64,000 nt of DNA, taken from contig NZ_CANTJS010000007.1 of NCBI RefSeq assembly GCF_947654275.1, positions 1-64,000 of the forward strand. The letters run 5' to 3'. Below are positions 1-64,000 of this stretch, piece after piece (position 1 is the stretch's first letter; every line of letters begins with the position of its first letter). The position numbers and the translations under genes are program-made. This DNA comes from an uncultured Oscillibacter sp. Its GTDB lineage: Bacteria > Bacillota > Clostridia > Oscillospirales > Oscillospiraceae. The notes under the pieces are model-generated. The model worked only from the letters and a program-made list of their open reading frames with translations. It was not told the DNA's origin and ran no database searches.

Positions 1-369
1 TCTCTTGGCTTTCCCCAACCGAGTTCCTTGTCCAATTTGTTTGACAATCCTACAGGCGGGTCCCCTGAGGGACCCGCCGAGACTGTCGAAAAAACGGATT
101 GCTTTCAGTTTTCGGAAAGGAAGATAGTATGAAAGACAGCGCAGCCCTTGGCGGCTCTGCCGCTTAGGGATGCGGCGTGCCCTTTACGGGTAAACCCATC
201 AGGGGTGTCTTTCATGTTCAATCAATAAGTTTACAAAACTTTTTTGAAGTTTTGTAAACTTGCTCAGCCTGTCGAAAAGACTTTTTCGACAGGCTGAGCG
301 GGTCCCCTGAGGGACCCGCCTTTGTTCTCAGATAATTTTTGTTCTCAGATAATTTTTGTTCTCAGATGG
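1..369. repeat. Non-coding hairpin-rich stretch downstream of nagA
   Basis: No believable gene is visible. The stretch holds a GCGGGTCCC-CTGA-GGGACCCGC hairpin twice (about 57-79 and 298-319). It also holds a 15-bp inverted repeat AAGTTTACAAAACTT/AAGTTTTGTAAACTT (227-261) and a 17-bp perfect stem GCTCAGCCTGTCGAAAA (262-299). The last three hairpins sit back to back and may terminate transcription from the left. Just before the end of nagA lies an 18-bp unit, TTTGTTCTCAGATAATTT, repeated nearly three times (321-367). Long ORFs on the + strand here are antisense shadows of nagA and nagB. Confidence 0.75.
129..215. repeat. Small inverted-repeat-bounded element
   Basis: An 87-bp segment is bounded by the 10-bp inverted repeat ATGAAAGACA / TGTCTTTCAT. 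Its core, TTGGCGGCTCTGCCGC, followed by a GTGCCC...GGGTAAA stretch, resembles the reverse complement of the extra segment at 47211-47267. The two may belong to one short mobile or structural repeat family. No coding potential is seen. Confidence 0.45.
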
Positions 370-1491
370 TTACAGTCCGCCGAAGACGGTCTGACCCCGG
401 AACAGCACCGCTTTCAGCTCCAGGTTCCGGTCCAGCACGGCGACGTTGGCGTCCTTGCCTGCGTCCAGACTGCCCACCCGGTCATAGATGCCCAGGACCC
501 TGGCGGGATTCACCGCCGCCGCGGTCACAGCGTCCTCCAGAGGAATCCCGAAGGAAACCGCCGTCCTCATGCAGCTCATCAGGTCCGTGACGGAACCGGC
601 AATGGTGCCGTCCGCCAGAGTGGCCAGCTTGCCCTGGACCCGCACCGCCTGGCCGCCCAGGGTGTAGTCCCCGTCGGGCATGCCGGCGGCCCGCATGGTG
701 TCGCTGATCAGCACCATCCGCTCCCGGCCCATCAGACGGAAGGTGGCCCGGACCACTGCCGGGTGGATGTGGATGCCGTCGCAGATCAGCTCGCAGTATA
801 CCTCCGGGCTGTCCGCCGCCGCCCCGACGACGCCGGGGTCCCGGTGGGCGAAGGGAGGCATGGCGTTATAGAGGTGTGTGACCTCCCGGGCTCCCGCCTG
901 GAAGGCGGCCAGGGCCGTGTCATAGTTGGCGGTGGTGTGGGCCACGCTGACGGTGACATGCCTGCTGGCCTCCCGGATGAAATCCACGGCTCCCTCCAGC
1001 TCCGGCGCCACCGACACCAGCTTCACCAGTCCCTGAGAGGCCTCAATCAGCGCCTCCAGCTGAGGCAGGCTGGGCTTTTGGAGCCAGGCGCCGTTCTGAG
1101 CGCCCTTCTTCGCCTCGGAGAGGAACGGCCCCTCCAGGTTCACGCCCACCAGCTCGGCCCCCGGTTTTCCGGCGGCGCGGTGAGCGGCGGCGGTTTGGCA
1201 GATGGTCAGAAGCTGTTCTGCCGCCAGGGTCATGCCGGCGGGGCAGATCTGGGTGACGCCCCGGCTGAGCTCATAGGCCGCCATGGTCTCCAGACCCTGA
1301 GGGTCGCCGTCGGAGAAGTCCGCCCCCCGGCAGCCGTGGAAATGGAGGTCCGTCAGACCGGGAATCAGGAAGCAGTCCGCCGCGGCGATGGGGTCCCCGG
1401 CATCGGGGACAATTTTTCCGCCCTCGATGCACAGGTCCCGCTCCACAAAGCCCGCCTGGGGGTCAAATACCCGTGCGCCGGTGAGTCTCAT
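370..1491 (-). CDS. nagA: N-acetylglucosamine-6-phosphate deacetylase
   Basis: A 373-residue cytoplasmic amidohydrolase-fold enzyme that removes acetate from GlcNAc-6-phosphate and feeds the product to NagB. The metal-binding HxH lies in DLHFHG (about residues 49-53). The conserved EGPF motif lies near residue 122 and a LISDTMRAAG motif, carrying the catalytic Asp, near residue 262. Length is normal for the family. The start overlaps the nagB stop by 4 bp, which suggests translational coupling in a nagB-nagA operon. Peptidoglycan or host mucin amino sugars are the likely source of substrate. Confidence 0.95.
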   Translation of the reverse strand: MRLTGARVFDPQAGFVERDLCIEGGKIVPDAGDPIAAADCFLIPGLTDLHFHGCRGADFSDGDPQGLETMAAYELSRGVTQICPAGMTLAAEQLLTICQTAAAHRAAGKPGAELVGVNLEGPFLSEAKKGAQNGAWLQKPSLPQLEALIEASQGLVKLVSVAPELEGAVDFIREASRHVTVSVAHTTANYDTALAAFQAGAREVTHLYNAMPPFAHRDPGVVGAAADSPEVYCELICDGIHIHPAVVRATFRLMGRERMVLISDTMRAAGMPDGDYTLGGQAVRVQGKLATLADGTIAGSVTDLMSCMRTAVSFGIPLEDAVTAAAVNPARVLGIYDRVGSLDAGKDANVAVLDRNLELKAVLFRGQTVFGGL

Positions 1492-2240
1492 ACGGTCATG
1501 ACCCCTTCCCGGTTATCCAGACGGCTCAGGGCCGCCTTGTCCGCGACCAGCACCACGTCCGGGTGGAGCCGGAGGATGGAGGCGGGAAGCTTGGGGGTGA
1601 CGGGGCCGGTGAGGGCCTTGGCCAGGGCGTCGGCCTTGTCCTCGCCGCTGACCACCAGAAGAATTTTCTTTGCCTGCATGATGTGCCTGATGCCCATGGT
1701 CAGAGCCTGGCGGGGCACCTCGTCCTCGGAGGCGAAGAAGCGCTTGTTGGCGTCAATGGTGCTGGGGGCCAGCTCGATGATATGGGTGCCCAGCTCAAAG
1801 CAGTCTCCCGGCTCGTTGAAGCCGATGTGGCCGTTCCGGCCCATGCCCAGCAGCTGGAGGTCCACACCGCCCAGACTCTCAATAAGCCGGTCGTAGCGGG
1901 CGCACTCCGCCCCGGCGTCCTCCGCCAGGCCGTTGGGCACATAGGTGTTTTCCGGCAGGATGTCCACATGGTCAAAAAGGTGCTCCTGCATGAAGTAACG
2001 GTAGCTCTGGGGATGGGTCCCGCTGAGGCCCCAGTACTCGTCCAGGTTGACGCTCTTCACCCGGGCGAAGGACAGGTCTTTTTTCCCGTACCACTCCACC
2101 AGCTGTTCATAGGTCCCCACAGGGCTGGAGCCGGTGGCCAGACCCAGGACGCAGTCCGGCTTCATGATCACCTGGGCGGAGATCACATTGGCTGCCTGAC
2201 GGCTCATGGCGCGGTAATCCGCGCATTCGTAAATTCTCAT
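1488..2240 (-). CDS. nagB: Glucosamine-6-phosphate deaminase
   Basis: Converts glucosamine-6-phosphate to fructose-6-phosphate and ammonia. The motifs GLATGSSPVGTY (about 33-44), NLDEYWGL (about 70) and GMGRNGHIGFNEPG (about 135) are typical of NagB. The ORF track begins 37 codons upstream. I chose the ATG at 2240 because the homologous region starts at MRIYECADY and an AAAGGAGAG site sits just before it; this gives 250 residues, the usual length. It is the first gene of the nagBA operon and has a good promoter about 110 bp upstream. Confidence 0.94.
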   Translation of the reverse strand: MRIYECADYRAMSRQAANVISAQVIMKPDCVLGLATGSSPVGTYEQLVEWYGKKDLSFARVKSVNLDEYWGLSGTHPQSYRYFMQEHLFDHVDILPENTYVPNGLAEDAGAECARYDRLIESLGGVDLQLLGMGRNGHIGFNEPGDCFELGTHIIELAPSTIDANKRFFASEDEVPRQALTMGIRHIMQAKKILLVVSGEDKADALAKALTGPVTPKLPASILRLHPDVVLVADKAALSRLDNREGVMTV

Positions 2241-2357
2241 GGCAATCTCTCCTTTTGACGTTCTTGACGTTGGTTTCGGCGCTTCATCCCGCCGCCCGTG
2301 CCCCGGCGGAAGCCGGCTTTCAGGACTTTTGTGCTTTTCGCCAGAATACATGAAAAT

Positions 2358-2386
2358 ACTATACTAAATTTTGTCAATCCAATCAA
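2358..2386 (-). promoter_or_regulatory. Promoter of nagBA
   Basis: On the minus strand, TTGATT (2386-2381), a 17-bp spacer and TATAGT (2363-2358) form a sigma-A-type promoter. The predicted leader to the nagB start is about 110 nt. I did not recognise an operator in it. Confidence 0.6.
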
Positions 2387-2474
2387 TGGATTTTCGTCCG
2401 TGCTTTTTGTTTTTTTCTCCGCCGGGCCGGGGAGCCGGTCTGCCGTTTAAATGCTGTTAATTTCCCTCTGCCGC

Positions 2475-2502
2475 TTGCAATTCCGGTGGAACGTGCTACA
2501 AT
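2475..2502 (+). promoter_or_regulatory. Promoter of the ior operon
   Basis: TTGCAA, a 16-bp spacer and TACAAT lie about 85 bp before the chosen iorA start. This is the only sigma-A-like pair I see in the spacer divergent from nagB. Confidence 0.55.
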
Positions 2503-2586
2503 GGAAGCCGGAAAAGTCCCGGCGTCGGTTTGGCCGGGGGCCGGGAGACCGATTCTAATTTTTCTAAAGAGGGTGACTCAGGAACT

Positions 2587-4482
2587 ATGGAATGGACGAT
2601 GACAGCCAACGCGCCGGGCACGGCTGCGCTGATGCAGGGCAACGAGGCCATCGTGCGGGGCGCGGTAGAGGCGGGCATCCACTTCGCGGCGTCCTATCCC
2701 GGTTCCCCTTCCTCCCAGATTCTGGGGATGCTGGGGAAGATTGCCCGGGAGCGGAATTTTTACGCCGAGTGGTCCACCAACGAGGTCTGCGCCATTCAGG
2801 CCTGCATGGGCGCGTCCTTCGCCGGGGCGCGGGCGCTGTGCGTGGTAAAGCAGAATGGTCTTCTCTGCACGGCGGACGCCCTGCACTGCGGGGCCCAGCA
2901 GGGCGTGAAGGGCGGTCTGGTGGTGGTGACCAGCGACGACCCAAGCGCTCACTCCAGCACCAATGAGTTCGACTCCCGCTGGCAGGCCCAGTCCGCCAGC
3001 GTGGCGCTGCTGGAGCCCACCACCATGCAGGAGGCCAAGGACATGATTCCCTATGCCTTCGAGCTCTCGGAGCGCGTCGGGCAGATTGTGATTGTCCGGC
3101 TGACCACCCGGGTCTGCCATGGCCGGGGCTGCGTGACCCTGGGGGAGCTGCCGGAGGAGAACAGGCCCCTGGAGCGGGTCCGGGAATGGGACCGGATGGT
3201 GTGCGTGTCCTACATGCACGGCCCCATGCTGGAAAAGCTGGAGGCCCTGCGGGGGGCCTTCAATGAGAGCCCCTATAACCACTATTCCGGCCCGGAGGGG
3301 GCCCGGGACCTGATTGTGGCCGGCGGCACCGGGCGGCTCTACGCCCAGGAGGCCGTGAAGCGGCTGGGTGTTCAGGACCGGGTGGGACTCCTCAGCCTGG
3401 GCGCCCTGTGGCCCCTGCCGGAGGACTACATACTCAAACACCTCCGCGCCGCGGAGCGGGTTTTGATTCTGGAGGAGGTGGACCCCTTCCTGGAACAGGG
3501 CCTGGAGGCCCTGGCGGGCAGGGAGAGGCTGTCCCTGACCTTCCTCGGCCGCGACCACGGGGCCCTGCCCAAAATCGGAGAGCTGGACCCGGACAATGTG
3601 GAAAAGGCCATTTCCGTTCTCACCGGCGCGCCCCTGCCGGAGAAGCGCCTGCCGGAGGGGGCGGGGAAGACGCCTCTGCCTGTCCGGGAGCTGACATTCT
3701 GCGCCGGCTGCCCCCACCGGGCCACCTTTTACCTGCTGAAAAAGGCCCTGCGCCAGGAGAAGAACCCCGGCATTGTGGTGGGCGACATCGGCTGCTACTT
3801 CATGGCGGGCCAGTCCGCCGGGCAGTACGGCTATCAGGCCTGCAACTGCATGGGCTCCGGCGTCAGCATGGCCGAGGGCCTGGGCCAGCTGACCCACTAC
3901 GGACTGGACCAGAAGGTAGTCACCATCTGCGGCGACTCCACCTTCTTCCATACCATCATGCCCGGCATCGTCAACGCCGTCTATCAGAGCGCCAACATGC
4001 TCCTGATTGTGCTGGACAACTCCGCCACCGCCATGACCGGCTTCCAGCCCCATCCCGGCACCGGCCTCACGGCCATGGGGGACCGGGCCAGACCCATGGA
4101 TATTCAGAAGATTCTGGAGGCCATCGGCTGCGAGGTGGAGGTGGCCGACCCCTTCGAGACCGTCCAGGCGGAGAAGACCCTCCGGCGGATGCTGGCCCGG
4201 CGCGGCATGAACGTCCTGATTATGCGCCAGCCCTGCGCCACCCTGAAAACCAAGGAGCGAAAGGGGAAGAAGCCCAGGGTCTGGGTGGACCAGAGCAGGT
4301 GCATCGGTGAGGGCTGCGGCTGCGACAAGCATTGCAGCCGGGTCTGGGGCTGCCCCGGCAACACCTGGGACTTCTCCACAGGCAAGGCCCAGATCGACCC
4401 GGTTACCTGCGTGGGCTGCGGCGTGTGCGCCAAGCTCTGCCCCGCCGGGGCCATTCAAGTGGAAGGAGGAGAGGAAGCATGA
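2587..4482 (+). CDS. iorA: Indolepyruvate:ferredoxin oxidoreductase, alpha subunit
   Basis: The large, thiamine-diphosphate-dependent subunit oxidises arylpyruvates from aromatic amino-acid transamination to aryl-acetyl-CoA with ferredoxin reduction. The N-terminal pyrimidine-binding domain, the FCAGCPHRATFY motif, GDIGCYFMAGQSAG and the C-terminal 2[4Fe-4S] domain (CVGCGVCAKLCP) are all present. The first cluster motif is odd: CIGEGCGCDKHC...GCP has extra cysteines. I start at MEWTM (2587, 631 aa) rather than 2530 because a GAGGGTGA site precedes it. The next gene overlaps it (ATGA). Confidence 0.92.
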   Translation: MEWTMTANAPGTAALMQGNEAIVRGAVEAGIHFAASYPGSPSSQILGMLGKIARERNFYAEWSTNEVCAIQACMGASFAGARALCVVKQNGLLCTADALHCGAQQGVKGGLVVVTSDDPSAHSSTNEFDSRWQAQSASVALLEPTTMQEAKDMIPYAFELSERVGQIVIVRLTTRVCHGRGCVTLGELPEENRPLERVREWDRMVCVSYMHGPMLEKLEALRGAFNESPYNHYSGPEGARDLIVAGGTGRLYAQEAVKRLGVQDRVGLLSLGALWPLPEDYILKHLRAAERVLILEEVDPFLEQGLEALAGRERLSLTFLGRDHGALPKIGELDPDNVEKAISVLTGAPLPEKRLPEGAGKTPLPVRELTFCAGCPHRATFYLLKKALRQEKNPGIVVGDIGCYFMAGQSAGQYGYQACNCMGSGVSMAEGLGQLTHYGLDQKVVTICGDSTFFHTIMPGIVNAVYQSANMLLIVLDNSATAMTGFQPHPGTGLTAMGDRARPMDIQKILEAIGCEVEVADPFETVQAEKTLRRMLARRGMNVLIMRQPCATLKTKERKGKKPRVWVDQSRCIGEGCGCDKHCSRVWGCPGNTWDFSTGKAQIDPVTCVGCGVCAKLCPAGAIQVEGGEEA

Positions 4483-5105
4483 TTCAGCTGAAATACGACC
4501 CTCTGAACATCGTGGTCTGCGGCATCGGCGGCCAGGGCAACGTCCTGGCGGCGGAGGTGGTGGGCAGCGCCATGATCGACCGGGGCTGCCGGGTGGCGGT
4601 GGGTGAGACCTACGGCGCTTCCCAGCGGGGCGGCTCGGTCATGAGCCATGTCCGGGTCTCCCTTCAGGACGACCCCAGCGTGCTGATTCCCTCCGGCGAG
4701 GCCCACATCATCATCGGCTTTGAGCCTCTGGAGACCCTGCGCATCGCCCGGAAATACGCCGGGGCGGACACCGTGGCGGTTTACGACCCCCGGCCCGTCT
4801 ATCCCCTGGGCGTTCTCCAGGGCGTCCAGACCTATCCGGATTTGGACGCGCTCCAGGAGGAAATCCGCAGTCTGACCACCCTGGCCCTGGCGGTGCCCGC
4901 GGCGGACATCGCCATGGAGGCCGGGGACTCCCGGGCCGCCAACATCGCCCTGCTGGGGGCCTTCAGCCAGGTCCCCGGAGCGCCTCTGAGCCGGGAGGAC
5001 CTGGAGAAGATTCTGGCCCGGCGCTTCAAGGGCCCGGTGCTGGAGCTGAATCAAAAGGCCTTCGCCATGGGCTGCGGGGCCGCAGGGAAAGGAGGGGCGC
5101 AGTGA
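4479..5105 (+). CDS. iorB: Indolepyruvate:ferredoxin oxidoreductase, beta subunit
   Basis: The gamma-type pyruvate oxidoreductase domain, which partners IorA. The protein opens with MIQLKYDPLNIVVCGIGGQGNV, and GIGGQG is the family hallmark, followed by GETYGASQRGGSV. The ATG at 4479 overlaps the iorA stop in ATGA and follows a GGAAGGAGGAG site inside iorA. The earlier ORF-track start is an out-of-gene extension. At 208 residues it is near the usual length of about 190-200. Its stop overlaps the start of the next small gene. Confidence 0.92.
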   Translation: MIQLKYDPLNIVVCGIGGQGNVLAAEVVGSAMIDRGCRVAVGETYGASQRGGSVMSHVRVSLQDDPSVLIPSGEAHIIIGFEPLETLRIARKYAGADTVAVYDPRPVYPLGVLQGVQTYPDLDALQEEIRSLTTLALAVPAADIAMEAGDSRAANIALLGAFSQVPGAPLSREDLEKILARRFKGPVLELNQKAFAMGCGAAGKGGAQ

Positions 5106-5362
5106 TGAATTCCATTCAGGTGCGCTTTCTCCACCCCTTCAGCGGCGAGGCGCTGACCGTGTCCCTGCTCAGGGACACCCGTTTCTCCGGGCTGACGGCG
5201 CTGCTGTATGAAAAGGGCTTTCTGGAGCCCCAGAAGCCCGGCTACCGCTATCTCTATCAGGAACACCTGTGCGGCACGGGCCGCGTCTTGGGGGACTATA
5301 TCCCGGAGAGCGCCGGGGAGATGACCTTGGAGATCTTCGCGTTCCCGGAAGTTCTGGTTTAA
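5105..5362 (+). CDS. Small unknown protein in the ior operon
   Basis: An 85-residue soluble protein (86 if the overlapping GTG at 5102 is used), translationally coupled to iorB through TGATG. I do not recognise a family. The short alternating pattern (IQVRFLHPF...GEMTLEIFAF) would suit a small ubiquitin-like beta-grasp fold, but that is a guess. It lies between iorB and the FrhB-like gene with no gap, so a role as an assembly or electron-transfer accessory of this oxidoreductase is possible. Codon use matches its neighbours. Confidence 0.7.
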   Translation: MNSIQVRFLHPFSGEALTVSLLRDTRFSGLTALLYEKGFLEPQKPGYRYLYQEHLCGTGRVLGDYIPESAGEMTLEIFAFPEVLV

Positions 5363-5378
5363 AGGAGGGAGAACGACC

Positions 5379-6488
5379 ATGCTGAGTACGATTGCGCTGG
5401 ATACCCAGGTGCTCCGGCCGGGCCTTTGCACCGGCTGCGGCGCCTGTCAGGGGCTGTGCCCTTATTGGAGCTCCGTGAAGGGACGGACGGTTCTCCTCTT
5501 CGACTGTGAGCGGCTGGACGGCCGCTGCCAGCGGTTCTGTCCCCGGATGCCCACGGACCTGGACGCCCTGCGGAGGAAGTTTTTCCCGGCGGAGACCATT
5601 CTCCCCGAAATCGGCCCCTATCGGGGGCTCTGCCTGACCCGGGCCGCCGACCCGGCGGTCCGTGCCCGCGCCCAGCACGGCGGCACCGTGACCGCCCTGG
5701 TGGAGCTGGCGATGAAGGAGGGCTTTATCGACGCCGCCGTTCTCACCCGGTCCCACGGCGGACTGGACCCCGAGGGGGTCCTGGCCGCCACGCCGGAGGA
5801 GGTCCGGCAGTGCGGGGGGAGCAGCTTCCAGATTCCCCCTACCCTGGCGGAGCTGAACCGGGCCTTGAAGGAGGACCGTTATCACAAAATTGGCGTGGTG
5901 GGCACCCCCTGCAAGACCCTGGCGGTCTATAAGATGATGGCGAACCCCCTGCCGGACAACGACAACCACGCCGGGAACATCGGCATGGTCTTCGGTCTCT
6001 TCTGCGGCTGGGGCCTGGACTGGGAGGGCCTCCGCGACCTGGCCCTGTCTCACTGCAACCTGAACATGCTGAGCCATATGGATATTCCTCCCAGCAAGTT
6101 CCACTCTCTGGAGCTGACCGAATACAGGAGGAGCGTGTCTGTGGATTTGGATGAAGTCCTGCCGCTGGTCCGGCCCGCCTGCCGGGCCTGCACAGACATG
6201 ACGGCGGAGTTTGCCGATCTCTCTGTCGGCGGAGCCCGGAGCGCCAACGGCTGGGACGTGGACAAGGGGTGGAATCAGGTGATTGTCCGGTCCGAAAAGG
6301 GCGAAGCCCTGCTGAAGCTGGCCCGGGAACAGGGCGTGCTGGAGTTCAGGGACCCCATGGAGGGGGGACTGGAGAAGCTGAAAAAGGCGTCTCTGGGCAA
6401 GAAGCGCACCGGCGTGAAGGCCGTGCGGGACCTCACCGGCGGCCTGGGCTATCTGGAGCCCAGCGCGGCGCTGTTTGAAAATCTGTAA
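5379..6488 (+). CDS. F420-hydrogenase/dehydrogenase beta-subunit (FrhB/FdhB) family Fe-S protein
   Basis: A 369-residue iron-sulfur flavoprotein family member. The N-terminal CTGCGACQGLCP motif binds a [4Fe-4S] cluster. The VVGTPCKTLAVYKMM motif and the C-terminal CRACTDMTAEFADLSVGG block are characteristic of the FrhB/FdhB C-terminal domain. It starts after a strong AAAGGAGGGAG site. Downstream of iorAB it may pass electrons between ferredoxin and another carrier. In non-methanogens the family is not tied to F420, so the true acceptor is unknown. Confidence 0.85.
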   Translation: MLSTIALDTQVLRPGLCTGCGACQGLCPYWSSVKGRTVLLFDCERLDGRCQRFCPRMPTDLDALRRKFFPAETILPEIGPYRGLCLTRAADPAVRARAQHGGTVTALVELAMKEGFIDAAVLTRSHGGLDPEGVLAATPEEVRQCGGSSFQIPPTLAELNRALKEDRYHKIGVVGTPCKTLAVYKMMANPLPDNDNHAGNIGMVFGLFCGWGLDWEGLRDLALSHCNLNMLSHMDIPPSKFHSLELTEYRRSVSVDLDEVLPLVRPACRACTDMTAEFADLSVGGARSANGWDVDKGWNQVIVRSEKGEALLKLAREQGVLEFRDPMEGGLEKLKKASLGKKRTGVKAVRDLTGGLGYLEPSAALFENL

Positions 6489-6509
6489 GTCTGCAAAAAC
6501 TGGAAAAGA

Positions 6510-6554
6510 CCCGTTTCCCGGCGCTGCTGAGAGCCCGGGAGACGGGCCTTTTTT
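6510..6554 (+). terminator. Terminator of the ior operon
   Basis: CCCGTTTCCCGG pairs with CCGGGAGACGGG (one wobble), followed by CCTTTTTT. It lies directly after the FrhB-like gene. A 18-bp unit, GTTCGACTTCTTTTGCGC, is then repeated twice up to the end of the convergent HAD gene. Confidence 0.8.
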
Positions 6555-6596
6555 ACGTGTTCGACTTCTTTTGCGCGTTCGACTTCTTTTGCGCGT

Positions 6597-7376
6597 TCAG
6601 TCAAGGAATGCCGCTCGCAAGGTCTCTGCCACGGTCCGGCAGCGGTTCGGGATTTTCTCCCGGAGCTCCGGAGCGGCGGTCTCCATGATATAGGGCCGGC
6701 CCACCCGCTCCAGCATGGGCAGGTCGTTGTAGTTGTCCCCGAAGGCCATGACCTCCTCCAGGCCGATGCCCAGGGCGGCGCAGAGCCGGGTCAGCCCTGT
6801 GCCCTTGTCCGCCAGGGTGAAGTCCACCCAGGCCTCTCCGGCAATGGCGGCCCGAAAGACGCCGCCCCAGCGGGGGGACAGGGCCTGCCAGGTCTCCTCC
6901 AGACAGCCGGGGCACCAGGCGGAGACCTTGACGATGTCCTCAGGGACCTGGTCCGGCGAGGCCAGGGTCACGGTGCGGTTGCCCACAAAATCCCGGACCA
7001 GCTCCAGCATGCCCGGCCTCTTGGGGAAGATGTAGCTGGTGTTCTCCCCGGAGACCAGCACCTCCGCCTCTGGCAGGGCGGCGATGTCCCGGCACAGGGC
7101 TTCCGCCCGGGGGCGGTCCATGACGGTCTTGGCCAGAACGGGGCCGGGGCTGCCGGGGCCGAAGACCACCGCCCCGTTTTCACAGAGAAAGGGGAGCCGG
7201 TCCGCCGCCGGGGCGAAGAGCCGCCGGAGGCTGCTGTACTGCCGCCCGCTGGCGGGGCAGAAGAGAATGCCCCGCTCCGCCAGACGGCGGATTTCCTGAA
7301 AAATTTCCTCCGGGATTTCCGTGGCTCCGTTTTGAAGCAGGGTCCCGTCAATGTCGCTGGCAATCAGGCGGATCAT
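6597..7376 (-). CDS. Cof-type HAD-IIB phosphatase
   Basis: A 259-residue cytoplasmic haloacid-dehalogenase-superfamily hydrolase. Motif I is ASDIDGTLL near the N terminus, the cap region opens with FLCENGAVV, and the metal site is AFGDNYNDLPML. These place it with the Cof/YbiV sugar-phosphate phosphatases; the substrate cannot be read from sequence. It follows the response regulator by 28 bp with an AAAGGAGGACG site, so it is probably the last gene of the sensor operon. Phosphorylated substrates would fit the neighbouring transporter. Confidence 0.85.
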   Translation of the reverse strand: MIRLIASDIDGTLLQNGATEIPEEIFQEIRRLAERGILFCPASGRQYSSLRRLFAPAADRLPFLCENGAVVFGPGSPGPVLAKTVMDRPRAEALCRDIAALPEAEVLVSGENTSYIFPKRPGMLELVRDFVGNRTVTLASPDQVPEDIVKVSAWCPGCLEETWQALSPRWGGVFRAAIAGEAWVDFTLADKGTGLTRLCAALGIGLEEVMAFGDNYNDLPMLERVGRPYIMETAAPELREKIPNRCRTVAETLRAAFLD

Positions 7377-7404
7377 GCCGCGTCCTCCTTTTCCTCCGCC
7401 GGCG

Positions 7405-8145
7405 CTACCGGCAGGTATCCTGATATTCCGAGGGGCTCATGCCCGTCACCTTCTTGAAGGTGGCGGAGAAATGGGTGATGTCCCGGTAGCCCACCTGCTC
7501 CGCCACCTCGTAGACCTTCACCCGGCAGTCCCGCAGCAGCTCCATGGCCTTCTGAATGCGGTAGCGGGTCAGGTAGTTCAGCAGGGTGTAGTCCGTTTCC
7601 TTCTTGAAGGTGTGGCTCAGGTGCCCCTCGCTGAGGCCCAGGTTCTGGGCAATGGCGCTGATGGTGATGCCGGGGTCGCTGTAGTGGACGCCGATGTAGT
7701 CCATGGCCTCCAGGACGTATTTGCTCTTGTCCCCCTTTTTCAGCCCCGGCAGGGGAAGGGGGCCGCCGCCCCGCTCCGTCCGCCGCCGCAGGGCCGTCAC
7801 CGCCTGCTCCAGGTCGCCGTCGTGGAAGGGCTTGAGAAGAAAGTCCACCGCCCCCAGCCGCAGGGCGCTCCGGGCGTAGGTGAAGCTGTCATAGGCGGTG
7901 AGGATGATGACATAGACCTGGTTCCCCCTCTCCCGGAGGCGGCGGACCATCTCCAGACCGTCCATCTGGGGCATTTTCAAATCCGTGATAATCAGGGAGG
8001 GATTCAGCCGCTCCACGGCCTCCAGGCCCTCCAGCCCGTTGGAGGCCTCTCCCACGACGACGCAGTCCAGCGCCGCCCAGTCCACCGCCAGGACGATGCC
8101 CCTGCGGATCATCTCCTCGTCCTCCACTACCAGCACTTTCAGCAT
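7405..8145 (-). CDS. Response regulator, receiver plus AraC-type DNA-binding domain (YesN-like)
   Basis: A 246-residue transcription regulator. The receiver has the acidic pocket VVEDEE, the phospho-acceptor Asp in IITDLKMPQMDG (about residue 55) and the lysine in FLLKPFHDGD. The C terminus has two helix-turn-helix units ending GYRDITHFSATFKKVTGMSPSEY, typical of AraC. I chose the start at 8145 (GGAGGAGGAACAAGCATG), which overlaps the kinase gene by 7 bp; the longer ORF is an upstream extension. Its likely target is the divergent ABC importer operon or its own operon. Confidence 0.93.
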   Translation of the reverse strand: MLKVLVVEDEEMIRRGIVLAVDWAALDCVVVGEASNGLEGLEAVERLNPSLIITDLKMPQMDGLEMVRRLRERGNQVYVIILTAYDSFTYARSALRLGAVDFLLKPFHDGDLEQAVTALRRRTERGGGPLPLPGLKKGDKSKYVLEAMDYIGVHYSDPGITISAIAQNLGLSEGHLSHTFKKETDYTLLNYLTRYRIQKAMELLRDCRVKVYEVAEQVGYRDITHFSATFKKVTGMSPSEYQDTCR

Positions 8146-9845
8146 GCTTGTTCCTCCTCCCGCCGGGCGGGCAGCAGGGCCGTCACCGCGGCGCCTCTGC
8201 CGCCGGGTCCCGCTGCCAGGTACAGGCCGCAGTCCCCGCCGTAGTGCTTTGTCAGGATTGTGTCCACGTTGTAAAGACCCAGGTGCTTGCGCTCCTCTCC
8301 GCCGGGCCGGCGGTACCGGCCTGAGGCCATGTCCGGGGGCAGACCCCGGCCGTTGTCCGTGACGGTGATTTCCAGCATCCCCGCCGTCTCCCGGGCCGTC
8401 ACCGCCACCACGCCGTCCTCCACGCCGTCCAGCCCGTGGAGGATGGCGTTTTCCACAATGGGCTGGAGAATCATCTTGGGAACCAGGCAGTCCTCCAGGT
8501 CCCGGGGCAGCTCCAGTTCGAAGGAGAAGGCCCCGGACATGCGGATGCGCTGGATTTCGATGTAGCGCCGGAGAATCGCCGCCTCCCGCCGCAGGGAGAC
8601 GAACTCGTCCGGCGAGATGCAAAAGCGCAGGATGTCCGCCAGATCCGTGGACATCAGGGCCACCTGGGGCACCTTGTTGATTTTGCTGATCCACTTCATG
8701 GTGTCCAGGGTATTGCAGAGAAAGTGGGGATTCAGCTGGGCCTGAAGCATCCGGATCTGGGCCTCGTTCAGCTCCCGCTGGTTGTCAATCAGGGCCTCCC
8801 GGTTCTGCTTCAGGGCGGAGACCATGCCGTTGAACCGCCGGGCCAGCTGGCCCAGCTCGTCGTCCCGCTCCGCCGGGACGGACACGTCCAGGTTGTCCCG
8901 CTCCACCTCGCCGATAACCCGGTGCAGCCGCTGGATGGGCCGGAACATCTGGCGGCTGAGCTTCCAGCTCATGAGGATGGAGATAGCCACGCAGATCACC
9001 GCGCAGCCGAGGCTGACGGTGTACAAAAGCCGCCGGGTGGCCCGGGTAAACACCTGGGGCTGCTGGAGCACCAGCCAGAGCCCGCTGGCGGCATGATGGG
9101 CCTGGGCGTACAAAAAGGCCTCCGAGTCCCCCTCCAGACTCTGGCCCGCCAGCAGGCGGCTCCGCAGCCGGGGGGCCAGCTCCTCCGCCAGAGAGGGCTG
9201 CTCGCAGTACACCGGACGCCAGTACCGGCTGAGGAGAAGCAGGTCGCTCTGAGCGCCGTGGGTCCCCGCCAGCAGCTGCCGGAAATGGGAATCGTACAGA
9301 CTGACCAGCAGATAGCCGGCGGGGCGGCCCCGCCCGTCCGCCAGCAGGACGGCCCCCTGGAGCAGGGGAGAGGCGGCGTCCGTCACGTCCTCGCAGGCCG
9401 TGAAGACCGGGGGCTCTCCCGGCCCGGCGGCGGCGAAGAGCGCGCCCCAGTCCGTGGGCAGACGCTCCGCCTGGGGAATCTGACGGGTGGAGTACCGCCA
9501 GAGGCCCTGAAGATCATAGAGGTCGAAGCTGGCCCAGCTCCGGGCCTGGGCGGTGGCGCTGAAGAGCTCGTTGTAAACCAGGGTGTCCTCCACGCCGCCG
9601 CCGGCCAGCGCGCCGGCGATGATGGGGTTTCCCTGGAGGCGGGCCGCGGTCTGGGCGAAGGCGTCAAAGGCGGCGTCCAGAGCCTGGGCCGCCGTCTCCA
9701 GACGCTCCTCCATGCCCCGGCGGGCCTCGTTGGTCATCCGCAGGCGGAAGATTTGCAGCAGCATGGCGGAGCACAGCAGCAGGGGCACCAGGGACGCCAC
9801 CAGAAAGCCCCAGAACAGCCGGGTCTGAAAGGAATGCCGTTTCAT
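8139..9845 (-). CDS. Sensor histidine kinase, LytS/YesM type
   Basis: A 568-residue membrane kinase. TM1 is near residues 10-30, a roughly 240-residue extracellular sensor follows, TM2 is near 275-295 (VSLGCAVICVAISILMSW) and then HAMP. The His_kinase box is NPHFLCNTLDTMKW and the ATPase N-box is QPIVENAILHG. It overlaps the upstream binding-protein gene by 4 bp and the regulator gene by 7 bp, so the three are co-translated. The extracellular region probably reads the state of the co-encoded binding protein. Confidence 0.92.
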   Translation of the reverse strand: MKRHSFQTRLFWGFLVASLVPLLLCSAMLLQIFRLRMTNEARRGMEERLETAAQALDAAFDAFAQTAARLQGNPIIAGALAGGGVEDTLVYNELFSATAQARSWASFDLYDLQGLWRYSTRQIPQAERLPTDWGALFAAAGPGEPPVFTACEDVTDAASPLLQGAVLLADGRGRPAGYLLVSLYDSHFRQLLAGTHGAQSDLLLLSRYWRPVYCEQPSLAEELAPRLRSRLLAGQSLEGDSEAFLYAQAHHAASGLWLVLQQPQVFTRATRRLLYTVSLGCAVICVAISILMSWKLSRQMFRPIQRLHRVIGEVERDNLDVSVPAERDDELGQLARRFNGMVSALKQNREALIDNQRELNEAQIRMLQAQLNPHFLCNTLDTMKWISKINKVPQVALMSTDLADILRFCISPDEFVSLRREAAILRRYIEIQRIRMSGAFSFELELPRDLEDCLVPKMILQPIVENAILHGLDGVEDGVVAVTARETAGMLEITVTDNGRGLPPDMASGRYRRPGGEERKHLGLYNVDTILTKHYGGDCGLYLAAGPGGRGAAVTALLPARREEEQAC

Positions 9846-10873
9846 GACGGGGCCTCCTCTCCGCTGAGGTAAAAGGCCCAGGACATCAAAAGCGCCTCCC
9901 GGCGGCCGCTGGCCCCGGCCACGTCGTAATCCACCAGAGGGATGTCCGCCAGGGGGGTCAGGGTTTCCGCCGCCCCGCCGGGCTCCCGGACGGAGCGCCG
10001 GCAGAGCTGTTCCGTCAGCAGCCGCTGAACCTCCGGGCTGACGGTGAAGTCCAGAAACCGCCGGGCGTTGTCCCCGTGGGCGGCGTTTTGAATCAGGGCG
10101 CTGGCGTCCGGGACGCAGCTGGTGCCCTCCGCCGGATAGACCATGGCCACGTCGTCCCCGGCGGCGATGCGCTTCAGGGCGGTCTCCTCCAGGGTCACCC
10201 CCGCCAGGGCGGCCCCGGAGGCCACGGCGCTGAGGACCTCGCCGGAGCCCTCCAGCTGCCGCCCGTCCAGGTGGGCGGCGAAGCGCCGGAGGGTGTCCCC
10301 GCCGCCGTCCTCCTCACCCAGGGCCTGGAGCAGGGTCACCAGGGCGGTGAAGCTGGAGCCGGAGACGGCGGGGTCCGCGAAGGCCACCCGTCCCCGGAGC
10401 TCCGGGGCCAGCAGGTCCGCCCAGCCGGTGAGCCGGCCGGGGCGCAGGAGCTTGGTGTTGTAGACCAGCACCACCGGCAGGGCGGAGAAGGGGGTCCACA
10501 GGTCCTGGGCGTCCCGGAACTGGGGCTGGAGGTCCTCCGCCTGGGCGCAGGCATAGGGGGTGAAGCAGTCCCGATAGGCCTCCAGACTCTCCACGCCGCC
10601 GCCGAACATCACGTCTGCCCCGGGGGCGTCCGCCTCCCGGCGGATGCGCTCCAGAAGCTCGTTGGTGCCCCCGGTCACCACCTCCACCCAAATGCCGGTC
10701 CGCTCCTCGAACTCCTTGACAATGGGCCAGTAGACCTCTTCCTTGTGAGAGGTGTAGAGGACCAGGCGGTTCTCCTGGCCGGGAGCGCCCTCCGGGGCCG
10801 CTCCGCCGCCCCCGGCGCAGCCCGCTGCCAGCACCAGGGCCAGAAGGACCGCCGCCAGCCGTATCCCCTTCAT
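9842..10873 (-). CDS. Solute-binding lipoprotein of the sensor operon (Fe3+/organophosphate-type)
   Basis: A 343-residue extracellular binding protein. The lipobox LAAGC follows a hydrophobic signal (MKGIRLAAVLLALVLAAGCAGG). The mature part opens RLVLYTSHKEEVYWPIVKEFEERTGI, typical of the family that includes ferric-iron and sugar-phosphate binders (FbpA/AfuA). I use the ATG at 10873, preceded by AGGAGGTGCC; the ORF-track start adds 24 non-signal residues. It is coupled to a kinase, not to a permease, which points to a sensory role like PgtC. Confidence 0.87.
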   Translation of the reverse strand: MKGIRLAAVLLALVLAAGCAGGGGAAPEGAPGQENRLVLYTSHKEEVYWPIVKEFEERTGIWVEVVTGGTNELLERIRREADAPGADVMFGGGVESLEAYRDCFTPYACAQAEDLQPQFRDAQDLWTPFSALPVVLVYNTKLLRPGRLTGWADLLAPELRGRVAFADPAVSGSSFTALVTLLQALGEEDGGGDTLRRFAAHLDGRQLEGSGEVLSAVASGAALAGVTLEETALKRIAAGDDVAMVYPAEGTSCVPDASALIQNAAHGDNARRFLDFTVSPEVQRLLTEQLCRRSVREPGGAAETLTPLADIPLVDYDVAGASGRREALLMSWAFYLSGEEAPS

Positions 10874-10915
10874 TTCCGGCACCTCCTTCCTTTGGCACTC
10901 AATCAATTCAACTAC

Positions 10916-10921
10916 AGTATA
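10916..10921 (-). promoter_or_regulatory. -10 element for the sensor operon
   Basis: TATACT on the minus strand lies about 43 bp before the binding-protein start. The matching -35 (TGAAAA at 17 bp) is poor, as expected of a promoter needing an activator. Confidence 0.35.
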
Positions 10922-11091
10922 CCATATTCCGCCGGGGGTTTTCATCTGAATTTCACAAAAATCTCAGAGGGAGACAAAAAACCGCAGGTTTGTCCCCTGT
11001 TCTTTTTTTTCAGAACCCGCTAGAATAAAATTACCAACCGGCGAAGACTTTCCTATTTTCATTTTGTGGAAAACAACGAAGGAGGACCTGT

Positions 11092-12507
11092 ATGAAAAGA
11101 ATCACAGCTTTGTTCCTGTCTCTTGCCATGCTTCTGGCTCTGGCTGCCTGCGGCGGCGGAAGCAACCCGCCCGCCCAGACCGGCGGCGACGCCCAGACCC
11201 CCCCTGCCCAGACCGGCGGCGGCGAGCAGACCCCGCCTCCCGCCGATGACAAGGACCTCACCGAGACCCAGAAGATTATCAGGGAAGCCGAGGGCATGAC
11301 CCTGGAGGAGCTGGCCCGGAAGGCCATCGAGGAGTCCAACGGCAAGATGTTCTACGGCGTGGGCAACTCCAGCCGCGGCAAGAGCGCCCTGCCCCTGTTC
11401 ATCGAGTATCTCCAGACCATCGACCCCGGCTACAGCATGGAATTCGAGTGGCAGCAGCCCAAGAACAACAAGATTTTCGACCAGCTTACCGCCGACTCCC
11501 TGAAGGACACCGGCACCTTTGCCATGACCCTGATTCAGGACGGCAACCAGATTGAGAGCAAGATGGTTCAGACCGGCGTGCTGGACACCTTCGTGCCCAA
11601 GGACTGGGCCGACGCCAACGGCACCAGCGCCGACGCCTATGAGGGCTATCTCCCCCTCCAGACCCTGAACAAGGTCTTCATGTACAACAATACCGGCTCC
11701 AAGTCCTATGACAACTGCTGGGACTTTGTGGCCGAGGGCGAGCACGGACTGTACATGGACATCGACTCCGAAATCGTGGGCAAGAACTTCCTGTACATGC
11801 TCACCGAGGATACTTACGCCGGCTGGCTGAAGGATGCCTTCAACGCCCTGCCCGCCGAGGAACAGGCCTATTTCCAGCCCACCGTCAAGGCCATGGAGTC
11901 CGAGGCCGCCGACTTGGGCCTGGGCGCCGACGGAGCCTATGCCCTGGCCTGGATTAAGCTCTGGGTAGAGAGCTACAACGCCCAGACCGACGACGGCCCC
12001 ATCTGCAACACCCTGGTGGACAAGTCCGCCACCGACCAGTTCGGCCTGCTGGTGTATTCCAAGCTCCGCAGCGTGGAGGAGTCCAGCTCCGTTTCCGTGA
12101 ACAACATCAATGTGGCGGCCTATGACGACGGATTCACCGGCATCGGCGGCTATGGCTACTGCCACTACCTCTTTGTCACCGACAACTCCCCCCTGCCCTG
12201 GACCGCCTGCGCCTTCATCGCCTACATGACCTGCACCGTGGACGGCTTCTCCGCCTGGGGCAAGGACATGGGCGGCTATTCCTCCAACCCCACCGTGGCC
12301 GAGGGCACCGAGGCCCAGTATGGCCACTCTAAGGGCGGCATGGCCGAGGACGGCACCACCGTGGAATTCGAGGCCAAGAACGACCGGGGCTATGACTGGT
12401 GGACCACCGACGGCAAGCTGGTTCTGGAGGACCCCGAATACTGCGCTTCCGTCTCCTTCACCGTGGGCAGCTGGATTGAGATGCTGAGCAAGTATTCCGC
12501 CGGTTAA
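11092..12507 (+). CDS. ABC transporter substrate-binding lipoprotein
   Basis: A 471-residue lipoprotein with signal MKRITALFLSLAMLLALAACGGG and lipobox LAAC. A Pro/Gly/Gln/Thr linker then repeats GGDAQTPPAQTGGGEQTPP. The mature domain is a large binding-protein fold (FYGVGNSSRGKSALPLF..., IGGYGYCHYLFVTDNSPLPW) that I place only broadly. An AAGGAGGACC site precedes the start. It heads the importer operon and is divergent from the sensor operon. A perfect 12-bp hairpin after it probably lets it be made in excess over the membrane parts. Confidence 0.87.
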   Translation: MKRITALFLSLAMLLALAACGGGSNPPAQTGGDAQTPPAQTGGGEQTPPPADDKDLTETQKIIREAEGMTLEELARKAIEESNGKMFYGVGNSSRGKSALPLFIEYLQTIDPGYSMEFEWQQPKNNKIFDQLTADSLKDTGTFAMTLIQDGNQIESKMVQTGVLDTFVPKDWADANGTSADAYEGYLPLQTLNKVFMYNNTGSKSYDNCWDFVAEGEHGLYMDIDSEIVGKNFLYMLTEDTYAGWLKDAFNALPAEEQAYFQPTVKAMESEAADLGLGADGAYALAWIKLWVESYNAQTDDGPICNTLVDKSATDQFGLLVYSKLRSVEESSSVSVNNINVAAYDDGFTGIGGYGYCHYLFVTDNSPLPWTACAFIAYMTCTVDGFSAWGKDMGGYSSNPTVAEGTEAQYGHSKGGMAEDGTTVEFEAKNDRGYDWWTTDGKLVLEDPEYCASVSFTVGSWIEMLSKYSAG

Positions 12508-12613
12508 GAGCCGTCGGAAATGACGCTCCTTTGTCCCTCCTTTCCCCGGCGGAATCGTTTGCCGGGAATCCCGGCCCCGCCTGAGCGGGCGGACCTTTCA
12601 GCGCCATGAATCC

Positions 12614-12641
12614 GAAGGGGAGGGGACAGCCCCTCCCCTTC
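12614..12641 (+). terminator. Intra-operon hairpin after the binding protein
   Basis: GAAGGGGAGGGG-ACAG-CCCCTCCCCTTC is a perfect 12-bp stem followed by ATTACTT, with no strong U-tract. Such hairpins after binding-protein genes stabilise the upstream message or partly terminate. About 90 bp remain to the next gene. Confidence 0.6.
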
Positions 12642-12728
12642 ATTACTTCCAGGTCTTTCGAACCGAACAGCCGGAATGAAAAACCCGGAAAGCATACATA
12701 CCAGACATACCAGAAAGGAGAGAGGCCT

Positions 12729-13370
12729 ATGGGCGCCACCGTGGTATTTGACATGGGCGGCGTGCTGATGGACTATGATACCCGGGGCCTGACGGCGGCG
12801 GTCACCGCCGGCGGGGCGGACGCCGCGCTGCTGCACCGGGAGATGTTTGAGGGCCCCGACTGGCTCACGCTGGACCGGGGCGGCACGGAGGAACAGGCCC
12901 TGGCCCTCATGAAGCGGCGTCTGCCGGAGCGGCTTCACCCGGCGGCGGACCGGGCGATGGCCCGCTGGGACGAATTCCTGACGCCCGTTCCGGAGATGAA
13001 CGCCCTGGCGGCGGAGCTCCATGGGCTGGGCGTGCCGCTGTATTTGCTGTCCAACACCTCCGCCCGGTTTTACAGCTTCCGGGAGCGGGTGCCCGCCTGG
13101 CCGCTGCTGAAGGGGGCTCTGCTCTCCTTCGAGGAACATCTGCTCAAGCCGGACCTGGACATCTACCGGCGGCTGTTCGCCCGCTTCGGCCTGCCGCCCC
13201 ACGACTGCTTTTTCATCGACGACGTCAAAGAGAATATCGAGGCCGCCCGCTGGTGCGGGATGCAGGCCTTTCAATACCGGAGGAACCCGGAAAGCATCTC
13301 CAAGCTGCGTGACGCTCTGCGGCAGGCCGGTATCCCGGTCTCCCCGGAAGCTGAGAGGAGAGATCTATGA
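12729..13370 (+). CDS. HAD-IA family hydrolase in the importer operon
   Basis: A 213-residue HAD enzyme. Motif I is VVFDMGGVLMDYD, motif II LLSNTSARFY, the lysine lies in LLKPDLDIY and motif IV is FFIDDVKENIEAA. This is the subclass-IA set seen in YihX-like sugar-phosphate phosphatases. The ATG at 12729 follows GAAAGGAGAGAGG; the ORF-track start at 12606 is upstream of the RBS. Its end overlaps the permease start by 4 bp. Placement inside a transporter operon suggests dephosphorylation of the imported compound. Confidence 0.85.
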   Translation: MGATVVFDMGGVLMDYDTRGLTAAVTAGGADAALLHREMFEGPDWLTLDRGGTEEQALALMKRRLPERLHPAADRAMARWDEFLTPVPEMNALAAELHGLGVPLYLLSNTSARFYSFRERVPAWPLLKGALLSFEEHLLKPDLDIYRRLFARFGLPPHDCFFIDDVKENIEAARWCGMQAFQYRRNPESISKLRDALRQAGIPVSPEAERRDL

Positions 13371-15187
13371 ATCAATCGACTGCCGGCAGGGGCGCCATCC
13401 TGCTCAACAAGGTGAAGACGTTTTTCTCCAAGCCTCACAACGTCATTCTGGTGCTGATGGGCATTGTGCTGACCTTCAGCACCGTGGCCCCGATTCTGGC
13501 CATTGTGGAAGACACGTTCAAGATTCACCCCGGCACCATCGACGCCCACCTCACCGGCCAGGCGGCGGGCTATACCACGGTGAACTATGTGGACCTGTTT
13601 ACCAGCCGCCTGGCAAAGACAAATCTCTGGACGCCCCTGCTGAACACGGTTCTGCTGGCGGTGGGCACCTGCGTGGTGTCCATCCTCTTCGGCGGCGTGT
13701 TCGCCTTCCTGATTACCCGGACGAATCTGGCCTGGAGGAAGTACCTCAGTTCCATTTTCATTTTCCCCTACATCATGCCCCAGTGGACCCTGGCGGTGGT
13801 GTGGCAGAATCTGTTCAACTCCAACGCCGTCACCGGCACCTCCAACGGCCTTCTGGCGGCCACCCTGGGCGTGAATATGCCGCTGTGGTGGTGCCAGGGC
13901 CTGTTCCCCAGCCTGGTGGTGCTGGGCCTGCACTACGCCCCCTTTGCCTACATCCTCATCGGCGGCATCTTCCGCAACATGGACGCCAACCTGGAGGAGG
14001 CCGCCACCATCCTGGACACCCCCAAGTGGAAAATCATGTGCAAGGTCACCCTGCCCATGGTGAAGCCCGCCATTCTCTCCACCATTCTGCTGGTCTTCGG
14101 CAGCTCCATGGGCTCCTACCCGGTGCCCCACTACCTGGGCCTCACCACCCTGTCCACCAAGTACGTTTCCATGAACTCCAAGTACACCGGCGAGGCCAGC
14201 ATCCTGGCCATCATCATGATGTTCTTCGGCGTGGCCATTATGCTGCTCAACCAGCTGTCCCTGACCAGCCGGAAGAGCTACACCACCGTCACCGGCAAAT
14301 CCGGACAGATTTCCAAGATTAACCTGGGCCGGGCGGGGAAGTATGTCATTGCCCTGGCTCTGGTGATTGTGACCTTCTTCACCAGCATCTTCCCCATCGT
14401 CTCCTTCGCCTTTGAGACCTTCCTGCCCAATCCCGGAGACTATTCGTTCCTCTACACCGGCGACGCCGATAACCTCACCACAAAGTGGTGGGTGACGGAT
14501 GAGAACGTCTCGGAAAACGGCATGTACGGCCAAAAGGGCATTCTCCACAACGAAACCATCTGGCACGCCTTCCGGGGCACCATCTGGGTCAGCGTCTGCT
14601 GCGCCCTGATTGCCGGCACCATCGGCACCCTGATCGGCTATGCCGTGTCCAAGAACCGACGAAGTAAATGGGCCAATTACGTCAACAGCGTGGCATTTCT
14701 GCCCTATCTGATGCCCTCCATCGCCGTGGGCGTGGCCTTCTTCATCCTCTTCTCCAACGAGCATGTGAACCTGTTCAATACCTATACCCTGCTGATTATT
14801 GTGGGCACCATCAAATACATCCCCTTTGCCTCCCGCAGCTCCCTGAACTCCATGCTCCAGCTCTCCGGCGAGATTGAGGAGGCGGCCATCATCCAGGACA
14901 TTCCCTGGATCAAGCGCATGACCCGCATCATCATCCCCATTCAGAAGTCCTCCATCATCAGCGGCTACCTGCTGCCCTTCATGACCTGCCTCCGGGAGCT
15001 GAGCCTGTTCATGCTGCTGTGCACCCAGGGCTTCATCCTGTCCACCACGCTGGACTACTTCGACGAAATGGGCCTGTATGCCTTTTCCAGCGGCATCAAC
15101 CTGATCCTGATTATCACCATTCTGGTGTGCAACACCTTGGTGAACAAGGTCACCGGCGCCAGCCTCGATAAAGGAATTGGAGGATAA
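13367..15187 (+). CDS. ABC importer permease, fused two-domain type
   Basis: A 606-residue inner-membrane protein with two binding-protein-dependent permease domains in one chain, as in FbpB, AfuB and ThiP. The first EAA loop reads NLEEAATILDTPKWKIMCKVTLPMV and the second EIEEAAIIQDIPWIKRMTRIIIP. Between the halves is a larger-than-usual extracytoplasmic loop (about residues 350-395, NPGDYSFLYTG...GILHNET). It overlaps the HAD gene by 4 bp and is followed closely by the ATPase. About 12 membrane helices are expected. Confidence 0.92.
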   Translation: MNQSTAGRGAILLNKVKTFFSKPHNVILVLMGIVLTFSTVAPILAIVEDTFKIHPGTIDAHLTGQAAGYTTVNYVDLFTSRLAKTNLWTPLLNTVLLAVGTCVVSILFGGVFAFLITRTNLAWRKYLSSIFIFPYIMPQWTLAVVWQNLFNSNAVTGTSNGLLAATLGVNMPLWWCQGLFPSLVVLGLHYAPFAYILIGGIFRNMDANLEEAATILDTPKWKIMCKVTLPMVKPAILSTILLVFGSSMGSYPVPHYLGLTTLSTKYVSMNSKYTGEASILAIIMMFFGVAIMLLNQLSLTSRKSYTTVTGKSGQISKINLGRAGKYVIALALVIVTFFTSIFPIVSFAFETFLPNPGDYSFLYTGDADNLTTKWWVTDENVSENGMYGQKGILHNETIWHAFRGTIWVSVCCALIAGTIGTLIGYAVSKNRRSKWANYVNSVAFLPYLMPSIAVGVAFFILFSNEHVNLFNTYTLLIIVGTIKYIPFASRSSLNSMLQLSGEIEEAAIIQDIPWIKRMTRIIIPIQKSSIISGYLLPFMTCLRELSLFMLLCTQGFILSTTLDYFDEMGLYAFSSGINLILIITILVCNTLVNKVTGASLDKGIGG

Positions 15188-15191
15188 TATC

Positions 15192-16805
15192 ATGCCTGAA
15201 ATCAAATTGGAACATATTACAAAGCGCTGGGGCAGGTTCTACGCCGTAGACGACCTGAACCTGACCATTCAGGACAACGCCTTTGTGACCCTGCTGGGTC
15301 CCTCCGGCTGCGGCAAGACCACCACTCTGCGGATGATTGCCGGTCTGGAGACCCCCACCAGCGGCCGCATCACCATCGGGGACAAGGTGGTGTTTGACAG
15401 TGCCCTGGGCATCAACGTCCCCGCCAACAAGCGGAAGGTGGGCTTCCTGTTCCAGAACTACGCCCTGTGGCCCAACATGACGGTGTATCAGAATATCGCC
15501 TTCGGCCTCTCCAATATCAAGGAGGCCCTGCCCAGGGTGGACTTCGAGACCAAAAACGCCGCCCGTCTGGCGGAGATTCTGAAGGAGCCCGGCGAGGTGG
15601 CTAAGATTGTGGAGGACTGCCGGGACAAAACCGGAAAAATTGACGAAAACAAGGCCTGCATCAAGCTGATTGACGCCTTCACCCTCTCCATGTACACCGC
15701 CAAAAAGCTCTTTGCCTATCACCTGGAGTCCGGCAGGGACGTATCCGGCGAGATTGCCGCCCTGGAAGCAAAGGTCAGCGCCGCCAGGGCGGGGCTGAAC
15801 GAGGAGTTCCAGGTGGTCCAGGGGGGCCAGGTGGTGACGGAGGTCCGAAAGCTCACAAAGGAGGAGATCGACCTCTCCGTCCGCAGGGTGTCCCGCATTG
15901 TGAAGATCGGCATGTTCATGGACCGCTATCCGGCGGAGCTCTCCGGCGGCCAGCAGCAGCGGGTAGCCATTGCCCGGACCCTGGCCCCGGAGCCCTCGGT
16001 GCTGTTCATGGACGAGCCCCTCAGCAACTTGGACGCCAAGCTGCGGCTGGAAATGCGCTATGAGCTCCAGCGGCTCCACGTGGAAACCGGGTCCACCTTC
16101 GTCTATGTCACCCACGACCAGATGGAGGCCATGACTCTGGCCACCCAGATCTGCCTGATTAACAACGGCGTGCTCCAGCAGTATGACGCCCCCCTGACCG
16201 TCTACAACCGGCCCAGCAACCTCTTTGCCGCCGATTTCGTGGGCAATCCCTCCATCAACTTCGTGGAGGCCCGGGGGACTCAGCGGCCCGACGGCGGCGT
16301 GGCGCTGACCATCTTCGGGGACCGTCAGGCGGTCTTCCGGCCCGCCCGGCCCCTGAAGCTGGACGAGTGGTTCCGGGACCGGGACGCCCGGGACGCCGCG
16401 GCGGAGGAGGAGCACAGGAAAAAGCTGGCGGACAGGTCCTATGTGGAAAAGGGCAACAAGGATGAGACCTTCCGCTATCACATTGCCAAGGTGGACGAGG
16501 AGGACGACTCCCTCCAGGAGGCCCCCGTCCTTACCAACGAGGATTTTGTTCTGGGCATCCGGCCGGAGTTCATCGATATTGTGGAGGGCGGGGCCCTCTC
16601 CGGCGAGATCTACGGCGCCATGCCCACCGGCATGGAGTCCACCATCAAGGTCCGCATCGGGGACTTCCTGCTCACCGGCGTGGTGTTCGGCAGCACCCTG
16701 TTTACCATCGGCTCCCGGGTCCATATCGACATCTCCGGGGAGAACGTCATGCTCTTTGACCGGAAGAGCGGAAAATGCGTCGCCTTCGGCGCACTGGAGT
16801 GCTGA
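15192..16805 (+). CDS. ABC importer ATP-binding protein with large insertion
   Basis: A 537-residue ATPase of the Fe3+/polyamine/sugar importer group, which usually runs 330-380 residues. Walker A is GPSGCGKTT (about 36-44) and the Q-loop FLFQNYALWPNMTV is near 90. The signature LSGGQQQRVAIA appears only near 250, followed by Walker B LFMDEPLSNLDAKL and the H-loop YVTHDQMEAM. So about 110 extra residues (including KNAARLAEILKEPGEVAKIVED and a charged helical stretch) lie in the helical subdomain. A second charged insert (DRDARDAAAEEEHRKK) interrupts the C-terminal TOBE-like region. It starts at the ATG at 15192, after TTGGAGGAT. Confidence 0.92.
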   Translation: MPEIKLEHITKRWGRFYAVDDLNLTIQDNAFVTLLGPSGCGKTTTLRMIAGLETPTSGRITIGDKVVFDSALGINVPANKRKVGFLFQNYALWPNMTVYQNIAFGLSNIKEALPRVDFETKNAARLAEILKEPGEVAKIVEDCRDKTGKIDENKACIKLIDAFTLSMYTAKKLFAYHLESGRDVSGEIAALEAKVSAARAGLNEEFQVVQGGQVVTEVRKLTKEEIDLSVRRVSRIVKIGMFMDRYPAELSGGQQQRVAIARTLAPEPSVLFMDEPLSNLDAKLRLEMRYELQRLHVETGSTFVYVTHDQMEAMTLATQICLINNGVLQQYDAPLTVYNRPSNLFAADFVGNPSINFVEARGTQRPDGGVALTIFGDRQAVFRPARPLKLDEWFRDRDARDAAAEEEHRKKLADRSYVEKGNKDETFRYHIAKVDEEDDSLQEAPVLTNEDFVLGIRPEFIDIVEGGALSGEIYGAMPTGMESTIKVRIGDFLLTGVVFGSTLFTIGSRVHIDISGENVMLFDRKSGKCVAFGALEC

Positions 16806-17120
16806 CGCGGCGTAAGGCATCAATGGAAGCAGCACAGCAGCCGGAGGGAGAGAAGAGCGGTCCTCTCTCCCTCCGGCTGTGCCAAAACCGGGCGGGCCGG
16901 ATGGAGGCAGGCCTCCGGTGGCCGGTCGGTCCGGGCAGGCATCGGCAGCCCCGGAATGACCGCCGGCCCCTGCCGGGAAGGGCGTCCCCGCGCCGTTTGG
17001 CGCGGTCCGGTGATGAAAACGAGAGGAACCCCCCAGGGGTTCCTCTCGTTTGTTTGTCTTGGGATGCCCGCATTTTCAGGAAAACCGCTTTCTCCCGATG
17101 CTGTGAGTCCGCCCCGGCGG
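16806..17120. other. Gene-free spacer between importer operon and leuS
   Basis: No gene is seen. It carries an imperfectly terminator-like stem CCGGAGGGAGAG...CTCTCTCCCTCCGG near 16840-16876, without a U-tract, and the strong bidirectional terminator listed separately. Confidence 0.6.
17018..17055. terminator. Bidirectional terminator, importer operon and leuS
   Basis: AACGAGAGGAACCCC-CCA-GGGGTTCCTCTCGTT is a perfect 15-bp stem with T-rich flanks on the + side (TGTTTGTCTT) and A-rich sequence on the other. It can end the importer operon (+) and the leuS transcript (-). Confidence 0.85.
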
Positions 17121-19550
17121 TTACTGGGGCTTCACAATGAGGTTAATCAGGCGGTTCCTGACGAAGATGGTTTTCACCACCTTCATCCCCGCTGTGGCCT
17201 TCTGTACCTTGTCCACCGCCATGGCGGCGTCTGCCACGGCCTGTTCGGAGCTGTCCGTGGGCATGGTGACGGTGCCCTTCAGCTTTCCGTTCACCTGGAC
17301 GGCGAACTCCACGGAGGAGGCCACGGTCTTGCTCTCGTCGTAGACCGGCCAGTCACTCTGACAGCACATTTTTCCGCTTTCGGCGGCGAAGCCGAAGCGC
17401 TCCCAGAGCTCCTCGGTGATGTGGGGGGCGAAGGGGTTCAGCAGCTGAATCAGAATCTTCATGTCCCCCTTGGTGACGCCGTTGGCCGTCAGCTCATTGA
17501 CCGCCGTCATCATGGCGGCAATGGCCGTGTTCATTTTCAGGCTGTCAATATCCCCGGTGACCTTTTTGATGGTCCGGTGGAGAATGGCCTCGTTGGCGGG
17601 CGTCGGGTCAGTGGAGTCCCTGGCGTTCTCCGCCAGGTTCCACACCCGGTCCAGGAAGCGCTTGGAGCCCTTCACCGCCTCGGTGGACCAGATGGCCGCC
17701 TGCTCGAAGTCGCCCACGAACATGATATACAGCCGCATGGTGTCCGCGCCGTACTGGGCTACAATGTCATTGGGGTTCACCACGTTGCCCCGGGACTTGG
17801 ACATCTTCTCGCCGCCCTCGCCCAGAATCATGCCGTGGCTGGTCCGCTTGCCGTAGGGCTCCCTGGTGGGGACCACGCCGATGTCATAGAGGAACTTGTG
17901 CCAGAAGCGGGAATAGAGCAGGTGCAGGGTGGTGTGCTCCATGCCGCCGTTGTACCAGTCCACGGGAGACCAGTAGTTCAGAGCCTCCTTGCTGGCCAGG
18001 GCCTTGTCGTTGTGGGGGTCCATATAGCGGAGGAAATACCAGCTGGAGCCCGCCCACTGGGGCATGGTGTCCGTCTCCCGCTGGGCGGGGCCACCGCAGC
18101 AGGGGCAGGTGGTGTTTACCCAGTCGGTCATCTTTGCCAGGGGGCTCTCGCCGGTGTCGGTGACCTCATAGCTCTCCACCTCGGGGAGAAGCAGGGGCAG
18201 CTGGTCTTCCGGCAGGGGGACCCAGCCGCATTTCTCGCAGTGCACCAGGGGGATGGGCTCGCCCCAGTAGCGCTGGCGGCTGAACACCCAGTCCCGGAGC
18301 TTGAAGTTGGTCTTGGGCCGTCCGTAGCCCTCTTTGGTCACGTGCTCCTTCATGGCGGGAATGGCTTCCTTCACCGTCATCCCGTTGAGGAAGCCGGAGT
18401 TGACCATGATGCCGGTGTCGTCCTTCAGGACAAAGGCCTCCCTGGTGATGTCGCCGCCCTGGACCACCTCCACAATGGGCAGGCCGAAGGCCGTGGCGAA
18501 ATCCCAGTCCCGCTGGTCGTGGCCCGGCACGCCCATGACGATGCCGGTGCCGTAGCCCATGAGGACGTAGTCGGAGACGAAGAGGGGCACATGCCTGCCG
18601 TTGGCGGGGTTCACGGCCTCGATGCCCTGGAGGCGGACGCCGGTTTTCTCCTTGTTCAGCTCGCCCCGCTCGAAGTCGGATTTCCTCGCGGCCTCGGCCT
18701 GATAGGCGGATACCTCGTCCCAGTTCTGAATCTGGTCCTTCCACTGCTCCAGATAGGGGTGTTCCGGGGAGATGACCATGTAGGTCACGCCGAAGAGGGT
18801 GTCGCAGCGGGTGGTGTAAACCGTCAGCCTGTCGCCGTTGGTGGCGGTGAAATCCACCTCGGTGCCCTCGGACCGGCCAATCCAGTTCCGCTGCTGAATC
18901 TTCACCCGGTTGATGAAGTCCACATCCTCCAGGTCGTCAATCAGCCGGTCGGCGTATTTGGTGATGGCCAGCATCCACTGGGCTTTCTCCTTGCGGATGA
19001 CCTCGCCGCCGCAGCGCTCGCAGACGCCCTCCACAACCTCCTCGTTGGCCAGGACAATCTTGCAGCTGGTGCACCAGTTCACAGGCATGGACGCCTTATA
19101 GGCCAGGCCCTTTTTGAACATCTGGAGGAAAATCCACTGGGTCCATTTGTAGTAATCCGGGTCGGTGGTGTTTACCTCCCGGTCCCAGTCGAAGGAGTAG
19201 CCCAGCATATGGAGCTGCCTGCGGAAGTTCTCCACGTTGTCATGGGTCACTTTCGCGGGGTGAATTTTGTGCTGGACGGCATAGTTCTCCGTGGGCAGGC
19301 CGAAGGCGTCATAGCCGATGGGGAAGAGGACGTTATAGCCCTGCATCCGCTTCTTCCGGCAGATGATGTCCATGGCGGTGAAGGGCCGGGCGTGCCCCAC
19401 GTGGAGCCCCTGGCCGGAGGGGTAGGGGAATTCAATCAGGCCGAAAAACTTCTCCCGGGTCGTGTCGCCGTTGACGGCAGTGAAGGGCTTTTCCTCCAGC
19501 CATCTGGCCTGCCATTTCTTCTCAATGGCGGTAAAATCGTATTTCATCAT
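17121..19550 (-). CDS. leuS: Leucine--tRNA ligase
   Basis: An 809-residue class I synthetase that charges tRNA-Leu, with CP1 editing. The HIGH-type motif is [17 protein letters not shown] and the KMSKS motif is [11 protein letters not shown] (about residue 580). Zinc-knuckle-like [22 protein letters not shown] and CPCCGG are also present. Length suits a bacterial LeuRS. The gene follows the DUF2500-like gene by 53 bp and the pair lies behind a Leu T-box, so uncharged tRNA-Leu should raise its expression. Confidence 0.97.
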
Positions 19551-19603
19551 GCGTTTCTCCTTTATTTCACTGAAAACTTTTCAGATGCTTGCCGTTTGGG
19601 CCC

Positions 19604-20146
19604 TCAGGGCCCGCTGACGCCTTCCCCGTCTCTCAGAAAGGAGACATATCTCCGTTCGGGAAGGGGCGCTTCCGGCTGAAAGGTCAGCCGGCCCCGGTCC
19701 CCCTCCGACAGGCGGCGGTATTCCTGTTCGCTGACGCTCAGCCAGACTTCCGTTCCGTCCGCCAGACGGAAGCCGATGTGATGAGAGAGCTCCGGGCGGC
19801 TCCTGGGCCGCTGCCTGGTCTTGGTCCGCCTGCCGGTGACGGCGGCGGGGACGGTCTGCGGGGGAGACGGTTGTTTCCGGGCTTTTTGCCAGGATTTTGG
19901 CGCGGGGATTTCCTGCCCCTTGGATTGCAGGTATAAACGCTGAATCCACCGCTGAAGGCCATAGACGATGCCCAGCACGGCAACATTCAGAAACAGCTCA
20001 AAGAAAAACCTGCCAAACTCAGACCCGGTGAAAAACCGCATCAGCCACTGGGGAAGATAGGGGATGCACTCCCAGACGAGCAGTATGGCCACCTGCCAGG
20101 TCAGCAGCATAATGCCGATCCAAAAGACATGCTTGAGGAATTTCAA
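19604..20146 (-). CDS. DUF2500-like membrane protein
   Basis: A 180-residue protein with two predicted N-terminal membrane segments (about 6-26 and 45-65) and a basic linker. The small C-terminal beta domain has GFRLADGTEVWLSVSEQEYRRLSEGDRGRLTFQ...RRYVSF, a pattern I associate with DUF2500. The start is a TTG (20146) preceded by GGGAGGGGGATC, a strong site that decides it. It lies between the Leu T-box and leuS and so is probably co-regulated. Function is unknown. Confidence 0.78.
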   Translation of the reverse strand: MKFLKHVFWIGIMLLTWQVAILLVWECIPYLPQWLMRFFTGSEFGRFFFELFLNVAVLGIVYGLQRWIQRLYLQSKGQEIPAPKSWQKARKQPSPPQTVPAAVTGRRTKTRQRPRSRPELSHHIGFRLADGTEVWLSVSEQEYRRLSEGDRGRLTFQPEAPLPERRYVSFLRDGEGVSGP

Positions 20147-20163
20147 AGCGGATCCCCCTCCCT

Positions 20164-20187
20164 AGAGTCTGTTTTAAAACAGACTCT
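20164..20187. repeat. Perfect palindrome resembling joined MITE ends
   Basis: AGAGTCTGTTTTAAAACAGACTCT is a 24-bp perfect palindrome. Each half resembles the terminal inverted repeat GAGCCTGTTTAAAATCC of the MITE-like element at 30946 and 47164. It looks like two ends joined with no interior. It sits between the T-box terminator and the DUF2500-like gene. Confidence 0.5.
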
Positions 20188-20189
20188 TA

Positions 20190-20450
20190 GACAGCCGGAA
20201 AGAAAACACCCCCGGCCAAACCGGCCAGGGGCGTCAATCAAAAACGCGGTACCACCCTGTTCAGCCGCCGGGGAAACGGTGGCGGCCCTCATGGCCCGGT
20301 AACGGGGGCAGGCCGTTCCGCCCTACTGCCGGTTCAGGCGGGAGACTCCGGGACCAGTCATCCACGGACTTCCCCCGCCGGCTCGCAGCGTCCGCCGGCT
20401 CTCTGAGGGCGGGAAGGCCCGTCTTTTTTCCCTTCATCGTCTTTCAACAG
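20190..20450 (-). promoter_or_regulatory. T-box leader, leucine-type, upstream of leuS
   Basis: Read on the minus strand, the leader has a distal stem-I arm (AGAGAGCCGGC...GCTGCGAGCCGGC) and a specifier region GATGACTGGTCCCGGAG. Then comes the antiterminator box GGTGGTACCGCG (20256-20245) and a terminator CCCCTGGCC...GGCCGGGG with TGTTTTCTTT (about 20231-20192). The proposed specifier is CUG, a Leu codon (20357-20355); the leuC leader has the same ACTGG context. Uncharged tRNA-Leu would favour readthrough into the DUF2500-like gene and leuS. Confidence 0.92.
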
Positions 20451-20455
20451 GCCCT

Positions 20456-20484
20456 ATTGTACGGGGAAGGGGGCCGTTTGTCAA
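20456..20484 (-). promoter_or_regulatory. Promoter of the leuS T-box transcript
   Basis: TTGACA (20484-20479), a 17-bp spacer and TACAAT (20461-20456) on the minus strand form a near-consensus promoter immediately upstream of the T-box leader. Confidence 0.85.
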
Positions 20485-20544
20485 GGGTAAACAGGGAGAT
20501 TCTTTGCTGTTTTTCGGAATTTCCGGGTCCTCCGAAGGGGAATT

Positions 20545-21294
20545 TCAGAAAACGCACCGGGCCGTGAAGCAGGAGCCCCGGGGTCCCAGGCCCTCCATCT
20601 GGTAGACGTCCGGACCCTCCCGGACGCCCTCCAGCCGCAGCTCCTCCCCCAGACCGGCCTCCCGGCTGTAGTTGATGTAAAACTCCCTGGGGACCCGCAC
20701 CTGCAAGTCCTCCGGCAGGGCGTCCCACACATAGTCGCCGTAGTTGCCGCTGAACAGGTGGCCGTTTCCGTCCAGGTCCGACCAGCGGACCGTCCGGGAG
20801 CCCCGGTCCTCCCGGCCCTCCCTGGGCAGGGTGATTTTCCGGGGCTCCGGGCAGTCGATCTCCCGGGGGCAGACGGTGATGGCCTTGGCGGTGAAGGCGC
20901 TGGGGCGCAGAATCTTCCGGGTGACGGGGTCCACCAGAATCCAGTCGGTTTTCGAGGAGACCCGGAGGGCTCCCGTCCGGTCCCGCATCTCGTAGACCCG
21001 CTGCATGTGGGCCCCTCTGGCCCCGTTTTCCCATGTGGTGATGTCCAGCACGTCCCCGGCGTGAGGGCAGTCGTGAATCCGAAGGACCGCCCGGGAGATC
21101 AGGAAGACCTCCCGGTTGGCCCAGAGCACATCGTGAGTCAGGCCTCTGGCGTCGTAGTCATAGCCGGCGAAGGCCCCCAGCTTGCTCAGCAGGGCCGACA
21201 CCCGGGCCCGCTGTTCCCGGTCACAGTCCCAGAATACCAGTTCCTCCTGGCGGGAATAGCTGTTTTCCGTCAATGTCTGTCTGAATGCTTCCAT
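20545..21294 (-). CDS. Acyl-ACP thioesterase
   Basis: A 249-residue double-hotdog thioesterase that releases fatty acids from acyl carrier protein. Recognisable blocks are SRQEELVFWDCD, the first-hotdog AFAGYDYDARGLTHD, and the second-hotdog RWSDLDGNGHLFSGNYGDYVWDALP with its DxNxH-type active-site stretch. I start at 21294 (GGAGGATACTATG), dropping 30 upstream residues of the ORF track. It is a single-gene unit with its own promoter. Such enzymes are common in gut Clostridia; chain-length preference cannot be told. Confidence 0.88.
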   Translation of the reverse strand: MEAFRQTLTENSYSRQEELVFWDCDREQRARVSALLSKLGAFAGYDYDARGLTHDVLWANREVFLISRAVLRIHDCPHAGDVLDITTWENGARGAHMQRVYEMRDRTGALRVSSKTDWILVDPVTRKILRPSAFTAKAITVCPREIDCPEPRKITLPREGREDRGSRTVRWSDLDGNGHLFSGNYGDYVWDALPEDLQVRVPREFYINYSREAGLGEELRLEGVREGPDVYQMEGLGPRGSCFTARCVF

Positions 21295-21328
21295 AGTATC
21301 CTCCGGCAAAAAATGTTTTCCGGAGGAC

Positions 21329-21357
21329 AGTATAGCACCATTCGCCCCTTTTCTCAA
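21329..21357 (-). promoter_or_regulatory. Promoter of the thioesterase gene
   Basis: TTGAGA, a 17-bp spacer and TATACT on the minus strand lie 35-60 bp before the start codon. Confidence 0.7.
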
Positions 21358-21371
21358 GAGAGCATTTGTCA

Positions 21372-21404
21372 AGGGGGATTTCACCCAAAAGGTGAAATCC
21401 CCCT
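21372..21404. terminator. Strong hairpin between the thioesterase and DUF4303 genes
   Basis: AGGGGGATTTCACC-CAAAA-GGTGAAATCCCCCT forms a perfect 14-bp stem without a T-tract. It lies downstream of the DUF4303 gene and upstream of the thioesterase promoter, so it may end the former. Confidence 0.55.
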
Positions 21405-21466
21405 ACAGGCCGGAAGTTATTCTCAGGAGCACTTCAGTTCTTTCGTATGTTCTCTCGTCAATCTGC

Positions 21467-22081
21467 TTATCCGTTGAAAAAACTTGCCCAAGTCTGAAAT
21501 TGCTCATACTGTTCCGGGGTGTTGAGACGCCGGGCGGAATCGTCCTCAATGTCCGGTGTCCGGTCGTCATCGGACATCGAGATGAAGCAGAGGGTCTCCG
21601 GGGCGAAGACGCCCTCCGCCTGTAGCGTTTCGAAGACCAATGCCACCGTCTCCAGAAACTGCTCCTGGAACTGCTCATGAACCTCGTCATAGGCATCGTC
21701 GTCCGTATCGGAGAGGGTCGCCTCTTGGTCGTAGAGTTGCCGGCTGACCTGATTGAGTTCACTGTTGGTCCCATCGGAGTAGCCCCACTCGTCGGGAATA
21801 TAGCGGTTCAGACTGAAAGAGCCGTCCGCCACATGGCTCACCAGTTCCTCGGACCAGTACTTCCGTAACTCCGCCAGACGCTCCGGTGTCCGGTCCGTCT
21901 CGTCCCGCCTTGCCAAGGCCTCCTCGGTGTTCACTGCCAGGAAAAGGGTAATACAATCGCTGTCGGTGACCAAGGCCGCACTGTAGATATGCTCCTTCCC
22001 AATTTCCAAGCGAATCTTCTCCATTGTATGCCGTACCGCTTTCTCAATGGCGGGCTGTAGGTCTAAGAAAAATTGTTCCAC
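21467..22081 (-). CDS. DUF4303-type protein
   Basis: A 204-residue acidic soluble protein. The layout (MEQFFLDLQPAIEKAVRHTMEKIRLE..., DSDCITLFLAVNTEEAL, RYIPDEWGYSDGTN, and a C-terminal ETLCFISMSDDD) resembles DUF4303, a family often found near polymorphic-toxin immunity genes. No toxin gene is visible here. Its codon use is less GC-biased than its neighbours and it borders a possible mobile-element remnant, so it may have been acquired. Its function is unknown. Confidence 0.72.
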   Translation of the reverse strand: MEQFFLDLQPAIEKAVRHTMEKIRLEIGKEHIYSAALVTDSDCITLFLAVNTEEALARRDETDRTPERLAELRKYWSEELVSHVADGSFSLNRYIPDEWGYSDGTNSELNQVSRQLYDQEATLSDTDDDAYDEVHEQFQEQFLETVALVFETLQAEGVFAPETLCFISMSDDDRTPDIEDDSARRLNTPEQYEQFQTWASFFNG

Positions 22082-22120
22082 CTCTGATTATCCTCCTTTT
22101 TTGCGAATTGATATGAGCAA

Positions 22121-22149
22121 AGTATAGCACAAAGCCAACTGGCATTCAA
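22121..22149 (-). promoter_or_regulatory. Promoter of the DUF4303 gene
   Basis: TTGAAT, a 17-bp spacer and TATACT on the minus strand lie 40-65 bp before the start; an AAGGAGGATAAT site follows. Confidence 0.7.
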
Positions 22150-22439
22150 CTTCTGTTACAGGGTCTTCACCTACTTTTGCAAGCAATGCCCTGGTATATA
22201 CCGAGGCCCGCTTGTTGGTGGCTGAAGGCCCCTAAGCCCCCGGTGATCGGCGCAGCTGCGTCCGATGCACAAGCCGCCGTTGGCGTCTGCTGTATATACC
22301 AGCAGGGGAGGACTGGCAGCGGAGCCACCCCCGCCCCCGGAGGGCGCACGATGGCCGCAGGCCATACCACCACCAGCTTGCGGGTGGTGAGTAAGTGCGC
22401 TCTTCGCAGAGGGCCGGCAAAGAGAACGGAGCGCCCAGG
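22150..22439. other. Gap with possible mobile-element remnant
   Basis: No gene can be supported. The text is unlike the neighbouring genes and the minus-strand frames carry unbiased Pro/Cys/Trp-rich translations. It reads like non-coding or decayed accessory DNA. I see no transposase, integrase or att repeat to prove it. Confidence 0.35.
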
Positions 22440-22586
22440 TCATTCCCAGACGCTCCCGCTTCGGTTCCCTCCTGCTGGTCGATCACCGCCTTTCCAGCCT
22501 GTGTCATTCTGCCACAAATGAGCCGCCAGCCATGTAATGTATTCGGTGGTGAAACCACCCTTTACACAATACATCTCAATAGGCAT
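22440..22586 (-). CDS. Doubtful 48-residue ORF
   Basis: The ORF reads MPIEMYCVKGGFTTEYITWLAAHLWQNDTGWKGGDRP and ends in SVWE. It has plausible protein-like composition over its first 35 residues and a weak AGGA upstream. It may be the start of a longer gene lost to decay. It is too short for the ORF track and I do not recognise it. It starts just downstream of the SLH gene. Confidence 0.3.
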   Translation of the reverse strand: MPIEMYCVKGGFTTEYITWLAAHLWQNDTGWKGGDRPAGGNRSGSVWE

Positions 22587-22608
22587 TGCCGGTCCTGCTG
22601 TCCGGTTC

Positions 22609-23889
22609 TTACAGGACGTTTTCCATCAGCCGGGTGAGGATGACTGCCGCCTGGGCCCGGGTGGCGCTGCCGCCGGGGGAGAGGGTGGCGGCGCTGGTGC
22701 CGTTGACCAGACCCTGGGCGTTGGCCCACTGGAGAGGCTCCACGGCATAGGAGGCAATCTGTCCCGCGTCGGTGAAGGCGGAGAGGTCCGCCCGGTCTGA
22801 CACGTCCCCGCCCTTATAGCGGACATAGCGGAAGAGGAAGGCGGCCAGCTGCTCCCGTGTAATCCGGTTTCCGGGGCGGAAGGTGTTGTCGTCATAGCCG
22901 TTGACTATGCCGTTCTGTACAGCCCAGGCCACGGCGGAGGCGTAATAAGCGCCGGGGGCCACGTCGGAGAAGCCGGAGGAACCGGCGGCGGGAGAGCCCT
23001 CCAGCCGGTAGAGAATGGCCACGATCATGCCACGGTTGGTGGCTGCGTTGGGGGTGAAGGCGGTGGCGGAGGTGCCGTTCATCAGGCCCATCTCATAGAC
23101 GCGGCGCACCGCGTCATAGCACCAGGCCCCCGGCTCGATGTCCAGGAAGGGCAGGCTGCCGTCGCCGGGGGCGAACACGGCCTTGACCTCCACGTCCCGT
23201 CCCGGCATGGTGAAGGTATAGCTGCGGGCTGCGGCGGAGACGGTCCGGATGCTCCGGCCCTGACTGTCGGTAACGGTGAGACTGTCCAGGACATAGCCGC
23301 TGTCCGGCACAGGGGTGATGGTGACGGTGGCGCCCTCCGCCGCCGAGGAGGGGCGGACGGAGAGGCTGCCGTGCTCGGTTTCCGCCGTCCGGACCCGCCA
23401 GAGGGGCCTGCTGCCGGAGGAGGAACCGCCGCCGGAGCCGCTGTCCTCCCGGAGCTGCACCCGGATGCTCCCCCCCTCCAGAGGACGGAGAGAGCGGTCC
23501 AGCAGCACCAGAGAGGCACGGGCCGGCAGGGTGCAGCTTCCGCCGGGGTACAGGGTTCCCAGAGAGAGGGAGCGGCCCTCCATCAGGCTGTCCCCCTCCG
23601 CCGTCAGGCAGATGGTGACGGAGGTCTGGCCCTGACCGGCATTCACCAGGCAGTCCGGGCTGTAGACGTCCCGGGAGGCGGGGGTGAAGGAGGCGTCGGG
23701 GCATTCTCCCTCCAGGGTCAGCTCCGCCTGAAGGGCGGAAAGCTTATCTTCCAGCCCCTTCAGGGTCAGGACGATGCCGTCGCCCTCCTGACGCCAGGTG
23801 AGAACCGGGTCCTGCCCCGCCGCCAGGGCGGGGGTCCAGAGCAGGCACAGGGCCAGAAGGCCCGCCAGAAATCTATGAATGTTCCGCAT
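22609..23889 (-). CDS. SLH-domain surface protein with cohesin-like N-terminal region
   Basis: A 426-residue exported protein. A signal peptide (MRNIHRFLAGLLALCLLWTPALAA) is followed by a roughly 125-residue beta-rich domain (LQAELTLEGECPDASFTP...SLSLGTLYPGG...) whose pattern recalls cohesins, then a Ser/Gly linker. Next is an InlB-type repeat (HGSLSVRPSSAAEGATVTITPVPDSGYVLDSLTV...MPGRDVEVKAVF). Three SLH domains fill residues 243-426 (FSDVAPGAYYASAVAWAVQNGIVNGYDDNTFRPG is the middle one). SLH domains bind secondary wall polymers, so it is displayed on the cell wall. It starts 4 bp after the M60 gene with a GGAGGG site inside that gene. Confidence 0.9.
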   Translation of the reverse strand: MRNIHRFLAGLLALCLLWTPALAAGQDPVLTWRQEGDGIVLTLKGLEDKLSALQAELTLEGECPDASFTPASRDVYSPDCLVNAGQGQTSVTICLTAEGDSLMEGRSLSLGTLYPGGSCTLPARASLVLLDRSLRPLEGGSIRVQLREDSGSGGGSSSGSRPLWRVRTAETEHGSLSVRPSSAAEGATVTITPVPDSGYVLDSLTVTDSQGRSIRTVSAAARSYTFTMPGRDVEVKAVFAPGDGSLPFLDIEPGAWCYDAVRRVYEMGLMNGTSATAFTPNAATNRGMIVAILYRLEGSPAAGSSGFSDVAPGAYYASAVAWAVQNGIVNGYDDNTFRPGNRITREQLAAFLFRYVRYKGGDVSDRADLSAFTDAGQIASYAVEPLQWANAQGLVNGTSAATLSPGGSATRAQAAVILTRLMENVL

Positions 23890-23893
23890 GGTC

Positions 23894-26800
23894 TCAGCCC
23901 TCCTTTAACTCAAAGACAGGCAGATCGCTGCCGCCGGGGCTGTCGATCCACAGGGTTTCCGCCGTGACCCGCTGGCTCTCCGGAGCCGTGGGCAGGTCCG
24001 TCCGGGACAGCACCGCCCGCATCCGGCTGGGCAGAAGGCGCTCCGCGGCGCAGCCGCTGACCTCGCCCTGAAGCTCCGCTTCCCGTTGGACGTTGGGGAC
24101 GAAGAGGAAGAGTCCGTCGCTGATGTCGCTGACCGCGCCGTCCTCCGGAATCTCGGCCAGAAGCAGAGCCTTGCCGTCCAGGGGCCGGACTTCCTCCGTG
24201 GTGGTGAATTCGCCGTTCGCGTCCACTGTGGTCTTGACGAACTGGCCTTCAATCCGGACGATCTGGTACAGGGGATTGCCCCGGTAGGTTCCGGCGATGA
24301 CCAGGGTTCCGGCGGGGAGCTCCTGGTTCGCGCCCTCGCCGTAGCGGTAGGGCTGGGCCAGGATGCCCGCCGTGCAGCCCTCCAGGAAGGCCACGTCATC
24401 CCCCGCGTAGCTGACCAGCTGGATGTCCGCGTCGGGAATTTCTTCCGGGTCCGCCGGGATGCCGGTGATGACGACGGTTTTGGCGTCATAGGTCCAGATG
24501 CGGGTGTCCGTCTCCGGCGCGCCGGGCTTCTGGAAATAGGTGAGATAGCTGTCCGTGTCGTCCTCCGCCTGATTGCCCTGGCTGAAATCTCCCTGGCGGG
24601 CGGAGACGGTATTCCCGGCTCCGTCGGTGATGGAGACGCTGAACGCGCCGTCGGCGGGGAACCGGGTGAGCTTCAGGCCGGAGACGGGGGTCTCCTCCTT
24701 CAGCGTCAGGGTGACGGTATCGCCGTCCCGGGTCAGCTCGTAGGCGTCGGGGTCCACGGTCTTGTCATAGGCGATTCGGAGCTCGGGCGCCTCGTCCTCG
24801 GCAAAGCAGCTGCCCAGGGTGTCGTAGGCCCGGACGGCGTAGGTATAGGTGCGGTGGTTGGCGGAGCCGATGATGTCGGTAAAGGTCCCGGCCACGGTGA
24901 AGGCGATGGGCTCATTGTTGCGCAGAATCTCATAGCCCTGGACCTGGTCCGGCGCGGCGGTGGAGGAGATTGTCAGAAGGACTTCCCTGTCTCCCTGCTT
25001 TTCCGCCGTCAGGGACACCGTGCCGGAGGCGGGCGTCTTTCCCGCCAGGCGGTCCCGGCGGCTCTGGTCGCTGAGGTACCAGACCGCCCGCTCCTCCTCC
25101 GGATAGGCGGCAAGGGCGTTCCGGGTCTCCTCGCTGAGGCTGACGCCCCAGCGCTGGAAGAATTCCGTCAGATTCCGCCCGGCGGTTCTGGAGGCCGTCA
25201 GGGCCAGCCGGTCGCCGTAGCTGCCGCTGCCGGCAGAGGTCTTCCAGTCCTTGAAGAAGCGGCTGTAAAAGTCCATGTTTCCGCCGTCATAGGCCAGATG
25301 GAGCTGCCAGTAAAGGCCCAGCTGGGTGAACACGTTGCTGGACTCCCCGGGGAGACCCGCCGCCGTCTTGGAGAAAACGGAGGGCCAGCGGTTTTCCTTT
25401 TCCAGCCGGGAGGGGAGGATGTTTTTCCCGCCGTCGGCGGTCTGGACCATGAGGGAGTAGAGGTTGTTGGTGATTTCCGCCTGTCCCAGCTTATCCATGT
25501 TGTGGCCGATTTCGTGGGCGATGCCCCAGCCGAAGAGCCGGTTGATCTGCGCGCCGGGCTCCAGGCTGCTGAGGGGCTTGCCGCAGACCATGCCGCTGCA
25601 GGAGCCGTAGCCGATGCCGATGTGGCTGCCCGCCGCGTACATGAAGGCCCCGGCGAACATCTGCATGCAGCGGATGTTCTGGCGGGAGGTCATGCCGCCG
25701 GCCCCGGTCTCGTCAATGCCCTGGGTGGTTTCGCAGATGCGCATGACGTCCTCCCAGGCCAGCACATTGTCATAGAGGGTTTCCACAGCCTCCGCCCGGT
25801 TGGGGCCCAGGGCGCTCTGCACCGCCGCCGCCGGCAGGGACAGCAGCACGGAGGGCAGGGACAGCTCCGTGACGTTGAGGCAGTGGGTGTCCCGGTTGGC
25901 GCTGGTGATGCCCTGGGCGGCGCAATAGTCGGTCAGGGCGTCCACATAGAGGCCGATTTCCGTCCGCCGGTCGTTTTCGCTCATGTCAAACCAGCCGTCC
26001 AGAGCCAGCAGGGGAATCTCCACCGTCCGGCGGATGTGGAGCTGGATGTCCTGAGGGGCGCTGCCGCCGTAGGTGACGTACAGACTGCCGCCTCTGGGCG
26101 TGTTCTGGCTGCCGATCTGGGGAACGGTCAGCACATTCCGGCCGTTTCTCAGGGTCCCCATGGAGGCCCGCCAGGTGGAGGCCTCGGCGTTGAACTGGGT
26201 GGCGTACACCGTCACCGTCTCCCCGGCGGGGATGCCGGCGGCGTAAATCGTGATGTCCTCCCCGGCCTTGGCGGCGGCTCCCAGGGGCTGGAGGTCGCTG
26301 GCGCTCTGTCCGAACTGCTGGCCGTCGGCGCCGCCGCTGCGGCTCCGGAGACCCCGGAGCACTCTGCCGGGACCCTTGCCCTGAAGCAGGTCTTCCGCCA
26401 GATCCAGCTCGTCGGCCAGAATCTCCGGGTTGAGATAGTAGTTCCCCTCGTCGCTGTTCAGGCGGGCCCGCAGGGCGTCGATGTCCGCCTGGGAAACGCC
26501 GGGGCGCAGGGTGGTGCGGAGCTCGTCGGAGAAGAGGTCCGCGATGTTGTCCGGCAGGCACCGGGCGGGGTCGTATTCCAGGAACATCAGCTCAGAGAGG
26601 CTCACCGCCGAGTAGCCCGCCTGCTCGATGGTGACAGCCGCCCGGACCACGTCCGTCACCGGCTCAACAGGCAGCACGGCGAAGCGGGTGGAGGCGGGAT
26701 TGTTCCGCACCGGCAGCCAGGTCTCCGCGTCGGAGGCGCTGCCGCCCTCCAGCGGGTTCGGGGCCAGCAGGGTGCCGGGGCCGTTCAGGTCGTCGCCCTC

Positions 26801-28780
26801 CCGCCAGACGGTGACGGTGTAGAGCCGGAGGTTGGAGGCATAACTCCCGTCCAGCCGGGGCACCCAGATCACGGCGCTGATGTCCGCGGGCTCCTTGAAG
26901 TCGCAAAGAACCTGCTTGTTGTCCCACCAGTTGCCGTCTCCGTAGGAATGAGAGGTCCAATGGGTGGAGAAATCGCCGTCGGCCATGAATTCCGGCTGGA
27001 AGGGCCGGCTGGCCGGGTAAGAGGTGGGCGAGACATTGTTGGGCGCGGCCAGCCAGACCCGTTCAAGGTTCTGCCAGTCCAGCACGCCCGCCGTGGGAAT
27101 GCCCTCGGGGCGGCTGTAGTCCGGCGCCTCAGGCGTGCCCAGGGAGGTGCGGGAAGGGCCGCTGAGACCGGCGGAGTTGCCCGCCGTGATGTAAATAGAA
27201 TAGGTTGTGCCGTTCTGCAGTCCGGTGATGACGGTGCTGGTGCCGGTGAGGCGGCTGCCCCACTGGACAAAGCTCCCCGTCTCTCCGGCCCGGTACCAGA
27301 CTTCATAGTAGGACGCGGATTTGGAGGCCTTCCAGGACACGGACAGGGCGCTGTCCAGAGGACTGACGCTGACCATATCCGGCGCGCTGGGGGCCTTGAC
27401 GGGCTGAGGCGCCGCGGTGACGGCTTCGGAGGTCCGGCCCTCCCAGCTTCCGTCCACAGGGGTGACGGTGAAGACATAGGTTTTCAGATTCTCCAGGCCG
27501 GTGACTTCCGCGCGGGGCACATCCACCCGCAGAGACCGGGGGGTTCCGTCGTCCCGCAGCCAGTAGTCCACCCGGTAGCCGGAGACGTTGGGCAGCTCCT
27601 GCCAGCGGAGACTGACCCGGCTGTCGCCGGGGTCCGCCGTGAGATTTTTGATTTCACTGTTGGGGGGCACGGGGTTTTCAGGGACGATATCCCGGAGGAA
27701 CTGGATGGACTCCAGAACGGTAAAGCCCGTGCCGTCCTGGGAGCGGGTGACGGTAATGGTAATCTCCTTGACAGCTGTCCGGCGGCCCAGGGGAATGGTC
27801 ACCAGGGTCTTTCCGGGGAGGGGGCCGATGGCCCGGACGCCCTCCGGCAGGCTGTGGTCAAAGGGGATTTCCTCCAGACTGCCGTCCTCATATTCCACAG
27901 TGACGGAGCCCGCCTCCGGCGCTCCGGGGCCCTCGGGGGCGAGGATGCGCAGCTCCGCCAGCTCCTGAGGCTCCCTCAGGGGAATGGTCAGGCTCAGGTT
28001 TTCGCCGGCGGGGGTGAAGGTCACCGCCTGGCCGTCTCCGCTGAACAGGGCCTCCGGGTCGCCGTTCACGGTGACGCCGGTCCGGTTCAGGGCCTCCCAC
28101 ATCCCGTCGGCGTCCACCGGCGGGGCCAGCAGGGCGGTGTCCCGCACCTGAGAGTCGCCCTGGGCGTTCAGATTGCGGCTGGCATAGGCCAGGTCGTAAA
28201 TATCAATGGCCCCGTCGCCGTTGAGGTCGTACTGGAGCAGGTCCCGGCGGGACTCCGAGCCCAGGGCGTCGGCAACGAGCTCCCGGTCCGCTTTGGTGAT
28301 CCGGCCGTCGCCGTTCACATCGCCCAGGGTGAAGGTGGCGTCGCTGGTGCCCAGGGTGATGTGCTGGGAGCAGTCCTCCAGGATTACGTCCTGGCGGAAG
28401 GGGACAAAGCCCTCGCCGGTGAATTCCAGCGTGTAGGCCCCCTGGGGCAGGCCGGAAACGCTCAGGTCCAGAAAGCCGGGCCAGTTTCCGCCGCCCAGCT
28501 CTCCGCCGTCCTGATTCCGCAGGGTCACGGCGGCGGGGAAGCCGTCCAGGTCCGTTTCGTCTTCGCGGGTCAGGTCCAGGGTTCCCAGGGAGCGGCGGCC
28601 CTGGAACAGCTCCGCCTGAACCGACCGGTCCCGCAGAGCCTCCAGGCTTTGGGGATAGTCCACCCGGAGGGTGGCGCTGACGGAGCCGGTTTCCCCCTCC
28701 GCCGCCCGGGCCGGCGGGAGGGCGGGCAGCAGCAGTGCCGCCGACAGCAGCAGGGATAGGATTCGTTTGTGCAGGCGCAT
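23894..28780 (-). CDS. Secreted M60-family metallopeptidase with dockerin, Fn3 and F5/8C-like domains
   Basis: A 1628-residue exported protein. The signal peptide ends near PPARAAEG. A dockerin-type pair of calcium loops (DVNGDGRITKADRELV and DLNGDGAIDIYDLAY) lies at about 150-205. Two fibronectin type III domains follow (KNLTADPGDSRVSLRW, PDMVSVSPLDSALSVSW), then a discoidin-like F5/8C region (FMADGDFSTHWTS). The M60 zinc site HEIGHNMDKLGQAE (HExxHx8E) is near residue 1090. M60 proteins cleave mucin-type glycoproteins; that activity here is inferred. I start at 28780 (GGAGGACGCC). It is co-transcribed with the SLH gene. Confidence 0.92.
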   Translation of the reverse strand: MRLHKRILSLLLSAALLLPALPPARAAEGETGSVSATLRVDYPQSLEALRDRSVQAELFQGRRSLGTLDLTREDETDLDGFPAAVTLRNQDGGELGGGNWPGFLDLSVSGLPQGAYTLEFTGEGFVPFRQDVILEDCSQHITLGTSDATFTLGDVNGDGRITKADRELVADALGSESRRDLLQYDLNGDGAIDIYDLAYASRNLNAQGDSQVRDTALLAPPVDADGMWEALNRTGVTVNGDPEALFSGDGQAVTFTPAGENLSLTIPLREPQELAELRILAPEGPGAPEAGSVTVEYEDGSLEEIPFDHSLPEGVRAIGPLPGKTLVTIPLGRRTAVKEITITVTRSQDGTGFTVLESIQFLRDIVPENPVPPNSEIKNLTADPGDSRVSLRWQELPNVSGYRVDYWLRDDGTPRSLRVDVPRAEVTGLENLKTYVFTVTPVDGSWEGRTSEAVTAAPQPVKAPSAPDMVSVSPLDSALSVSWKASKSASYYEVWYRAGETGSFVQWGSRLTGTSTVITGLQNGTTYSIYITAGNSAGLSGPSRTSLGTPEAPDYSRPEGIPTAGVLDWQNLERVWLAAPNNVSPTSYPASRPFQPEFMADGDFSTHWTSHSYGDGNWWDNKQVLCDFKEPADISAVIWVPRLDGSYASNLRLYTVTVWREGDDLNGPGTLLAPNPLEGGSASDAETWLPVRNNPASTRFAVLPVEPVTDVVRAAVTIEQAGYSAVSLSELMFLEYDPARCLPDNIADLFSDELRTTLRPGVSQADIDALRARLNSDEGNYYLNPEILADELDLAEDLLQGKGPGRVLRGLRSRSGGADGQQFGQSASDLQPLGAAAKAGEDITIYAAGIPAGETVTVYATQFNAEASTWRASMGTLRNGRNVLTVPQIGSQNTPRGGSLYVTYGGSAPQDIQLHIRRTVEIPLLALDGWFDMSENDRRTEIGLYVDALTDYCAAQGITSANRDTHCLNVTELSLPSVLLSLPAAAVQSALGPNRAEAVETLYDNVLAWEDVMRICETTQGIDETGAGGMTSRQNIRCMQMFAGAFMYAAGSHIGIGYGSCSGMVCGKPLSSLEPGAQINRLFGWGIAHEIGHNMDKLGQAEITNNLYSLMVQTADGGKNILPSRLEKENRWPSVFSKTAAGLPGESSNVFTQLGLYWQLHLAYDGGNMDFYSRFFKDWKTSAGSGSYGDRLALTASRTAGRNLTEFFQRWGVSLSEETRNALAAYPEEERAVWYLSDQSRRDRLAGKTPASGTVSLTAEKQGDREVLLTISSTAAPDQVQGYEILRNNEPIAFTVAGTFTDIIGSANHRTYTYAVRAYDTLGSCFAEDEAPELRIAYDKTVDPDAYELTRDGDTVTLTLKEETPVSGLKLTRFPADGAFSVSITDGAGNTVSARQGDFSQGNQAEDDTDSYLTYFQKPGAPETDTRIWTYDAKTVVITGIPADPEEIPDADIQLVSYAGDDVAFLEGCTAGILAQPYRYGEGANQELPAGTLVIAGTYRGNPLYQIVRIEGQFVKTTVDANGEFTTTEEVRPLDGKALLLAEIPEDGAVSDISDGLFLFVPNVQREAELQGEVSGCAAERLLPSRMRAVLSRTDLPTAPESQRVTAETLWIDSPGGSDLPVFELKEG

Positions 28781-28856
28781 ACAGGCGTCCTCCGTTTCCA
28801 TACTGCCGGGAGGAGGACTGGGCTCCCTCCGGCAGACGCAGTTATATAGGGGCACG

Positions 28857-28871
28857 TTCATGATATGAACA
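28857..28871. promoter_or_regulatory. Dyad near the M60 transcription start
   Basis: GTTCAT-GAT-ATGAAC is a perfect 6-bp-arm palindrome lying a few bases downstream of the predicted start of transcription. It is a candidate operator; no regulator is assigned. Confidence 0.45.
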
Positions 28872-28884
28872 GTTCCCCCGGCTG

Positions 28885-28913
28885 ATTATAGCAATTTTTC
28901 CGGAACCTGGCAA
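28885..28913 (-). promoter_or_regulatory. Promoter of the M60-SLH operon
   Basis: TTGCCA, a 17-bp spacer and a perfect TATAAT on the minus strand, about 105 bp before the M60 start. Confidence 0.75.
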
Positions 28914-29009
28914 GCCATTCACTGGCTTTTTTTGACGGAAGGCGGAAGCGTTGGAAAAACCGGTGTTTGAGGGCCGGCAGGGCCCGAAAACAGGCCGGGC
29001 ACCACACTT

Positions 29010-29155
29010 TTTCTGCCGGCAGAACACCCTGTGGGGCCCGGTCCCCGGACCAGGCCATTCCCCCGGGAGCGCCGGAGCCCCAAAAGACGGGGCACAGCAC
29101 CCGCCGGCAGAACACCCAGTGGGGCCTGGTCCCCTGACCAGGCCATTTCCCCGCC
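29010..29155. repeat. Direct repeat module in the M60/prfC spacer
   Basis: GCCGGCAGAACACCC-x-GTGGGGCC-x-GGTCCCC...GACCAGGCCATT occurs twice here, about 86 bp apart. The part GACCAGGCCATTnCCnCGGGAGCGCCGGAGCCCCAAAAGACG recurs at about 40580-40637. The unit contains an inner GGTCCCCnGACC dyad. It is non-coding. Confidence 0.65.
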
Positions 29156-29177
29156 GAAGCCCATCCCCGTTCTTCCC

Positions 29178-29206
29178 TTGCAAAGCCCGCGGGCTTATGG
29201 TATACT
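29178..29206 (+). promoter_or_regulatory. Promoter of prfC
   Basis: TTGCAA, a 17-bp spacer and TATACT lie about 110 bp upstream of the prfC start. Confidence 0.75.
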
Positions 29207-29314
29207 ACCAGTCTGGATTTTCAGGAGCCGTGCCCGCCGGCGGACCCATGTCCCCCGCCAGTCCCCCGCGTCCGCCGGCGGCTGCGCTTCTTACCCTACA
29301 AAAGGAGGGCTTTT

Positions 29315-30898
29315 ATGGCCACTTTACAGGAAGAGATCTCCCGGCGGCGGACCTTTGCCATCATCTCCCACCCGGACGCCGGCAAGACCACGCTGACGGA
29401 AAAACTGCTGCTTTACGGCGGAGCCATCGCCCAGGCCGGCGAGGTCAAGGGCAAGCGGGCCCGGGCCGCCACCAGCGACTGGATGGAGATTGAGAAGCAG
29501 CGGGGCATTTCCGTCACCTCCTCGGTCATGCAGTTCCAGCACGACGGCTACTGCGTCAACATCCTGGACACCCCGGGGCATCAGGATTTCTCCGAGGACA
29601 CCTACCGCACCCTTATGGCGGCGGATTCCGCCGTCATGGTCATCGACGCCGCCAAGGGCGTGGAGCCCCAGACCCGGAAGCTCTTCCGGGTCTGCGCCCT
29701 GCGGCACATCCCCATCTTTACCTTCATCAACAAAATGGACCGGGACAGCCGGGACCCTCTGGAGCTGTGCGGCGAGGTGGAGGCGGAACTGGGCATCGAC
29801 ACCTATCCCGTCAACTGGCCCATCGGCTCCGGAAAGGAGTTCCAGGGGGTCTATGACCGGGAGTTGGCCCGCATCCTCTTCTTCTCCGGCGAGGGACACG
29901 CCAAAAAGGCCGAGGCCACCGCCGTGGACCTGGACGACCCCGCCGTCGGGGACCTGATCGGTGAAAACCGCTGGCGGCAGCTCCAGGAGGAAGTGGAGCT
30001 GCTGGGGGCGGGCCGGGACTTTGACCTGGAGGCCGTCCGGGCCGGGACCCTCTCCCCGGTGTTCTTTGGCTCCGCCCTGACCAACTTCGGCGTGGAGCCC
30101 TTCCTGAAAGCCTTCCTCCGCATGACCACGGCTCCCCTCAGCCGCAGGGCAGGGGAGGAGGAGATCGGCGTCTTCTCCCCGGAGTTCTCCGCCTTCGTCT
30201 TCAAGATTCAGGCCAATATGAACAAGGCCCACCGGGACCGGCTGGCCTTTATGCGCATCTGCTCCGGCCGCTTCCAGCGGGACGCGGAATACTTCCACGT
30301 CCAGTCCGGCCGGAAAATGCGTCTCTCCCAGCCCCAGCAGATGATGGCCGCCGAGCGGGAGATTGTGGACGAGGCCTATGCCGGGGACATCATCGGCGTC
30401 TTCGACCCCGGCCTCTTCTCCATTGGGGACACCGTCACCGTGCCCGGCAAGAAGTTCCGCTACGCCGGCATCCCCACCTTCGAGCCGGAGCACTTCATGC
30501 GGGTGGCCCCCAAGGACACCATGAAGCGCAAGCAGTTCATCAAGGGCACGGAGCAGATTGCCCAGGAGGGCGCGATTCAGATATTCAAGCGCCCCGGCGG
30601 CGGCCTGGAGGAGGTCGTGGTGGGCGTCGTGGGCACGCTCCAGTTCGACGTGTTCCAGTACCGCATGCGGGCGGAGTACGGCGTGGAGCTCTATATGGAG
30701 GGCCTGCCCTACGACCACCTGCGTCTCATCACAGCGTGTCCCTGCAAGCCCGACGAACTGGTGCTCTGCACCGGCGCGGCCATTTTGGAGGATTTCAGAG
30801 GCCGGCTGCTGGTGGCCTTCGGCGGCGAGTGGTCCGTGGGCTTTTTGACGAAGCACAACCCCGGCCTGACGCTGGAGGATTCCCTTTCCGTCTCGTAA
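29315..30898 (+). CDS. prfC: Peptide chain release factor 3
   Basis: A 527-residue translational GTPase that recycles RF1/RF2 after termination. G1 is SHPDAGKTTLTEKLLLYG, G3 DTPGHQDFSEDTYRTL and G4 FINKMDR; the ISVTSSVMQF switch region is also typical. Length is normal for RF3. An AAAGGAGGGC site precedes the start. No operon partner is evident; the next gene is separated by a MITE-like insertion. Confidence 0.96.
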   Translation: MATLQEEISRRRTFAIISHPDAGKTTLTEKLLLYGGAIAQAGEVKGKRARAATSDWMEIEKQRGISVTSSVMQFQHDGYCVNILDTPGHQDFSEDTYRTLMAADSAVMVIDAAKGVEPQTRKLFRVCALRHIPIFTFINKMDRDSRDPLELCGEVEAELGIDTYPVNWPIGSGKEFQGVYDRELARILFFSGEGHAKKAEATAVDLDDPAVGDLIGENRWRQLQEEVELLGAGRDFDLEAVRAGTLSPVFFGSALTNFGVEPFLKAFLRMTTAPLSRRAGEEEIGVFSPEFSAFVFKIQANMNKAHRDRLAFMRICSGRFQRDAEYFHVQSGRKMRLSQPQQMMAAEREIVDEAYAGDIIGVFDPGLFSIGDTVTVPGKKFRYAGIPTFEPEHFMRVAPKDTMKRKQFIKGTEQIAQEGAIQIFKRPGGGLEEVVVGVVGTLQFDVFQYRMRAEYGVELYMEGLPYDHLRLITACPCKPDELVLCTGAAILEDFRGRLLVAFGGEWSVGFLTKHNPGLTLEDSLSVS

Positions 30899-30945
30899 GC
30901 GGTCGGAGGCTCCCGCCGCGGGCGGTTTGCCGGCGGAGGGCCTGA

Positions 30946-31106
30946 GAGCCTGATTAAAATCCGTCGAAACGCCGTCACAGGGCATCTTTTTCCGCCGATG
31001 CTGCGTTGGTTTGACTTGAAATCCGCCAGGATTCCTGCGTCAAACCGCCTTGCCCGGCAAAAAAATCTGCCCCAATCCGGCACTCCGCCGGATTTTAAAC
31101 AGGCTC
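30946..31106. repeat. MITE-like element, copy 1 (161 bp)
   Basis: Terminal inverted repeats GAGCCTGATTAAAATCC and GGATTTTAAACAGGCTC bound a 161-bp non-coding core. The core includes GGTTTGACTTGAAAT and GATTCCTGCGTCAAACC, which form an inner dyad. The flanks carry TGA on both sides, consistent with a 3-bp target duplication. It is an inverted relative of the copy at 47164-47379. Its right end is 24 bp before the response-regulator start, so it may influence that gene. Confidence 0.85.
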
Positions 31107-31129
31107 TGAGAGGTGCGAAGAGGTGCGAT

Positions 31130-31813
31130 ATGAAATCTGTTTTGATTGTGGAGGACGACAGGGCCCTGGGGGACGGGCTGTGCCTGGCCCTGAAGAGTCC
31201 GGAGCTGGACCTGACCCTCTGCCGGACCCTGGCCGCCGCCCGGGCCGCCCTGGCGGCGGGGAACTTCGGGCTGCTGATACTGGACGTGAATCTCCCCGAC
31301 GGAAACGGCCTGGACCTCCTGCGGGAGGTCCGGCGGACCAGTGGGGTTTCCGTCATCCTGCTGACGGCCAACGACCTGGAGACGGACATCGTGGCGGGTC
31401 TGGAGTGCGGGGCCGACGACTATGTGACCAAGCCCTTTTCTCTGGCGGTGCTCCGGGCCAGGGTCAATGCGCAGCTCCGGCGGACCGGCGGCCCCCGGCC
31501 GGCCGGGCCGGTGGAGCAGGGCCCCTTTGTCTTTGATTTTGAGAACATGGAGTTCCGCCGGGAGGGACAGCCCGTGGAGCTGAGCAAGACGGAACAGAAG
31601 CTGCTGCGTCTTCTGGTGGAGAACCGTGGCCGGACCCTGACCCGGGCCCAGCTGGTGGACCGGGTCTGGACCGACGGGGCGGAGTACGTGGATGAAAACG
31701 CCCTGTCGGTGACGGTGCGCCGCCTCCGGGGCAAGCTGGAGGAGGACCCGGCCCATCCCCGGTATCTGAAAACGGTCTACGGCATCGGCTATACCTGGAC
31801 CGCCGCCCCCTGA
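31130..31813 (+). CDS. Response regulator, OmpR/PhoB family
   Basis: A 227-residue regulator. The receiver has IVEDDRALG, the phospho-Asp in LLILDVNLPDGNG (about residue 51), and VTKPFSLAVLRARV. The winged-helix C terminus has LSKTEQKLLRLLVENRGRTLTRAQLVDRVW and TVRRLRGKLEEDP...TVYGIGYTW. I start at 31130; the ORF-track extension runs back into the MITE and is not coding. It pairs with the next gene. No target operon such as an ABC exporter lies beside it. Confidence 0.93.
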   Translation: MKSVLIVEDDRALGDGLCLALKSPELDLTLCRTLAAARAALAAGNFGLLILDVNLPDGNGLDLLREVRRTSGVSVILLTANDLETDIVAGLECGADDYVTKPFSLAVLRARVNAQLRRTGGPRPAGPVEQGPFVFDFENMEFRREGQPVELSKTEQKLLRLLVENRGRTLTRAQLVDRVWTDGAEYVDENALSVTVRRLRGKLEEDPAHPRYLKTVYGIGYTWTAAP

Positions 31814-31920
31814 AACCCGGCGCTCCCGGGCCGGGAATGGCAGACGGGGGAGTCTGCGCGCCGGAGAAGAAGCGTTCCGGCGGCTGCGGATGCAGAGAAA
31901 CAGGAAAGGAGTCCGGTGTG

Positions 31921-32823
31921 ATGGACAGAGGGTGCTGGCTGTGGATTCCGGCGGCGGCTGCGACGGCGGCGGTTCTGCTTTTGTGGTGCCGCTGGCGGAT
32001 GAACCGCATGCTCTCCCGGCTGAACGATATGCTGGACGCTGCCGTCCGGGGGGAGTTTCAGGAAACGCGCTATGATGAGAGCCGACTTTCCGCCGTGGAA
32101 GTCAGGCTGAGCCAGTACCTGGCCGCCTCCGCCGTCACCGCCGGGCGTCTCCGGGAGGAGAAGGAGACGGTCAAGACCCTGATTGCCGATATTTCCCACC
32201 AGACCAAAACCCCCATCGCCAACGTCCTGCTGTACGCCCAGCTTCTGGAGGAGCAGGTTCCGGAGGACTGCCGGCCCTATACGGCGGCGCTGAACGCCCA
32301 GGTCCAGAAGCTCCGTTCTCTCATTGACGGCATGGTGAAAACCTCCCGGCTGGAGGCGGGGGTGCTGGTGCTCCACCCCCGGCCCGGCTCTCTGGGGCCC
32401 CTGCTGGAGGAGGCTGCCGCCCAGTTCGCCGTCCCGGCGGCGGAGAAGGGTCTGACGCTGACCCTGGTTCCCACGGAGGTCCGGGCCGTCTTTGACGCCA
32501 AGTGGACCGCCGAAGCGGTGTGCAACCTGCTGGACAACGCCGTGAAATACACCCCCGCCGGGGGGCGCGTCACCCTCAGCGCCGTGCCCTACGAGCTGTT
32601 CTGCCGCGTCGACGTGGCCGACACCGGCCCCGGCATTCCCGAGGAGGAGCACGCCGGGATCTTCCGGCGCTTTTTCCGGGGAGAGGCCGCCTGGGAGACC
32701 GAGGGCGTGGGCGTGGGGCTGTATCTGGTCCGGCAGATTGCCGCGGGCCAGGGGGGCTATGTCAAGGTGTTTTCCCGGCCCGGGGAGGGGGCGAGGTTCT
32801 CGCTGTTCCTGCCCAGGCGCTGA
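31921..32823 (+). CDS. Sensor histidine kinase, short one-helix type
   Basis: A 300-residue kinase with one N-terminal membrane helix (about residues 7-23) and almost no extracellular part. The H-box is IADISHQTKTPIANVLLY, the N-box NLLDNAVKYT, G1 DTGPGIPEEE and G2 GVGVGLYLV. The lack of a sensor domain suggests intramembrane or partner-protein sensing. The ATG at 31921 follows AAAGGAGTCC. It is co-transcribed with the OmpR-type regulator, about 107 bp downstream. Confidence 0.92.
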   Translation: MDRGCWLWIPAAAATAAVLLLWCRWRMNRMLSRLNDMLDAAVRGEFQETRYDESRLSAVEVRLSQYLAASAVTAGRLREEKETVKTLIADISHQTKTPIANVLLYAQLLEEQVPEDCRPYTAALNAQVQKLRSLIDGMVKTSRLEAGVLVLHPRPGSLGPLLEEAAAQFAVPAAEKGLTLTLVPTEVRAVFDAKWTAEAVCNLLDNAVKYTPAGGRVTLSAVPYELFCRVDVADTGPGIPEEEHAGIFRRFFRGEAAWETEGVGVGLYLVRQIAAGQGGYVKVFSRPGEGARFSLFLPRR

Positions 32824-32888
32824 GAGTCCCGGCGGTTTTCCCCGTGAAGCCGGAAAAGCTGAAAATTCGGAAGATTTGAAAAAGGGGC

Positions 32889-32917
32889 TTGACAAACGGG
32901 AAAAAATCCTGTATCCT
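32889..32917 (+). promoter_or_regulatory. Promoter of the leuCDB T-box transcript
   Basis: TTGACA, a 17-bp spacer and TATCCT lie directly upstream of the T-box leader. Confidence 0.85.
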
Positions 32918-32924
32918 ACATGCC

Positions 32925-33230
32925 ATCGACCCACAAGAGCATATGACAGAAATACGATGACAGGGAAAAAGTCTTTTCGGGACGTTTCAGAGAGCTGCCG
33001 GGCGCTGCAAGGCAGTACGGAAGGAAAAGACGTCACTGGCCCTTGAGTAGGTTCGCTGAGACCGGCGGCGGTTTAGGCGGAAACGGGTTTCCTCACCGTT
33101 ATCAAAGAGGCGGGATTCGTCCGGCGCGCCGGACTGATGCCGGGAGCGGGCGCATAGACGCCAATGAGAGTGGTACCGCGGAAGCTGAGCTTTCGTCTCT
33201 TCAGGGAGAAGAGACGGAGGCTTTTTTGTT
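32925..33230 (+). promoter_or_regulatory. T-box leader, leucine-type, upstream of leuC
   Basis: The distal stem-I arm AGAGAGCTGCCGGGCGCTGCAAGGCAG and the specifier region GTCACTGGCCCTTGAGTAGG are visible. The antiterminator box reads GAGTGGTACCGCGG (about 33169-33182), and the terminator CGTCTCTTC-AGGGA-GAAGAGACG is followed by GAGGCTTTTTTG. The proposed specifier CUG (33036-33038) matches that of the leuS leader. Shortage of charged tRNA-Leu should switch on leucine synthesis. Confidence 0.93.
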
Positions 33231-33301
33231 TCCCCGCGGTCCCGTGAATCCGATATCCTGAATATCCTGATTATTTTCAAAACCTAAGGAGTGTGACAGT
33301 C

Positions 33302-34561
33302 ATGGGAATGACAATGACGCAGAAGATTCTCGCCCATCACGCCGGTCTGGAGTCCGTCCGGGCGGGCCAGCTGATTCAGGCGAAGCTGGACCTGGTGCTG
33401 GGCAACGACATCACCACCCCTGTGGCCATCAACGAGTTTGAGGCCGCCGGATTTGACCGGGTGTTTGACAAGAGCAAAATCGCCCTGGTGATGGACCACT
33501 TTGTGCCCAACAAGGACATCAAGGCCGCCACCCAGTGCATGCAGTGCCGGACCTTTGCCCGCCGCTTCGACATCGACCACTATTTCGACGTGGGCGACAT
33601 GGGCATCGAACACGCCCTGCTGCCGGAAAAGGGCCTGGTGGCTCCCGGCGAGGCCGTCATCGGCGCCGACTCCCACACCTGTACCTACGGCGCCCTGGGC
33701 GCCTTCTCCACCGGCGTGGGCTCCACCGACATGGGCGCGGCCATGGCCGCCGGCGAAACCTGGTTCAAGGTTCCCTCCGCCATTAAGGTCAGCCTCACCG
33801 GCAGTCTCCGGCCCCACGTCTCCGGCAAAGACGTGATTCTCACCCTCATCGGCATGATCGGCGTGGACGGGGCCCGGTATCAGTCCCTGGAGTTCACCGG
33901 CCCGGGCGTTGCCTCCCTCTCCATTTATGACCGGCTGACCATTGCCAACATGGCCATTGAGGCCGGCGGCAAGAACGGCATCTTCCCGGTGGACGAGATT
34001 ACCCGGGCCTATGTGGCGGAACGGGTAAACCGGCCCTGGACCGCCTATGAGGCGGACCCCGACGCCGAGTATGAGCGGACCATTGAGATTGACCTGAGCC
34101 AGGTGGACTGCACCGTGGCCTGGCCCCACCTGCCTGAGAACGCCCACAGCGCCCGGGAGGGCAAGGACATCGCCATCGACCAGATTGTCATCGGCTCCTG
34201 CACCAACGGCCAGCTGCCCGACCTGGCTGCCGCCGCCGCCGTGATGAAGGGAAAGCATCTGGCCAAGGGCGTCCGGGGCATTGTGATTCCCGCCACCATG
34301 AGCGTCTACCGGGCCTGCATGAAGGAGGGCTACGCCGATATCTTTATGGACGCCGGCTGCATCGTCTCCACCCCCACCTGCGGCCCCTGCCTGGGCGGCT
34401 ACATGGGCATCCTGGCCCAGGGCGAGCGCTGTGTCTCCACCACGAACCGCAACTTTGTGGGCCGCATGGGCCACGTGAAGAGCGAGGTCTATCTGGCGTC
34501 CCCCGCCGTGGCCGCCGCCTCCGGCATTGCCGGACACATCGCGCACCCCGATGAAATTTGA
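33302..34561 (+). CDS. leuC: 3-isopropylmalate dehydratase, large subunit
   Basis: Aconitase-superfamily [4Fe-4S] enzyme subunit that isomerises 2- to 3-isopropylmalate in leucine synthesis. It has the substrate/cluster motifs [30 protein letters not shown] and [10 protein letters not shown], with the ligating cysteines. Length (419 aa from the ATG at 33302) fits the short HacA/LeuC2 form found in Clostridia and archaea. The AAGGAG site fits 33302 better than the GTG at 33293. It is the first gene of the T-box-controlled leuCDB operon. Confidence 0.95.
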
Positions 34562-34792
34562 AGACAATTAAGAATTTCTGTGAATTAGGAATGAGGAATG
34601 AGGAGTTAGGAATTTTTCCCGGCTTCGTTACAATTCCTAATTCCTAACTCCTAATTCCTAATTAAAAGAAAGAGTGATTCCAATTAGAAATGAGGAATGA
34701 GGAATTTGAGGTTCCTGATTCAATTCCTAATTCCTAACTCCTAATTCCTAATTTCTAACTCCTAATTCCTGATTTAAACGGAGGTTTATGCT
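34562..34792. repeat. AT-rich GGAAT/ATTCC hairpin array between leuC and leuD
   Basis: Two consecutive hairpins are built from AATTAGGAATGAGGAATGAGGA on the left arm and AATTCCTAATTCCTAACTCC on the right. They fill the space from just after the leuC stop to just before the leuD RBS. The base composition differs sharply from the genes. The same family occurs at 43614, 50435 and 51060. It is non-coding. Confidence 0.85.
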
Positions 34793-35290
34793 ATGAACGT
34801 ACAGGGAACTGTCCATAAATACGGGGACCACGTGGACACCGACGTGATTATCCCCGCCCGCTATCTCAACACCCAGGACCCCAGAGAGCTGGCCGCCCAC
34901 TGCATGGAGGATATCGACAAGGAATTCACCGGCAGAGTGCAGGAGGGCGACATCATGGTGGCCGGGGCTAACTTCGGCTGCGGCTCCTCCCGGGAGCACG
35001 CCCCCGTCGCCATCAAGGCCAGCGGCGTCAGCTGCGTGATTGCCGCCACCTTTGCCCGGATTTTCTACCGCAACGCCATCAACATCGGCTTGGCCATTCT
35101 GGAGTGCCCCGCCGCCAGCGCCGGCATCTCCGCCGGGGACCAGGTATCCGTGGACTTTGACACCGGCGTGATTACCAACCGCACCAAGGGCGAGACCTAT
35201 CAGGCGGAGCCCTTCCCCCCCTTCATCAAGGACATGATTGCCCGGGGCGGCCTCATGGCGTCTCTCAGGGCGAAGAAGGCGGAGGCGTAA
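34793..35290 (+). CDS. leuD: 3-isopropylmalate dehydratase, small subunit
   Basis: The 165-residue swivelling-domain partner of Leu[44 protein letters not shown] and [14 protein letters not shown] are diagnostic. An ACGGAGG site precedes the ATG. It is separated from leuC by the AT-rich repeat array but is 2 bp from leuB, so the three are read as one operon. Confidence 0.95.
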
Positions 35291-35292
35291 CC

Positions 35293-36363
35293 ATGGACAG
35301 GAGAATTGCGGTGATTCGGGGCGACGGCATCGGCCCCGAGATTGTGGGGGAGGCCGTGGGCGTGCTGGACGCCGTGGCGGCGAAGTTCGAACACAGCTTC
35401 CGCTATGCCGAGGCCCCCATGGGGGGAAACGCCATCGACGCCTTCGGCGTGCCTCTGCCGGACTCCAGTCTGGAGACCTGCCTGAGCAGTGACAGCGTGC
35501 TGCTGGGAGCGGTGGGCGGGCCCAAGTGGGACAGCCAGCCTTCCGCCAACCGCCCCGAAAAGGGCCTGCTGAAGCTCCGGGCCGCCATGGGGCTCTATAC
35601 CAATGTCCGGCCCGCCCGGATGTTCTCCGAGCTGGCCTCCGCCTGTCCCCTCCGGGCGGACATCGCCAACCGGGGCATTGATTTCGTGGTGGTCCGGGAG
35701 CTGATTGGCGGACTGTACTTCGGCGAGCACACCACCGTGGAGGAGAACGGGGAGAAGAAGGCCCGGGATATCTGCGAGTATTCCGAGACGGAGATCCGCC
35801 GGGTGGCCCGTGTGGCCTTTGAAATGGCCCGGAAGCGCCGGAAGCGGGTGACCAGCGTGGACAAGTCCAACGTGCTGGACACCTCCCGCCTCTGGCGGGC
35901 GGTGGTGACGGAGGTGGCCGGGGAGTACCCGGATGTGGAACTGCTCCATATGTATGTGGACAACGCCTCCATGCAGATGGTAAAGGACCCCAGCCAGTTT
36001 GACGTGCTGGTGACGGAAAACCTCTTTGGCGATATCCTGTCCGACGAGGCCAGCCAGATTACCGGCTCCATCGGCATGATTCCCTCCTCCAGCATGGGCG
36101 AGGGTACCCGGGGCCTCTACGAGCCCATTCACGGCTCCGCCCCGGACATCGCCGGGCAGAACAAGGCCAACCCCATCGGCACCGTTCTGGCCGCCGCCAT
36201 GATGCTGCGCTACAGCTTCGATATGGCCGCCGAGGCCGCCGCCATCGAGAACGCCGTGGACCAGACCCTGAAGGCCGGCTTCCGCTGCGGCGACATCATG
36301 GAGCAGGGCTGCACGCTGCTGGGCTGCACGGAGATGGGCGCGGAAATCCGCAAGCGCATCTGA
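35293..36363 (+). CDS. leuB: 3-isopropylmalate dehydrogenase
   Basis: A 356-residue NAD-dependent oxidative decarboxylase, the third step of the leucine branch. It shows IAVIRGDGIGPEIV, the substrate motif LRAAMGLYTNVRPAR, the catalytic VRELIGGLYFGEH and the NAD/metal motif LFGDILSDEASQITGSIGM with EPIHGSAPDIAGQNKANP. It lies 2 bp after leuD. leuA is not in the window. A strong terminator follows. Confidence 0.96.
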   Translation: MDRRIAVIRGDGIGPEIVGEAVGVLDAVAAKFEHSFRYAEAPMGGNAIDAFGVPLPDSSLETCLSSDSVLLGAVGGPKWDSQPSANRPEKGLLKLRAAMGLYTNVRPARMFSELASACPLRADIANRGIDFVVVRELIGGLYFGEHTTVEENGEKKARDICEYSETEIRRVARVAFEMARKRRKRVTSVDKSNVLDTSRLWRAVVTEVAGEYPDVELLHMYVDNASMQMVKDPSQFDVLVTENLFGDILSDEASQITGSIGMIPSSSMGEGTRGLYEPIHGSAPDIAGQNKANPIGTVLAAAMMLRYSFDMAAEAAAIENAVDQTLKAGFRCGDIMEQGCTLLGCTEMGAEIRKRI

Positions 36364-36372
36364 ATCAGAAAA

Positions 36373-36400
36373 GACCGCCGTCCGGCGGTCTTTTTTGTAT
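36373..36400 (+). terminator. Terminator of leuCDB
   Basis: AGACCGCC-GTCC-GGCGGTCT followed by TTTTTTG; the stem can also serve the convergent HxlR gene. Confidence 0.9.
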
Positions 36401-36412
36401 CTTCCCTCTGAT

Positions 36413-36751
36413 TCAGCCGTCTGACGGAGGCAGATTGCGGTCGCCCCACTCCTTCATCACATTCAGCACAGAAATGAAGCTCTGCCCCAGCTCCGTCAGT
36501 GTGTACTCCACCCGCGGGGGAACCTCGTGAAAATCGCGGCGCAGAAGAAACCCGTCGGCCTCCAGCTCCCGCAGCTGCTTGGTCAGGGAGGACTCCGTAA
36601 TCTCCCCGAGCTGCCGCCGCAGCTGGCCGAAGCGGTGTATGTCGGACACGGCTATGTAGTAGAGTATTTCGATTTTCCACTTTCCGCCCAGCAGCTTTTG
36701 CAGAGTGGAAATGGTTCTGCACCGCTCAACGGCCTGTTTGGTTTTCCGCAT
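36413..36751 (-). CDS. HxlR-family transcriptional regulator
   Basis: A 112-residue winged-helix protein. CRTISTLQKLLGGKWKIEILYYIAVSDIHRFGQLRRQLGEITESSLTKQLRELEADGFLLR and VEYTLTELGQSFISVL are the HxlR signature, with the conserved CxxxxTLxxLGGKW-like start (Cys at about 11). Several family members sense quinones or electrophiles through that N-terminal cysteine. It is divergent from the radical SAM gene, and a GTAC-containing dyad in between is a plausible binding site. Confidence 0.92.
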   Translation of the reverse strand: MRKTKQAVERCRTISTLQKLLGGKWKIEILYYIAVSDIHRFGQLRRQLGEITESSLTKQLRELEADGFLLRRDFHEVPPRVEYTLTELGQSFISVLNVMKEWGDRNLPPSDG

Positions 36752-36814
36752 GGCGTATTCCTCCCTCCGGATGGTCCTGCTGGCTACACCATATCAGACC
36801 CGCAGCAAAAAATC

Positions 36815-36945
36815 AAGACGCCGCCGGGCTTTACGCCTGCCCCCGCAGGAACGCCTGTAGGGGCGGGCCTCTGCGCCCGCCCGTTCTCCCAATGATGCTG
36901 GGCCTCCGGCAGACGGGCCGGGACAGGCCCCTACATAAAATCTTC
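36815..36945. repeat. GC-rich mosaic repeat module
   Basis: Contains GCCTGTAGGGGCGGGCCTCTGCGCCCGCCCGTTCTCCCAATG and GACGGGCCGGGACAGGCCCCTACATAAAATC, both closely matched at 39770-39897. Inner dyads (GGGGCGGGC...GCCCGCCC) suggest structured RNA or a repetitive extragenic element. It is non-coding. Confidence 0.7.
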
Positions 36946-36987
36946 GCCCTGTTCACTCCTCAAAAATCAAGGCGTCGCAAAAATCAG

Positions 36988-37010
36988 GGTACTGCAAAAA
37001 AGTACCGTAC
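36988..37010. promoter_or_regulatory. Candidate HxlR operator
   Basis: GGTACT-GCAAAAA-AGTACC, followed at once by GTAC, forms an inverted repeat where the -35 of the radical SAM promoter should be. GTAC-type words are known in sites of several HxlR-family regulators; the link to this HxlR gene is inferred. Confidence 0.5.
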
Positions 37011-37032
37011 TTTTCTTTTCACGGCGGCCCGG

Positions 37033-37038
37033 TATAAT
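37033..37038 (+). promoter_or_regulatory. -10 element of the radical SAM gene
   Basis: A perfect TATAAT lies 35 bp before the chosen start. No good -35 is present; the position is occupied by the GTAC dyad. Confidence 0.55.
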
Positions 37039-37072
37039 GGACCCATCAAAGAGACGTCAGGGAGGTATGACG

Positions 37073-38008
37073 ATGCACTACACAGGGACCATTTGGCGTC
37101 CGCCCTACGAGGCGGCGTCGCTGCTGCTGGAGGTCACGGCGGGCTGCACCCACCACAGCTGTAAATTCTGCACGCTGTACAGTGAGCTGCCATTCAAGTT
37201 TAGAATGTCGCCGCTGAAGGACGTGGAGAGCGATTTGCAGGAGGCGCAGATTTGGGCCGCGGACCCCATGGCCCGGCTGTCGGCCCGCTTACAGGGGCTT
37301 CCGGAGCCCGGAGGTGTGGAAAGGGTGTTTCTGACCGGGGCGAACCCCTTCGTCCTGCGCTGTGACAGGCTGCTGGAAATCGCCGGTCTGATCCGGCAGT
37401 ATCTGCCCTCTGTCAGAACGGTGGGCTGCTTTTCCCGAATCACGGACATTGCCCTGAAATCTGATGAGGAGCTGGCGGCCCTTGGCCGGGCCGGCTACGA
37501 CGGTCTGACCATCGGCATTGAGACCGGCGACGGCGAGGCTCTGGCGTTTATGAACAAGGGCTATGCGCCTGGGGACATCCTGACCCAGTGCCGCCGTCTG
37601 GACGAGGCGGGCATCGGGTACAGCTTTTTCTACCTGGCGGGGATTTCCGGAGCCGGGCGGGGCGAGGCGGGGGCGCGGGCCACCGCCGCCGTGTGCAATC
37701 AGCTGCGCCCCTGGCTGATTGGGGTGAATATGCTGACCGTCTACCCGGATTCCGAGCTCAGCCGGGAAATCCGGCGGGGGGCCTGGAGGGAGAGCGGGGA
37801 GCTGGAGAAGTACCGGGAGACCCGGACGCTGCTGGAGTGCCTGAACATTCCCACCGTCTTCGCGGCCATGGGGGCGTCCAACGCCTTTCAGTTTCAGGGC
37901 GCTCTGCCGGAGGAGCAGGACGCGCTGCTGGCGAGACTGGATGAAATCATAGCCTCCGGCCAGGAAGACCGGCTGCGGTCCTACCGGGAGCAGCTGCCCC
38001 ATTTATAA
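37073..38008 (+). CDS. Radical SAM protein
   Basis: A 311-residue enzyme with the cluster motif CTHHSCKFC (CX4CX2C, a known variant in this group) followed by TLYSELPFKFR. Later motifs are VFLTGANPFVL, GYDGLTIGIETGDGEALAFMNKG and a C-terminal substrate region with LGVNM-type LIGVNMLTVYPDSEL. The ATG at 37073 gives a 7-nt spacing from GGAGG, while that at 37067 gives only 1 nt. The substrate is unknown. Divergence from HxlR suggests stress- or ligand-induced expression. Confidence 0.87.
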   Translation: MHYTGTIWRPPYEAASLLLEVTAGCTHHSCKFCTLYSELPFKFRMSPLKDVESDLQEAQIWAADPMARLSARLQGLPEPGGVERVFLTGANPFVLRCDRLLEIAGLIRQYLPSVRTVGCFSRITDIALKSDEELAALGRAGYDGLTIGIETGDGEALAFMNKGYAPGDILTQCRRLDEAGIGYSFFYLAGISGAGRGEAGARATAAVCNQLRPWLIGVNMLTVYPDSELSREIRRGAWRESGELEKYRETRTLLECLNIPTVFAAMGASNAFQFQGALPEEQDALLARLDEIIASGQEDRLRSYREQLPHL

Positions 38009-38213
38009 GCATTGGGCCTCCCGGCTTCACAGGCAGCCCACGGCGCAAATGCGCCCCCTCGAAAACCACTTGCCGGTTTACGGGCCCACCAGCTCCGTAA
38101 AAGGCCGGAGAGTAGGGCGGCGGAAAAACGAAAAAACAAAAAAACGAAAAAACGAAAAAACGCCGGGGAACGCATTGAGAGACGTTCCCCGGCATTTTGG
38201 TGAGACAGAGGAT

Positions 38214-38972
38214 TCAGCGGTGTTCCGAAGGGCCTGGCTCTGCGCGCTCTTCTTCCGCGCGCTCCTTTTCCGTGCGCCCTTCTTCCGCGTGCCCTTCTTC
38301 CGCGTGCCCTTCTTCCGCGTGCCCTTCCTCTTCCGCGTCTCCTTCCTCCTGGGCCTTCAGACGCTCCAGCCAGGCCAGAAGGCCGGGCCGCCGGGTTTCC
38401 CGGCAGAGCCGGTCGATCAGGGCCCGGCGCTCCTCCAGACGGCCCATTCTGCCCAGGACCTCAATCCGTTCGCATTCGATGTGCTCCCGGAAGGTGATGA
38501 CGCCTGTGTCCGCCCGTTTCAGCACGTCGTTTTCAGAAAAAGCCGGGGCGCACCGGTCCAGGGCCGCCAGGAATTTGTCTCCGTCCCGGTCCTGCTGATA
38601 GGCCCGGGCGGCTTCGTTCAGGGGTTTGAGGGCCTTCCGGAGCGGACGGGAATTGCTCCAGGCACAGGCAAACAGATACATCGCCAGCAGCGCGATGATG
38701 GCCAGAGTCCTGGCCATGGGCGGGAGCTCCAGAGCGTTCAGCCCGAAGCCCGCCGCCGCTGTCCCGGCGATTGTCAGCGCCAGCCGGAGCCGGTGGCCCT
38801 TGGAGGCCGCGAACCCCGCTGCGGTCAGGATTACGCCCAGGACCAGGGCCAGAATCCGGAGCACTCCGGCCAACTCGAAGCGGCCTCCTCCCCTCACGGC
38901 GGCCACAGCGACGCTCAGCATCACGGCCCAGAGGAGGAGGGAGAACAGGCCCAGAGCCGTCTTTCTGTTCAT
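38214..38972 (-). CDS. Membrane protein with EEGHA tail repeats
   Basis: A 252-residue protein of unknown family. Three or four hydrophobic segments fill residues 5-105, then a helical cytoplasmic part contains DRCAPAFSENDVLKRADTG and ECERIEVLGRMGRLEERR (a TPR-like, inferred pattern). The last 45 residues repeat EEGHA three times and are very acidic, encoded by a 15-bp tandem repeat. It overlaps the upstream gene by 4 bp, so the two form an operon. Confidence 0.75.
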   Translation of the reverse strand: MNRKTALGLFSLLLWAVMLSVAVAAVRGGGRFELAGVLRILALVLGVILTAAGFAASKGHRLRLALTIAGTAAAGFGLNALELPPMARTLAIIALLAMYLFACAWSNSRPLRKALKPLNEAARAYQQDRDGDKFLAALDRCAPAFSENDVLKRADTGVITFREHIECERIEVLGRMGRLEERRALIDRLCRETRRPGLLAWLERLKAQEEGDAEEEGHAEEGHAEEGHAEEGRTEKERAEEERAEPGPSEHR

Positions 38973-39652
38973 GGCGCGGTCTCCCCGACAGTGACCGCCA
39001 GATGAAATTCATCGGTAAGGGACAGCCGGTATCCAGGGATGTTCTCCCGGTTCCACTCCGGGGTCTGAGAGGACTGCCAGGTTCCTCCGGGCTCAAAGCT
39101 GAGTTCCGCCGGGACGTATACCGTCAGCGTCTCGCCGCCGGCGTCCCGGACCTGGTACTGCGTCAGGTTCTTCTCCGGCCCGAAGTACCCCGGCAGGTGG
39201 GTGGACATGCTTCCGGGGAGAAACCAGACCTCCCGCTCCGCCGTCTGGCTGGATTCAATCTGCTTCATATCCGCTCCCGTCTTCCCCAGCAGGGGCAGGA
39301 CCTCGCTGTTCAGCATCAGGCCGCAGATGCCCACATGGATGGCCAGGGGCAGGACGGCCATTTTGGCCAGGTCCTTCCACACGCCGGAGGCCCTCCGCTT
39401 TTTCAGGGCCCGGGCGGCCAGCACCGTGATGAGAAGGATGACGGCCAGCCCCAGCGCCGCCGCGCCCAGCATCAAAAAGCACCAGGTCCGGGCCGCGCCG
39501 AGGATGCCGTAGGCGGTGCTTTTGCCCGCCTGGCACCAGCGCTGAACGGGCTCGGACAGGGCCCCCAGCACCAGCAGCAGGGCGGGGAAGATGGAGAAAA
39601 AGGGACTGATGACCAAAAACAGGTCGGAACGGCGGCTGTATGGCTGTGACAT
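38969..39652 (-). CDS. Membrane protein of unknown function
   Basis: A 227-residue protein starting MSQPYSRRSDLFLVISPFFSIFPALLLVLGAL. Three predicted membrane helices (about 13-35, 54-78, 97-115) are followed by an extracytoplasmic domain of about 110 residues ending LSLTDEFHLAVTVGETAP. I use the ATG at 39652 (AAAAGGAGTGCG) rather than the ORF-track start at 39907. A promoter lies just upstream. The next gene overlaps by 4 bp. No family is recognised. Confidence 0.75.
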   Translation of the reverse strand: MSQPYSRRSDLFLVISPFFSIFPALLLVLGALSEPVQRWCQAGKSTAYGILGAARTWCFLMLGAAALGLAVILLITVLAARALKKRRASGVWKDLAKMAVLPLAIHVGICGLMLNSEVLPLLGKTGADMKQIESSQTAEREVWFLPGSMSTHLPGYFGPEKNLTQYQVRDAGGETLTVYVPAELSFEPGGTWQSSQTPEWNRENIPGYRLSLTDEFHLAVTVGETAP

Positions 39653-39700
39653 GACTGCGCACTCCTTTTCCGGCGGATTCTGCCTGAAATTTCTATGGAG

Positions 39701-39729
39701 AGTATAGCGCGGAACGGCGGGAAATGCAA
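39701..39729 (-). promoter_or_regulatory. Promoter of the 39652 gene
   Basis: TTGCAT, a 17-bp spacer and TATACT on the minus strand, about 50 bp before the start. Confidence 0.7.
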
Positions 39730-39769
39730 GAGGCCGGAGCGCCGGGGGAATTTTATTCGGAAGAAGGGG

Positions 39770-39905
39770 GCGGGCTTTACACCTGACCCCCGCAATGATG
39801 CCTGTAGGGGCGGGCCTCTGTGCCCGCCCGTTCTCCCAATGGTTCCGGATTCCCGGCAGAGGGACCGGGACAGGCCCCTGCAAAATAAAATCTGCCAATA
39901 AGAAC
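39770..39905. repeat. GC-rich mosaic repeat module
   Basis: Near-identical to 36815-36945 over GGCGGGCTTTAC...TGCCTGTAGGGGCGGGCCTCTGTGCCCGCCCGTTCTCCCAATG. The right end, GGCCCCTGCAAAATAAAATCTGCC, matches the inverted form of 46998-47030. It is non-coding. Confidence 0.7.
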
Positions 39906-39948
39906 ATCCCCCGGCGCCAAAGGCGTTGGAACAGCCGTCCGGCGGACC

Positions 39949-40416
39949 TTAAACCAGACGCCAGACTAAAAGGCGGTCCGCGCCTGTGCCCTTGAGGCTG
40001 CGGACGAGAGCGTCCCAGGCGGTCTGCCCGGCAGTCCCGTAATCGGCCTGGAAAAATTCGCAGATGAACCGGGAGAGCCCCTGGAAGTCCATGGCCTCCT
40101 CCAGCGCCAGGACCTGTTCCCCTTCGCGGAACACCACCACGTCAAAGTCGCCGGTGGCCCCCCGCCATGCCTCTCCCACCGCCTCCATGCCGCTTCGGAC
40201 GTCCACACCGCAGACCGTCTGGAGATAGCGGAACAGGGCAAGGAAGACCTCGCCGGAACACCCGGCAGCTTCCATTGCGCCTGCGGGGGACTCCATTTCG
40301 TCGAGCATCCTGCTGATGAGACTGTCCGCCTCGCCGGGAGCCCCGTTTTGGATGAGGACTGCCAGCTCCTCGAAGCTGCCCCTGGCGCAGGTTCCGAAAA
40401 TGCCAATCATGGACAT
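39949..40416 (-). CDS. Unknown 155-residue soluble protein
   Basis: It opens MSMIGIFGTCARGSFEELAVLIQNGAPGEADSLISRML and ends LKGTGADRLLVWRLV. No membrane segments or known motif are seen. The ORF begins after AGGAGGAAC, has good length and codon bias, and has a likely promoter (TTGCGC-17-TATACT at 40508-40480). I have no family to offer. Confidence 0.7.
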   Translation of the reverse strand: MSMIGIFGTCARGSFEELAVLIQNGAPGEADSLISRMLDEMESPAGAMEAAGCSGEVFLALFRYLQTVCGVDVRSGMEAVGEAWRGATGDFDVVVFREGEQVLALEEAMDFQGLSRFICEFFQADYGTAGQTAWDALVRSLKGTGADRLLVWRLV

Positions 40417-40849
40417 GGTGTGTTCCTCCTGTCGTGATGTGAGGCGCTGCCGTGCCGTCGCGCCTGATGGATGATTCTGAGTATACCATGTCGGCCGCCG
40501 GGGCGCAAGACGGGACAGGCTTCAGGGAGTGTCCATCTGCGCATATTACAGCGGGGATGCCATGCAGAAGGATGGCCCGGTCAGGGGACCAGGCCATTTC
40601 CTCGGGAGCGCCGGAGCCCCAAAAGACGCAGCACCCGCAGGGACCCCCTGGCCGGCCCGTTTGCCGGGAATTTTGACGCTTGGAATCAGGCGGGTTCCAA
40701 AGTATGCAAGGTTCCCTTTGACAAAGGTCGGCCTTTTTGCTATCATCAGCTTAATGGCGTATGATGCGGAAAGTCCGGAGCGCGCTCCGGCGGGCGTCTC
40801 TTCCCCTGAGAGGGCCCGGCGCCGCCTACTTTTGAAAAGGAGCAGGGCT
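40417..40849. other. Spacer with repeat modules and thrC promoter
   Basis: No gene. It holds the inverted form of the GGCATCCnnGCTGTAAnATGCGCAGnTGGAC unit (40528-40562) and the module shared with 29041-29095 (40575-40640). The thrC promoter and an approximately 100-nt leader with the GTCCGGAGCGCGCTCCGG stem follow. Confidence 0.6.
40718..40746 (+). promoter_or_regulatory. Promoter of thrC
   Basis: TTGACA, a 17-bp spacer and TATCAT; about 100 nt of leader precede the thrC start. Confidence 0.8.
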
Positions 40850-42091
40850 ATGAAACACGTAAAATACGGCAAGTGCGTCCGCTGCGGCAAGACCTATGAG
40901 GCTGTGCCGGACCTGACCAGCTGCGAATGCGGAGGCATTCTGGACATCGTCTATGACTATGATTACATCAGGACCCGGCTGACCAAAGAGAAGCTGGCGG
41001 AGCGCGGGGAGCGGAGCATGTGGCGTTACCGGGAGCTGCTGCCCATTGAGGAGACCACGGAGCCCACGCCTCTGCGGGTGGGCTGGTCCCCCCTGTACGA
41101 GGAGCCCCGCCTGGCGGAGGCGCTGGGACTGAAACGCCTGTGGGTGAAGGACGACGGCCAGAACCCCACCGCCTCCTTGAAGGACCGGGCCAGCGCCATG
41201 GCCGTGGCCAAGGCCCGGGAGGCCGGGGCGAAGGTCATCGCCTGCTCCTCCACTGGCAACGCCGCCAGCTCTCTGGCGGGCAACGCGGCGGCGGCGGGCC
41301 TGTCCACCTATATCTTCGTGCCCTCCCGGGCCCCCAAGGGCAAGGTGGCCCAGCTGATGACCTTCGGGGCCACGGTTGTTTCCGTCCAGGGCAGCTATGA
41401 AGAGACCTTCGAGCTGAGCAGGGCCGCCATTGACAAATGGGGCTGGTACAACCGCAACGCGGCCATCAACCCCTATCTCTCCGAGGGCAAGAAGACCGTG
41501 GCCCTGGAGATTATGGAGCAGCTGAACTGGGAGGTCCCCGACTATATCGCCATCTCCGTGGGAGACGGCTGCACCATCGCCGGGCTCTGGAAGGGCCTGA
41601 AGGACCTGCACGCCATCGGCTTTATTGATAAGCTCCCCCGGCTGATCTCCGCCCAGGCGGAGGGCTGCTGCCCCCTGAACCGGGCCATTGAAACCGGGGA
41701 GCCCTGGCGTCCCATGGAGGAGAACACCCTGGCGGACTCCATCGCCGTGGGGGTGCCCCGGAACGCGGACAAGGCCCTCATGGCGATTCGGGAGAGCAGC
41801 GGCCTGACGGTCAACGTCTCCGACCGGGAGATCATGGCGGCCCAGAAGCTGCTGGGCCGGACCTGCGGCGTCTTTGGCGAGCCGGCCGGCGTCACCGGCG
41901 CGGCGGGGGTGAAAAAGCTCTGCGAGCAGGGGAAGCTGGGAAAGGACGACACGGTGGTCTCCGTGGTGACAGGGAACGGCCTGAAGGACGTTGCCAACGC
42001 CATCGCCGCCTGCGGCGAGCCCATCACCATCCCCTCCGACATGGACCGCCTGCTGGCGGCCTTCGCTGAGAAGGGCATCACCGTGGACTGA
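40850..42091 (+). CDS. thrC: Threonine synthase
   Basis: A 413-residue PLP enzyme converting O-phosphohomoserine to threonine. The N terminus has a zinc-ribbon-like CVRCGKTYEAVPDLTSCECGG. The PLP lysine is in NPTASLKDRAS, and the phosphate-binding loop is SSTGNAASSLAGNAAAAG. The ATG at 40850 follows AAAAGGAGC; the track start 107 codons upstream lies before the promoter. It is a single gene with its own promoter and terminator. Other threonine genes are absent from the window. Confidence 0.94.
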   Translation: MKHVKYGKCVRCGKTYEAVPDLTSCECGGILDIVYDYDYIRTRLTKEKLAERGERSMWRYRELLPIEETTEPTPLRVGWSPLYEEPRLAEALGLKRLWVKDDGQNPTASLKDRASAMAVAKAREAGAKVIACSSTGNAASSLAGNAAAAGLSTYIFVPSRAPKGKVAQLMTFGATVVSVQGSYEETFELSRAAIDKWGWYNRNAAINPYLSEGKKTVALEIMEQLNWEVPDYIAISVGDGCTIAGLWKGLKDLHAIGFIDKLPRLISAQAEGCCPLNRAIETGEPWRPMEENTLADSIAVGVPRNADKALMAIRESSGLTVNVSDREIMAAQKLLGRTCGVFGEPAGVTGAAGVKKLCEQGKLGKDDTVVSVVTGNGLKDVANAIAACGEPITIPSDMDRLLAAFAEKGITVD

Positions 42092-42158
42092 GCGCCGCCG
42101 CGAACGGGAAATAACAGAAAACAGCAAAAGGGCAAAGAAACAAAGAAACAAAAAACGA

Positions 42159-42192
42159 AAAATCCGGCTTCGACTGCGGGGCCGGATTTTTT
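42159..42192 (+). terminator. Terminator of thrC
   Basis: AAATCCGGC...GCCGGATTTTTT; an A-rich run of AAAGAAAC units precedes it. Confidence 0.8.
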
Positions 42193-42318
42193 GACCGGTT
42201 TTTGCCCGTTTTTTGGCCGGATTTTTGTCCGGATTTTAAGCCCTTCCCGTCCTGCCGCCCTCCGCCGGAGGGACGGTCCGGGAAAAAGGAAGCTGAGATG
42301 GAAAATGAAAAAATGCCG

Positions 42319-42347
42319 TTGCTTTAGCGGCGGGAGCGGCGTATGAT
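42319..42347 (+). promoter_or_regulatory. Promoter of alr
   Basis: TTGCTT, a 17-bp spacer and TATGAT, about 90 bp before the alr start. It lies inside the ORF-track extension, which supports the shorter protein. Confidence 0.6.
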
Positions 42348-42438
42348 AGAGTCAGCGCAGATGAGCGCCCGGCGGCTGAAACGGCTTTTTAGTGCCGGCG
42401 CACGCGTACAAAAAATTCATCCGGGAAAGGAAGCTGCG

Positions 42439-43614
42439 ATGAAGGCATTGGAAGACAAGCACTGCTGGGCGGAGATTGACCTGGACGCCCTGCTGCATAA
42501 TTTTTCCCTGGTGCGGCGTCTGGCGGGGGAGACCCCCGTCTGCGCCGTGGTGAAGGCCGACGCCTACGGCCACGGGGACCTGATGGTCTGCCGCGCCCTG
42601 GCAGAGGCCGGAGCGGCCTGGTTTGCCGTGTCCTGTCTGGCGGAGGCGAGACGCCTGCGCCGGGGCGGCGTCCGCCGGCCCATTCTGATTCTGGGCATGA
42701 CCCAGCCCGGCCAGGCGGCGGCCCTGGCGGAGGACCGCATCACCCAGGCCCTGTTCAGCCCGGAGTACGCCCGGGCCCTCTCGGAGGCGGCCCGGGCCGC
42801 CGGGGTGACGGTGGACTGCCACCTGAAGGTGGACACCGGCATGGGCCGCATCGGCTTCGGGGCCCGGGAGGATTTTGAGGGAGCCGTGGAGGGCCTGCGG
42901 GCCTGCCGGGAGCTGCCGGGTCTGTCTGTCTCCGGCATCTTCCAGCACTTTTCGGCGGCGGATTCCCTGGCGGCGGAGGACCGGGCCTATACCGAAGCCC
43001 AGTACGCCCTGTTCCGCCGGGTTCTGGACCGGGTGGCCGGGGATGCGCCGCTGATGGTGCACTGCTGCAACTCGGCGGGGCTGGTGTCCCACCCGGAGTG
43101 GGCCCACGATCTGGTCCGGGCGGGCATCATTCTCTACGGCCAGGACCCCAGCGGGGAACTGCCCCTGCCCGGCCTCCGGCCCGTCATGAGCCTGAAGGCG
43201 GCGGTGAGCCACGTCAAGACCCTTCTGCCCGGGGAGTCCGCCGGATATGGCCGGACCTATACCGCGGAGCGGCCTGTCCGGACGGCTACCCTCTGCTGCG
43301 GCTATGCCGACGGCTATCCCCGGCTGCTGTCCGGCCTGGGCGTGGCCTCCCTCCACGGAAAGCCCGCCCCCATTCTGGGCCGGGTGAGCATGGACCAGGT
43401 GCTGGTGGACGTCACCGAAGCGCCGGAGACCGCCATGGGGGACGAGGCCGTTCTGCTGGGGGCCGGAGGCGGCGACAGCTTCGCCCGGGCGGCGGAAAAG
43501 ATTGGGACCATCTCCTATGAACTCCTCTGCGCCGTGGCCCGAAGGGTGCCGAGGGTCTATCTCCGGGGCGGCGAGGCCGTGGCCGTGGACGACTATCTGG
43601 CGGATGTGAACTGA
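42439..43614 (+). CDS. alr: Alanine racemase
   Basis: A 391-residue fold-III PLP enzyme that makes D-alanine for peptidoglycan. The PLP lysine is in VVKADAYGHG, the catalytic tyrosine in GYGRTY, and the conserved GYADGYPR and MDQVLVDV motifs are present. The ATG at 42439 follows GGAAAGGAAG. The following gene lies behind a GGAAT repeat array, so the pair may be one transcript. Confidence 0.96.
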   Translation: MKALEDKHCWAEIDLDALLHNFSLVRRLAGETPVCAVVKADAYGHGDLMVCRALAEAGAAWFAVSCLAEARRLRRGGVRRPILILGMTQPGQAAALAEDRITQALFSPEYARALSEAARAAGVTVDCHLKVDTGMGRIGFGAREDFEGAVEGLRACRELPGLSVSGIFQHFSAADSLAAEDRAYTEAQYALFRRVLDRVAGDAPLMVHCCNSAGLVSHPEWAHDLVRAGIILYGQDPSGELPLPGLRPVMSLKAAVSHVKTLLPGESAGYGRTYTAERPVRTATLCCGYADGYPRLLSGLGVASLHGKPAPILGRVSMDQVLVDVTEAPETAMGDEAVLLGAGGGDSFARAAEKIGTISYELLCAVARRVPRVYLRGGEAVAVDDYLADVN

Positions 43615-43715
43615 ATTAGGAATTAGGAATGAGGAATTAGGAATGGCTTCTTAATTAGGAATGATTCCGTTCTTTCGGCAATTCCTAACTCCTAACTCCT
43701 AATTCCTAATTTCCG
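43614..43715. repeat. GGAAT/ATTCC hairpin array between alr and the DMT transporter
   Basis: AATTAGGAATTAGGAATGAGGAATTAGGAATGG forms one arm and ATTCCTAACTCCTAACTCCTAATTCCTAATT the other. It begins at the alr stop and ends before the next RBS, as at 34562. Confidence 0.85.
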
Positions 43716-43729
43716 AAAGGGGTGTGCGT

Positions 43730-44590
43730 ATGTGGCTGCTGTTCGCCTTTGGCTCCGCGCTGTTCGCGGGCCTGACGGCCATTCTGGCCAAGTGCGGCGT
43801 CCGGCGGACGGATTCCACCGTGGCCACCGCCGTCCGCACCGTGGTGGTGCTGGCGTGTTCCTGGATGATGGTGTTTCTCACCGGGGCCCAGGCGGGACTG
43901 GGGTCCATCGGGGGGAGGACGCTGCTGTTCCTGGCGCTGTCGGGCCTGGCTACCGGGGCCTCCTGGCTGTGCTATTTCAAGGCGCTGCAATTGGGGGACG
44001 TGAACCAGGTGACGCCCATCGACAAGAGCGGCACCGTGCTGACGATCCTGCTGGCGCTGGTGCTGTTCCGGGAGTCGCTTACTCCGCCGAAGATGGCGGG
44101 AACCGCCGCCATCGCCCTGGGGACCTGGCTGATGCTTGAACGGAGGGAGACGGACAAGACGGGGAAGGGGGGGCTGACCTGGCTGCCCTTCGCCCTGGGG
44201 TCGGCGGTGTTTGCCAGCCTCACGGCGATTCTGGGAAAAATCGGCATCAGCGGCGTGGACTCCAACCTGGGCACCGCCATCCGCACCGGCGTGGTGCTGG
44301 TCATGGCCTGGGGGATGGTCTTCGCCGCGGGAAAGGGGCCGGCCCTGCGGGAGGTGCCCGGAAACGAGCTGGGCTTCATCTGTCTGTCCGGCGTGGCCAC
44401 CGGGGCCTCCTGGCTGTGCTATTACCGGGCCCTCCAGACCGGCCCCGCCAGCGTGGTGACGGCGGTGGACAAGCTGAGCCTGCTGGTGACGGTGGGGTTC
44501 TCCTGCCTGGTGCTCCGCGAGAGGCTGAGCCGCCGGGCTGGGCTGGGACTGGCCCTGATGACCGCCGGGACCCTGTCCATGCTGCTGTGA
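43730..44590 (+). CDS. DMT-superfamily (EamA) transporter
   Basis: A 286-residue membrane protein of ten predicted helices. It is an obvious internal duplication: LFAFGSALFAGLTAILAKCGVRRTDSTVATAVRT and PFALGSAVFASLTAILGKIGISGVDSNLGTAIRT align, as do the LATGASWLCYFKALQLG and VATGASWLCYYRALQTG stretches. EamA proteins export small metabolites. The substrate is unknown; the position between alr and asparaginase hints at amino acids. The ATG at 43730 follows GAAAGGGGTG. Confidence 0.9.
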   Translation: MWLLFAFGSALFAGLTAILAKCGVRRTDSTVATAVRTVVVLACSWMMVFLTGAQAGLGSIGGRTLLFLALSGLATGASWLCYFKALQLGDVNQVTPIDKSGTVLTILLALVLFRESLTPPKMAGTAAIALGTWLMLERRETDKTGKGGLTWLPFALGSAVFASLTAILGKIGISGVDSNLGTAIRTGVVLVMAWGMVFAAGKGPALREVPGNELGFICLSGVATGASWLCYYRALQTGPASVVTAVDKLSLLVTVGFSCLVLRERLSRRAGLGLALMTAGTLSMLL

Positions 44591-44636
44591 GGGTTTCCGG
44601 CGGCGGAATGATTTTAAATAAGAAAGGAAGGCGGCT

Positions 44637-45647
44637 ATGAAGGAAGCGCGGAAAAAGCGGATTTTGCTCATCGGCACCGGCGGCACCATTGCCTCGGAGC
44701 TTACGGAGAGCGGCGGCCTGGCCCCGGAGCTGACCACGGAAGAGCTGCTGGCCCGGCTCCCCGCCATCTCGGACATCTGTGAGACGGACTGCCTCCAGCT
44801 GCTGAATCTGGACAGCACCAACATGACCCCGGCCCACTGGCTGGAGATGGTCCGCTGCATCCGGGACCGTTATGAGGCTTACGACGGCTTCGTGCTCACC
44901 CACGGCACCGACACCATGGCCTATACGGCGGCGGCCCTCAGCTATCTGATTCAGGACAGCCCCAAGCCCATCATCCTCACCGGGGCCCAGAAGCCCATCG
45001 GCTTCGACTCCACCGACTCCAAGACCAATCTGATGGACGCCTTCCGCTGCGCCGCCGCGGACCTGCCGGGGGTCTCCATCGTGTTCAACAGCCAGGTGAT
45101 TCTGGGCACCCGGGCCAAGAAAACCCGGTCCAAGAGCTTTCAGGCCTTTTCCAGCATCAACTTTCCCCACCTGGGCATCCTCCGGGACGGGGTGCTGCTG
45201 CGCTACATCCGCCAGGACTGCGGCGGGAGCCCGGTGTTTTACGAGACCCTGGACACAAGGGTGTCCCTGCTGAAGCTGGTCCCCGGCATGGGCCGGGAGC
45301 TGGCGGACTTCCTGCTGGCCCGGAACGACGCCCTGATCATCGAGAGCTTCGGCGTGGGGGGCCTGCCGGAGCACGGCGGTTTCTACGACTGCATCCGGGA
45401 CGCCATGGCGGCGGGGAAAATCATCGTCCTCACCACCCAGGTGGAAAACGAGGGCAGCGACGTGGGGGTGTACCATGTGGGACACGCTCTGAAAAACGAG
45501 CTGGGGGTTCTGGAGGCCTATGACATGACCACCGAGGCGGTGGTGGCGAAGCTGATGTGGATTCTGGGCCGGACGAGGCGCCGGGAGGAGGTGGAACGGC
45601 TGTTTTACACCCCCGTGGCCCGGGACATTCTCTGGCCTGTGGTGTGA
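44637..45647 (+). CDS. Type I L-asparaginase
   Basis: A 336-residue cytoplasmic enzyme hydrolysing asparagine to aspartate and ammonia. The first catalytic Thr lies in LLIGTGGTIASE and the second site in GFVLTHGTDTMAYTA; a SSINFPHLGILRDGV stretch follows. There is no signal peptide, in line with AnsA-type enzymes. An AGAAAGGAAGG site precedes the ATG. It is close behind the DMT gene (46 bp), so co-transcription is likely. Confidence 0.93.
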   Translation: MKEARKKRILLIGTGGTIASELTESGGLAPELTTEELLARLPAISDICETDCLQLLNLDSTNMTPAHWLEMVRCIRDRYEAYDGFVLTHGTDTMAYTAAALSYLIQDSPKPIILTGAQKPIGFDSTDSKTNLMDAFRCAAADLPGVSIVFNSQVILGTRAKKTRSKSFQAFSSINFPHLGILRDGVLLRYIRQDCGGSPVFYETLDTRVSLLKLVPGMGRELADFLLARNDALIIESFGVGGLPEHGGFYDCIRDAMAAGKIIVLTTQVENEGSDVGVYHVGHALKNELGVLEAYDMTTEAVVAKLMWILGRTRRREEVERLFYTPVARDILWPVV

Positions 45648-45992
45648 TACGCATTTCAAATAAAACGATTTCGGTTTATTTGAAACAGAACCGCATTCTG
45701 CATTTCTGTTCTGCGCCGGAATGGCGCAAAACACGTCTCATAAGAATCCAATGCGCCTTTGGCGGTATCAAAAGCTTTTGAATGGAGTCTAATATGAAAG
45801 ACCGCCGGAAAGCCGGCGTATGGCTTGTTTTTCCGGCGGTTTCGTGATATAGTCGACGGGACTGAAGGGCGCGCCTGCTCAGTCCCGGGACGGTAAACTC
45901 CGAGTGAAGGCAGGCAAACCGGCCGCCCTCACAGACCGGCGGCGGACGCCCGGGAAATTTCCGGATTCCGACAGATAAGGAGGTCCTTTTGG
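45648..45992. other. Spacer after asparaginase
   Basis: No gene. It has an AT-rich dyad TTTCAAATAAA/TTTATTTGAAA (45654-45685), a large stem ACCGCCGGAAA...TTTCCGGCGGT (about 45801-45841), and an overlapping promoter. Confidence 0.6.
45825..45853 (+). promoter_or_regulatory. Promoter before the 45993 gene
   Basis: TTGTTT, a 17-bp spacer and TATAGT. Its -35 lies in the right arm of the stem that ends the previous operon. Confidence 0.5.
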
Positions 45993-46658
45993 ATGTTCTC
46001 GATTTCCCCTATGAAAGATCTCTACGAAAGCCCCATGCCCCCCATGGCCCTGACGGACTATGAGGCCATGTCCAAATTTCTGAACCGGGGCGCGCAGCGC
46101 TGCAAGGCCTCCGGGCGGAATTTCGATTTGTTCCTGGACTGGGTGATTCACGCCCTGACCCAGAGCCTCACCGCCGACAGCGCCTCCCGCATCTTCCTGC
46201 CCAAAACCAAAACCTGCCCCTTTGAGCTGGACGATCTGATTCCCCTCTCCCCGCTCCGGTCCCAGCGGCGGCAGCGGGTGCAGCTGCGGGAGACGAACCT
46301 GATTGCCCCGGTGTGGAACAACAGCGATCTGGAGTCGGCCCTGGAGGCCTTTTACGACAGCGGCTTTGCCGGAACGGACCTGGAGGAGGTATTCGGCGGC
46401 GTCTACATCCAGGAGCTCCGCCTGGCCATCATCGACGCCCCGGCGGACGTGGACGTGCCCCAGGTGCTGCGGGTCTGGAGCCGGGGGAGCATCCTTCTGA
46501 ACAGCTGGTCCCTGGGGGAGCTGGAACCGGTGCTGTCCACCGACGGCGAACACTGGTATCTTCAGGGGGAGGACGGCGAACAGAAGCTGCCGGTGCTGGA
46601 GACCCGCATGGCCGCTCTGTACAACTGCGGCCTGCGGCGTTACGCCGGCAGGGAGTGA
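45993..46658 (+). CDS. Unknown 221-residue soluble protein
   Basis: It opens MFSISPMKDLYESPMPPMALTDYEAMSKFLNRGAQRC and contains ALEAFYDSGFAGTDLEEVFGGVYIQELRLAIID and LETRMAALYNCGLRRYAGRE. No signal or membrane helix is present. An AAGGAGGTCC site supports the start. It is a monocistronic gene in a repeat-rich neighbourhood. No domain is recognised. Confidence 0.75.
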   Translation: MFSISPMKDLYESPMPPMALTDYEAMSKFLNRGAQRCKASGRNFDLFLDWVIHALTQSLTADSASRIFLPKTKTCPFELDDLIPLSPLRSQRRQRVQLRETNLIAPVWNNSDLESALEAFYDSGFAGTDLEEVFGGVYIQELRLAIIDAPADVDVPQVLRVWSRGSILLNSWSLGELEPVLSTDGEHWYLQGEDGEQKLPVLETRMAALYNCGLRRYAGRE

Positions 46659-47160
46659 GGACAGGCGCCCCCGGGTCCCCCCTCAGGTCCGCCGGGGAGG
46701 AAGCGCCCGGCTGAAGGAGCTTTTTGCAGGCCCCGCCTTCCGGTGAAATGGGGAAAGGACGCTTCCGGAGGAAGCGCCCTATTCGGAGATTTTTTGGATA
46801 CTTTTCGGAGACTTTTCGAAAATTTTTCGGAGGCTTTTCGGGGGCTTTATGCAGGGGCCTGCCCCGTCCTCCGAAGGCATGGAGAGCCCGGAGGAACGGG
46901 AGGGGGCCGACCCCGGCAGAGGCGTGTAGGGGCCGCCGCCCTCGGCGGCCCGCTGGCAGCAATGATGAAGGCTGCTGTAAAATGCGCTGGGGGAGCGTCC
47001 GATTGGCAGATTTTATTTTGCAGGGGCCGGCCCGATGTTGTGAGGCCCTTATACCGGCGGCCCCTGCATCATGGTCCTGCTGTAAAATGCGCAGATGGAC
47101 ACGCCCCGTTGGGCGGCGGCGATTGACTGGAAAACGGGAGTATGTTATGATCGTCCACAA
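46659..47160. repeat. Repeat-filled spacer before radC
   Basis: No gene. A run of CGGAGANTTTTTNGGA-type units lies near 46790-46850. Mosaic modules follow: GGCGGCCCGCTGGCAGCAATGATGAAGG (46942), GCTGTAAAATGCGC (46974 and 47083), and GAGCGTCCGATTGGCAGATTTTATTTTGCAGGGGCC (46998). All recur in other spacers. Confidence 0.7.
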
Positions 47161-47163
47161 TAA

Positions 47164-47379
47164 GAGCCTGTTTAAAATCCGGCGGAGTGCCGGATTGGGG
47201 CAGATTTTTTACCCAATGGGCATGTGATATCCGTAAGGCGGCAGAGCCGCCAACGGCTATCCAATTGTCGGGCAAGGCGGTTTGACGCAGGAATCCTGGC
47301 GAATTTCAAGTCAAACCAACGCAGCACCGGCGGAAAAAGATGCCCTGAGACGGCGTTTCGATGGATTTTAATCAGGCTC
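47164..47379. repeat. MITE-like element, copy 2 (216 bp), with nested insert
   Basis: Inverted relative of 30946-31106. The ends are GAGCCTGTTTAAAATCC and GGATTTTAATCAGGCTC, flanked by TAA on both sides (47161-47163 and 47380-47382), a 3-bp target duplication. An extra segment of about 55 bp (about 47211-47267, core GGCGGCAGAGCCGCC) interrupts it and resembles the element at 129-215. Its right end is about 30 bp before the radC start. Confidence 0.85.
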
Positions 47380-47408
47380 TAAGACGCGGCGGTGAAAGGA
47401 GCGAAGGC

Positions 47409-48077
47409 ATGAACATCCACAAGGGACACAGGCAGCATATGCGTGACCGCTTCATACAGGGCGGCCTGGAGGGCTTTGCCGACCACGAGGCCCTGGAGCT
47501 GCTTCTGTATTACGCCATCCCTCAGAAGGACACGAATCCCCTGGCCCATGCCCTGATGGAGCGCTATGGGAGCCTGTCCGCCGTGCTGTCCGCACCCATT
47601 GAGGATTTGGTAAAAATGGAGGGCGTCGGAGAGCGGACCGCCGTTCTGCTGCACCTGGTGCCCCGGATAGAGCAGAAGGCCCATCTGTCGGAGCTGGAAC
47701 AGGTGCTGGACAGCACCGGGCGCATCGGCGCGTATCTTCTGGAGCGCTTTTCCCTGGAGCGGGACGAGGTGGTCTATCAGCTCTGCCTGGACCAGAAGGG
47801 CCGTCTGCTGGCCTGCAAGTGCCTGGGGGAGGGCGGAACCGCCTCCGTGGACCTGGATGTCCGCAGGCTGGTGGAAAACGCCCTGCTGTCCACCGCCAGC
47901 GGGGTGGTCCTGGCTCACAACCACCCCAGCGGCGTGGCCCTGCCCTCTCCCGAGGATTACGCGGCCACCGACCGGGCCCGGGCGGCCCTGAAAACCGTGG
48001 GGGTGGAGCTGCTGGACCACATCATTATAGCGGACCGGGATTTTGTATCCCTGGCGGATTCCGGCTGTCTCCGTTAG
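47409..48077 (+). CDS. radC: DNA repair protein RadC family (JAMM domain)
   Basis: A 222-residue protein. The N-terminal helix-hairpin-helix part begins MNIHKGHRQHMRDRF and includes KMEGVGERTAVLL. The C-terminal JAMM metal site is AHNHPSGVALPSPEDYAATDR. Its role in repair is unproven despite the name. The ATG at 47409 follows AAAGGAGCG; the ORF-track start lies inside the MITE. The stop codon abuts a half-site of the MITE terminal repeat. Confidence 0.93.
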   Translation: MNIHKGHRQHMRDRFIQGGLEGFADHEALELLLYYAIPQKDTNPLAHALMERYGSLSAVLSAPIEDLVKMEGVGERTAVLLHLVPRIEQKAHLSELEQVLDSTGRIGAYLLERFSLERDEVVYQLCLDQKGRLLACKCLGEGGTASVDLDVRRLVENALLSTASGVVLAHNHPSGVALPSPEDYAATDRARAALKTVGVELLDHIIIADRDFVSLADSGCLR

Positions 48078-48092
48078 TTTTAAAACAGACTC
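48077..48092. repeat. MITE terminal-repeat half-site at the end of radC
   Basis: GTTTTAAAACAGACTC, identical to 16 bp of the palindrome at 20165-20186, starts at the last base of the radC stop codon. With copy 2 upstream, it brackets radC. Confidence 0.45.
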
Positions 48093-48300
48093 CAGTACCC
48101 GCATTCAGGCCGCCCTGCGGATGCCGTCCGGCCTGCAGGGATACGGCAATCTGCCGGTTCTATAGCAAGCGTCAAAATTCCCGACAAACGGGCCGGCCAG
48201 GGGGCCGGTCCCTACAGAGGCGTGTAGGGGCAGCCGCCCCCGGCGGCCCGCTGGCAGCAATGATGAGGGTTGCTATAAGCCTCCAGCGGGGCTGAACCCG
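48093..48300. repeat. Mosaic repeat module after radC
   Basis: Holds GGCGTGTAGGGGCAGCCGCCCCCGGCGGCCCGCTGGCAGCAATGATGAGGGTTGCT, matching 46918-46977. It also has CAAAATTCCCGACAAACGGGCCGGCCAGGGGG, whose reverse complement matches 40646-40677. No gene. Confidence 0.65.
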
Positions 48301-48311
48301 GCAAATATTGT

Positions 48312-48325
48312 CGAACAAATGTTGT
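48312..48325. promoter_or_regulatory. LexA/DinR-type SOS box of uvrB
   Basis: CGAACAAATGTTGT matches 12 of 14 positions of the Gram-positive SOS consensus CGAACRNRYGTTYG. It overlaps the -35 of the uvrB promoter, where a repressor would block it. Confidence 0.75.
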
Positions 48326-48350
48326 AATCCGGCCGGCGCTGTGGTACAAT
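48322..48350 (+). promoter_or_regulatory. Promoter of uvrB
   Basis: TTGTAA, a 17-bp spacer and TACAAT; the leader to the start codon contains four CGAAAACA-type units. Confidence 0.75.
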
Positions 48351-48463
48351 GAGAGGCGGAAGGAAAACGGTCCTTTTCATGGGGGCCGCCGGAGGGACGG
48401 CGGAAGCCGAAAACACGAAAACACGAAAACACGAAAAACTCTACAGCATGGGAGCGTGGAACG

Positions 48464-50434
48464 ATGCCGAAATTTCAGGTTGTATCCGATTATCAGCCCT
48501 CCGGCGACCAGCCGGAGGCCATTGCCGCTTTGGCGGGGGGCATTGAAAACGGACTGAAGGAGCAGGTTTTGCTGGGCGTCACCGGCTCCGGCAAGACCTT
48601 TACCATGGCAAAGGTCATCGAGGCCGTCCAGCGGCCCACTCTGGTGCTGGCTCACAACAAAACCCTGGCGGCCCAGCTCTGCGCGGAGTTCAAGGAGTTC
48701 TTCCCCAACAACGCCGTGGAGTATTTCGTGTCCTACTATGACTACTACCAGCCCGAGGCCTATATCCCCCACACGGACACCTATATTGCAAAAGACGCCT
48801 CCACCAACGACGAAATCGACCGACTCCGCCTCTCCGCCACCTTCGCCCTGCTGGAACGGCGGGACGTGATTGTGGTGGCCTCTGTCTCCTGTATTTACGG
48901 ACTGGGAGAGCCGGAGGATTTCGCGAAGCTGTCCGTCTCTCTCCGGGTGGGGGCGGAGTGGGAGCGGGACGAGATGCTGCGCCGCCTGGTGGAAATCCGC
49001 TATGAGCGGAACGACGTCGCCTTTGAGCGCAACATGTTCCGGGTCCGGGGGGACACGGTGGAGATATACCCGGCCTATTACAAGGACAGGGCCATCCGGG
49101 TGGAGTTCTTCGGGGACGAGATTGAGCGCATCAGCGAATTCAACCCCCTCACCGGAACCGCCTCGCTGAAGCTGAACCACGCCGTGATCTACCCCGCCAG
49201 CCACTACGTTACCACCAAGGACAAAATGGACAGGGCCATCGGGGAAATCCGGAAGGAGCTGGAGATACAGGTGGAGGGCTTCAACGCCAATAACCAGCTG
49301 GTGGAGGCCCAGCGCATCCGCCAGCGGACGGAGTACGACATGGAGATGATGCAGGAACTGGGCTACTGCTCCGGCATCGAGAACTATTCCCGCATCATCT
49401 CCGACCGGCCCGCCGGGTCCGCGCCCATGACGCTGCTGGACTTCTTCCCTGAGGATTTCGTGCTCTTCGTGGACGAGAGCCACGTCACACTGCCCCAGGT
49501 CCGGGCGATGTACAACGGCGACCACGCCCGGAAGGACGCCCTGGTGAAATACGGCTTCCGCCTCCCCTGCGCCTATGACAACCGCCCCCTGAAATTCGAG
49601 GAGTTCGAGGGCCGCATCGGTCAGGCGGTTTTCGTCTCGGCCACGCCGGGCCCCTATGAGCGGGAGCGGGCGGACCAGGTGGTGGAGCAGGTCATCCGGC
49701 CCACGGGACTGCTGGACCCCAGAGTGGAGGTCCGGCCCGTCACCGGGCAGATTGACGACCTGATAGAGGAGATCAACGCCCGGGCCGCCAGGGACGAACG
49801 GGTGCTGGTGACCACCCTCACCAAGAAAATGGCGGAGGACCTGACGGAGTACTTCAAGAACGCCGGAATCAGGGTCCGGTATATGCACGCGGACGTGGAG
49901 ACCATCCAGCGGATGGAGATTATCCGGGACCTGCGGCTGGGGAAATTTGACGTGCTCATCGGCATCAACCTCCTCCGGGAGGGCCTGGACCTGCCGGAGG
50001 TCAGTCTGGTGGCCGTGCTGGACGCGGACAAGGAGGGCTTCCTCCGGTCCGAGACCTCTCTGATTCAGACCATAGGCCGGGCGGCCCGGAACGCGGAGGG
50101 TCTGGTGGTTCTCTACGCCGATACCATCACCCCCTCCATGCGGGCGGCTATGGACGAGACGGAGCGCCGCCGGGGGATTCAGGACCGCTTTAACCAGGAG
50201 CACGGCATCGTCCCCAAGACCATCATCAAGGGGGTCCGGGAGGTGCTGGAGATTTCCGCCGCCGCCGAGGAGGACACCACCCAGGCCCGTCGGCACAAAA
50301 AGCTGAGCCAGGCGGAGCGGGACGCGGAAATCCGGCGTCTGGAGAAGGAGATGAAGGAGGCCAGCAAGATGCTGGAATTCGAGTACGCGGCGGTGCTGAG
50401 AGACCGGATTATCGAGCTGAGGGGAGAGAAATAG
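48464..50434 (+). CDS. uvrB: Excinuclease ABC subunit B
   Basis: A 656-residue nucleotide-excision-repair helicase-like ATPase. Walker A is [16 protein letters not shown] (about 37-52), the damage-sensing beta-hairpin [21 protein letters not shown], motif [10 protein letters not shown] and the C-terminal UVR motif [21 protein letters not shown]. Length is normal. The promoter carries an SOS box, so damage induction is expected. uvrA lies 5.9 kb downstream in a separate unit. Confidence 0.97.
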
Positions 50435-50690
50435 TTAGGAATGAGGAATTAGGAATGAGGAATTTTCCGAAATTCCCCCAATTCTAACTCCTGATGAGAA
50501 ATGGTCAGGAATGAGAAATTAGGAATGAGGAATTTTCCGAAATTCCCCCAATTCTAACTCCTGATGAGAAATGGTCAGGAATGAGAAATTAGGAATGAGG
50601 AATTAAAAATGAGAAATTTTCCGAAATTCCACCCAATTCCTAATTCCTAACTCCTAACTCCTAATTCCTAATTCCTAATTGAATGAGGTG
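50435..50690. repeat. GGAAT/ATTCC hairpin array with tandem 73-bp-scale units
   Basis: The same family as at 34562. The block GAATTAGGAATGAGGAATTTTCCGAAATTCCCCCAATTCTAACTCCTGATGAGAAATGGTCAGGAATGAGAAATTAGG is repeated almost exactly in tandem, then closes with ATTCCTAACTCCTAACTCC. It runs from the uvrB stop to the next RBS. Confidence 0.88.
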
Positions 50691-50694
50691 TTTT

Positions 50695-51069
50695 ATGAAA
50701 TACGAATGGCTGGACGAATACCTCCTGGCCCTGCCGGGGGCGGAAAAGGACTACAAGCCCGAATGGGGCTGGTTCCGGTACATGCTCCGGGGCAAGCTCT
50801 TTGCCGCGGTCTGCACGCCGGACGAAAAGCACGGCACCTACGGCGGCCACGACCTGGTGAATCTGAAATGCGACCCCGCCCGGGGCGAAATCCTCCGGGC
50901 GGCCCACCCCGAAATTCTGCCGGGGTTCTACTGCGACAAACGGCACTGGATTGCCTGCCTCCTGGACGGGGACCTGCCGGAGGATATCCTCCGGGAGCTC
51001 TGCCGGGAGTCCCACCAGCTGATTTTGAAAAAGCTGCCCAAATACGTACAGAAGGAAATTAGTAATTAG
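50695..51069 (+). CDS. MmcQ/YjbR-family protein
   Basis: A 124-residue cytoplasmic protein. EWGWFRYMLRGKLFAAV, LVNLKCDPARGEILRAAHPEILPGFYCDKRHWIACLLDGDLPEDILRELCRESHQLI is the typical YjbR core, a double-wing DNA-binding-like fold of unclear role. The ATG at 50695 follows GAGGTGTTTT; the ATG at 50683 lies before the RBS. It is flanked on both sides by AT-rich repeat arrays. Confidence 0.87.
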   Translation: MKYEWLDEYLLALPGAEKDYKPEWGWFRYMLRGKLFAAVCTPDEKHGTYGGHDLVNLKCDPARGEILRAAHPEILPGFYCDKRHWIACLLDGDLPEDILRELCRESHQLILKKLPKYVQKEISN

Positions 51070-51150
51070 AAATTAGGAATGAGGAATTGCGGCTCGTTTG
51101 GATAAATTCCTGATTCCTAACGCCTCATTCCTAATTGAGGGAAGTGTTTA
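51057..51150. repeat. GGAAT/ATTCC hairpin array
   Basis: AATTAGAAATTAGGAATGAGGAATTG and AATTCCTGATTCCTAACGCCTCATTCCTAATT form the arms; they overlap the last codons of the YjbR-like gene, so its C terminus (KEISN) is supplied by the repeat. Confidence 0.8.
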
Positions 51151-51151
51151 G

Positions 51152-51871
51152 ATGGAACTGACGCGGTATCAAAAAATCCTGCTGGCGGCGCTGGCGGGGA
51201 TGCTGGTTTTGTTCAGCGTCCTCATGGCGGTCTTCCGGAGCAGTCCCGGCGTGCTGTTCGAGGAGAGCCTTCTGGAAATCGCCGGGGAAGGGGTCTACAC
51301 CGGCAGAGTCATGGGGGAGCCGGTGGCCATTACCGTCACAAGGCCCTCGGATTCCAGGGCCGTGGTGGAGTTCGCCATCGGGGACCGGTTCCGTGACGTC
51401 TGCCAGGTGGACTATCCCCTGACGCCTGTCGAGACGGTCCGGGGCCCGGTGGACGGCATCCGGGTCACGAAAAACGGCGCGGTCCTGTTCCAGGGGGCCT
51501 ACGCCCGGGACATGGATGGCGGCTGGTTCGATGAGAACGGGGACTGGGCCCCCCAGTTTACCGTCCGGGCCTATACCAGCGGCGACCCCTGGCGGTATTA
51601 TGAGACGGACGCGGCCACCGCTGTGGCCTTCGCCCTGGGGCCCGGCACCGCCGCCCACGGGGACCCGGGCCTCTTTGCGCTGGCGGTGTTCCTGACGGCT
51701 CTGCTGGCGGTGTGGATTCTGTTTCATAAACAGCTGTTCCGCTTTGAGCACCGCTGGGCCCGGGACCCGGAGCCCACCGAGGGATATCTGTTTTTGGAGC
51801 GGGCGGTGTGGCTGCTGGCGGCGGCGGCCGTCGCCGGGGTCTATCTCGCGGCGATGGTGACGGTCAGTTAG
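51152..51871 (+). CDS. Membrane protein of unknown function
   Basis: A 239-residue protein. One helix near the N terminus (KILLAALAGMLVLFSVLMAVF) leads to an extracytoplasmic beta-rich domain (GVYTGRVMGEPVAITVTRPSDSRAVVEFAIGDRFRDV...). Two more helices (about 173-193 and 215-237) follow. It starts after GAGGGAAGTG and ends 8 bp before the next gene. No family is recognised. Confidence 0.72.
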   Translation: MELTRYQKILLAALAGMLVLFSVLMAVFRSSPGVLFEESLLEIAGEGVYTGRVMGEPVAITVTRPSDSRAVVEFAIGDRFRDVCQVDYPLTPVETVRGPVDGIRVTKNGAVLFQGAYARDMDGGWFDENGDWAPQFTVRAYTSGDPWRYYETDAATAVAFALGPGTAAHGDPGLFALAVFLTALLAVWILFHKQLFRFEHRWARDPEPTEGYLFLERAVWLLAAAAVAGVYLAAMVTVS

Positions 51872-51879
51872 GAGCGGTT

Positions 51880-52929
51880 ATGGAAGAGGCACAGAGGAAG
51901 CGCCCTTTCACGGCAGAGGGCGGGACAAAAAAGAGGGCCGCCCTCTCAGCAGGGGAAAGGGCCCTGATAGAAGAGAGCGCCGCCCTCTCGACAGAGGGAG
52001 GCACTTTGAAAGAAGAGAGCGCCACCCGTCAGGGTGGCGGAGCAAAAAAAAGCGCCGCCCGTCAGGGCGGCGAAACAAAAAAAGCCTGTGCGGCGATTCT
52101 GGCGGCGGCGGTGCTGTGGGGCGTAATTGGCCTGTGGAACCGGCGGCTGATGGCGGCGGGGCTGTCCCCGGCGGGCATCGTGGCGGTGCGGAACTTCGGC
52201 GGCATGGCCCTGCTGGCGGCGTTCTTTGCCCTCCGGGACCGGCGGGTGTTCCGGGTGGAGCGGCGGCATCTGAAATACTTTTTCGGCACCGGCGTGGTGA
52301 GCGTGGCACTGTTTACCGTGTGCTATTTCTCCTGCCAGCAGCTCTGCTCCCTGGCGGCGGCCTCCGTGCTGCTGTACACGGCCCCGTCCTTTGTGGTGCT
52401 GCTGTCGGCGGTCCTCTGGAGGGAGCCCGTCACCGGGAAAAAGCTGCTGGCCCTGGGGCTGACCCTGGCAGGCTGCGCCTGCGTCTGCGGTGTGTTCAGC
52501 GGAGGACTGTCCGTGACGCTCCCCGGCGTCCTTCTGGGTCTGGGGTCCGGGTTCTTCTACGCACTTTACAGCATCTTTGGCCGGTATGCCCTGGCACATT
52601 ACCCGCCTCTGACGGTGACGGTCTGGACCTTTTTGTTCGCGGGCCCGGCGTCCCTGGTCCTGCTCCGGCCGGCGGAGCTGGCAGCGGCGTTCTCCCGGCC
52701 CGGCAGCTGGCCGACGGCCCTGGCGCTGGCGGCGCTGTCCACGGCGCTGCCCTATGTCCTGTATACCTGGGGCCTCGCCCGGACGGAGCCGGGCCGGGCC
52801 TCCATCCTGGCCAGCCTGGAGCCGGCGGCGGCAGCCCTGACGGGGGTGCTGGCCTTCGGTGAGCCCATGGACCTGCTGACGGCGGCGGGAATCCTGTGCG
52901 TCCTGGCGGGCGTGTCTGTTTTGAGGTAA
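51880..52929 (+). CDS. EamA/DMT transporter with long repetitive N-terminal extension
   Basis: A 349-residue protein. The transporter core starts at KKACAAILAAAVLWGVIGLWNRRL (about residue 68) and runs through ten helices (second EamA half ASLEPAAAALTGVLAFGEPM). Before it are about 67 charged residues with repeats (AALSAGERALIEESAALSTEGGTLKEES, RQGGGAKKSAARQGGETKK). The DNA there holds GCCACCCGTCAGGGTGGC and GCCGCCCGTCAGGGCGGC hairpins with A-runs. The extension may be a repeat insertion, or the real start may lie further in; no internal ATG precedes TM1. The substrate is unknown. Confidence 0.85.
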   Translation: MEEAQRKRPFTAEGGTKKRAALSAGERALIEESAALSTEGGTLKEESATRQGGGAKKSAARQGGETKKACAAILAAAVLWGVIGLWNRRLMAAGLSPAGIVAVRNFGGMALLAAFFALRDRRVFRVERRHLKYFFGTGVVSVALFTVCYFSCQQLCSLAAASVLLYTAPSFVVLLSAVLWREPVTGKKLLALGLTLAGCACVCGVFSGGLSVTLPGVLLGLGSGFFYALYSIFGRYALAHYPPLTVTVWTFLFAGPASLVLLRPAELAAAFSRPGSWPTALALAALSTALPYVLYTWGLARTEPGRASILASLEPAAAALTGVLAFGEPMDLLTAAGILCVLAGVSVLR

Positions 52930-52934
52930 ACGAT

Positions 52935-53432
52935 ATGGCAAAGAAAAAAGAGGAAAAAACCAACGTTATGCGGATTCTGGACCAGAAAAAGGTCCCCTAC
53001 ACCGCCCACTTCTATGAGGAGAGCCAGGGCCCCCAGGGCACCCGGGAGTATGGCGTCCACGTGGCCCAGGCCCTGGGCCAGGACCCCCGCCGGGCCTTCA
53101 AGACCCTGGCGGCAAAAGGGGCCTCCGGGGGATACTATGTGTTCGACATCCCTACACCCGATACCCTGGACCTGAAAAAGGCGGCGAAGGCGGCGGGGGA
53201 GAAATCCGTGGAGCTGCTGGCCGTGAAGGACATCACCGCCGTCACCGGCTATGTCCGGGGCGGGTGCAGCCCTGTGGGCATGAAAAAGCCCTATCCTGTT
53301 TTCTTCCACGAAACGGCCCTGGACTATGAGACCATCTATATCTCCGCCGGGAAAATCGGGGTCCAGGCGGAGGTGGCGCCGGGGGCGCTGCTGGCCCTGC
53401 TGGGCGCGGGGACGGCGGACCTGGTTACCTGA
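52935..53432 (+). CDS. YbaK/EbsC-type Cys-tRNA(Pro) deacylase
   Basis: A 165-residue editing-domain protein that hydrolyses mischarged Cys-tRNA(Pro). TNVMRILDQKKVPYTAHFYEES, HVAQALGQDPRRAFKTLAAKG, LAVKDITAVTGYVRGGCSPVGMKK (with the conserved lysine region and GGxSPxG) are typical. It starts 5 bp after the transporter gene. Its end overlaps the convergent 77-residue gene by 8 bp. Confidence 0.93.
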   Translation: MAKKKEEKTNVMRILDQKKVPYTAHFYEESQGPQGTREYGVHVAQALGQDPRRAFKTLAAKGASGGYYVFDIPTPDTLDLKKAAKAAGEKSVELLAVKDITAVTGYVRGGCSPVGMKKPYPVFFHETALDYETIYISAGKIGVQAEVAPGALLALLGAGTADLVT

Positions 53433-53658
53433 CGCCCTCGCTCAGCAGGGTGAGACCCAGATGGAGCCCGGCGGCGAAGGCGTTGGTGGACCACTCCAGA
53501 TAGGCATGGTCGATCTGGTCCAGAAGGTCCAGCCGGGCGTCGTCACCGATGGGAAGGGAATACAGGATATCTTTGATTGCCTGATTGGGAAAGTCATCTG
53601 TGTTCTCTAAAACGGATGTCCCATAGGTGTCAAAGAGTTTTTCAATTGTTGCATTCAT
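53425..53658 (-). CDS. Small unknown protein divergent from an XRE regulator
   Basis: A 77-residue acidic protein, MNATIEKLFDTYGTSVLENTDDFP...LDQIDHAYLEWSTNAFAAGLHLGLTLLSEGVR. The C-terminal AFAAGLHLGLTLL resembles the end of short Firmicutes accessory proteins such as DUF6809; this is tentative. A perfect GGAGGTTTTGCC site supports the start. It is divergent from the XRE gene and a 25-bp palindrome lies between, so the two are probably co-regulated. Confidence 0.7.
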   Translation of the reverse strand: MNATIEKLFDTYGTSVLENTDDFPNQAIKDILYSLPIGDDARLDLLDQIDHAYLEWSTNAFAAGLHLGLTLLSEGVR

Positions 53659-53682
53659 GGCAAAACCTCCGCAATACTCTTA

Positions 53683-53707
53683 TCATGCCATATATTATAT
53701 GGCATGA
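53683..53707. promoter_or_regulatory. Palindromic operator between the 77-aa gene and XRE gene
   Basis: TCATGCCATATA-T-TATATGGCATGA has perfect 12-bp arms. It covers the likely promoter region of both divergent genes and is a probable binding site for the XRE protein. Confidence 0.75.
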
Positions 53708-53731
53708 AAAACAATATGTCAAGGAGTTTTT

Positions 53732-53950
53732 ATGGAAACGCTGAAAATATTAGGGGAGCGGCTGCGACTTTTGCGAAAAGAGAAGCGGCAGCGTCAAATT
53801 GATATCGCTGAGATACTTGGTATCACGCAAGCGCACTATCAGCGTGTTGAAAAGGGAAAAATCAATATCCCTACCTTGACGCTCTGTTTTTTAGCAGATT
53901 ATTACGGCGTCAGCACGGACTATCTGCTGGGCCGGTCGGATGAGCGGTAG
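53732..53950 (+). CDS. XRE-family helix-turn-helix regulator (copy 1)
   Basis: A 72-residue one-domain DNA-binding protein: LGERLRLLRKEKRQRQIDIAEILGITQAHYQRVEKGKINIPTLTLCFLADYYGVSTDYLLGRSDER. It has the phage-repressor/SinR fold. A TCAAGGAG site precedes the ATG. It is closely similar to the protein at 59257, and the same 67-bp repeat follows both genes. Lower G+C than neighbours suggests an acquired cassette. Confidence 0.92.
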   Translation: METLKILGERLRLLRKEKRQRQIDIAEILGITQAHYQRVEKGKINIPTLTLCFLADYYGVSTDYLLGRSDER

Positions 53951-54344
53951 GGGGCGGCCGAAAAAATTTTTGCGCCCATTGCACGGGAACGTGCAACGAA
54001 GGGGCAAAGGATGCCCAGCAATAAGCGAAGGCCCGCCGAGAACGGCAGCGACCCGCGCCCTGTGATCAGCGTTTGAATGCGGAGCAGGGCGGGACGAGCA
54101 CCAGGGAGGCGGGCAGAGAAGCAGAGAAGCGAAGAGACAGACGGGCCAGCGGCAGCGAAAAGAGAAGGGCGGGCCTTTCGTCGACCTCCAAAACCCCCGC
54201 TTGCACGTCGTCGGCGCAAGCTGCACATCCCTCGCCCTGTCTCGCGGGGGACAGGTCTCGTCCGTTCCGCTGCGCCTCCTCTCCCTCCGCAACCACTTCG
54301 TTGGGTTGCGTCGGGGTGGGGCAGTGTCATAAAAATCCCCCGTT
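53951..54344. other. Gene-free stretch after XRE copy 1
   Basis: About 390 bp with ORFs in all frames but none convincing (Arg/Pro-rich shadows). It includes the dyad TTGCACGGGAACGTGCAA near 53979 and the palindromic CAACCACTTCGTTGGGTTG near 54290. It could be mobile-element non-coding DNA; I see nothing certain. Confidence 0.45.
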
Positions 54345-54411
54345 ATCGGGGGGATTCAGGGGGGCGCCCCCCCTGACGGGGATTCCAAAGGGGCTGGCCC
54401 CTTTGGGTCCC
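54345..54411. repeat. 67-bp repeat downstream of XRE copy 1
   Basis: ATCGGGGGGATTCAGGGGGG...CCTGACGGGGATTCCAAAGGGGCTGGCCCCTTTGGG, nearly identical to 59562-59628. It forms two stacked dyads (CAGGGGGG/CCCCCCTG and AAAGGGGCTGGCCCCTTT). Confidence 0.85.
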
Positions 54412-54595
54412 CGCGGCAGCGGCCCTCGCTGGGAGGTGGCCCCCGTGGGAACGGCCCTCACGGGAGTGGTTCCCCACGGCAGCGCCCTCGCTGGGAGGCG
54501 GCCCTCACGGGAGTGAATCCCCGCGGCAGCGGCCCCCCGTGGGAACGGCCCTCACGGGAGTGAACCCCCGCGGCAGCGGCCCCGCAGGTCACTGC
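54405..54595 (+). repeat. Tandem GC-rich repeats
   Basis: Variants of CCCGCGGCAGCGGCCCTCGCTGGGAGG and GGGAACGGCCCTCACGGGAGTG occur three or four times. They continue from the 67-bp repeat to just before the next gene. No coding frame is convincing. Confidence 0.75.
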
Positions 54596-54623
54596 CGAGC
54601 CAGACAAAAAGGAGGTCTGCCAT

Positions 54624-55820
54624 ATGGCATTTATGGCTCTGTTTGGATGGATCTTTCTCCCTGTCATCATTCTCGGCCTGATAGCCCAGGCCGTCGCGGC
54701 TCCGCTGGTCTGGGCGCTGGAGCATCCGGGCATCATCAACGCCGTTGCCGCCGGCCTGCTGATGTTCAACGCCCTGCTTTTCCTGGTCCTGATACGCTGG
54801 CGCGGACGGCGGAAGCGGGCGGGGAAGCGGAGCGCCGTGCTGCTCCTGGCGGCTCTGTGGGAGGCCTGGGTGGTGCTGTGCTGCGCGGCGTACCTGCTCA
54901 TCCGCCCCCTCCAGTATATCCCGGAGGACTTCGGAATCCCCTTCGACGCCGAGCACGTCTGCTACGGCGAGTGGGAACTGGTCTCCTGTCAGGGCATCCC
55001 GCCGGGCTACACCCGCACCGAGGAAGAAATTGCCTCCTGGCTCGGCACGCGCATCGCCTACGGGCCGGACCGCTTTTCCTCCAACGGGCTGGTCTACGCC
55101 CTGGATTCCGAAGAACCCTTCGACGAGTCCACAATCTGGCGGGAGTCCTCCATCTACATCCCCGGAAGTCAGGTCAGCACCTCCTTTGAGGCTCTGGGAC
55201 TGGAGGACCGGAAACTCCGCAGCGTTCTTCTGAACTTTCAGGAGGACATCGGGAAAAGCCGCCCCATAGGGGCCCTCTTCTATCTGCTGGACCGGGACAC
55301 CCTGATGGTCTATCACGACTGCATGTTTTTCCGGGCGGAACGCGTGGAACCCGCAGACGGCTCCGCCCCCTCCATCCCGGACCCGGCGGGACACCGTATC
55401 CCGGACCCGGAGAACCGCCCCTATTTCGGTACCTGGACCGTCACCGAGGCCCTGAGCCCGGCATCCCCGGAGCTTCTGGAGGAAACCGTTGGCGGGGAGT
55501 TCTCCTGCTGGGCGGAAAGCATACTCGTCTCCTTCTCCGGCACCGCCGGAGGCTGCGGCGTGGAGCGCTACAGAGAGCGGGACATCACAGCTGAGGAGTT
55601 CGCCGCGCTCTATGGAACGCCTCTGGAGGACCTGGGCGTGGAGCCCGGCACGTACCTCCATGTAACCGCGGAGCTCATAAGCGACAGCTTCCCCGACCTT
55701 GGCAGGCGCTTTGTGCTGCTGGATGGGAAGACCATGCTGCTTTGCGGCGGGGGCGCGTTCTTCCGGGCGGAGCTGGTCCCGGATTCCCAGCCCTCCATCT
55801 GGATTCCGGATGAAGCGTAA
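54624..55820 (+). CDS. Membrane protein with two repeated extracellular domains
   Basis: A 398-residue protein. Three hydrophobic segments (about 3-28, 32-54, 70-92) anchor it. The rest is two related domains: YGEWELVSCQGIPPGYTRTEEEIASWLG...LDRDTLMVYHDCMFFRAERV and FGTWTVTEALSPASPELLEETVGG...LLDGKTMLLCGGGAFFRAELV share the G-x-W-x-V start and the FFRAE-L/R-V end. An AAAAGGAGGTC site precedes the ATG. The family is unrecognised; a ligand-binding beta-barrel-like fold is a guess. Confidence 0.75.
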   Translation: MAFMALFGWIFLPVIILGLIAQAVAAPLVWALEHPGIINAVAAGLLMFNALLFLVLIRWRGRRKRAGKRSAVLLLAALWEAWVVLCCAAYLLIRPLQYIPEDFGIPFDAEHVCYGEWELVSCQGIPPGYTRTEEEIASWLGTRIAYGPDRFSSNGLVYALDSEEPFDESTIWRESSIYIPGSQVSTSFEALGLEDRKLRSVLLNFQEDIGKSRPIGALFYLLDRDTLMVYHDCMFFRAERVEPADGSAPSIPDPAGHRIPDPENRPYFGTWTVTEALSPASPELLEETVGGEFSCWAESILVSFSGTAGGCGVERYRERDITAEEFAALYGTPLEDLGVEPGTYLHVTAELISDSFPDLGRRFVLLDGKTMLLCGGGAFFRAELVPDSQPSIWIPDEA

Positions 55821-55993
55821 AAGGGGAGCGTCCAAAGCGGAGATTTTATGCAGGGGCCCGGCCCGTCACCGATAGCAGCCTTCATCATTGCTGCCGGCGG
55901 GCCCTACGGAGCGTGATTCCGGCAGAGGGGTGCAGGGGGCGGCCTCTGCGCCGCCCCGCCCAGACGGGCCGGGACAGAGCCCGGCCCCTACAG
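55821..55993. repeat. Mosaic repeat module after the 54624 gene
   Basis: Carries GGGAGCGTCCAAAGCGGAGATTTTATGCAGGGGCCCGGCCCG (like 46996-47036) and AGCAGCCTTCATCATTGCTGCCGGCGGGCC, the inverse of 46944-46977. It also has a GGGCGGCCTCTGCGCCGCCC dyad. No gene. Confidence 0.7.
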
Positions 55994-56215
55994 GGCATCC
56001 ATGCTGTAAAATGCGCAGGTGGATACTCCCGGAGCAAAGGGAGTGTCCAAAGCGAAAATTTGATGCAGGAGCTTTCCCCAGCACGGCATCCATGCTGTAA
56101 AATGCACAGGTGGATACTCCCGGAGCAAAGGGAGTGTCCAAAGCGAAAATTTGATGCAGGAGCTTTCCCCAGCACGGCATCCATGCCGTAAAATGCGCAG
56201 GTGGACGCTCCCGGA
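55994..56215. repeat. Tandem 91-bp repeats upstream of uvrA
   Basis: GGCATCCATGCTGTAAAATGCGCAGGTGGATACTCCCGGAGCAAAGGGAGTGTCCAAAGCG... repeats with a 91-bp period (starts at 55994, 56085 and 56176), two full units and a part. Each unit contains the dyad ACTCCC-GGAGCAAA-GGGAGT. Single units occur at 46974, 47080 and, inverted, 40528. Confidence 0.88.
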
Positions 56216-56228
56216 ACAAAAAAACCTC

Positions 56229-56257
56229 TTGACATAAAAAATACATTCCATTAGTCT
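56229..56257 (+). promoter_or_regulatory. Promoter of uvrA
   Basis: TTGACA, a 17-bp spacer and a weak TAGTCT, 40 bp before the start codon. I see no SOS box here, unlike uvrB. Confidence 0.5.
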
Positions 56258-56297
56258 GTAAAGCGTGACGAAACGCAAGCAAAGGAGAACCAACGCC

Positions 56298-59126
56298 ATG
56301 CACAAATATATCACCGTCAAGGGCGCGCGGGTAAACAACCTGAAAAATATTGACGTGACCATCCCCCGGGACAAGCTGGTGGTTATGACCGGCCTGTCCG
56401 GCAGCGGAAAGTCCTCTCTGGCCTTCGATACCATCTATGCTGAGGGACAGCGCCGCTATGTGGAGTCCCTCAGCTCCTATGCACGGATGTTCCTGGGCCA
56501 GATGGACAAGCCGGACGTGGACTATATCGAGGGCCTCAGCCCCGCCATTTCCATCGACCAGAAAACCACCTCGAAAAACCCCCGGTCCACCGTGGGCACC
56601 GTCACGGAAATTTACGACTACCTCCGCCTCCTCTGGGCACGGGTGGGCACGCCCCACTGCCCCCGCTGCGGCAAGGTCATCCGGCAGCAGACCATCGACC
56701 AGATCATCGACCAGGTGCTGGCCCTGCCGGAGGGCACCCGCATTCAGGTGATGGCCCCGGTCATCCGGGGCAAGAAGGGCGAACACGCCAAGGTCTTCGA
56801 GGACGCCAAGCGCTCCGGCTACGTCCGGGTCCGGGTGGACGGGAATCTCTATGAGCTGGACGAGGACATCAAGCTGGAGAAAAACAAAAAGCACAGCATT
56901 GAGGTGGTCATCGACCGGCTCATCATCCGGCCCGACATCCAGCAGCGCCTGACGGACAGCGTGGAAACCGCCTCCGGCCTCTCCGGGGGTCTGGCGGTCA
57001 TCAACCTTCTCCGGGAGGAACAGGACCTGACCTTTTCCCAGAATTACGCCTGTGAGGACTGCGGCATCTCCATCGAGGAGCTGACCCCCCGCATGTTCTC
57101 CTTCAACAACCCCTTCGGCGCCTGCCCCACCTGTACCGGTCTGGGGGTGCAGCTGAAGGTAGACGTCAGCCTGGTGGTGCCGGACCCGTCCAGGTCCATT
57201 CTGGAGGGGGCCATTCAGGCCAGCGGCTGGGGCAATATCCGCTCCGACGGCATTTCCCGGATGTACTTCGACGCCCTTTCCAAAAAATACCGCTTTTCTC
57301 TCGAAAGCCCCTGGAGGGAGCTGAGCCCCGAGGTGCAGGACGTGATTCTCTATGGCACCCGGGGGGAAAAGTTAGAGCTTCACTATGACCAGCCCCGGGG
57401 GAAGGGGGTTCTCTATCAGCCCTTTGAGGGCATCTGCAACAACATTGAACGCCGCTATCAGGAGACCCAGAGCGATTCCAGCAAAAAGGAGCTGGAGGAG
57501 ATGATGGCGGAGTGCCCCTGCCCCGGCTGCAAGGGCCGGCGGCTGAAAAAGGAGTCCCTGGCGGTGACGGTGGGGGACAGGGACATTGACGCGCTGACCC
57601 GCCTCTCCGTACTGGATGAGCTGGAATGGGTGGAGCGCCTGACGCTGACAGAACAGCAGCAGCTGATCGCCGGCCGGATTCTGAAGGAAATCAAGTCCCG
57701 GCTGGGCTTTCTCCGGTCCGTGGGCCTGGGCTATCTGACCCTGAACCGCTCTGCCGGAACCCTCTCCGGCGGAGAGAGCCAGCGCATCCGTCTGGCCACG
57801 CAGATCGGCTCCAGCCTCATGGGGGTGCTCTATATTCTGGACGAGCCCTCCATCGGGCTCCACCAGCGGGACAACGACAAGCTGCTGGCAACCCTGCGGA
57901 ACCTCCAGAGCCTGGGGAATACGCTTCTGGTGGTGGAGCACGACGAGGACACCATGCGGGCGGCGGATTACCTCATCGACATCGGGCCCGGCGCAGGGGT
58001 CCACGGCGGACAGGTGGTGGCCGCAGGGACGCCGGAGGAGGTTATGGCCAACCCGGATTCTTTGACGGGGCAGTACCTCTCCGGCAGGAAGAGCATCCCC
58101 GTTCCCTCTGTCCGCCGCCCCGGCAGCGGGAAATTCCTCCGGGTGATGGGCGCGGAGGAGAACAACCTCCAAAAGGTGGACGTGGAATTTCCCCTGGGGA
58201 CCTTCACCGTGGTCACCGGCGTGTCCGGCAGCGGAAAGTCGTCTCTTGTGAATGAAGTGCTGTTCAAGCGCCTGGGCGCCGATCTGATGCGGATGAAGGT
58301 CCACCCCGGCAGGTGCAAAAAAATCGAGGGCCTGGAGCATCTGGACAAGGTGGTCAGCATCGACCAGAGCCCCATCGGGCGGACCCCCCGGTCCAACCCC
58401 GCCACCTACACCAACCTGTTCAACGACATCCGGGAGCTCTTCGCCTCCACCCAGGAGGCCAAGAGCCGGGGATACGGCCCGGGCCGGTTCAGCTTCAACG
58501 TCCGGGGAGGACGCTGCGAGGCCTGCTCCGGGGACGGCGTGCTGAAGATTGAGATGCATTTCCTGCCGGATATCTTCGTACCCTGCGAGGTCTGCAAGGG
58601 GAAGCGCTATAACCGGGAGACCCTGGAAGTCCACTATAAGGGGAAAAATATCTCCGACGTGCTGGACATGACGGTGGACGAGGCCCTGGAGTTTTTTGCG
58701 CCCCTGCCCAAGCTCCGGAACCGGCTGCAAACCCTGCAGGACGTGGGCCTGGGCTATGTGAAGCTGGGCCAGCCCTCCACGGAGCTCTCCGGCGGCGAGG
58801 CCCAGCGGGTGAAGCTGGCCACGGAGCTGAGCAAGCAGGCCACCGGAAAGACCATCTATATTCTGGACGAGCCCACCACCGGCCTCCACACCGACGACGT
58901 GCGCAAGCTCCTGGAGGTGCTCCAGAGGCTGGTGGACAGCGGGAACACGGTGGTGGTCATCGAGCACAATCTGGACGTCATCAAGTCCGCCGACTGGCTC
59001 ATCGACCTGGGCCCCGAGGGCGGCGACGGCGGCGGGACCATTGTCTGCACCGGCACGCCGGAGACTGTGGCCGCCTGCGGGGCGTCCTATACAGGGCAGT
59101 ATCTGAAGAAATGTCTTGCGCGCTAA
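56298..59126 (+). CDS. uvrA: Excinuclease ABC subunit A
   Basis: A 942-residue damage-recognition ATPase. The first Walker A is [29 protein letters not shown], the second [17 protein letters not shown]. The zinc modules are CPRCGK..., CEDCG...CPTCTG and CEACSGDG...CEVCKGKRY. Two ABC signatures, [12 protein letters not shown] and [12 protein letters not shown], are present. The ATG at 56298 follows AAAGGAGAA; the ORF-track start is 11 codons earlier. Length is standard. Confidence 0.97.
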
Positions 59127-59200
59127 AACAGTATCTCTTGTTTTACGGAGGAACAGGGCCCGTTCCTGCTTGAAAATGAATGGTCATTGTTATCACCACA

Positions 59201-59238
59201 CAAGATTTAATAATGTAAATATACAATATTAAATCTTG
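59201..59238. promoter_or_regulatory. Inverted repeat upstream of XRE copy 2
   Basis: CAAGATTTAAT-16 nt-ATTAAATCTTG, with perfect 11-bp arms, lies 18 bp before the XRE start codon. It is a probable self-operator, in the same position as the palindrome before copy 1 but with a different sequence. Confidence 0.65.
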
Positions 59239-59256
59239 TTTGTCAAGGAGTTTTTT

Positions 59257-59484
59257 ATGGACACGCTTCAAATCATGGGTGCACGTCTGAAAGCCCTGCG
59301 GAATGAGCGCCGTATCTACCAGCGGGAAATGGGAGATTTGCTGGACGTTACTATGCAGCACTATCAAAAGATTGAGCACGGCGATGTGAACATTTCTGCC
59401 TTGACATTATGTACCCTTTCGCAGTATTTTGGAGTCAGCACGGACTATCTGCTGGGGCTGTCCGAGGAACGAAATCCCCGGTAA
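59257..59484 (+). CDS. XRE-family helix-turn-helix regulator (copy 2)
   Basis: A 75-residue regulator: LQIMGARLKALRNERRIYQREMGDLLDVTMQHYQKIEHGDVNISALTLCTLSQYFGVSTDYLLGLSEERNPR. It is a paralogue of 53732-53950, with the same GVSTDYLLG end. The start at 59257 follows GTCAAGGAG; the track start at 59236 is before the RBS. It lies alone between uvrA and era and is AT-richer than both. Confidence 0.9.
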   Translation: MDTLQIMGARLKALRNERRIYQREMGDLLDVTMQHYQKIEHGDVNISALTLCTLSQYFGVSTDYLLGLSEERNPR

Positions 59485-59561
59485 AGGCAGGCCCGGAGAA
59501 TGTCCGCTCATGTATTCTGTCAGAAGGAAGCACAGAGGCAGACTCCGTTTTTCATTCTAAT

Positions 59562-59628
59562 ATCGGGGGGATTCAGGGGGGTGTCCCCCCTGACGGGGAT
59601 TCCAAAGGGGCTGGCCCCTTTGGGCCCC
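59562..59628. repeat. 67-bp repeat downstream of XRE copy 2
   Basis: Nearly identical to 54345-54411 with only a few differences; see that entry for the dyads. Confidence 0.85.
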
Positions 59629-59716
59629 GCCGGCAGGCGTTCCCCGCGAAAGCGGACTGCCCGGCGGGGTATTTATCATCAAAATCAAAATGCTCAAAGA
59701 AAGTTGAGGATCACCT

Positions 59717-60613
59717 ATGAACATCACAAAAACCGCCATGATTACCGTCTGCGGACGGCCCAACGTGGGCAAGTCCAGCCTCACCAACACCCTGGTGGGG
59801 GAAAAAATCGCCATCGTCTCCAACAAGGCCCAGACCACCCGGAACCGCATCTACGGCGTGGTAAACCGGGAGGACACCCAATATATCCTTCTGGACACAC
59901 CGGGTCTCCACCGGCCCAAGTCCGCCCTGGGGGACTATATGGTGAAGGTCGTCACCGCCAGCCTCAGCGACGTGGACTGCGCCCTGCTTCTGGTGGAGCC
60001 CATCCCCCACGTGGGCGGGCCGGAAAAGGCCCTGATTCAGCGGATTCGGGAGGAAAAGATTCCCTGCATTCTCTGCATCAACAAGATTGACACCGTGGAG
60101 CCCGCCGCCCTGCTGCCGGTGATCGCCGCCTACAGCGAGGCCTGGGACGGCTTCGACGCCGTCATCCCCATCTCCGCCCACACCGGCGGAGGTCTGGACG
60201 AGCTGATGGAGGAACTGAAAAAATACGCCGCGGAGGGCCCCCAGCTCTTCCCCGACGGCCAGACCAGCGACCAGCCGGAGCGGGCGGTGTGCGGGGAGCT
60301 GCTGCGGGAAAAGCTGCTGCTGTGCCTGGACAAGGAAATTCCCCATGGCACCGCCGTGGAGATTGAGAAGTTCTCGGAGCGGGATACCGGCGTCGTCGAC
60401 GTGGGAGCTGTGATTTACTGCGAAAAGGCCAGCCACAAGGGCATCATCATCGGAAAGCAGGGGGCCATGCTGAAAAAAATCAGCTCCCTGGCCCGGCATG
60501 ACATGGAGAAATTCATGGGGACCAAAATCTACCTGGAGACCTGGGTCAAGGTCAAGGAGAACTGGCGGGACAACCTGAACTACGTCCGGAGCCTGGGATA
60601 CAGGGAAGAGTGA
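59717..60613 (+). CDS. era: GTPase Era
   Basis: A 298-residue essential GTPase for 16S rRNA/30S maturation. G1 is GRPNVGKSSLTN, G3 DTPGLH and G4 INKID. The C-terminal KH domain reads IYCEKASHKGIIIGKQGAMLKKIS. It begins the conserved era-yqzL-recO cluster. Confidence 0.96.
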   Translation: MNITKTAMITVCGRPNVGKSSLTNTLVGEKIAIVSNKAQTTRNRIYGVVNREDTQYILLDTPGLHRPKSALGDYMVKVVTASLSDVDCALLLVEPIPHVGGPEKALIQRIREEKIPCILCINKIDTVEPAALLPVIAAYSEAWDGFDAVIPISAHTGGGLDELMEELKKYAAEGPQLFPDGQTSDQPERAVCGELLREKLLLCLDKEIPHGTAVEIEKFSERDTGVVDVGAVIYCEKASHKGIIIGKQGAMLKKISSLARHDMEKFMGTKIYLETWVKVKENWRDNLNYVRSLGYREE

Positions 60614-60729
60614 AGAGTTGAGAGTTGAGAGTGGGGATGATTTGGGAATTTTCCATTTCCGGCGGGAATTTCCGGGCATGGATTTCGACGGGTTCCGCAG
60701 ACTAATCCTGTCAAAAGGAGGTCTGCCCC

Positions 60730-60837
60730 ATGGATTATTTGGAATCGGAGCCCCTCTGGGAGCTGTTCTGCCTGACGGGAGAGCCCCTGGCTTATATGCT
60801 CTACCGTTCCATTGAAGAAAACCAGGACTGTCAGTAA
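60730..60837 (+). CDS. yqzL: YqzL-family small protein
   Basis: A 35-residue protein, MDYLESEPLWELFCLTGEPLAYMLYRSIEENQDCQ, too short for the ORF track. A strong AAAAGGAGGTC site precedes the ATG. The W-x-LF-x-TG-x(3)-AY-x-LY pattern and its place between era and recO match YqzL of other Firmicutes. Its function is unknown. Confidence 0.82.
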   Translation: MDYLESEPLWELFCLTGEPLAYMLYRSIEENQDCQ

Positions 60838-60881
60838 TCAATGGGGAGAAATATACTCCCCGTACATAGGGAGGGAGCGCT

Positions 60882-61631
60882 GTGGCGGCTTCGCCTGTGA
60901 TTGTGACCCGGGGCGTGGTCCTCCGGGAGACCGAGACCCGGGAGACGGATAAAATTTTAACCCTGCTGTCGGAGGACCGGGGGAAAATTTCCGTGATTGC
61001 CCGGGGCGCCCGGCGGAAAAACTGCCGGTTTGCCGCCGGGGCCCAGTCCCTGGCCTGGTCGGAATGGACGCTGTATCAGCGGAAAGACTGGTACTATGTC
61101 AATGAGGGCTCTACCCTGGAGCTCTTCGAGGGTCTGCGGGGCGACCTGAAGGCACTGGCCCTGGGGTTCTACATGGCGGAGCTGACGGAGTGCGTCACCC
61201 TGCCGGAGGAGCCCGCGCCGGAGCTGCTGCGGCACCTGCTGAACGGGCTGTATGCCCTTTCTGCTTTACACAAGCCGCCGGAGCTGGTAAAGCCGGCCTT
61301 TGAAATGAAGCTGCTGTGTCTGGCGGGATTTGAACCGCTGGTGAATGCCTGCGAGGCCTGCGGGAGGACGGACCCGGAGGAGCCGGTTCTGAACGCGGCC
61401 CTGGGGACGCTGCGGTGCAGGCGCTGCGCCCACGACGGCGGGGTGAGCCCCCTCTGCCGGGAGTCTCTGGCGGCTCTGCGGCATATCGTATACGGAGACC
61501 CGAAACGGCTGTACTCCTTCCGCATCCCGGAGGAGGCCCTCCGGCGCCTGTCCAGGGCGGCCGGGCTGTTTCTGTCCGCCCAGCTGGAGCGGACATTCAG
61601 GACTCTCGACTTTTACGAGAGCCTGGGATGA
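60882..61631 (+). CDS. recO: DNA repair protein RecO
   Basis: A 249-residue recombination mediator that helps load RecA and anneal strands. The N-terminal OB-fold has VTRGVVLRETETRETDKILTLLSEDRGKISVIARGARR. The C-terminal zinc ribbon is CLAGFEPLVNACEACGRTDP...LRCRRCAH. It uses a GTG start (60882) after GGGAGGGAGC. Confidence 0.94.
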   Translation: MAASPVIVTRGVVLRETETRETDKILTLLSEDRGKISVIARGARRKNCRFAAGAQSLAWSEWTLYQRKDWYYVNEGSTLELFEGLRGDLKALALGFYMAELTECVTLPEEPAPELLRHLLNGLYALSALHKPPELVKPAFEMKLLCLAGFEPLVNACEACGRTDPEEPVLNAALGTLRCRRCAHDGGVSPLCRESLAALRHIVYGDPKRLYSFRIPEEALRRLSRAAGLFLSAQLERTFRTLDFYESLG

Positions 61632-61701
61632 GAGTAGAGAGTGGAGAGTTATGATACGGAAGCGGGAAATCAGGAAAACTGCGTGACAGGAGGAACCACC
61701 G

Positions 61702-64000
61702 ATGAGTGAACTGTTTGACAAATCTCTCCGCACCCTGGAGCTGCCCAGGGTGCTGCAATTATTGTCCGAGCAGGCCGTCAGCGGCGAGGCGAAAGAGAAA
61801 GCCCTCTGCATCCGGCCTGAGACGGAGACCGAGGAGGTTCTGCGCCTGCTGGACCAGACCGACGACGCCCGGCGTATGATCGGCCTGCGGGGGGCGCCCT
61901 CCTTCTCCGGGGTGAAGCCGGTGGCGGAGATTCTGGACCGGGCGGACCGGGGCGGGAGCCTCAGCACCCGGGAGCTGCTGCGGATTGCCGATCTCCTCAC
62001 CGCCGCCCGGCGGGGGAAGGAGTATTTCAGCACCGAGGACGCGGCCAGTGAGAAAACGGCCCTGGACCAGTTTTTCCTCTCCCTCCACGGGAACCGCTTT
62101 CTGGAGGAAAAAATCAAGCGCTGCATCCCCGACGAGGACACCATTGCCGACGCCGCTTCCAGCGAGCTGGCGGACATCCGGCGGCACATGCGGGCGGCCC
62201 AGGCCAGGAGCCGGCAGATTCTGCAAAAAATCATCGCCTCCCCCAGCTATGCCAAGGTGCTCCAGGAGGCCATCATCACCCAGCGGGACGGGCGCTTCGT
62301 GGTGCCTGTGAAGGCGGAGCAGAAGGGGAACCTGCCGGGGCTGGTCCATGACATCTCTTCCTCCGGGGCCACGGTGTTTGTGGAGCCCATGGGAGTGGTC
62401 CAGGCCAATAACGAATACGTGGAGCTGGAGGCTAAGGAGCAGAAGGAAATCGAACGCATCCTGGCGGAGCTGTCCGCCGAGGCGGCGGCCCACCGGCAGG
62501 ACATCCAGTGGGACTATGAGACCCTGGTGCGGCTGGACCTGATGTTTGCCAGGGGCCAGCTGAGCTACCGGATGGACGCCGTGCGGCCGGAAATCCGGCG
62601 GGACGGGGCCATTCGGCTGCGGAAGGCCCGGCATCCCCTGTTGGACCCCAAGACGGCGGTGCCCATCGACGTGGACCTGGGAGACGCCTTTGACACCCTG
62701 GTGATTACCGGCCCCAACACCGGCGGCAAGACCGTGTCCTTGAAGACCCTGGGCCTGCTGACCGTCATGGCCCAGTGCGGCCTCCACATCCCCGCGGCGG
62801 ACCGCAGCGCCGTGTCCGTCTTCGAACGGGTGCTGGCGGACATCGGGGATGAGCAGAGCATTGAACAGAGCCTGTCCACCTTCTCCGCCCACATGACCAA
62901 CATCGTGGGCATTTTGAAGGAGGCGGACGGGAAGAGCCTGATTCTCTTCGACGAGCTGGGAGCAGGCACGGACCCGGTGGAGGGCGCGGCGCTGGCCATT
63001 GCCGTCATCCAGCACGTCCGGCAGACAGGGGCGAAAATCGCCGCCACCACCCACTATGCCGAGCTGAAGAGCTTTGCCATGACCACCGGCGGGGTGGAAA
63101 ACGCCTCCTGCGAGTTCAATGTGGAGACCCTCAGCCCTACCTACCGCCTGCTGACCGGCATTCCCGGCAAGTCCAACGCCTTCGCCATTTCCCGGCGGCT
63201 GGGCCTGCCTGAGGAGGTCATCCAGGCGGCGCAGACCCAGATGAGCGGGGACAGCGTGCGGTTTGAGGATATCCTGACCCAGCTGGAGGCCAAGCGTCAG
63301 GCGCTGGAGAAGCGGGATCAGGAGTCTCAGCGCCTCTTCCTCCAGCGGGAGGAGGACGCCCGGAAAGCAAGAGAGTTCCGGGAGCAGATGGAGCGGGCCA
63401 AGGAGAACGCCCGGAGCCGGGGAGAGGCCGAGGCCAAGCGCATCCTTCGGGACGCCAAGGCGGCGGCGGACCAGACCTTTAACGAGCTGGCGGAGCTCCG
63501 GCGGCGGCAGGCGGCGGCGGAGACCGTTCAGAATCTCAACGACGCCCAGGCGGCCATCCGCTCCGGCCTGAATCAGGCGGAGGAACGCCTGCGGACGGAA
63601 AAGGACCGTCCCGCCCCCATTCCCAAGCCCAGCCGCCCCATTCAGAAAGGGGACCTGGTGGAGATTCCCGGCGTCCGGACCCCGGCGGAGGTGGTCTCTG
63701 TGGGGAAGGACGGGACGCTGCAATTGAAGTCCGGTATTCTGAAGATGAAGGCCAAGGCCGAAGAGGTCCGCCTCATCGAGGACGACGAGCGGGCCGCCCG
63801 GAAGCCCAGGACCCCGGTTTCCTCCGGCGGGTCCCGGGTGCTCCGGACCGCCGCCAGCCGGGAGCTGGACATCCGGGGGATGGAGACGCTGGAGGCCGAG
63901 AGCGTGGTGGAGGGCTTCCTCTCCGCCGCCGTCATGGGGAAGCTGGAGACGGTGACCATCATCCACGGCAAGGGCACCGGGGCCCTGCGGAAGGCCGTCC
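61702..64000 (+). CDS. mutS2: Endonuclease MutS2 (3' end outside window)
   Basis: A MutS-family ATPase, now linked to ribosome-collision rescue as well as recombination. It starts MSELFDKSLRTLELPRVLQLLSEQAVS after ACAGGAGGAACC. Walker A is GPNTGGKTVSLKTLGLL, Walker B LILFDELGAGTDP, then a coiled-coil region (about 510-630) and an Smr nuclease domain (LDIRGMETLEAESVVEGF, VTIIHGKGTGALRKAV). About 766 codons are inside the window and the last of the Smr domain runs off the edge. It is absent from the ORF track for that reason. Confidence 0.95.
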   Translation, partial: MSELFDKSLRTLELPRVLQLLSEQAVSGEAKEKALCIRPETETEEVLRLLDQTDDARRMIGLRGAPSFSGVKPVAEILDRADRGGSLSTRELLRIADLLTAARRGKEYFSTEDAASEKTALDQFFLSLHGNRFLEEKIKRCIPDEDTIADAASSELADIRRHMRAAQARSRQILQKIIASPSYAKVLQEAIITQRDGRFVVPVKAEQKGNLPGLVHDISSSGATVFVEPMGVVQANNEYVELEAKEQKEIERILAELSAEAAAHRQDIQWDYETLVRLDLMFARGQLSYRMDAVRPEIRRDGAIRLRKARHPLLDPKTAVPIDVDLGDAFDTLVITGPNTGGKTVSLKTLGLLTVMAQCGLHIPAADRSAVSVFERVLADIGDEQSIEQSLSTFSAHMTNIVGILKEADGKSLILFDELGAGTDPVEGAALAIAVIQHVRQTGAKIAATTHYAELKSFAMTTGGVENASCEFNVETLSPTYRLLTGIPGKSNAFAISRRLGLPEEVIQAAQTQMSGDSVRFEDILTQLEAKRQALEKRDQESQRLFLQREEDARKAREFREQMERAKENARSRGEAEAKRILRDAKAAADQTFNELAELRRRQAAAETVQNLNDAQAAIRSGLNQAEERLRTEKDRPAPIPKPSRPIQKGDLVEIPGVRTPAEVVSVGKDGTLQLKSGILKMKAKAEEVRLIEDDERAARKPRTPVSSGGSRVLRTAASRELDIRGMETLEAESVVEGFLSAAVMGKLETVTIIHGKGTGALRKAV

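Follow-up and report, generated by a model that had tools for sequence, protein, structure and literature searches.

Two related inverted-repeat elements in the window

We analyzed a stretch of 64,000 nucleotides from an uncultured Oscillibacter sp., which we call the window. It contains two related repeats. Copy 1 is located between a prfC-like release-factor gene, whose end faces it, and a gene for a response regulator, and copy 2 lies in the opposite orientation upstream of radC; the names of the genes beside both copies were read from their translations. The features are as follows.

30943..30945, + strand: left target duplication of copy 1, TGA
30946..31106, + strand: copy 1, a MITE of class A, 161 bp, without an ORF of its own
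30946..30962, + strand: left terminal inverted repeat of copy 1, GAGCCTGATTAAAATCC
30979..31074, + strand: conserved folded core of copy 1 (covariance model R1, 99 bits, E 8e-24)
31090..31106, - strand: right terminal inverted repeat of copy 1, GAGCCTGTTTAAAATCC
31107..31109, + strand: right target duplication of copy 1, TGA
47161..47163, + strand: target duplication of copy 2, left on the + strand, TAA
47164..47379, - strand: copy 2, a MITE of class A', 216 bp (class A with a 55-bp insert), upstream of radC
47210..47264, - strand: extra hairpin insert of copy 2, 55 bp
47251..47346, - strand: conserved folded core of copy 2 (model R1, 76 bits; the lower end enters the insert)
47380..47382, + strand: target duplication of copy 2, right on the + strand, TAA

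Both copies have the positions and flanks that a sequence-only reading of this DNA had assigned to them, with TGA on each side of copy 1 and TAA on each side of copy 2. That reading had also described shared termini. These are real, and consist of the 17-nt end GAGCCTGWTTAAAATCC; the consensus that had been written for them contains one surplus base, and therefore matches only when 3 mismatches are permitted (4 matches, versus 0.05 expected from shuffles). It was correct, too, that no transposase is encoded: the 161-bp and 216-bp elements have 17-bp ends and no transposase ORF. Copy 2 is the copy 1 element plus a 55-bp hairpin insert, rather than a plain diverged copy. When folded, the whole 161-mer forms a single long hairpin from end to end (-69.7 kcal/mol, z = -7.7).

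Copy 1 is also found at the orthologous place in a congener, G034 (G034:C4:8738-8897), so its insertion is older. It is absent from the other congeners inspected; in one of these, G002, the orthologous site lacks the element and the spacer is too diverged to give a clean empty site.

A dispersed family with several classes of ends

It had been suggested that a genome search with the 161-bp sequence and its ends could reveal further copies, and many more were indeed found. A sequence search with the 161-mer yielded 49 matching stretches in the window's own genome, a draft of 111 contigs, and inverted pairs of ends occur there at spacings of 161, 216, 160 and 45 bp. No copies of the 161-mer were found in phage and plasmid collections. 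We named sets of elements by their ends, giving A, A', B and C in the own genome and the further classes D, E, F and G. Class A has GAGCCTGWTTAAAATCC ends and a length of 161 bp, and A' is the same element with an insert (216 bp). Class B has GAGCCTGTTTAAAATCT ends, a length of 160 bp and 67-68% identity to A. Class C has GAGTCTGTTTTAAAACC ends and is 161 bp long, or longer when an insert is present; its identity to A is ~80-85%, and reaches 87% in a copy with intermediate ends. The 45-bp element (C40:10423-10467, flanked by TCA/TCA) is barely more than two ends.

Copy numbers in two further genomes are 8-9 copies of class A in G034 and ~146 matches to class-B ends in G077. Many of the latter lie ~77-96 bp from contig ends, and the G077 assembly has apparently been broken in mid-element by class B.

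The earlier proposal of a MITE-like family is borne out, in that the elements are short, carry 17-bp inverted ends and no transposase, and are dispersed, the draft genome having more than 30 of them. We regard it as confirmed that both repeats are genuine small mobile elements belonging to a MITE family. Taken alone, each such family is nothing out of the ordinary. Among the open-access papers searched, we found no literature on MITEs or palindromic repeats in these taxa.

Target duplications and empty sites

We tallied target duplications over all copies gathered, in related genomes, after removing duplicate flanks. In classes A and B, an exact TNA duplication is present in 53 of 60 copies and a TA duplication in none of the 60. 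Class C has a TA duplication in 18 of 20 copies and a TNA duplication in 0 of 20. Duplications of TNA were also observed for classes D (18/24) and E (7/9), and of TA for classes F (3/4) and G (8/9). When left and right flanks were taken from different A/B copies, only 30% of these mismatched pairs were identical, and therefore the variable base of TNA is truly duplicated. The target consensus is YTNAR-like for A/B and YTAR for C. An exact TNA match is missing from the other 7 of the 60 A/B copies; in 5 of these 7 (e.g., L007), one flank is TAA and the opposite one TTA, which looks like replacement of the variable base by its complement.

Joined flanks were then used as queries over 86 genomes of the genus. 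A third copy of class A occupies the site ACAGATG-TAA-[161 bp]-TAA-GACGCC (G000:C54:14079-14239), and its empty counterpart in G034:C7 reads ACAGCTG-TAA-GACGCC, with a single triplet. Similarly, the site of copy 2 reads CACAA-TAA-[element]-TAA-GACGCGG when occupied, and CTGCAA-TGA-GACGCGG, with a single TNA-type triplet, in G034:C32. The sequence-only reading had postulated 3-bp TNA duplications, and had stated that empty sites lacking a duplication, or many copies with non-matching flanks, would speak against them. The opposite was seen in both respects: each of the two empty sites has one TNA triplet, and the exact matches in 53 of 60 A/B copies compare with 30% in mismatched pairs.

Source of the transposase

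The same reading had placed an IS5-group parent elsewhere, and had suggested searching for a transposase gene with matching termini. The search succeeded on a public viral contig (IMG/VR) and failed within the own genome. Contig 3300006141_000097 (L190) contains, at positions 6965-7832, an 868-bp IS with perfect GAGCCTGTTTAAAATCT ends flanked by TTA/TTA, i.e., a parent with identical TNA-type ends outside the draft genome. It carries an orfA/orfB transposase, both halves of which match NF033580 (IS5 family), each below the whole-protein cut-off because a frameshift splits the gene. In the sample of the order, the closest relatives of this transposase are only ~33% identical. With its ends, duplication and transposase, the L190 IS fits the IS1031 subgroup of the IS5 family. 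A plasmid IS of Lactiplantibacillus (L. plantarum) is 850 bp long, ends in GAACCTGTTTAAAATCT and is flanked by TTA/TTA.

Searches of the own genome and of the 86 genomes of the genus revealed relic ends only and no intact IS with GAGCCTGTTTAAAATCC ends; neither the own draft genome (93% complete) nor the genus sample gave an intact IS of the TNA type. The congeners G031 and G083 have relic ends that are similar to the right end of the L190 IS. These solitary ends were considered as parents and rejected, as a transposase is absent there. In G077, a search with PF01609 gave no match despite the ~146 class-B ends, and the assembly may miss a multi-copy IS.

The IS5 copies inside the own genome belong to a TA-type sister class. 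There are three PF13340 matches in this genome, located exactly at ends without a partner at MITE distance. One is an IS of ~843 bp (C11:29741-30583) that has GAGTCTGTTTTAAAACC ends, TA flanks and two ORFs, of 137 and 123 aa; its split transposase matches NF033580, IS5 family. The first 23 nt of this IS are identical to those of class C MITEs, and nothing is shared further in. It is an IS427-like IS5 element and pairs with class C. The other two PF13340 loci are damaged copies. Internally shortened IS copies also exist in this genome, at C75:55-594 (~540 bp) and C30:436-967 (532 bp).

A folded core shared by elements with different ends

Elements with different ends have in common a central hairpin core of ~50 bp, with the pattern GCGTY-N7-CTTG-NN-ATCCGYCAGGAT-NSCYGCG-N8-CCTTG. 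At least six end classes with good sampling include elements that carry the core. When named genomes were scanned with a slightly looser pattern, the matches listed included Oscillibacter, Flavonifractor, Lawsonibacter and Faecalibacterium, as well as Anaerotruncus colihominis and other Oscillospiraceae records. In nearly all complete cases, the core is 55-57 nt from the left end and 52-56 from the right, and core-bearing elements are ~157-163 bp long across end classes (typically 159-162 bp, with an offset of 56/54). With a covariance model, cores were detected in 81 of the 295 Oscillospirales genomes searched, spread across the order; the model also found cores with a differing tetraloop stem in palindromic elements with further ends. 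In addition, the elements L253, L257 and L262 combine the core with ends resembling GGAACCACTGAATAAATC; L253 has TTAA on each side, which suggests a transposase group beyond the TNA and TA ones.

The fold of the core is supported by covariation. For 32 diverse sequences, we obtained a covariation score of 0.457, compared with 0.142 +/- 0.014 in shuffles and no more than 0.218 after sliding the partner. The middle helix (helix 2), which comprises the positions left free by the search pattern, has changes on both sides at 7 of 7 pairs, with 88.8% of cells pairing, although related sequences inflate such counts of covariation. The invariance of the loops and tetraloop stem in our first survey is not evidence, because the pattern fixes them. 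Two mirrored internal loops, CTGCG opposite CCTTG and CTTG opposite CYGCG, stay unpaired in the elements that the model recovered across the order.

It is quite conceivable, though we would not bet on it, that covariation in these palindromes results from template switching from arm to arm during replication (gene conversion), rather than from selection on the fold. The mosaic elements described below and the perfect or nearly perfect palindromes of 22 and 45 bp show that arms do recombine. However, such homogenization should erase the two unpaired internal loops, and they persist across the order; pure conversion is disfavored for this reason. We favor selection on the hairpin, at the level of DNA or RNA, over chance as the cause of the retained fold. 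A function for the core can only be inferred. Our tentative idea, which we consider rather unlikely to hold in full, is that the core is a selected hairpin module, acting as single-stranded DNA or RNA, in which the two mirrored internal loops flank the covarying helix. This module would parasitize several transposases of different end specificity via exchanged termini, and it, rather than the IS ends, would be the unit of inheritance.

Probable exchange of ends between elements

An identical 50-nt core is present in L285, which has D ends and TGA/TGA flanks, and in L241 and L267, which have G ends and TA flanks. There are also mosaics with two kinds of ends, namely L248 (D left, B right), L250 and L261. 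Because of these mosaics and the identical cores behind different ends, we infer that ends have been exchanged, a conclusion that we consider supported, and recombination between elements via the shared core would be the simplest account. Between A' and C', identity is 99% in the 55-bp insert, but only 77% and 83% in the arms around it. The insert is in the same place in two element classes (47210-47264 in the window; L011-L014 and L021-L026), and its motif GGCGGCAGAGCCGCC is also found beside a G-like element of G077 (L137).

The elements thus constitute a superfamily in Oscillospirales, with a length of ~160 bp, a shared core and differing ends, each with its own duplication type. For every end class, this type is presumably that of its own IS5 subgroup; a cognate IS has been identified for classes A/B and C only.

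Another explanation would be that the elements arose from one IS5 element by ordinary internal deletion and that the core reflects a meaningless common ancestry. The ends of the MITEs do match IS ends, and internally shortened IS copies, mentioned above, do exist here. However, the MITEs and the ISs share nothing beyond 17-23 nt. In addition, a single core is found with the ends of several IS subgroups whose duplications differ in size, and its helix covaries from class to class, with the loops still unpaired. We therefore regard this explanation as improbable.

Proposed mechanism

We propose that both copies in the window are moved in trans by an IS1031-type transposase of the IS5 family. The enzyme would recognize the 17-bp GAGCCTGWTTAAAATCC ends, a match that we base on sequence identity, and would cut a YTNAR-like target, leading to the 3-bp TNA duplication. 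Transposition itself is deduced, and mobility in trans appears well supported by the sequences. The core lineage would repeatedly have swapped its ends and gained optional hairpin inserts, probably by recombination between nested or neighboring elements via the shared core, such that one folded body became usable by several transposases. We assign a probability of roughly 0.87 to this account as a whole, i.e., to IS1031-type mobilization in trans combined with an end-swapping core superfamily of ~160-bp elements.

The elements are intergenic and close to genes (median distances of 44 and 66 bp), and no bias was found in their orientation relative to neighboring genes (23/20/20/16), so a strand-specific RNA role is not supported. 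The window elements have no match in Rfam at gathering thresholds, and otherwise only chance-level ones. Their strong hairpins and gene-proximal locations might suggest structured repeats that are not mobile, such as terminators, RNA regulators or REP-like sequences, with another mode of spread and with triplets that reflect an insertion preference. This is highly improbable in view of the precise empty sites, the duplication of the N of TNA (53/60 versus 30%) and the absence of an orientation bias or Rfam match.

Remnants and other repeats

Two further features in the window resemble class-C ends.

20165..20186, no strand: 22-bp perfect palindrome GAGTCTGTTTTAAAACAGACTC, two class-C ends tip to tip, flanked by CTA/TTA
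48076..48092, - strand: solitary class-C-like end, a probable relic, just after radC

The palindrome is near a T-box leader and is probably a minimal element or an excision remnant. At G000:C18:11124-11145, two ends overlap in a similar way. The window also contains a group of AATTCCTAATTCCTAACTCC-rich repeats in direct and inverted copies (34610-34774, 43658-43711, 50426-50666 and 51057-51136), and GC-rich intergenic repeats in several copies, which are seemingly a separate repeat family. The latter have the forms AGGGGGCCG...GCAGCAATGATG and CCCCCGCA...CCTGTAGGGGCGGGCC, and are located at 46901-46980 and 48199-48278, and at 36840-36938 and 39787-39885.

Significance and comparison with known systems

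MITEs are usually viewed as worn-down forms of a single parent insertion sequence. Here, one folded body of ~160 bp is found again and again in an order of abundant gut bacteria, behind at least six end classes. Each end class has its own consistent duplication type, so terminus exchange and hairpin selection are directly testable. The elements also explain repeats that break assemblies of these genomes, and provide insertion markers for strain typing.

The closest comparison for the window elements is the IS1031 subgroup, of which ISLrh has 17-bp GAACCTGTCTAGTATCT ends, 3-bp TNA repeats and an orfA/orfB frameshift (PMC12016507). The likeness consists of 17-bp ends of the GA(A/G)CCTGT.TA..ATCT type, 3-bp TNA duplications and a parent of ~850 bp with orfA/orfB; unlike ISLrh, the window elements lack a transposase, and only ~17 nt are in common. 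Members of the IS427 group are ~832-865 bp long, with 2-bp repeats and two ORFs (PMC3281130). The ~843-bp IS in the own genome resembles them in its two overlapping ORFs and TA flanks, and class C MITEs fit the 2-bp duplications, whereas class A in the window duplicates TNA, not TA.

With bacterial MITEs in general (reviewed in PMC10969869), the elements share a short length, an absence of coding sequence, inverted ends, a duplicated target and many copies. They differ in the folded core that is conserved across many end classes, a feature of which the open-access papers searched gave us no description in prokaryotic MITEs; this common core appears to be the undescribed part. Finally, mosaic mini-elements such as Tn3-derived TIMEs (PMC4133298) are similar in their non-autonomous nature and mosaic make-up. 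The mosaics reported here differ in joining the ends of different IS5 subgroups via a hairpin core.

Follow-up and report, generated by a model that had tools for sequence, protein, structure and literature searches.

Heptad-repeat hairpins in the tight operon gaps of an Oscillibacter genome and their possible exchange with the whole gap

Hairpins built of tandem 7-bp units are concentrated in the tight gaps between operon genes of an uncultured Oscillibacter sp. Two unrelated heptad families use the same site, the occupancy of a gap outlasts the sequence of the heptads that fill it, and the leader of the downstream gene changes with the occupant. We put at about even the chances that these hairpins live as part of the whole stop-to-start operon gap and that this gap is rewritten as one unit.

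Heptad arrays in the window

The window (the entire 64,000-nt stretch analyzed, from contig NZ_CANTJS010000007.1) carries heptad arrays at all four places picked out by the first-pass annotation, each on the forward strand. Two consecutive hairpins (34583-34774) lie between leuC, the gene for the 3-isopropylmalate dehydratase large subunit (33293..34561, +; Pfam Aconitase, 2.3e-101; named leuC by gene order), and leuD (34793..35290, +; Aconitase_C, 9.7e-19). Hairpin 1 (34583..34663) has a 5′ arm of AATTAGG AATGAGG AATGAGG AGTTAGG, a loop and a 3′ arm of (CCTAATT/CCTAACT)n; hairpin 2 (34684..34774) stands in tandem to it and is followed by the leuD leader with its SD sequence (ACGGAGG; 34775..34792, +). 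The second array (43614..43711) separates an alanine racemase gene (42343..43614, +; Pfam Ala_racemase_N/C) from an EamA transporter gene. The third is a composite array in which a 70-bp unit is repeated 2.6 times (50433..50680), placed between uvrB (48464..50434, +; Pfam UvrB domains) and a YjbR-like gene (50695..51069, +; Pfam YjbR, 8.3e-22), and the fourth (51064..51136) separates the YjbR-like gene from the gene that follows it. The first bases of the third array form the stop codon of uvrB, and the fourth supplies the stop codon and last codons of the YjbR-like gene, whose product ends in ...KEISN* here vs ...REILGT* in the sister species.

A typical element is a stem-loop of ~75–100 nt, in which four heptads are followed by a loop of ~16–25 nt and four inverse heptads. 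Heptads of this first family read AATTAGG, with AATGAGG and AGTTAGG as variants. Four heptads is the most frequent arm length on either side, found in 22/35 and 23/35 of the simple hairpins, respectively. At the Rfam gathering score, a search of the window returned only two T-box leaders (32948-33203, +, directly upstream of leuC, and 20224-20446, −) and no family for the heptad elements. GC-rich tandem repeats (31/47 bp; a 91-bp unit repeated 2.5 times) are also present in the window, at 54404-54585 and 55994-56220.

Placement of the arrays in the genome

The pattern AATKAGGAATKAGGAAT matches this genome of 3.05 Mb 125 times and its reversed form does not match at all, which excludes chance. 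Several contigs of this assembly break inside heptad arrays of ~50 nt or more (C3 at its end, C11, C20 and C48 at their starts, C91 at its end); short-read assemblies therefore break in long heptad arrays and undercount them. Contig ends of this kind might be read as signs of an assembly or binning artefact, or of chance low complexity. We find such an origin barely credible, since breaks are what true repeats cause, the elements lie internal to long contigs between intact genes, they are conserved in the independent assembly of the sister species, and the reversed control is empty.

At least 68 arrays were found in 763 kb of this genome, comprising the window and 40 stretches that were chosen because they contain matches, and the comparisons of gap classes were made inside that sample. 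With gene ends taken from a simple codon-usage gene caller written for this analysis, 55 arrays fall in same-strand gaps, 4 in convergent and 2 in divergent gaps, and 7 are at contig edges or unplaced. Of the 61 arrays that can be placed, 55 are thus in same-strand gaps, which account for 58% of the non-coding bases. Counted per kb of residual gap, arrays number 9.88 in tight same-strand gaps (those with at most 60 nt left). Loose same-strand gaps have 0.27, convergent gaps 0.26 and divergent gaps 0.06, so that tight gaps are preferred 37- to 160-fold over the other classes. The median array in a same-strand gap lies 4 nt from the upstream stop codon and 22 nt from the next start codon. The array overlaps the upstream stop codon in 18/55 cases and begins ≤15 nt from it in a further 24. 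Arrays of period 7 occur in 60/433 gaps of ≥35 nt, and those of any other period from 4 to 12 in at most 7; in 628 kb of coding sequence, period-7 arrays were found in only 2 genes.

These data bear on several claims of the first-pass annotation. Placement after a stop codon and ahead of the following RBS holds in the window and genome-wide, and the description of an AT-rich dispersed repeat family is supported in a genome of 62% GC, the copies lying in operon gaps and being almost absent from genes. That the arrays leave genes intact is not exact, as an array supplies stop-codon bases in the 18 overlapping cases just mentioned, including three of the four window arrays. The constant orientation seen in the window is a local effect: genome-wide, 22 elements are forward and 9 reverse where asymmetry is readable, and single-arm arrays divide 10 vs 8. 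A symmetric hairpin looks alike read from either strand.

The other dispersed repeats of this genome served as controls. The six largest families, with 35, 29, 12, 10, 8 and 7 copies, have 1, 2, 0, 0, 0 and 0 copies in tight gaps, respectively, and their distance from stop and start codons typically runs to tens or hundreds of nt. With 0–2 copies per family there, the tight gap is not a default landing place for repeats. Dispersed palindromic repeats of ~105–190 nt, with up to ~40 copies in the sister species, are represented in the window at 47164-47385, 48161-48278 and 45645-45783 and elsewhere at L052:16662-16830 and L045:726-916. They include a MITE-like family, TATAGCAA...TTGCTATA, which also inserts inside heptad elements.

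Only one other family is placed like the first. Its heptads (AGAGTGG/AGAGTGA/AGAGTTG, with inverse arms) have the same architecture and occupy the same site. In a set of 24 genus genomes chosen by first-family status, it was present in 8/10 that have the first family and 0/14 that lack it. Five genomes (G056, G058, G018, the sister species G034, and G045) have both families in one gap, adjacent or nested, sometimes joined there by a third heptad of the AGATAAG type.

A simpler account is neutral insertion followed by purifying selection, with a MITE-like element landing anywhere and surviving only where it is harmless, between stop and RBS. Mobile small repeats are indeed abundant in this genome, and heptads bring stop codons into the frames they enter, so that copies inside genes would be lost. 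However, loose, convergent and long intergenic regions are equally harmless and constitute most of the non-coding DNA, yet carry 37- to 160-fold fewer elements per kb, and the real MITE-like families of this genome are distributed the opposite way. Flank profiles of the 35 hairpins revealed no fixed target motif and no target-site duplication at heptad elements, and the leader is lost when the occupant changes (see below). Neutral insertion is therefore unlikely. The earlier proposal of a repeat family that spreads without harm is correct in that the family is dispersed, but it misses both the tight-gap preference and the exchange of whole gaps, leader included.

Comparison of operon gaps between species

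The sister species (G034) is syntenic with this genome (G000), and flanking genes are mostly 92–98% identical. Of 54 comparable same-strand gaps, 14 have heptads here; 10 of these 14 are also occupied in the sister species vs 0 of the other 40 (Fisher p = 4e-8, with one margin of the table fixed by the choice of loci for their matches in G000). At five gaps the heptad family is not the same in this genome as in the sister species; the genes flanking these gaps are mostly 89–98% identical. Identity of the leader, defined as the last 20 nt before the start codon, is 0.95 both for gaps free of heptads (n = 23) and for those in which the family is shared (n = 7). It falls to 0.15–0.50 where the two species differ in occupant (n = 7), and the median for random pairs is 0.40; this comparison covers one species pair and seven changed gaps, and different choices of start or stop codon could partly explain the exchange of leaders. 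The last 90 nt of the upstream gene are more divergent at changed gaps, a result confounded by shifted gene ends in 3/7.

The window arrays illustrate these outcomes. In the sister species the leuC-leuD gap is filled by a single hairpin of the same heptad family and the leuD leader is conserved, and the uvrB-yjbR gap has one short hairpin, also of the same family. Heptad unit number therefore differs at both loci, with two hairpins vs one at leuC-leuD and 2.6 units vs 1 at uvrB. The gap upstream of the EamA transporter gene contains TATAGCAA...TTGCTATA there, an unrelated insert, and its leader is not that seen here; the gap matching 51064..51136 is without heptads. Where heptads are absent or replaced in the sister species the rest of the gap differs as well, and no clean empty site was found, whereas the flanks of MITE-like inserts are undisturbed on either side in this comparison. 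Rewriting is not constant, since two A-family gaps show little or no difference between the species.

Across the genus the distribution is patchy. The exact first-family pattern was found in a minority of 72 same-genus relatives, with 1 to 62 matches each. In many relatives leuC and leuD are coupled, with a junction of 2–6 nt and the SD sequence inside leuC (GAGGAGGTTTGAACA-ATG), and the gap of others has unrelated hairpin inserts. Patchiness and the short leuC-leuD gap of many relatives indicate that the heptad element is dispensable. At locus L218 (genome G001), the coupled leuC-leuD junction carries a 105-nt insert between two copies of GAGGTTTGA. The duplicated junction therefore supplies both the stop codon and a new SD sequence, and is a possible model for the way in which a coupled junction gains a gap.

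We favor replacement of the whole gap over cut-and-paste because occupancy persists while the family changes and the leader changes along with it. Recombination or repair would replace everything between the end of the upstream gene and the following start codon, slippage would expand and contract heptad numbers, and no transposase would be cutting and pasting the hairpin. Less firmly, we suggest that the transcribed AU-rich stem, having no U-tract, might act as a non-polar spacer between two cistrons. Such a stem might be tolerated, and perhaps favored, where it separates one stop codon from the next ribosome site, with any folding heptad sufficing.

Candidate agents were also searched for. 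The first-pass annotation had suggested looking for a linked RAYT or a mobilizer like a reverse transcriptase, but neither Y1_Tnp nor RVT_1 follows the distribution of the elements. Four genomes that bear elements lack Y1_Tnp (G045, G058, G008 and G048), four that are element-free have it (G007, G044, G047 and G062), and RVT_1 has no match in G000, the genome richest in elements. It is thus very improbable that the hairpins are REP-like elements mobilized by a RAYT/IS200-type transposase, or products of a reverse transcriptase, even though they are palindromic, dispersed and intergenic and have stem mismatches that are conserved between copies (AATGAGG in the 5′ arm, CCTAACT in the 3′ arm), as in hairpins recognized in single-stranded form. 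Loss of the palindrome nuclease SbcCD as a permissive condition was rejected as well, since SbcD scores above cut-off in both G000 and G034.

RNA folding and relation to known heptad repeats

A functional role in mRNA would provide another explanation for the tight-gap preference: an intercistronic hairpin could protect or process operon mRNA or set translational coupling, and selection would keep it in tight gaps. The predicted RNA folds are strong. The five window elements, in coordinate order, fold at −35, −20, −43, −27 and −27 kcal/mol (−35.2 and −20.4 for leuC-leuD hairpins 1 and 2, −43.3 for 43614..43711), with z-scores of −7.0, −1.9, −7.8, −3.0 and −4.3, and the median across 35 simple hairpins is −29.7 kcal/mol. 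Also in favor of this explanation are the operon placement between stop codon and SD sequence and the interchange of unrelated heptads at one gap, as if only shape mattered; transcript stability and translational coupling have been proposed for operon heptad hairpins of cyanobacteria (PMC2670836). The arms, however, pair no better within an element than between elements of the same orientation (permutation p = 0.77 for the F class and p = 0.46 for the R class), the number of heptads in one arm does not correlate with that in the other (rho 0.04), and 18/55 arrays are single-armed, so that a structural role is not supported by covariation. When orientations were mixed, pairing came out worse than random, since the mismatches of F elements are complementary to those of R elements. 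The patchy occurrence in the genus and the 2–6 nt leuC-leuD gap of many relatives also speak against a required mRNA element. From sequence and predicted folding, an RNA role would fit the placement, and we regard a functional mRNA element as a tentative possibility. The hairpins do not have the make-up of an intrinsic terminator, with its GC-rich stem and U-tract: the stems are AU-rich and lack a U-tract, and the SD sequence and start codon of the next operon gene come directly after.

Short tandemly repeated repetitive (STRR) heptamers of heterocystous cyanobacteria were reportedly the subject of work by Jackman and Mulligan in 1995. These hairpin-forming 7-bp repeats are found in hupS-hupL, hoxW and nif intergenic regions, which are variable yet structured between close relatives (PMC2670836). 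The hairpins described here share with them tandem units of exactly 7 bp, dispersed intergenic placement between operon genes and the ability to form hairpins, and are best filed with these cyanobacterial repeats; they differ in having other heptads in another phylum. Here, moreover, the preference for stop-to-SD gaps has been set against that of control repeats, and unrelated families are seen to replace one another across the whole gap, leader included. Among the papers searched by heptad sequence, none described the AATTAGG family.

Enterobacterial REP/BIME elements, associated with RAYT, are palindromic and intergenic, with many copies in operons and 3′ to genes, and can affect mRNA decay. 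The present elements resemble them in being palindromic, intergenic and located in operons, but REPs have no heptad structure, and here Y1_Tnp does not track with the elements and the whole gap is exchanged. With the MITEs of the same genome they have in common many short palindromic copies between genes; unlike them, the MITE-like families sit in loose gaps and insert cleanly with intact flanks.

Two other heptad systems offer partial parallels. The P6b stem of the Nostoc tRNA-Leu(UAA) group I intron is built of Class I (TDNGATT) or Class II (NNTGAGT) heptads (PMC4476775). There, too, heptads pair with complementary heptads, two unrelated classes serve one structure, and the region is repeatedly replaced between close relatives; in contrast, P6b is one locus inside an intron with an obvious fold constraint, whereas here dozens of operon gaps are involved and no covariation is seen. 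TAACTGA direct repeats occur in Beggiatoaceae, Cyanobacteria and Bacteroidetes (PMC4679880). They too are intergenic heptads near start codons or overlapping stop codons, scattered over distant phyla with no known transfer mechanism. They are, however, direct repeats without hairpins, with one fixed heptad mostly in one orientation and usually replacing the SD sequence, while the elements here have paired arms and variable heptads and keep the SD sequence downstream.

First-family heptads extend well beyond the genus. The exact 24-mer AATTAGGAATGAGGAATTAGGAAT was found in at least 119 stretches of the GTDB species set, and the matches listed include Bacteroidota, Bacillota, Acidobacteriota, Hydrogenedentota, Verrucomicrobia and relatives, Campylobacterota and one cyanobacterial MAG contig (L156). 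Most of these sequences are MAGs and may contain binning errors; the title of Algoriphagus sp. A40 (L148) gives a named strain and not a MAG. The single cyanobacterial contig among many phyla is compatible with either descent or convergence. Among the matches listed, 53/84 same-strand cases start ≤15 nt from a stop codon, where 11% of same-strand non-coding bases lie. Many of the arrays continue into other heptads (CTCAATT, ATGAATT, GTTGACA), which suggests a wider heptad class. In other phyla, chains of different heptads are seen at L089, L111, L175, L184 and L202-L205, such as AATTAGG then CTCAATT then ATGAATT, or GTTGACA/GTTGATA.

Gaps between operon genes are usually viewed as short, passive and slowly worn. 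A broader proposal, which we consider doubtful, is that a dedicated process, at work in several bacterial phyla, writes or replaces whole stop-to-start operon gaps with heptad hairpins, independently of heptad sequence; both heptad families would then share genomes and gaps because they are products of this one process. Should the present observations hold in larger samples, known mobile elements would not account for the process that rewrites intercistronic DNA, the translation of operon genes would be directly affected, and the hairpins described here would join cyanobacterial STRRs, the Nostoc trnL P6b stem and Beggiatoaceae TAACTGA repeats in one question.

Among viral contigs, the 21-mer was present in only 7 stretches, and phages are therefore not the main carriers. 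On one phage contig (L203), heptad arrays are located at 447-467 and 8447-8467, one of them set directly between a stop codon and the RBS that follows.
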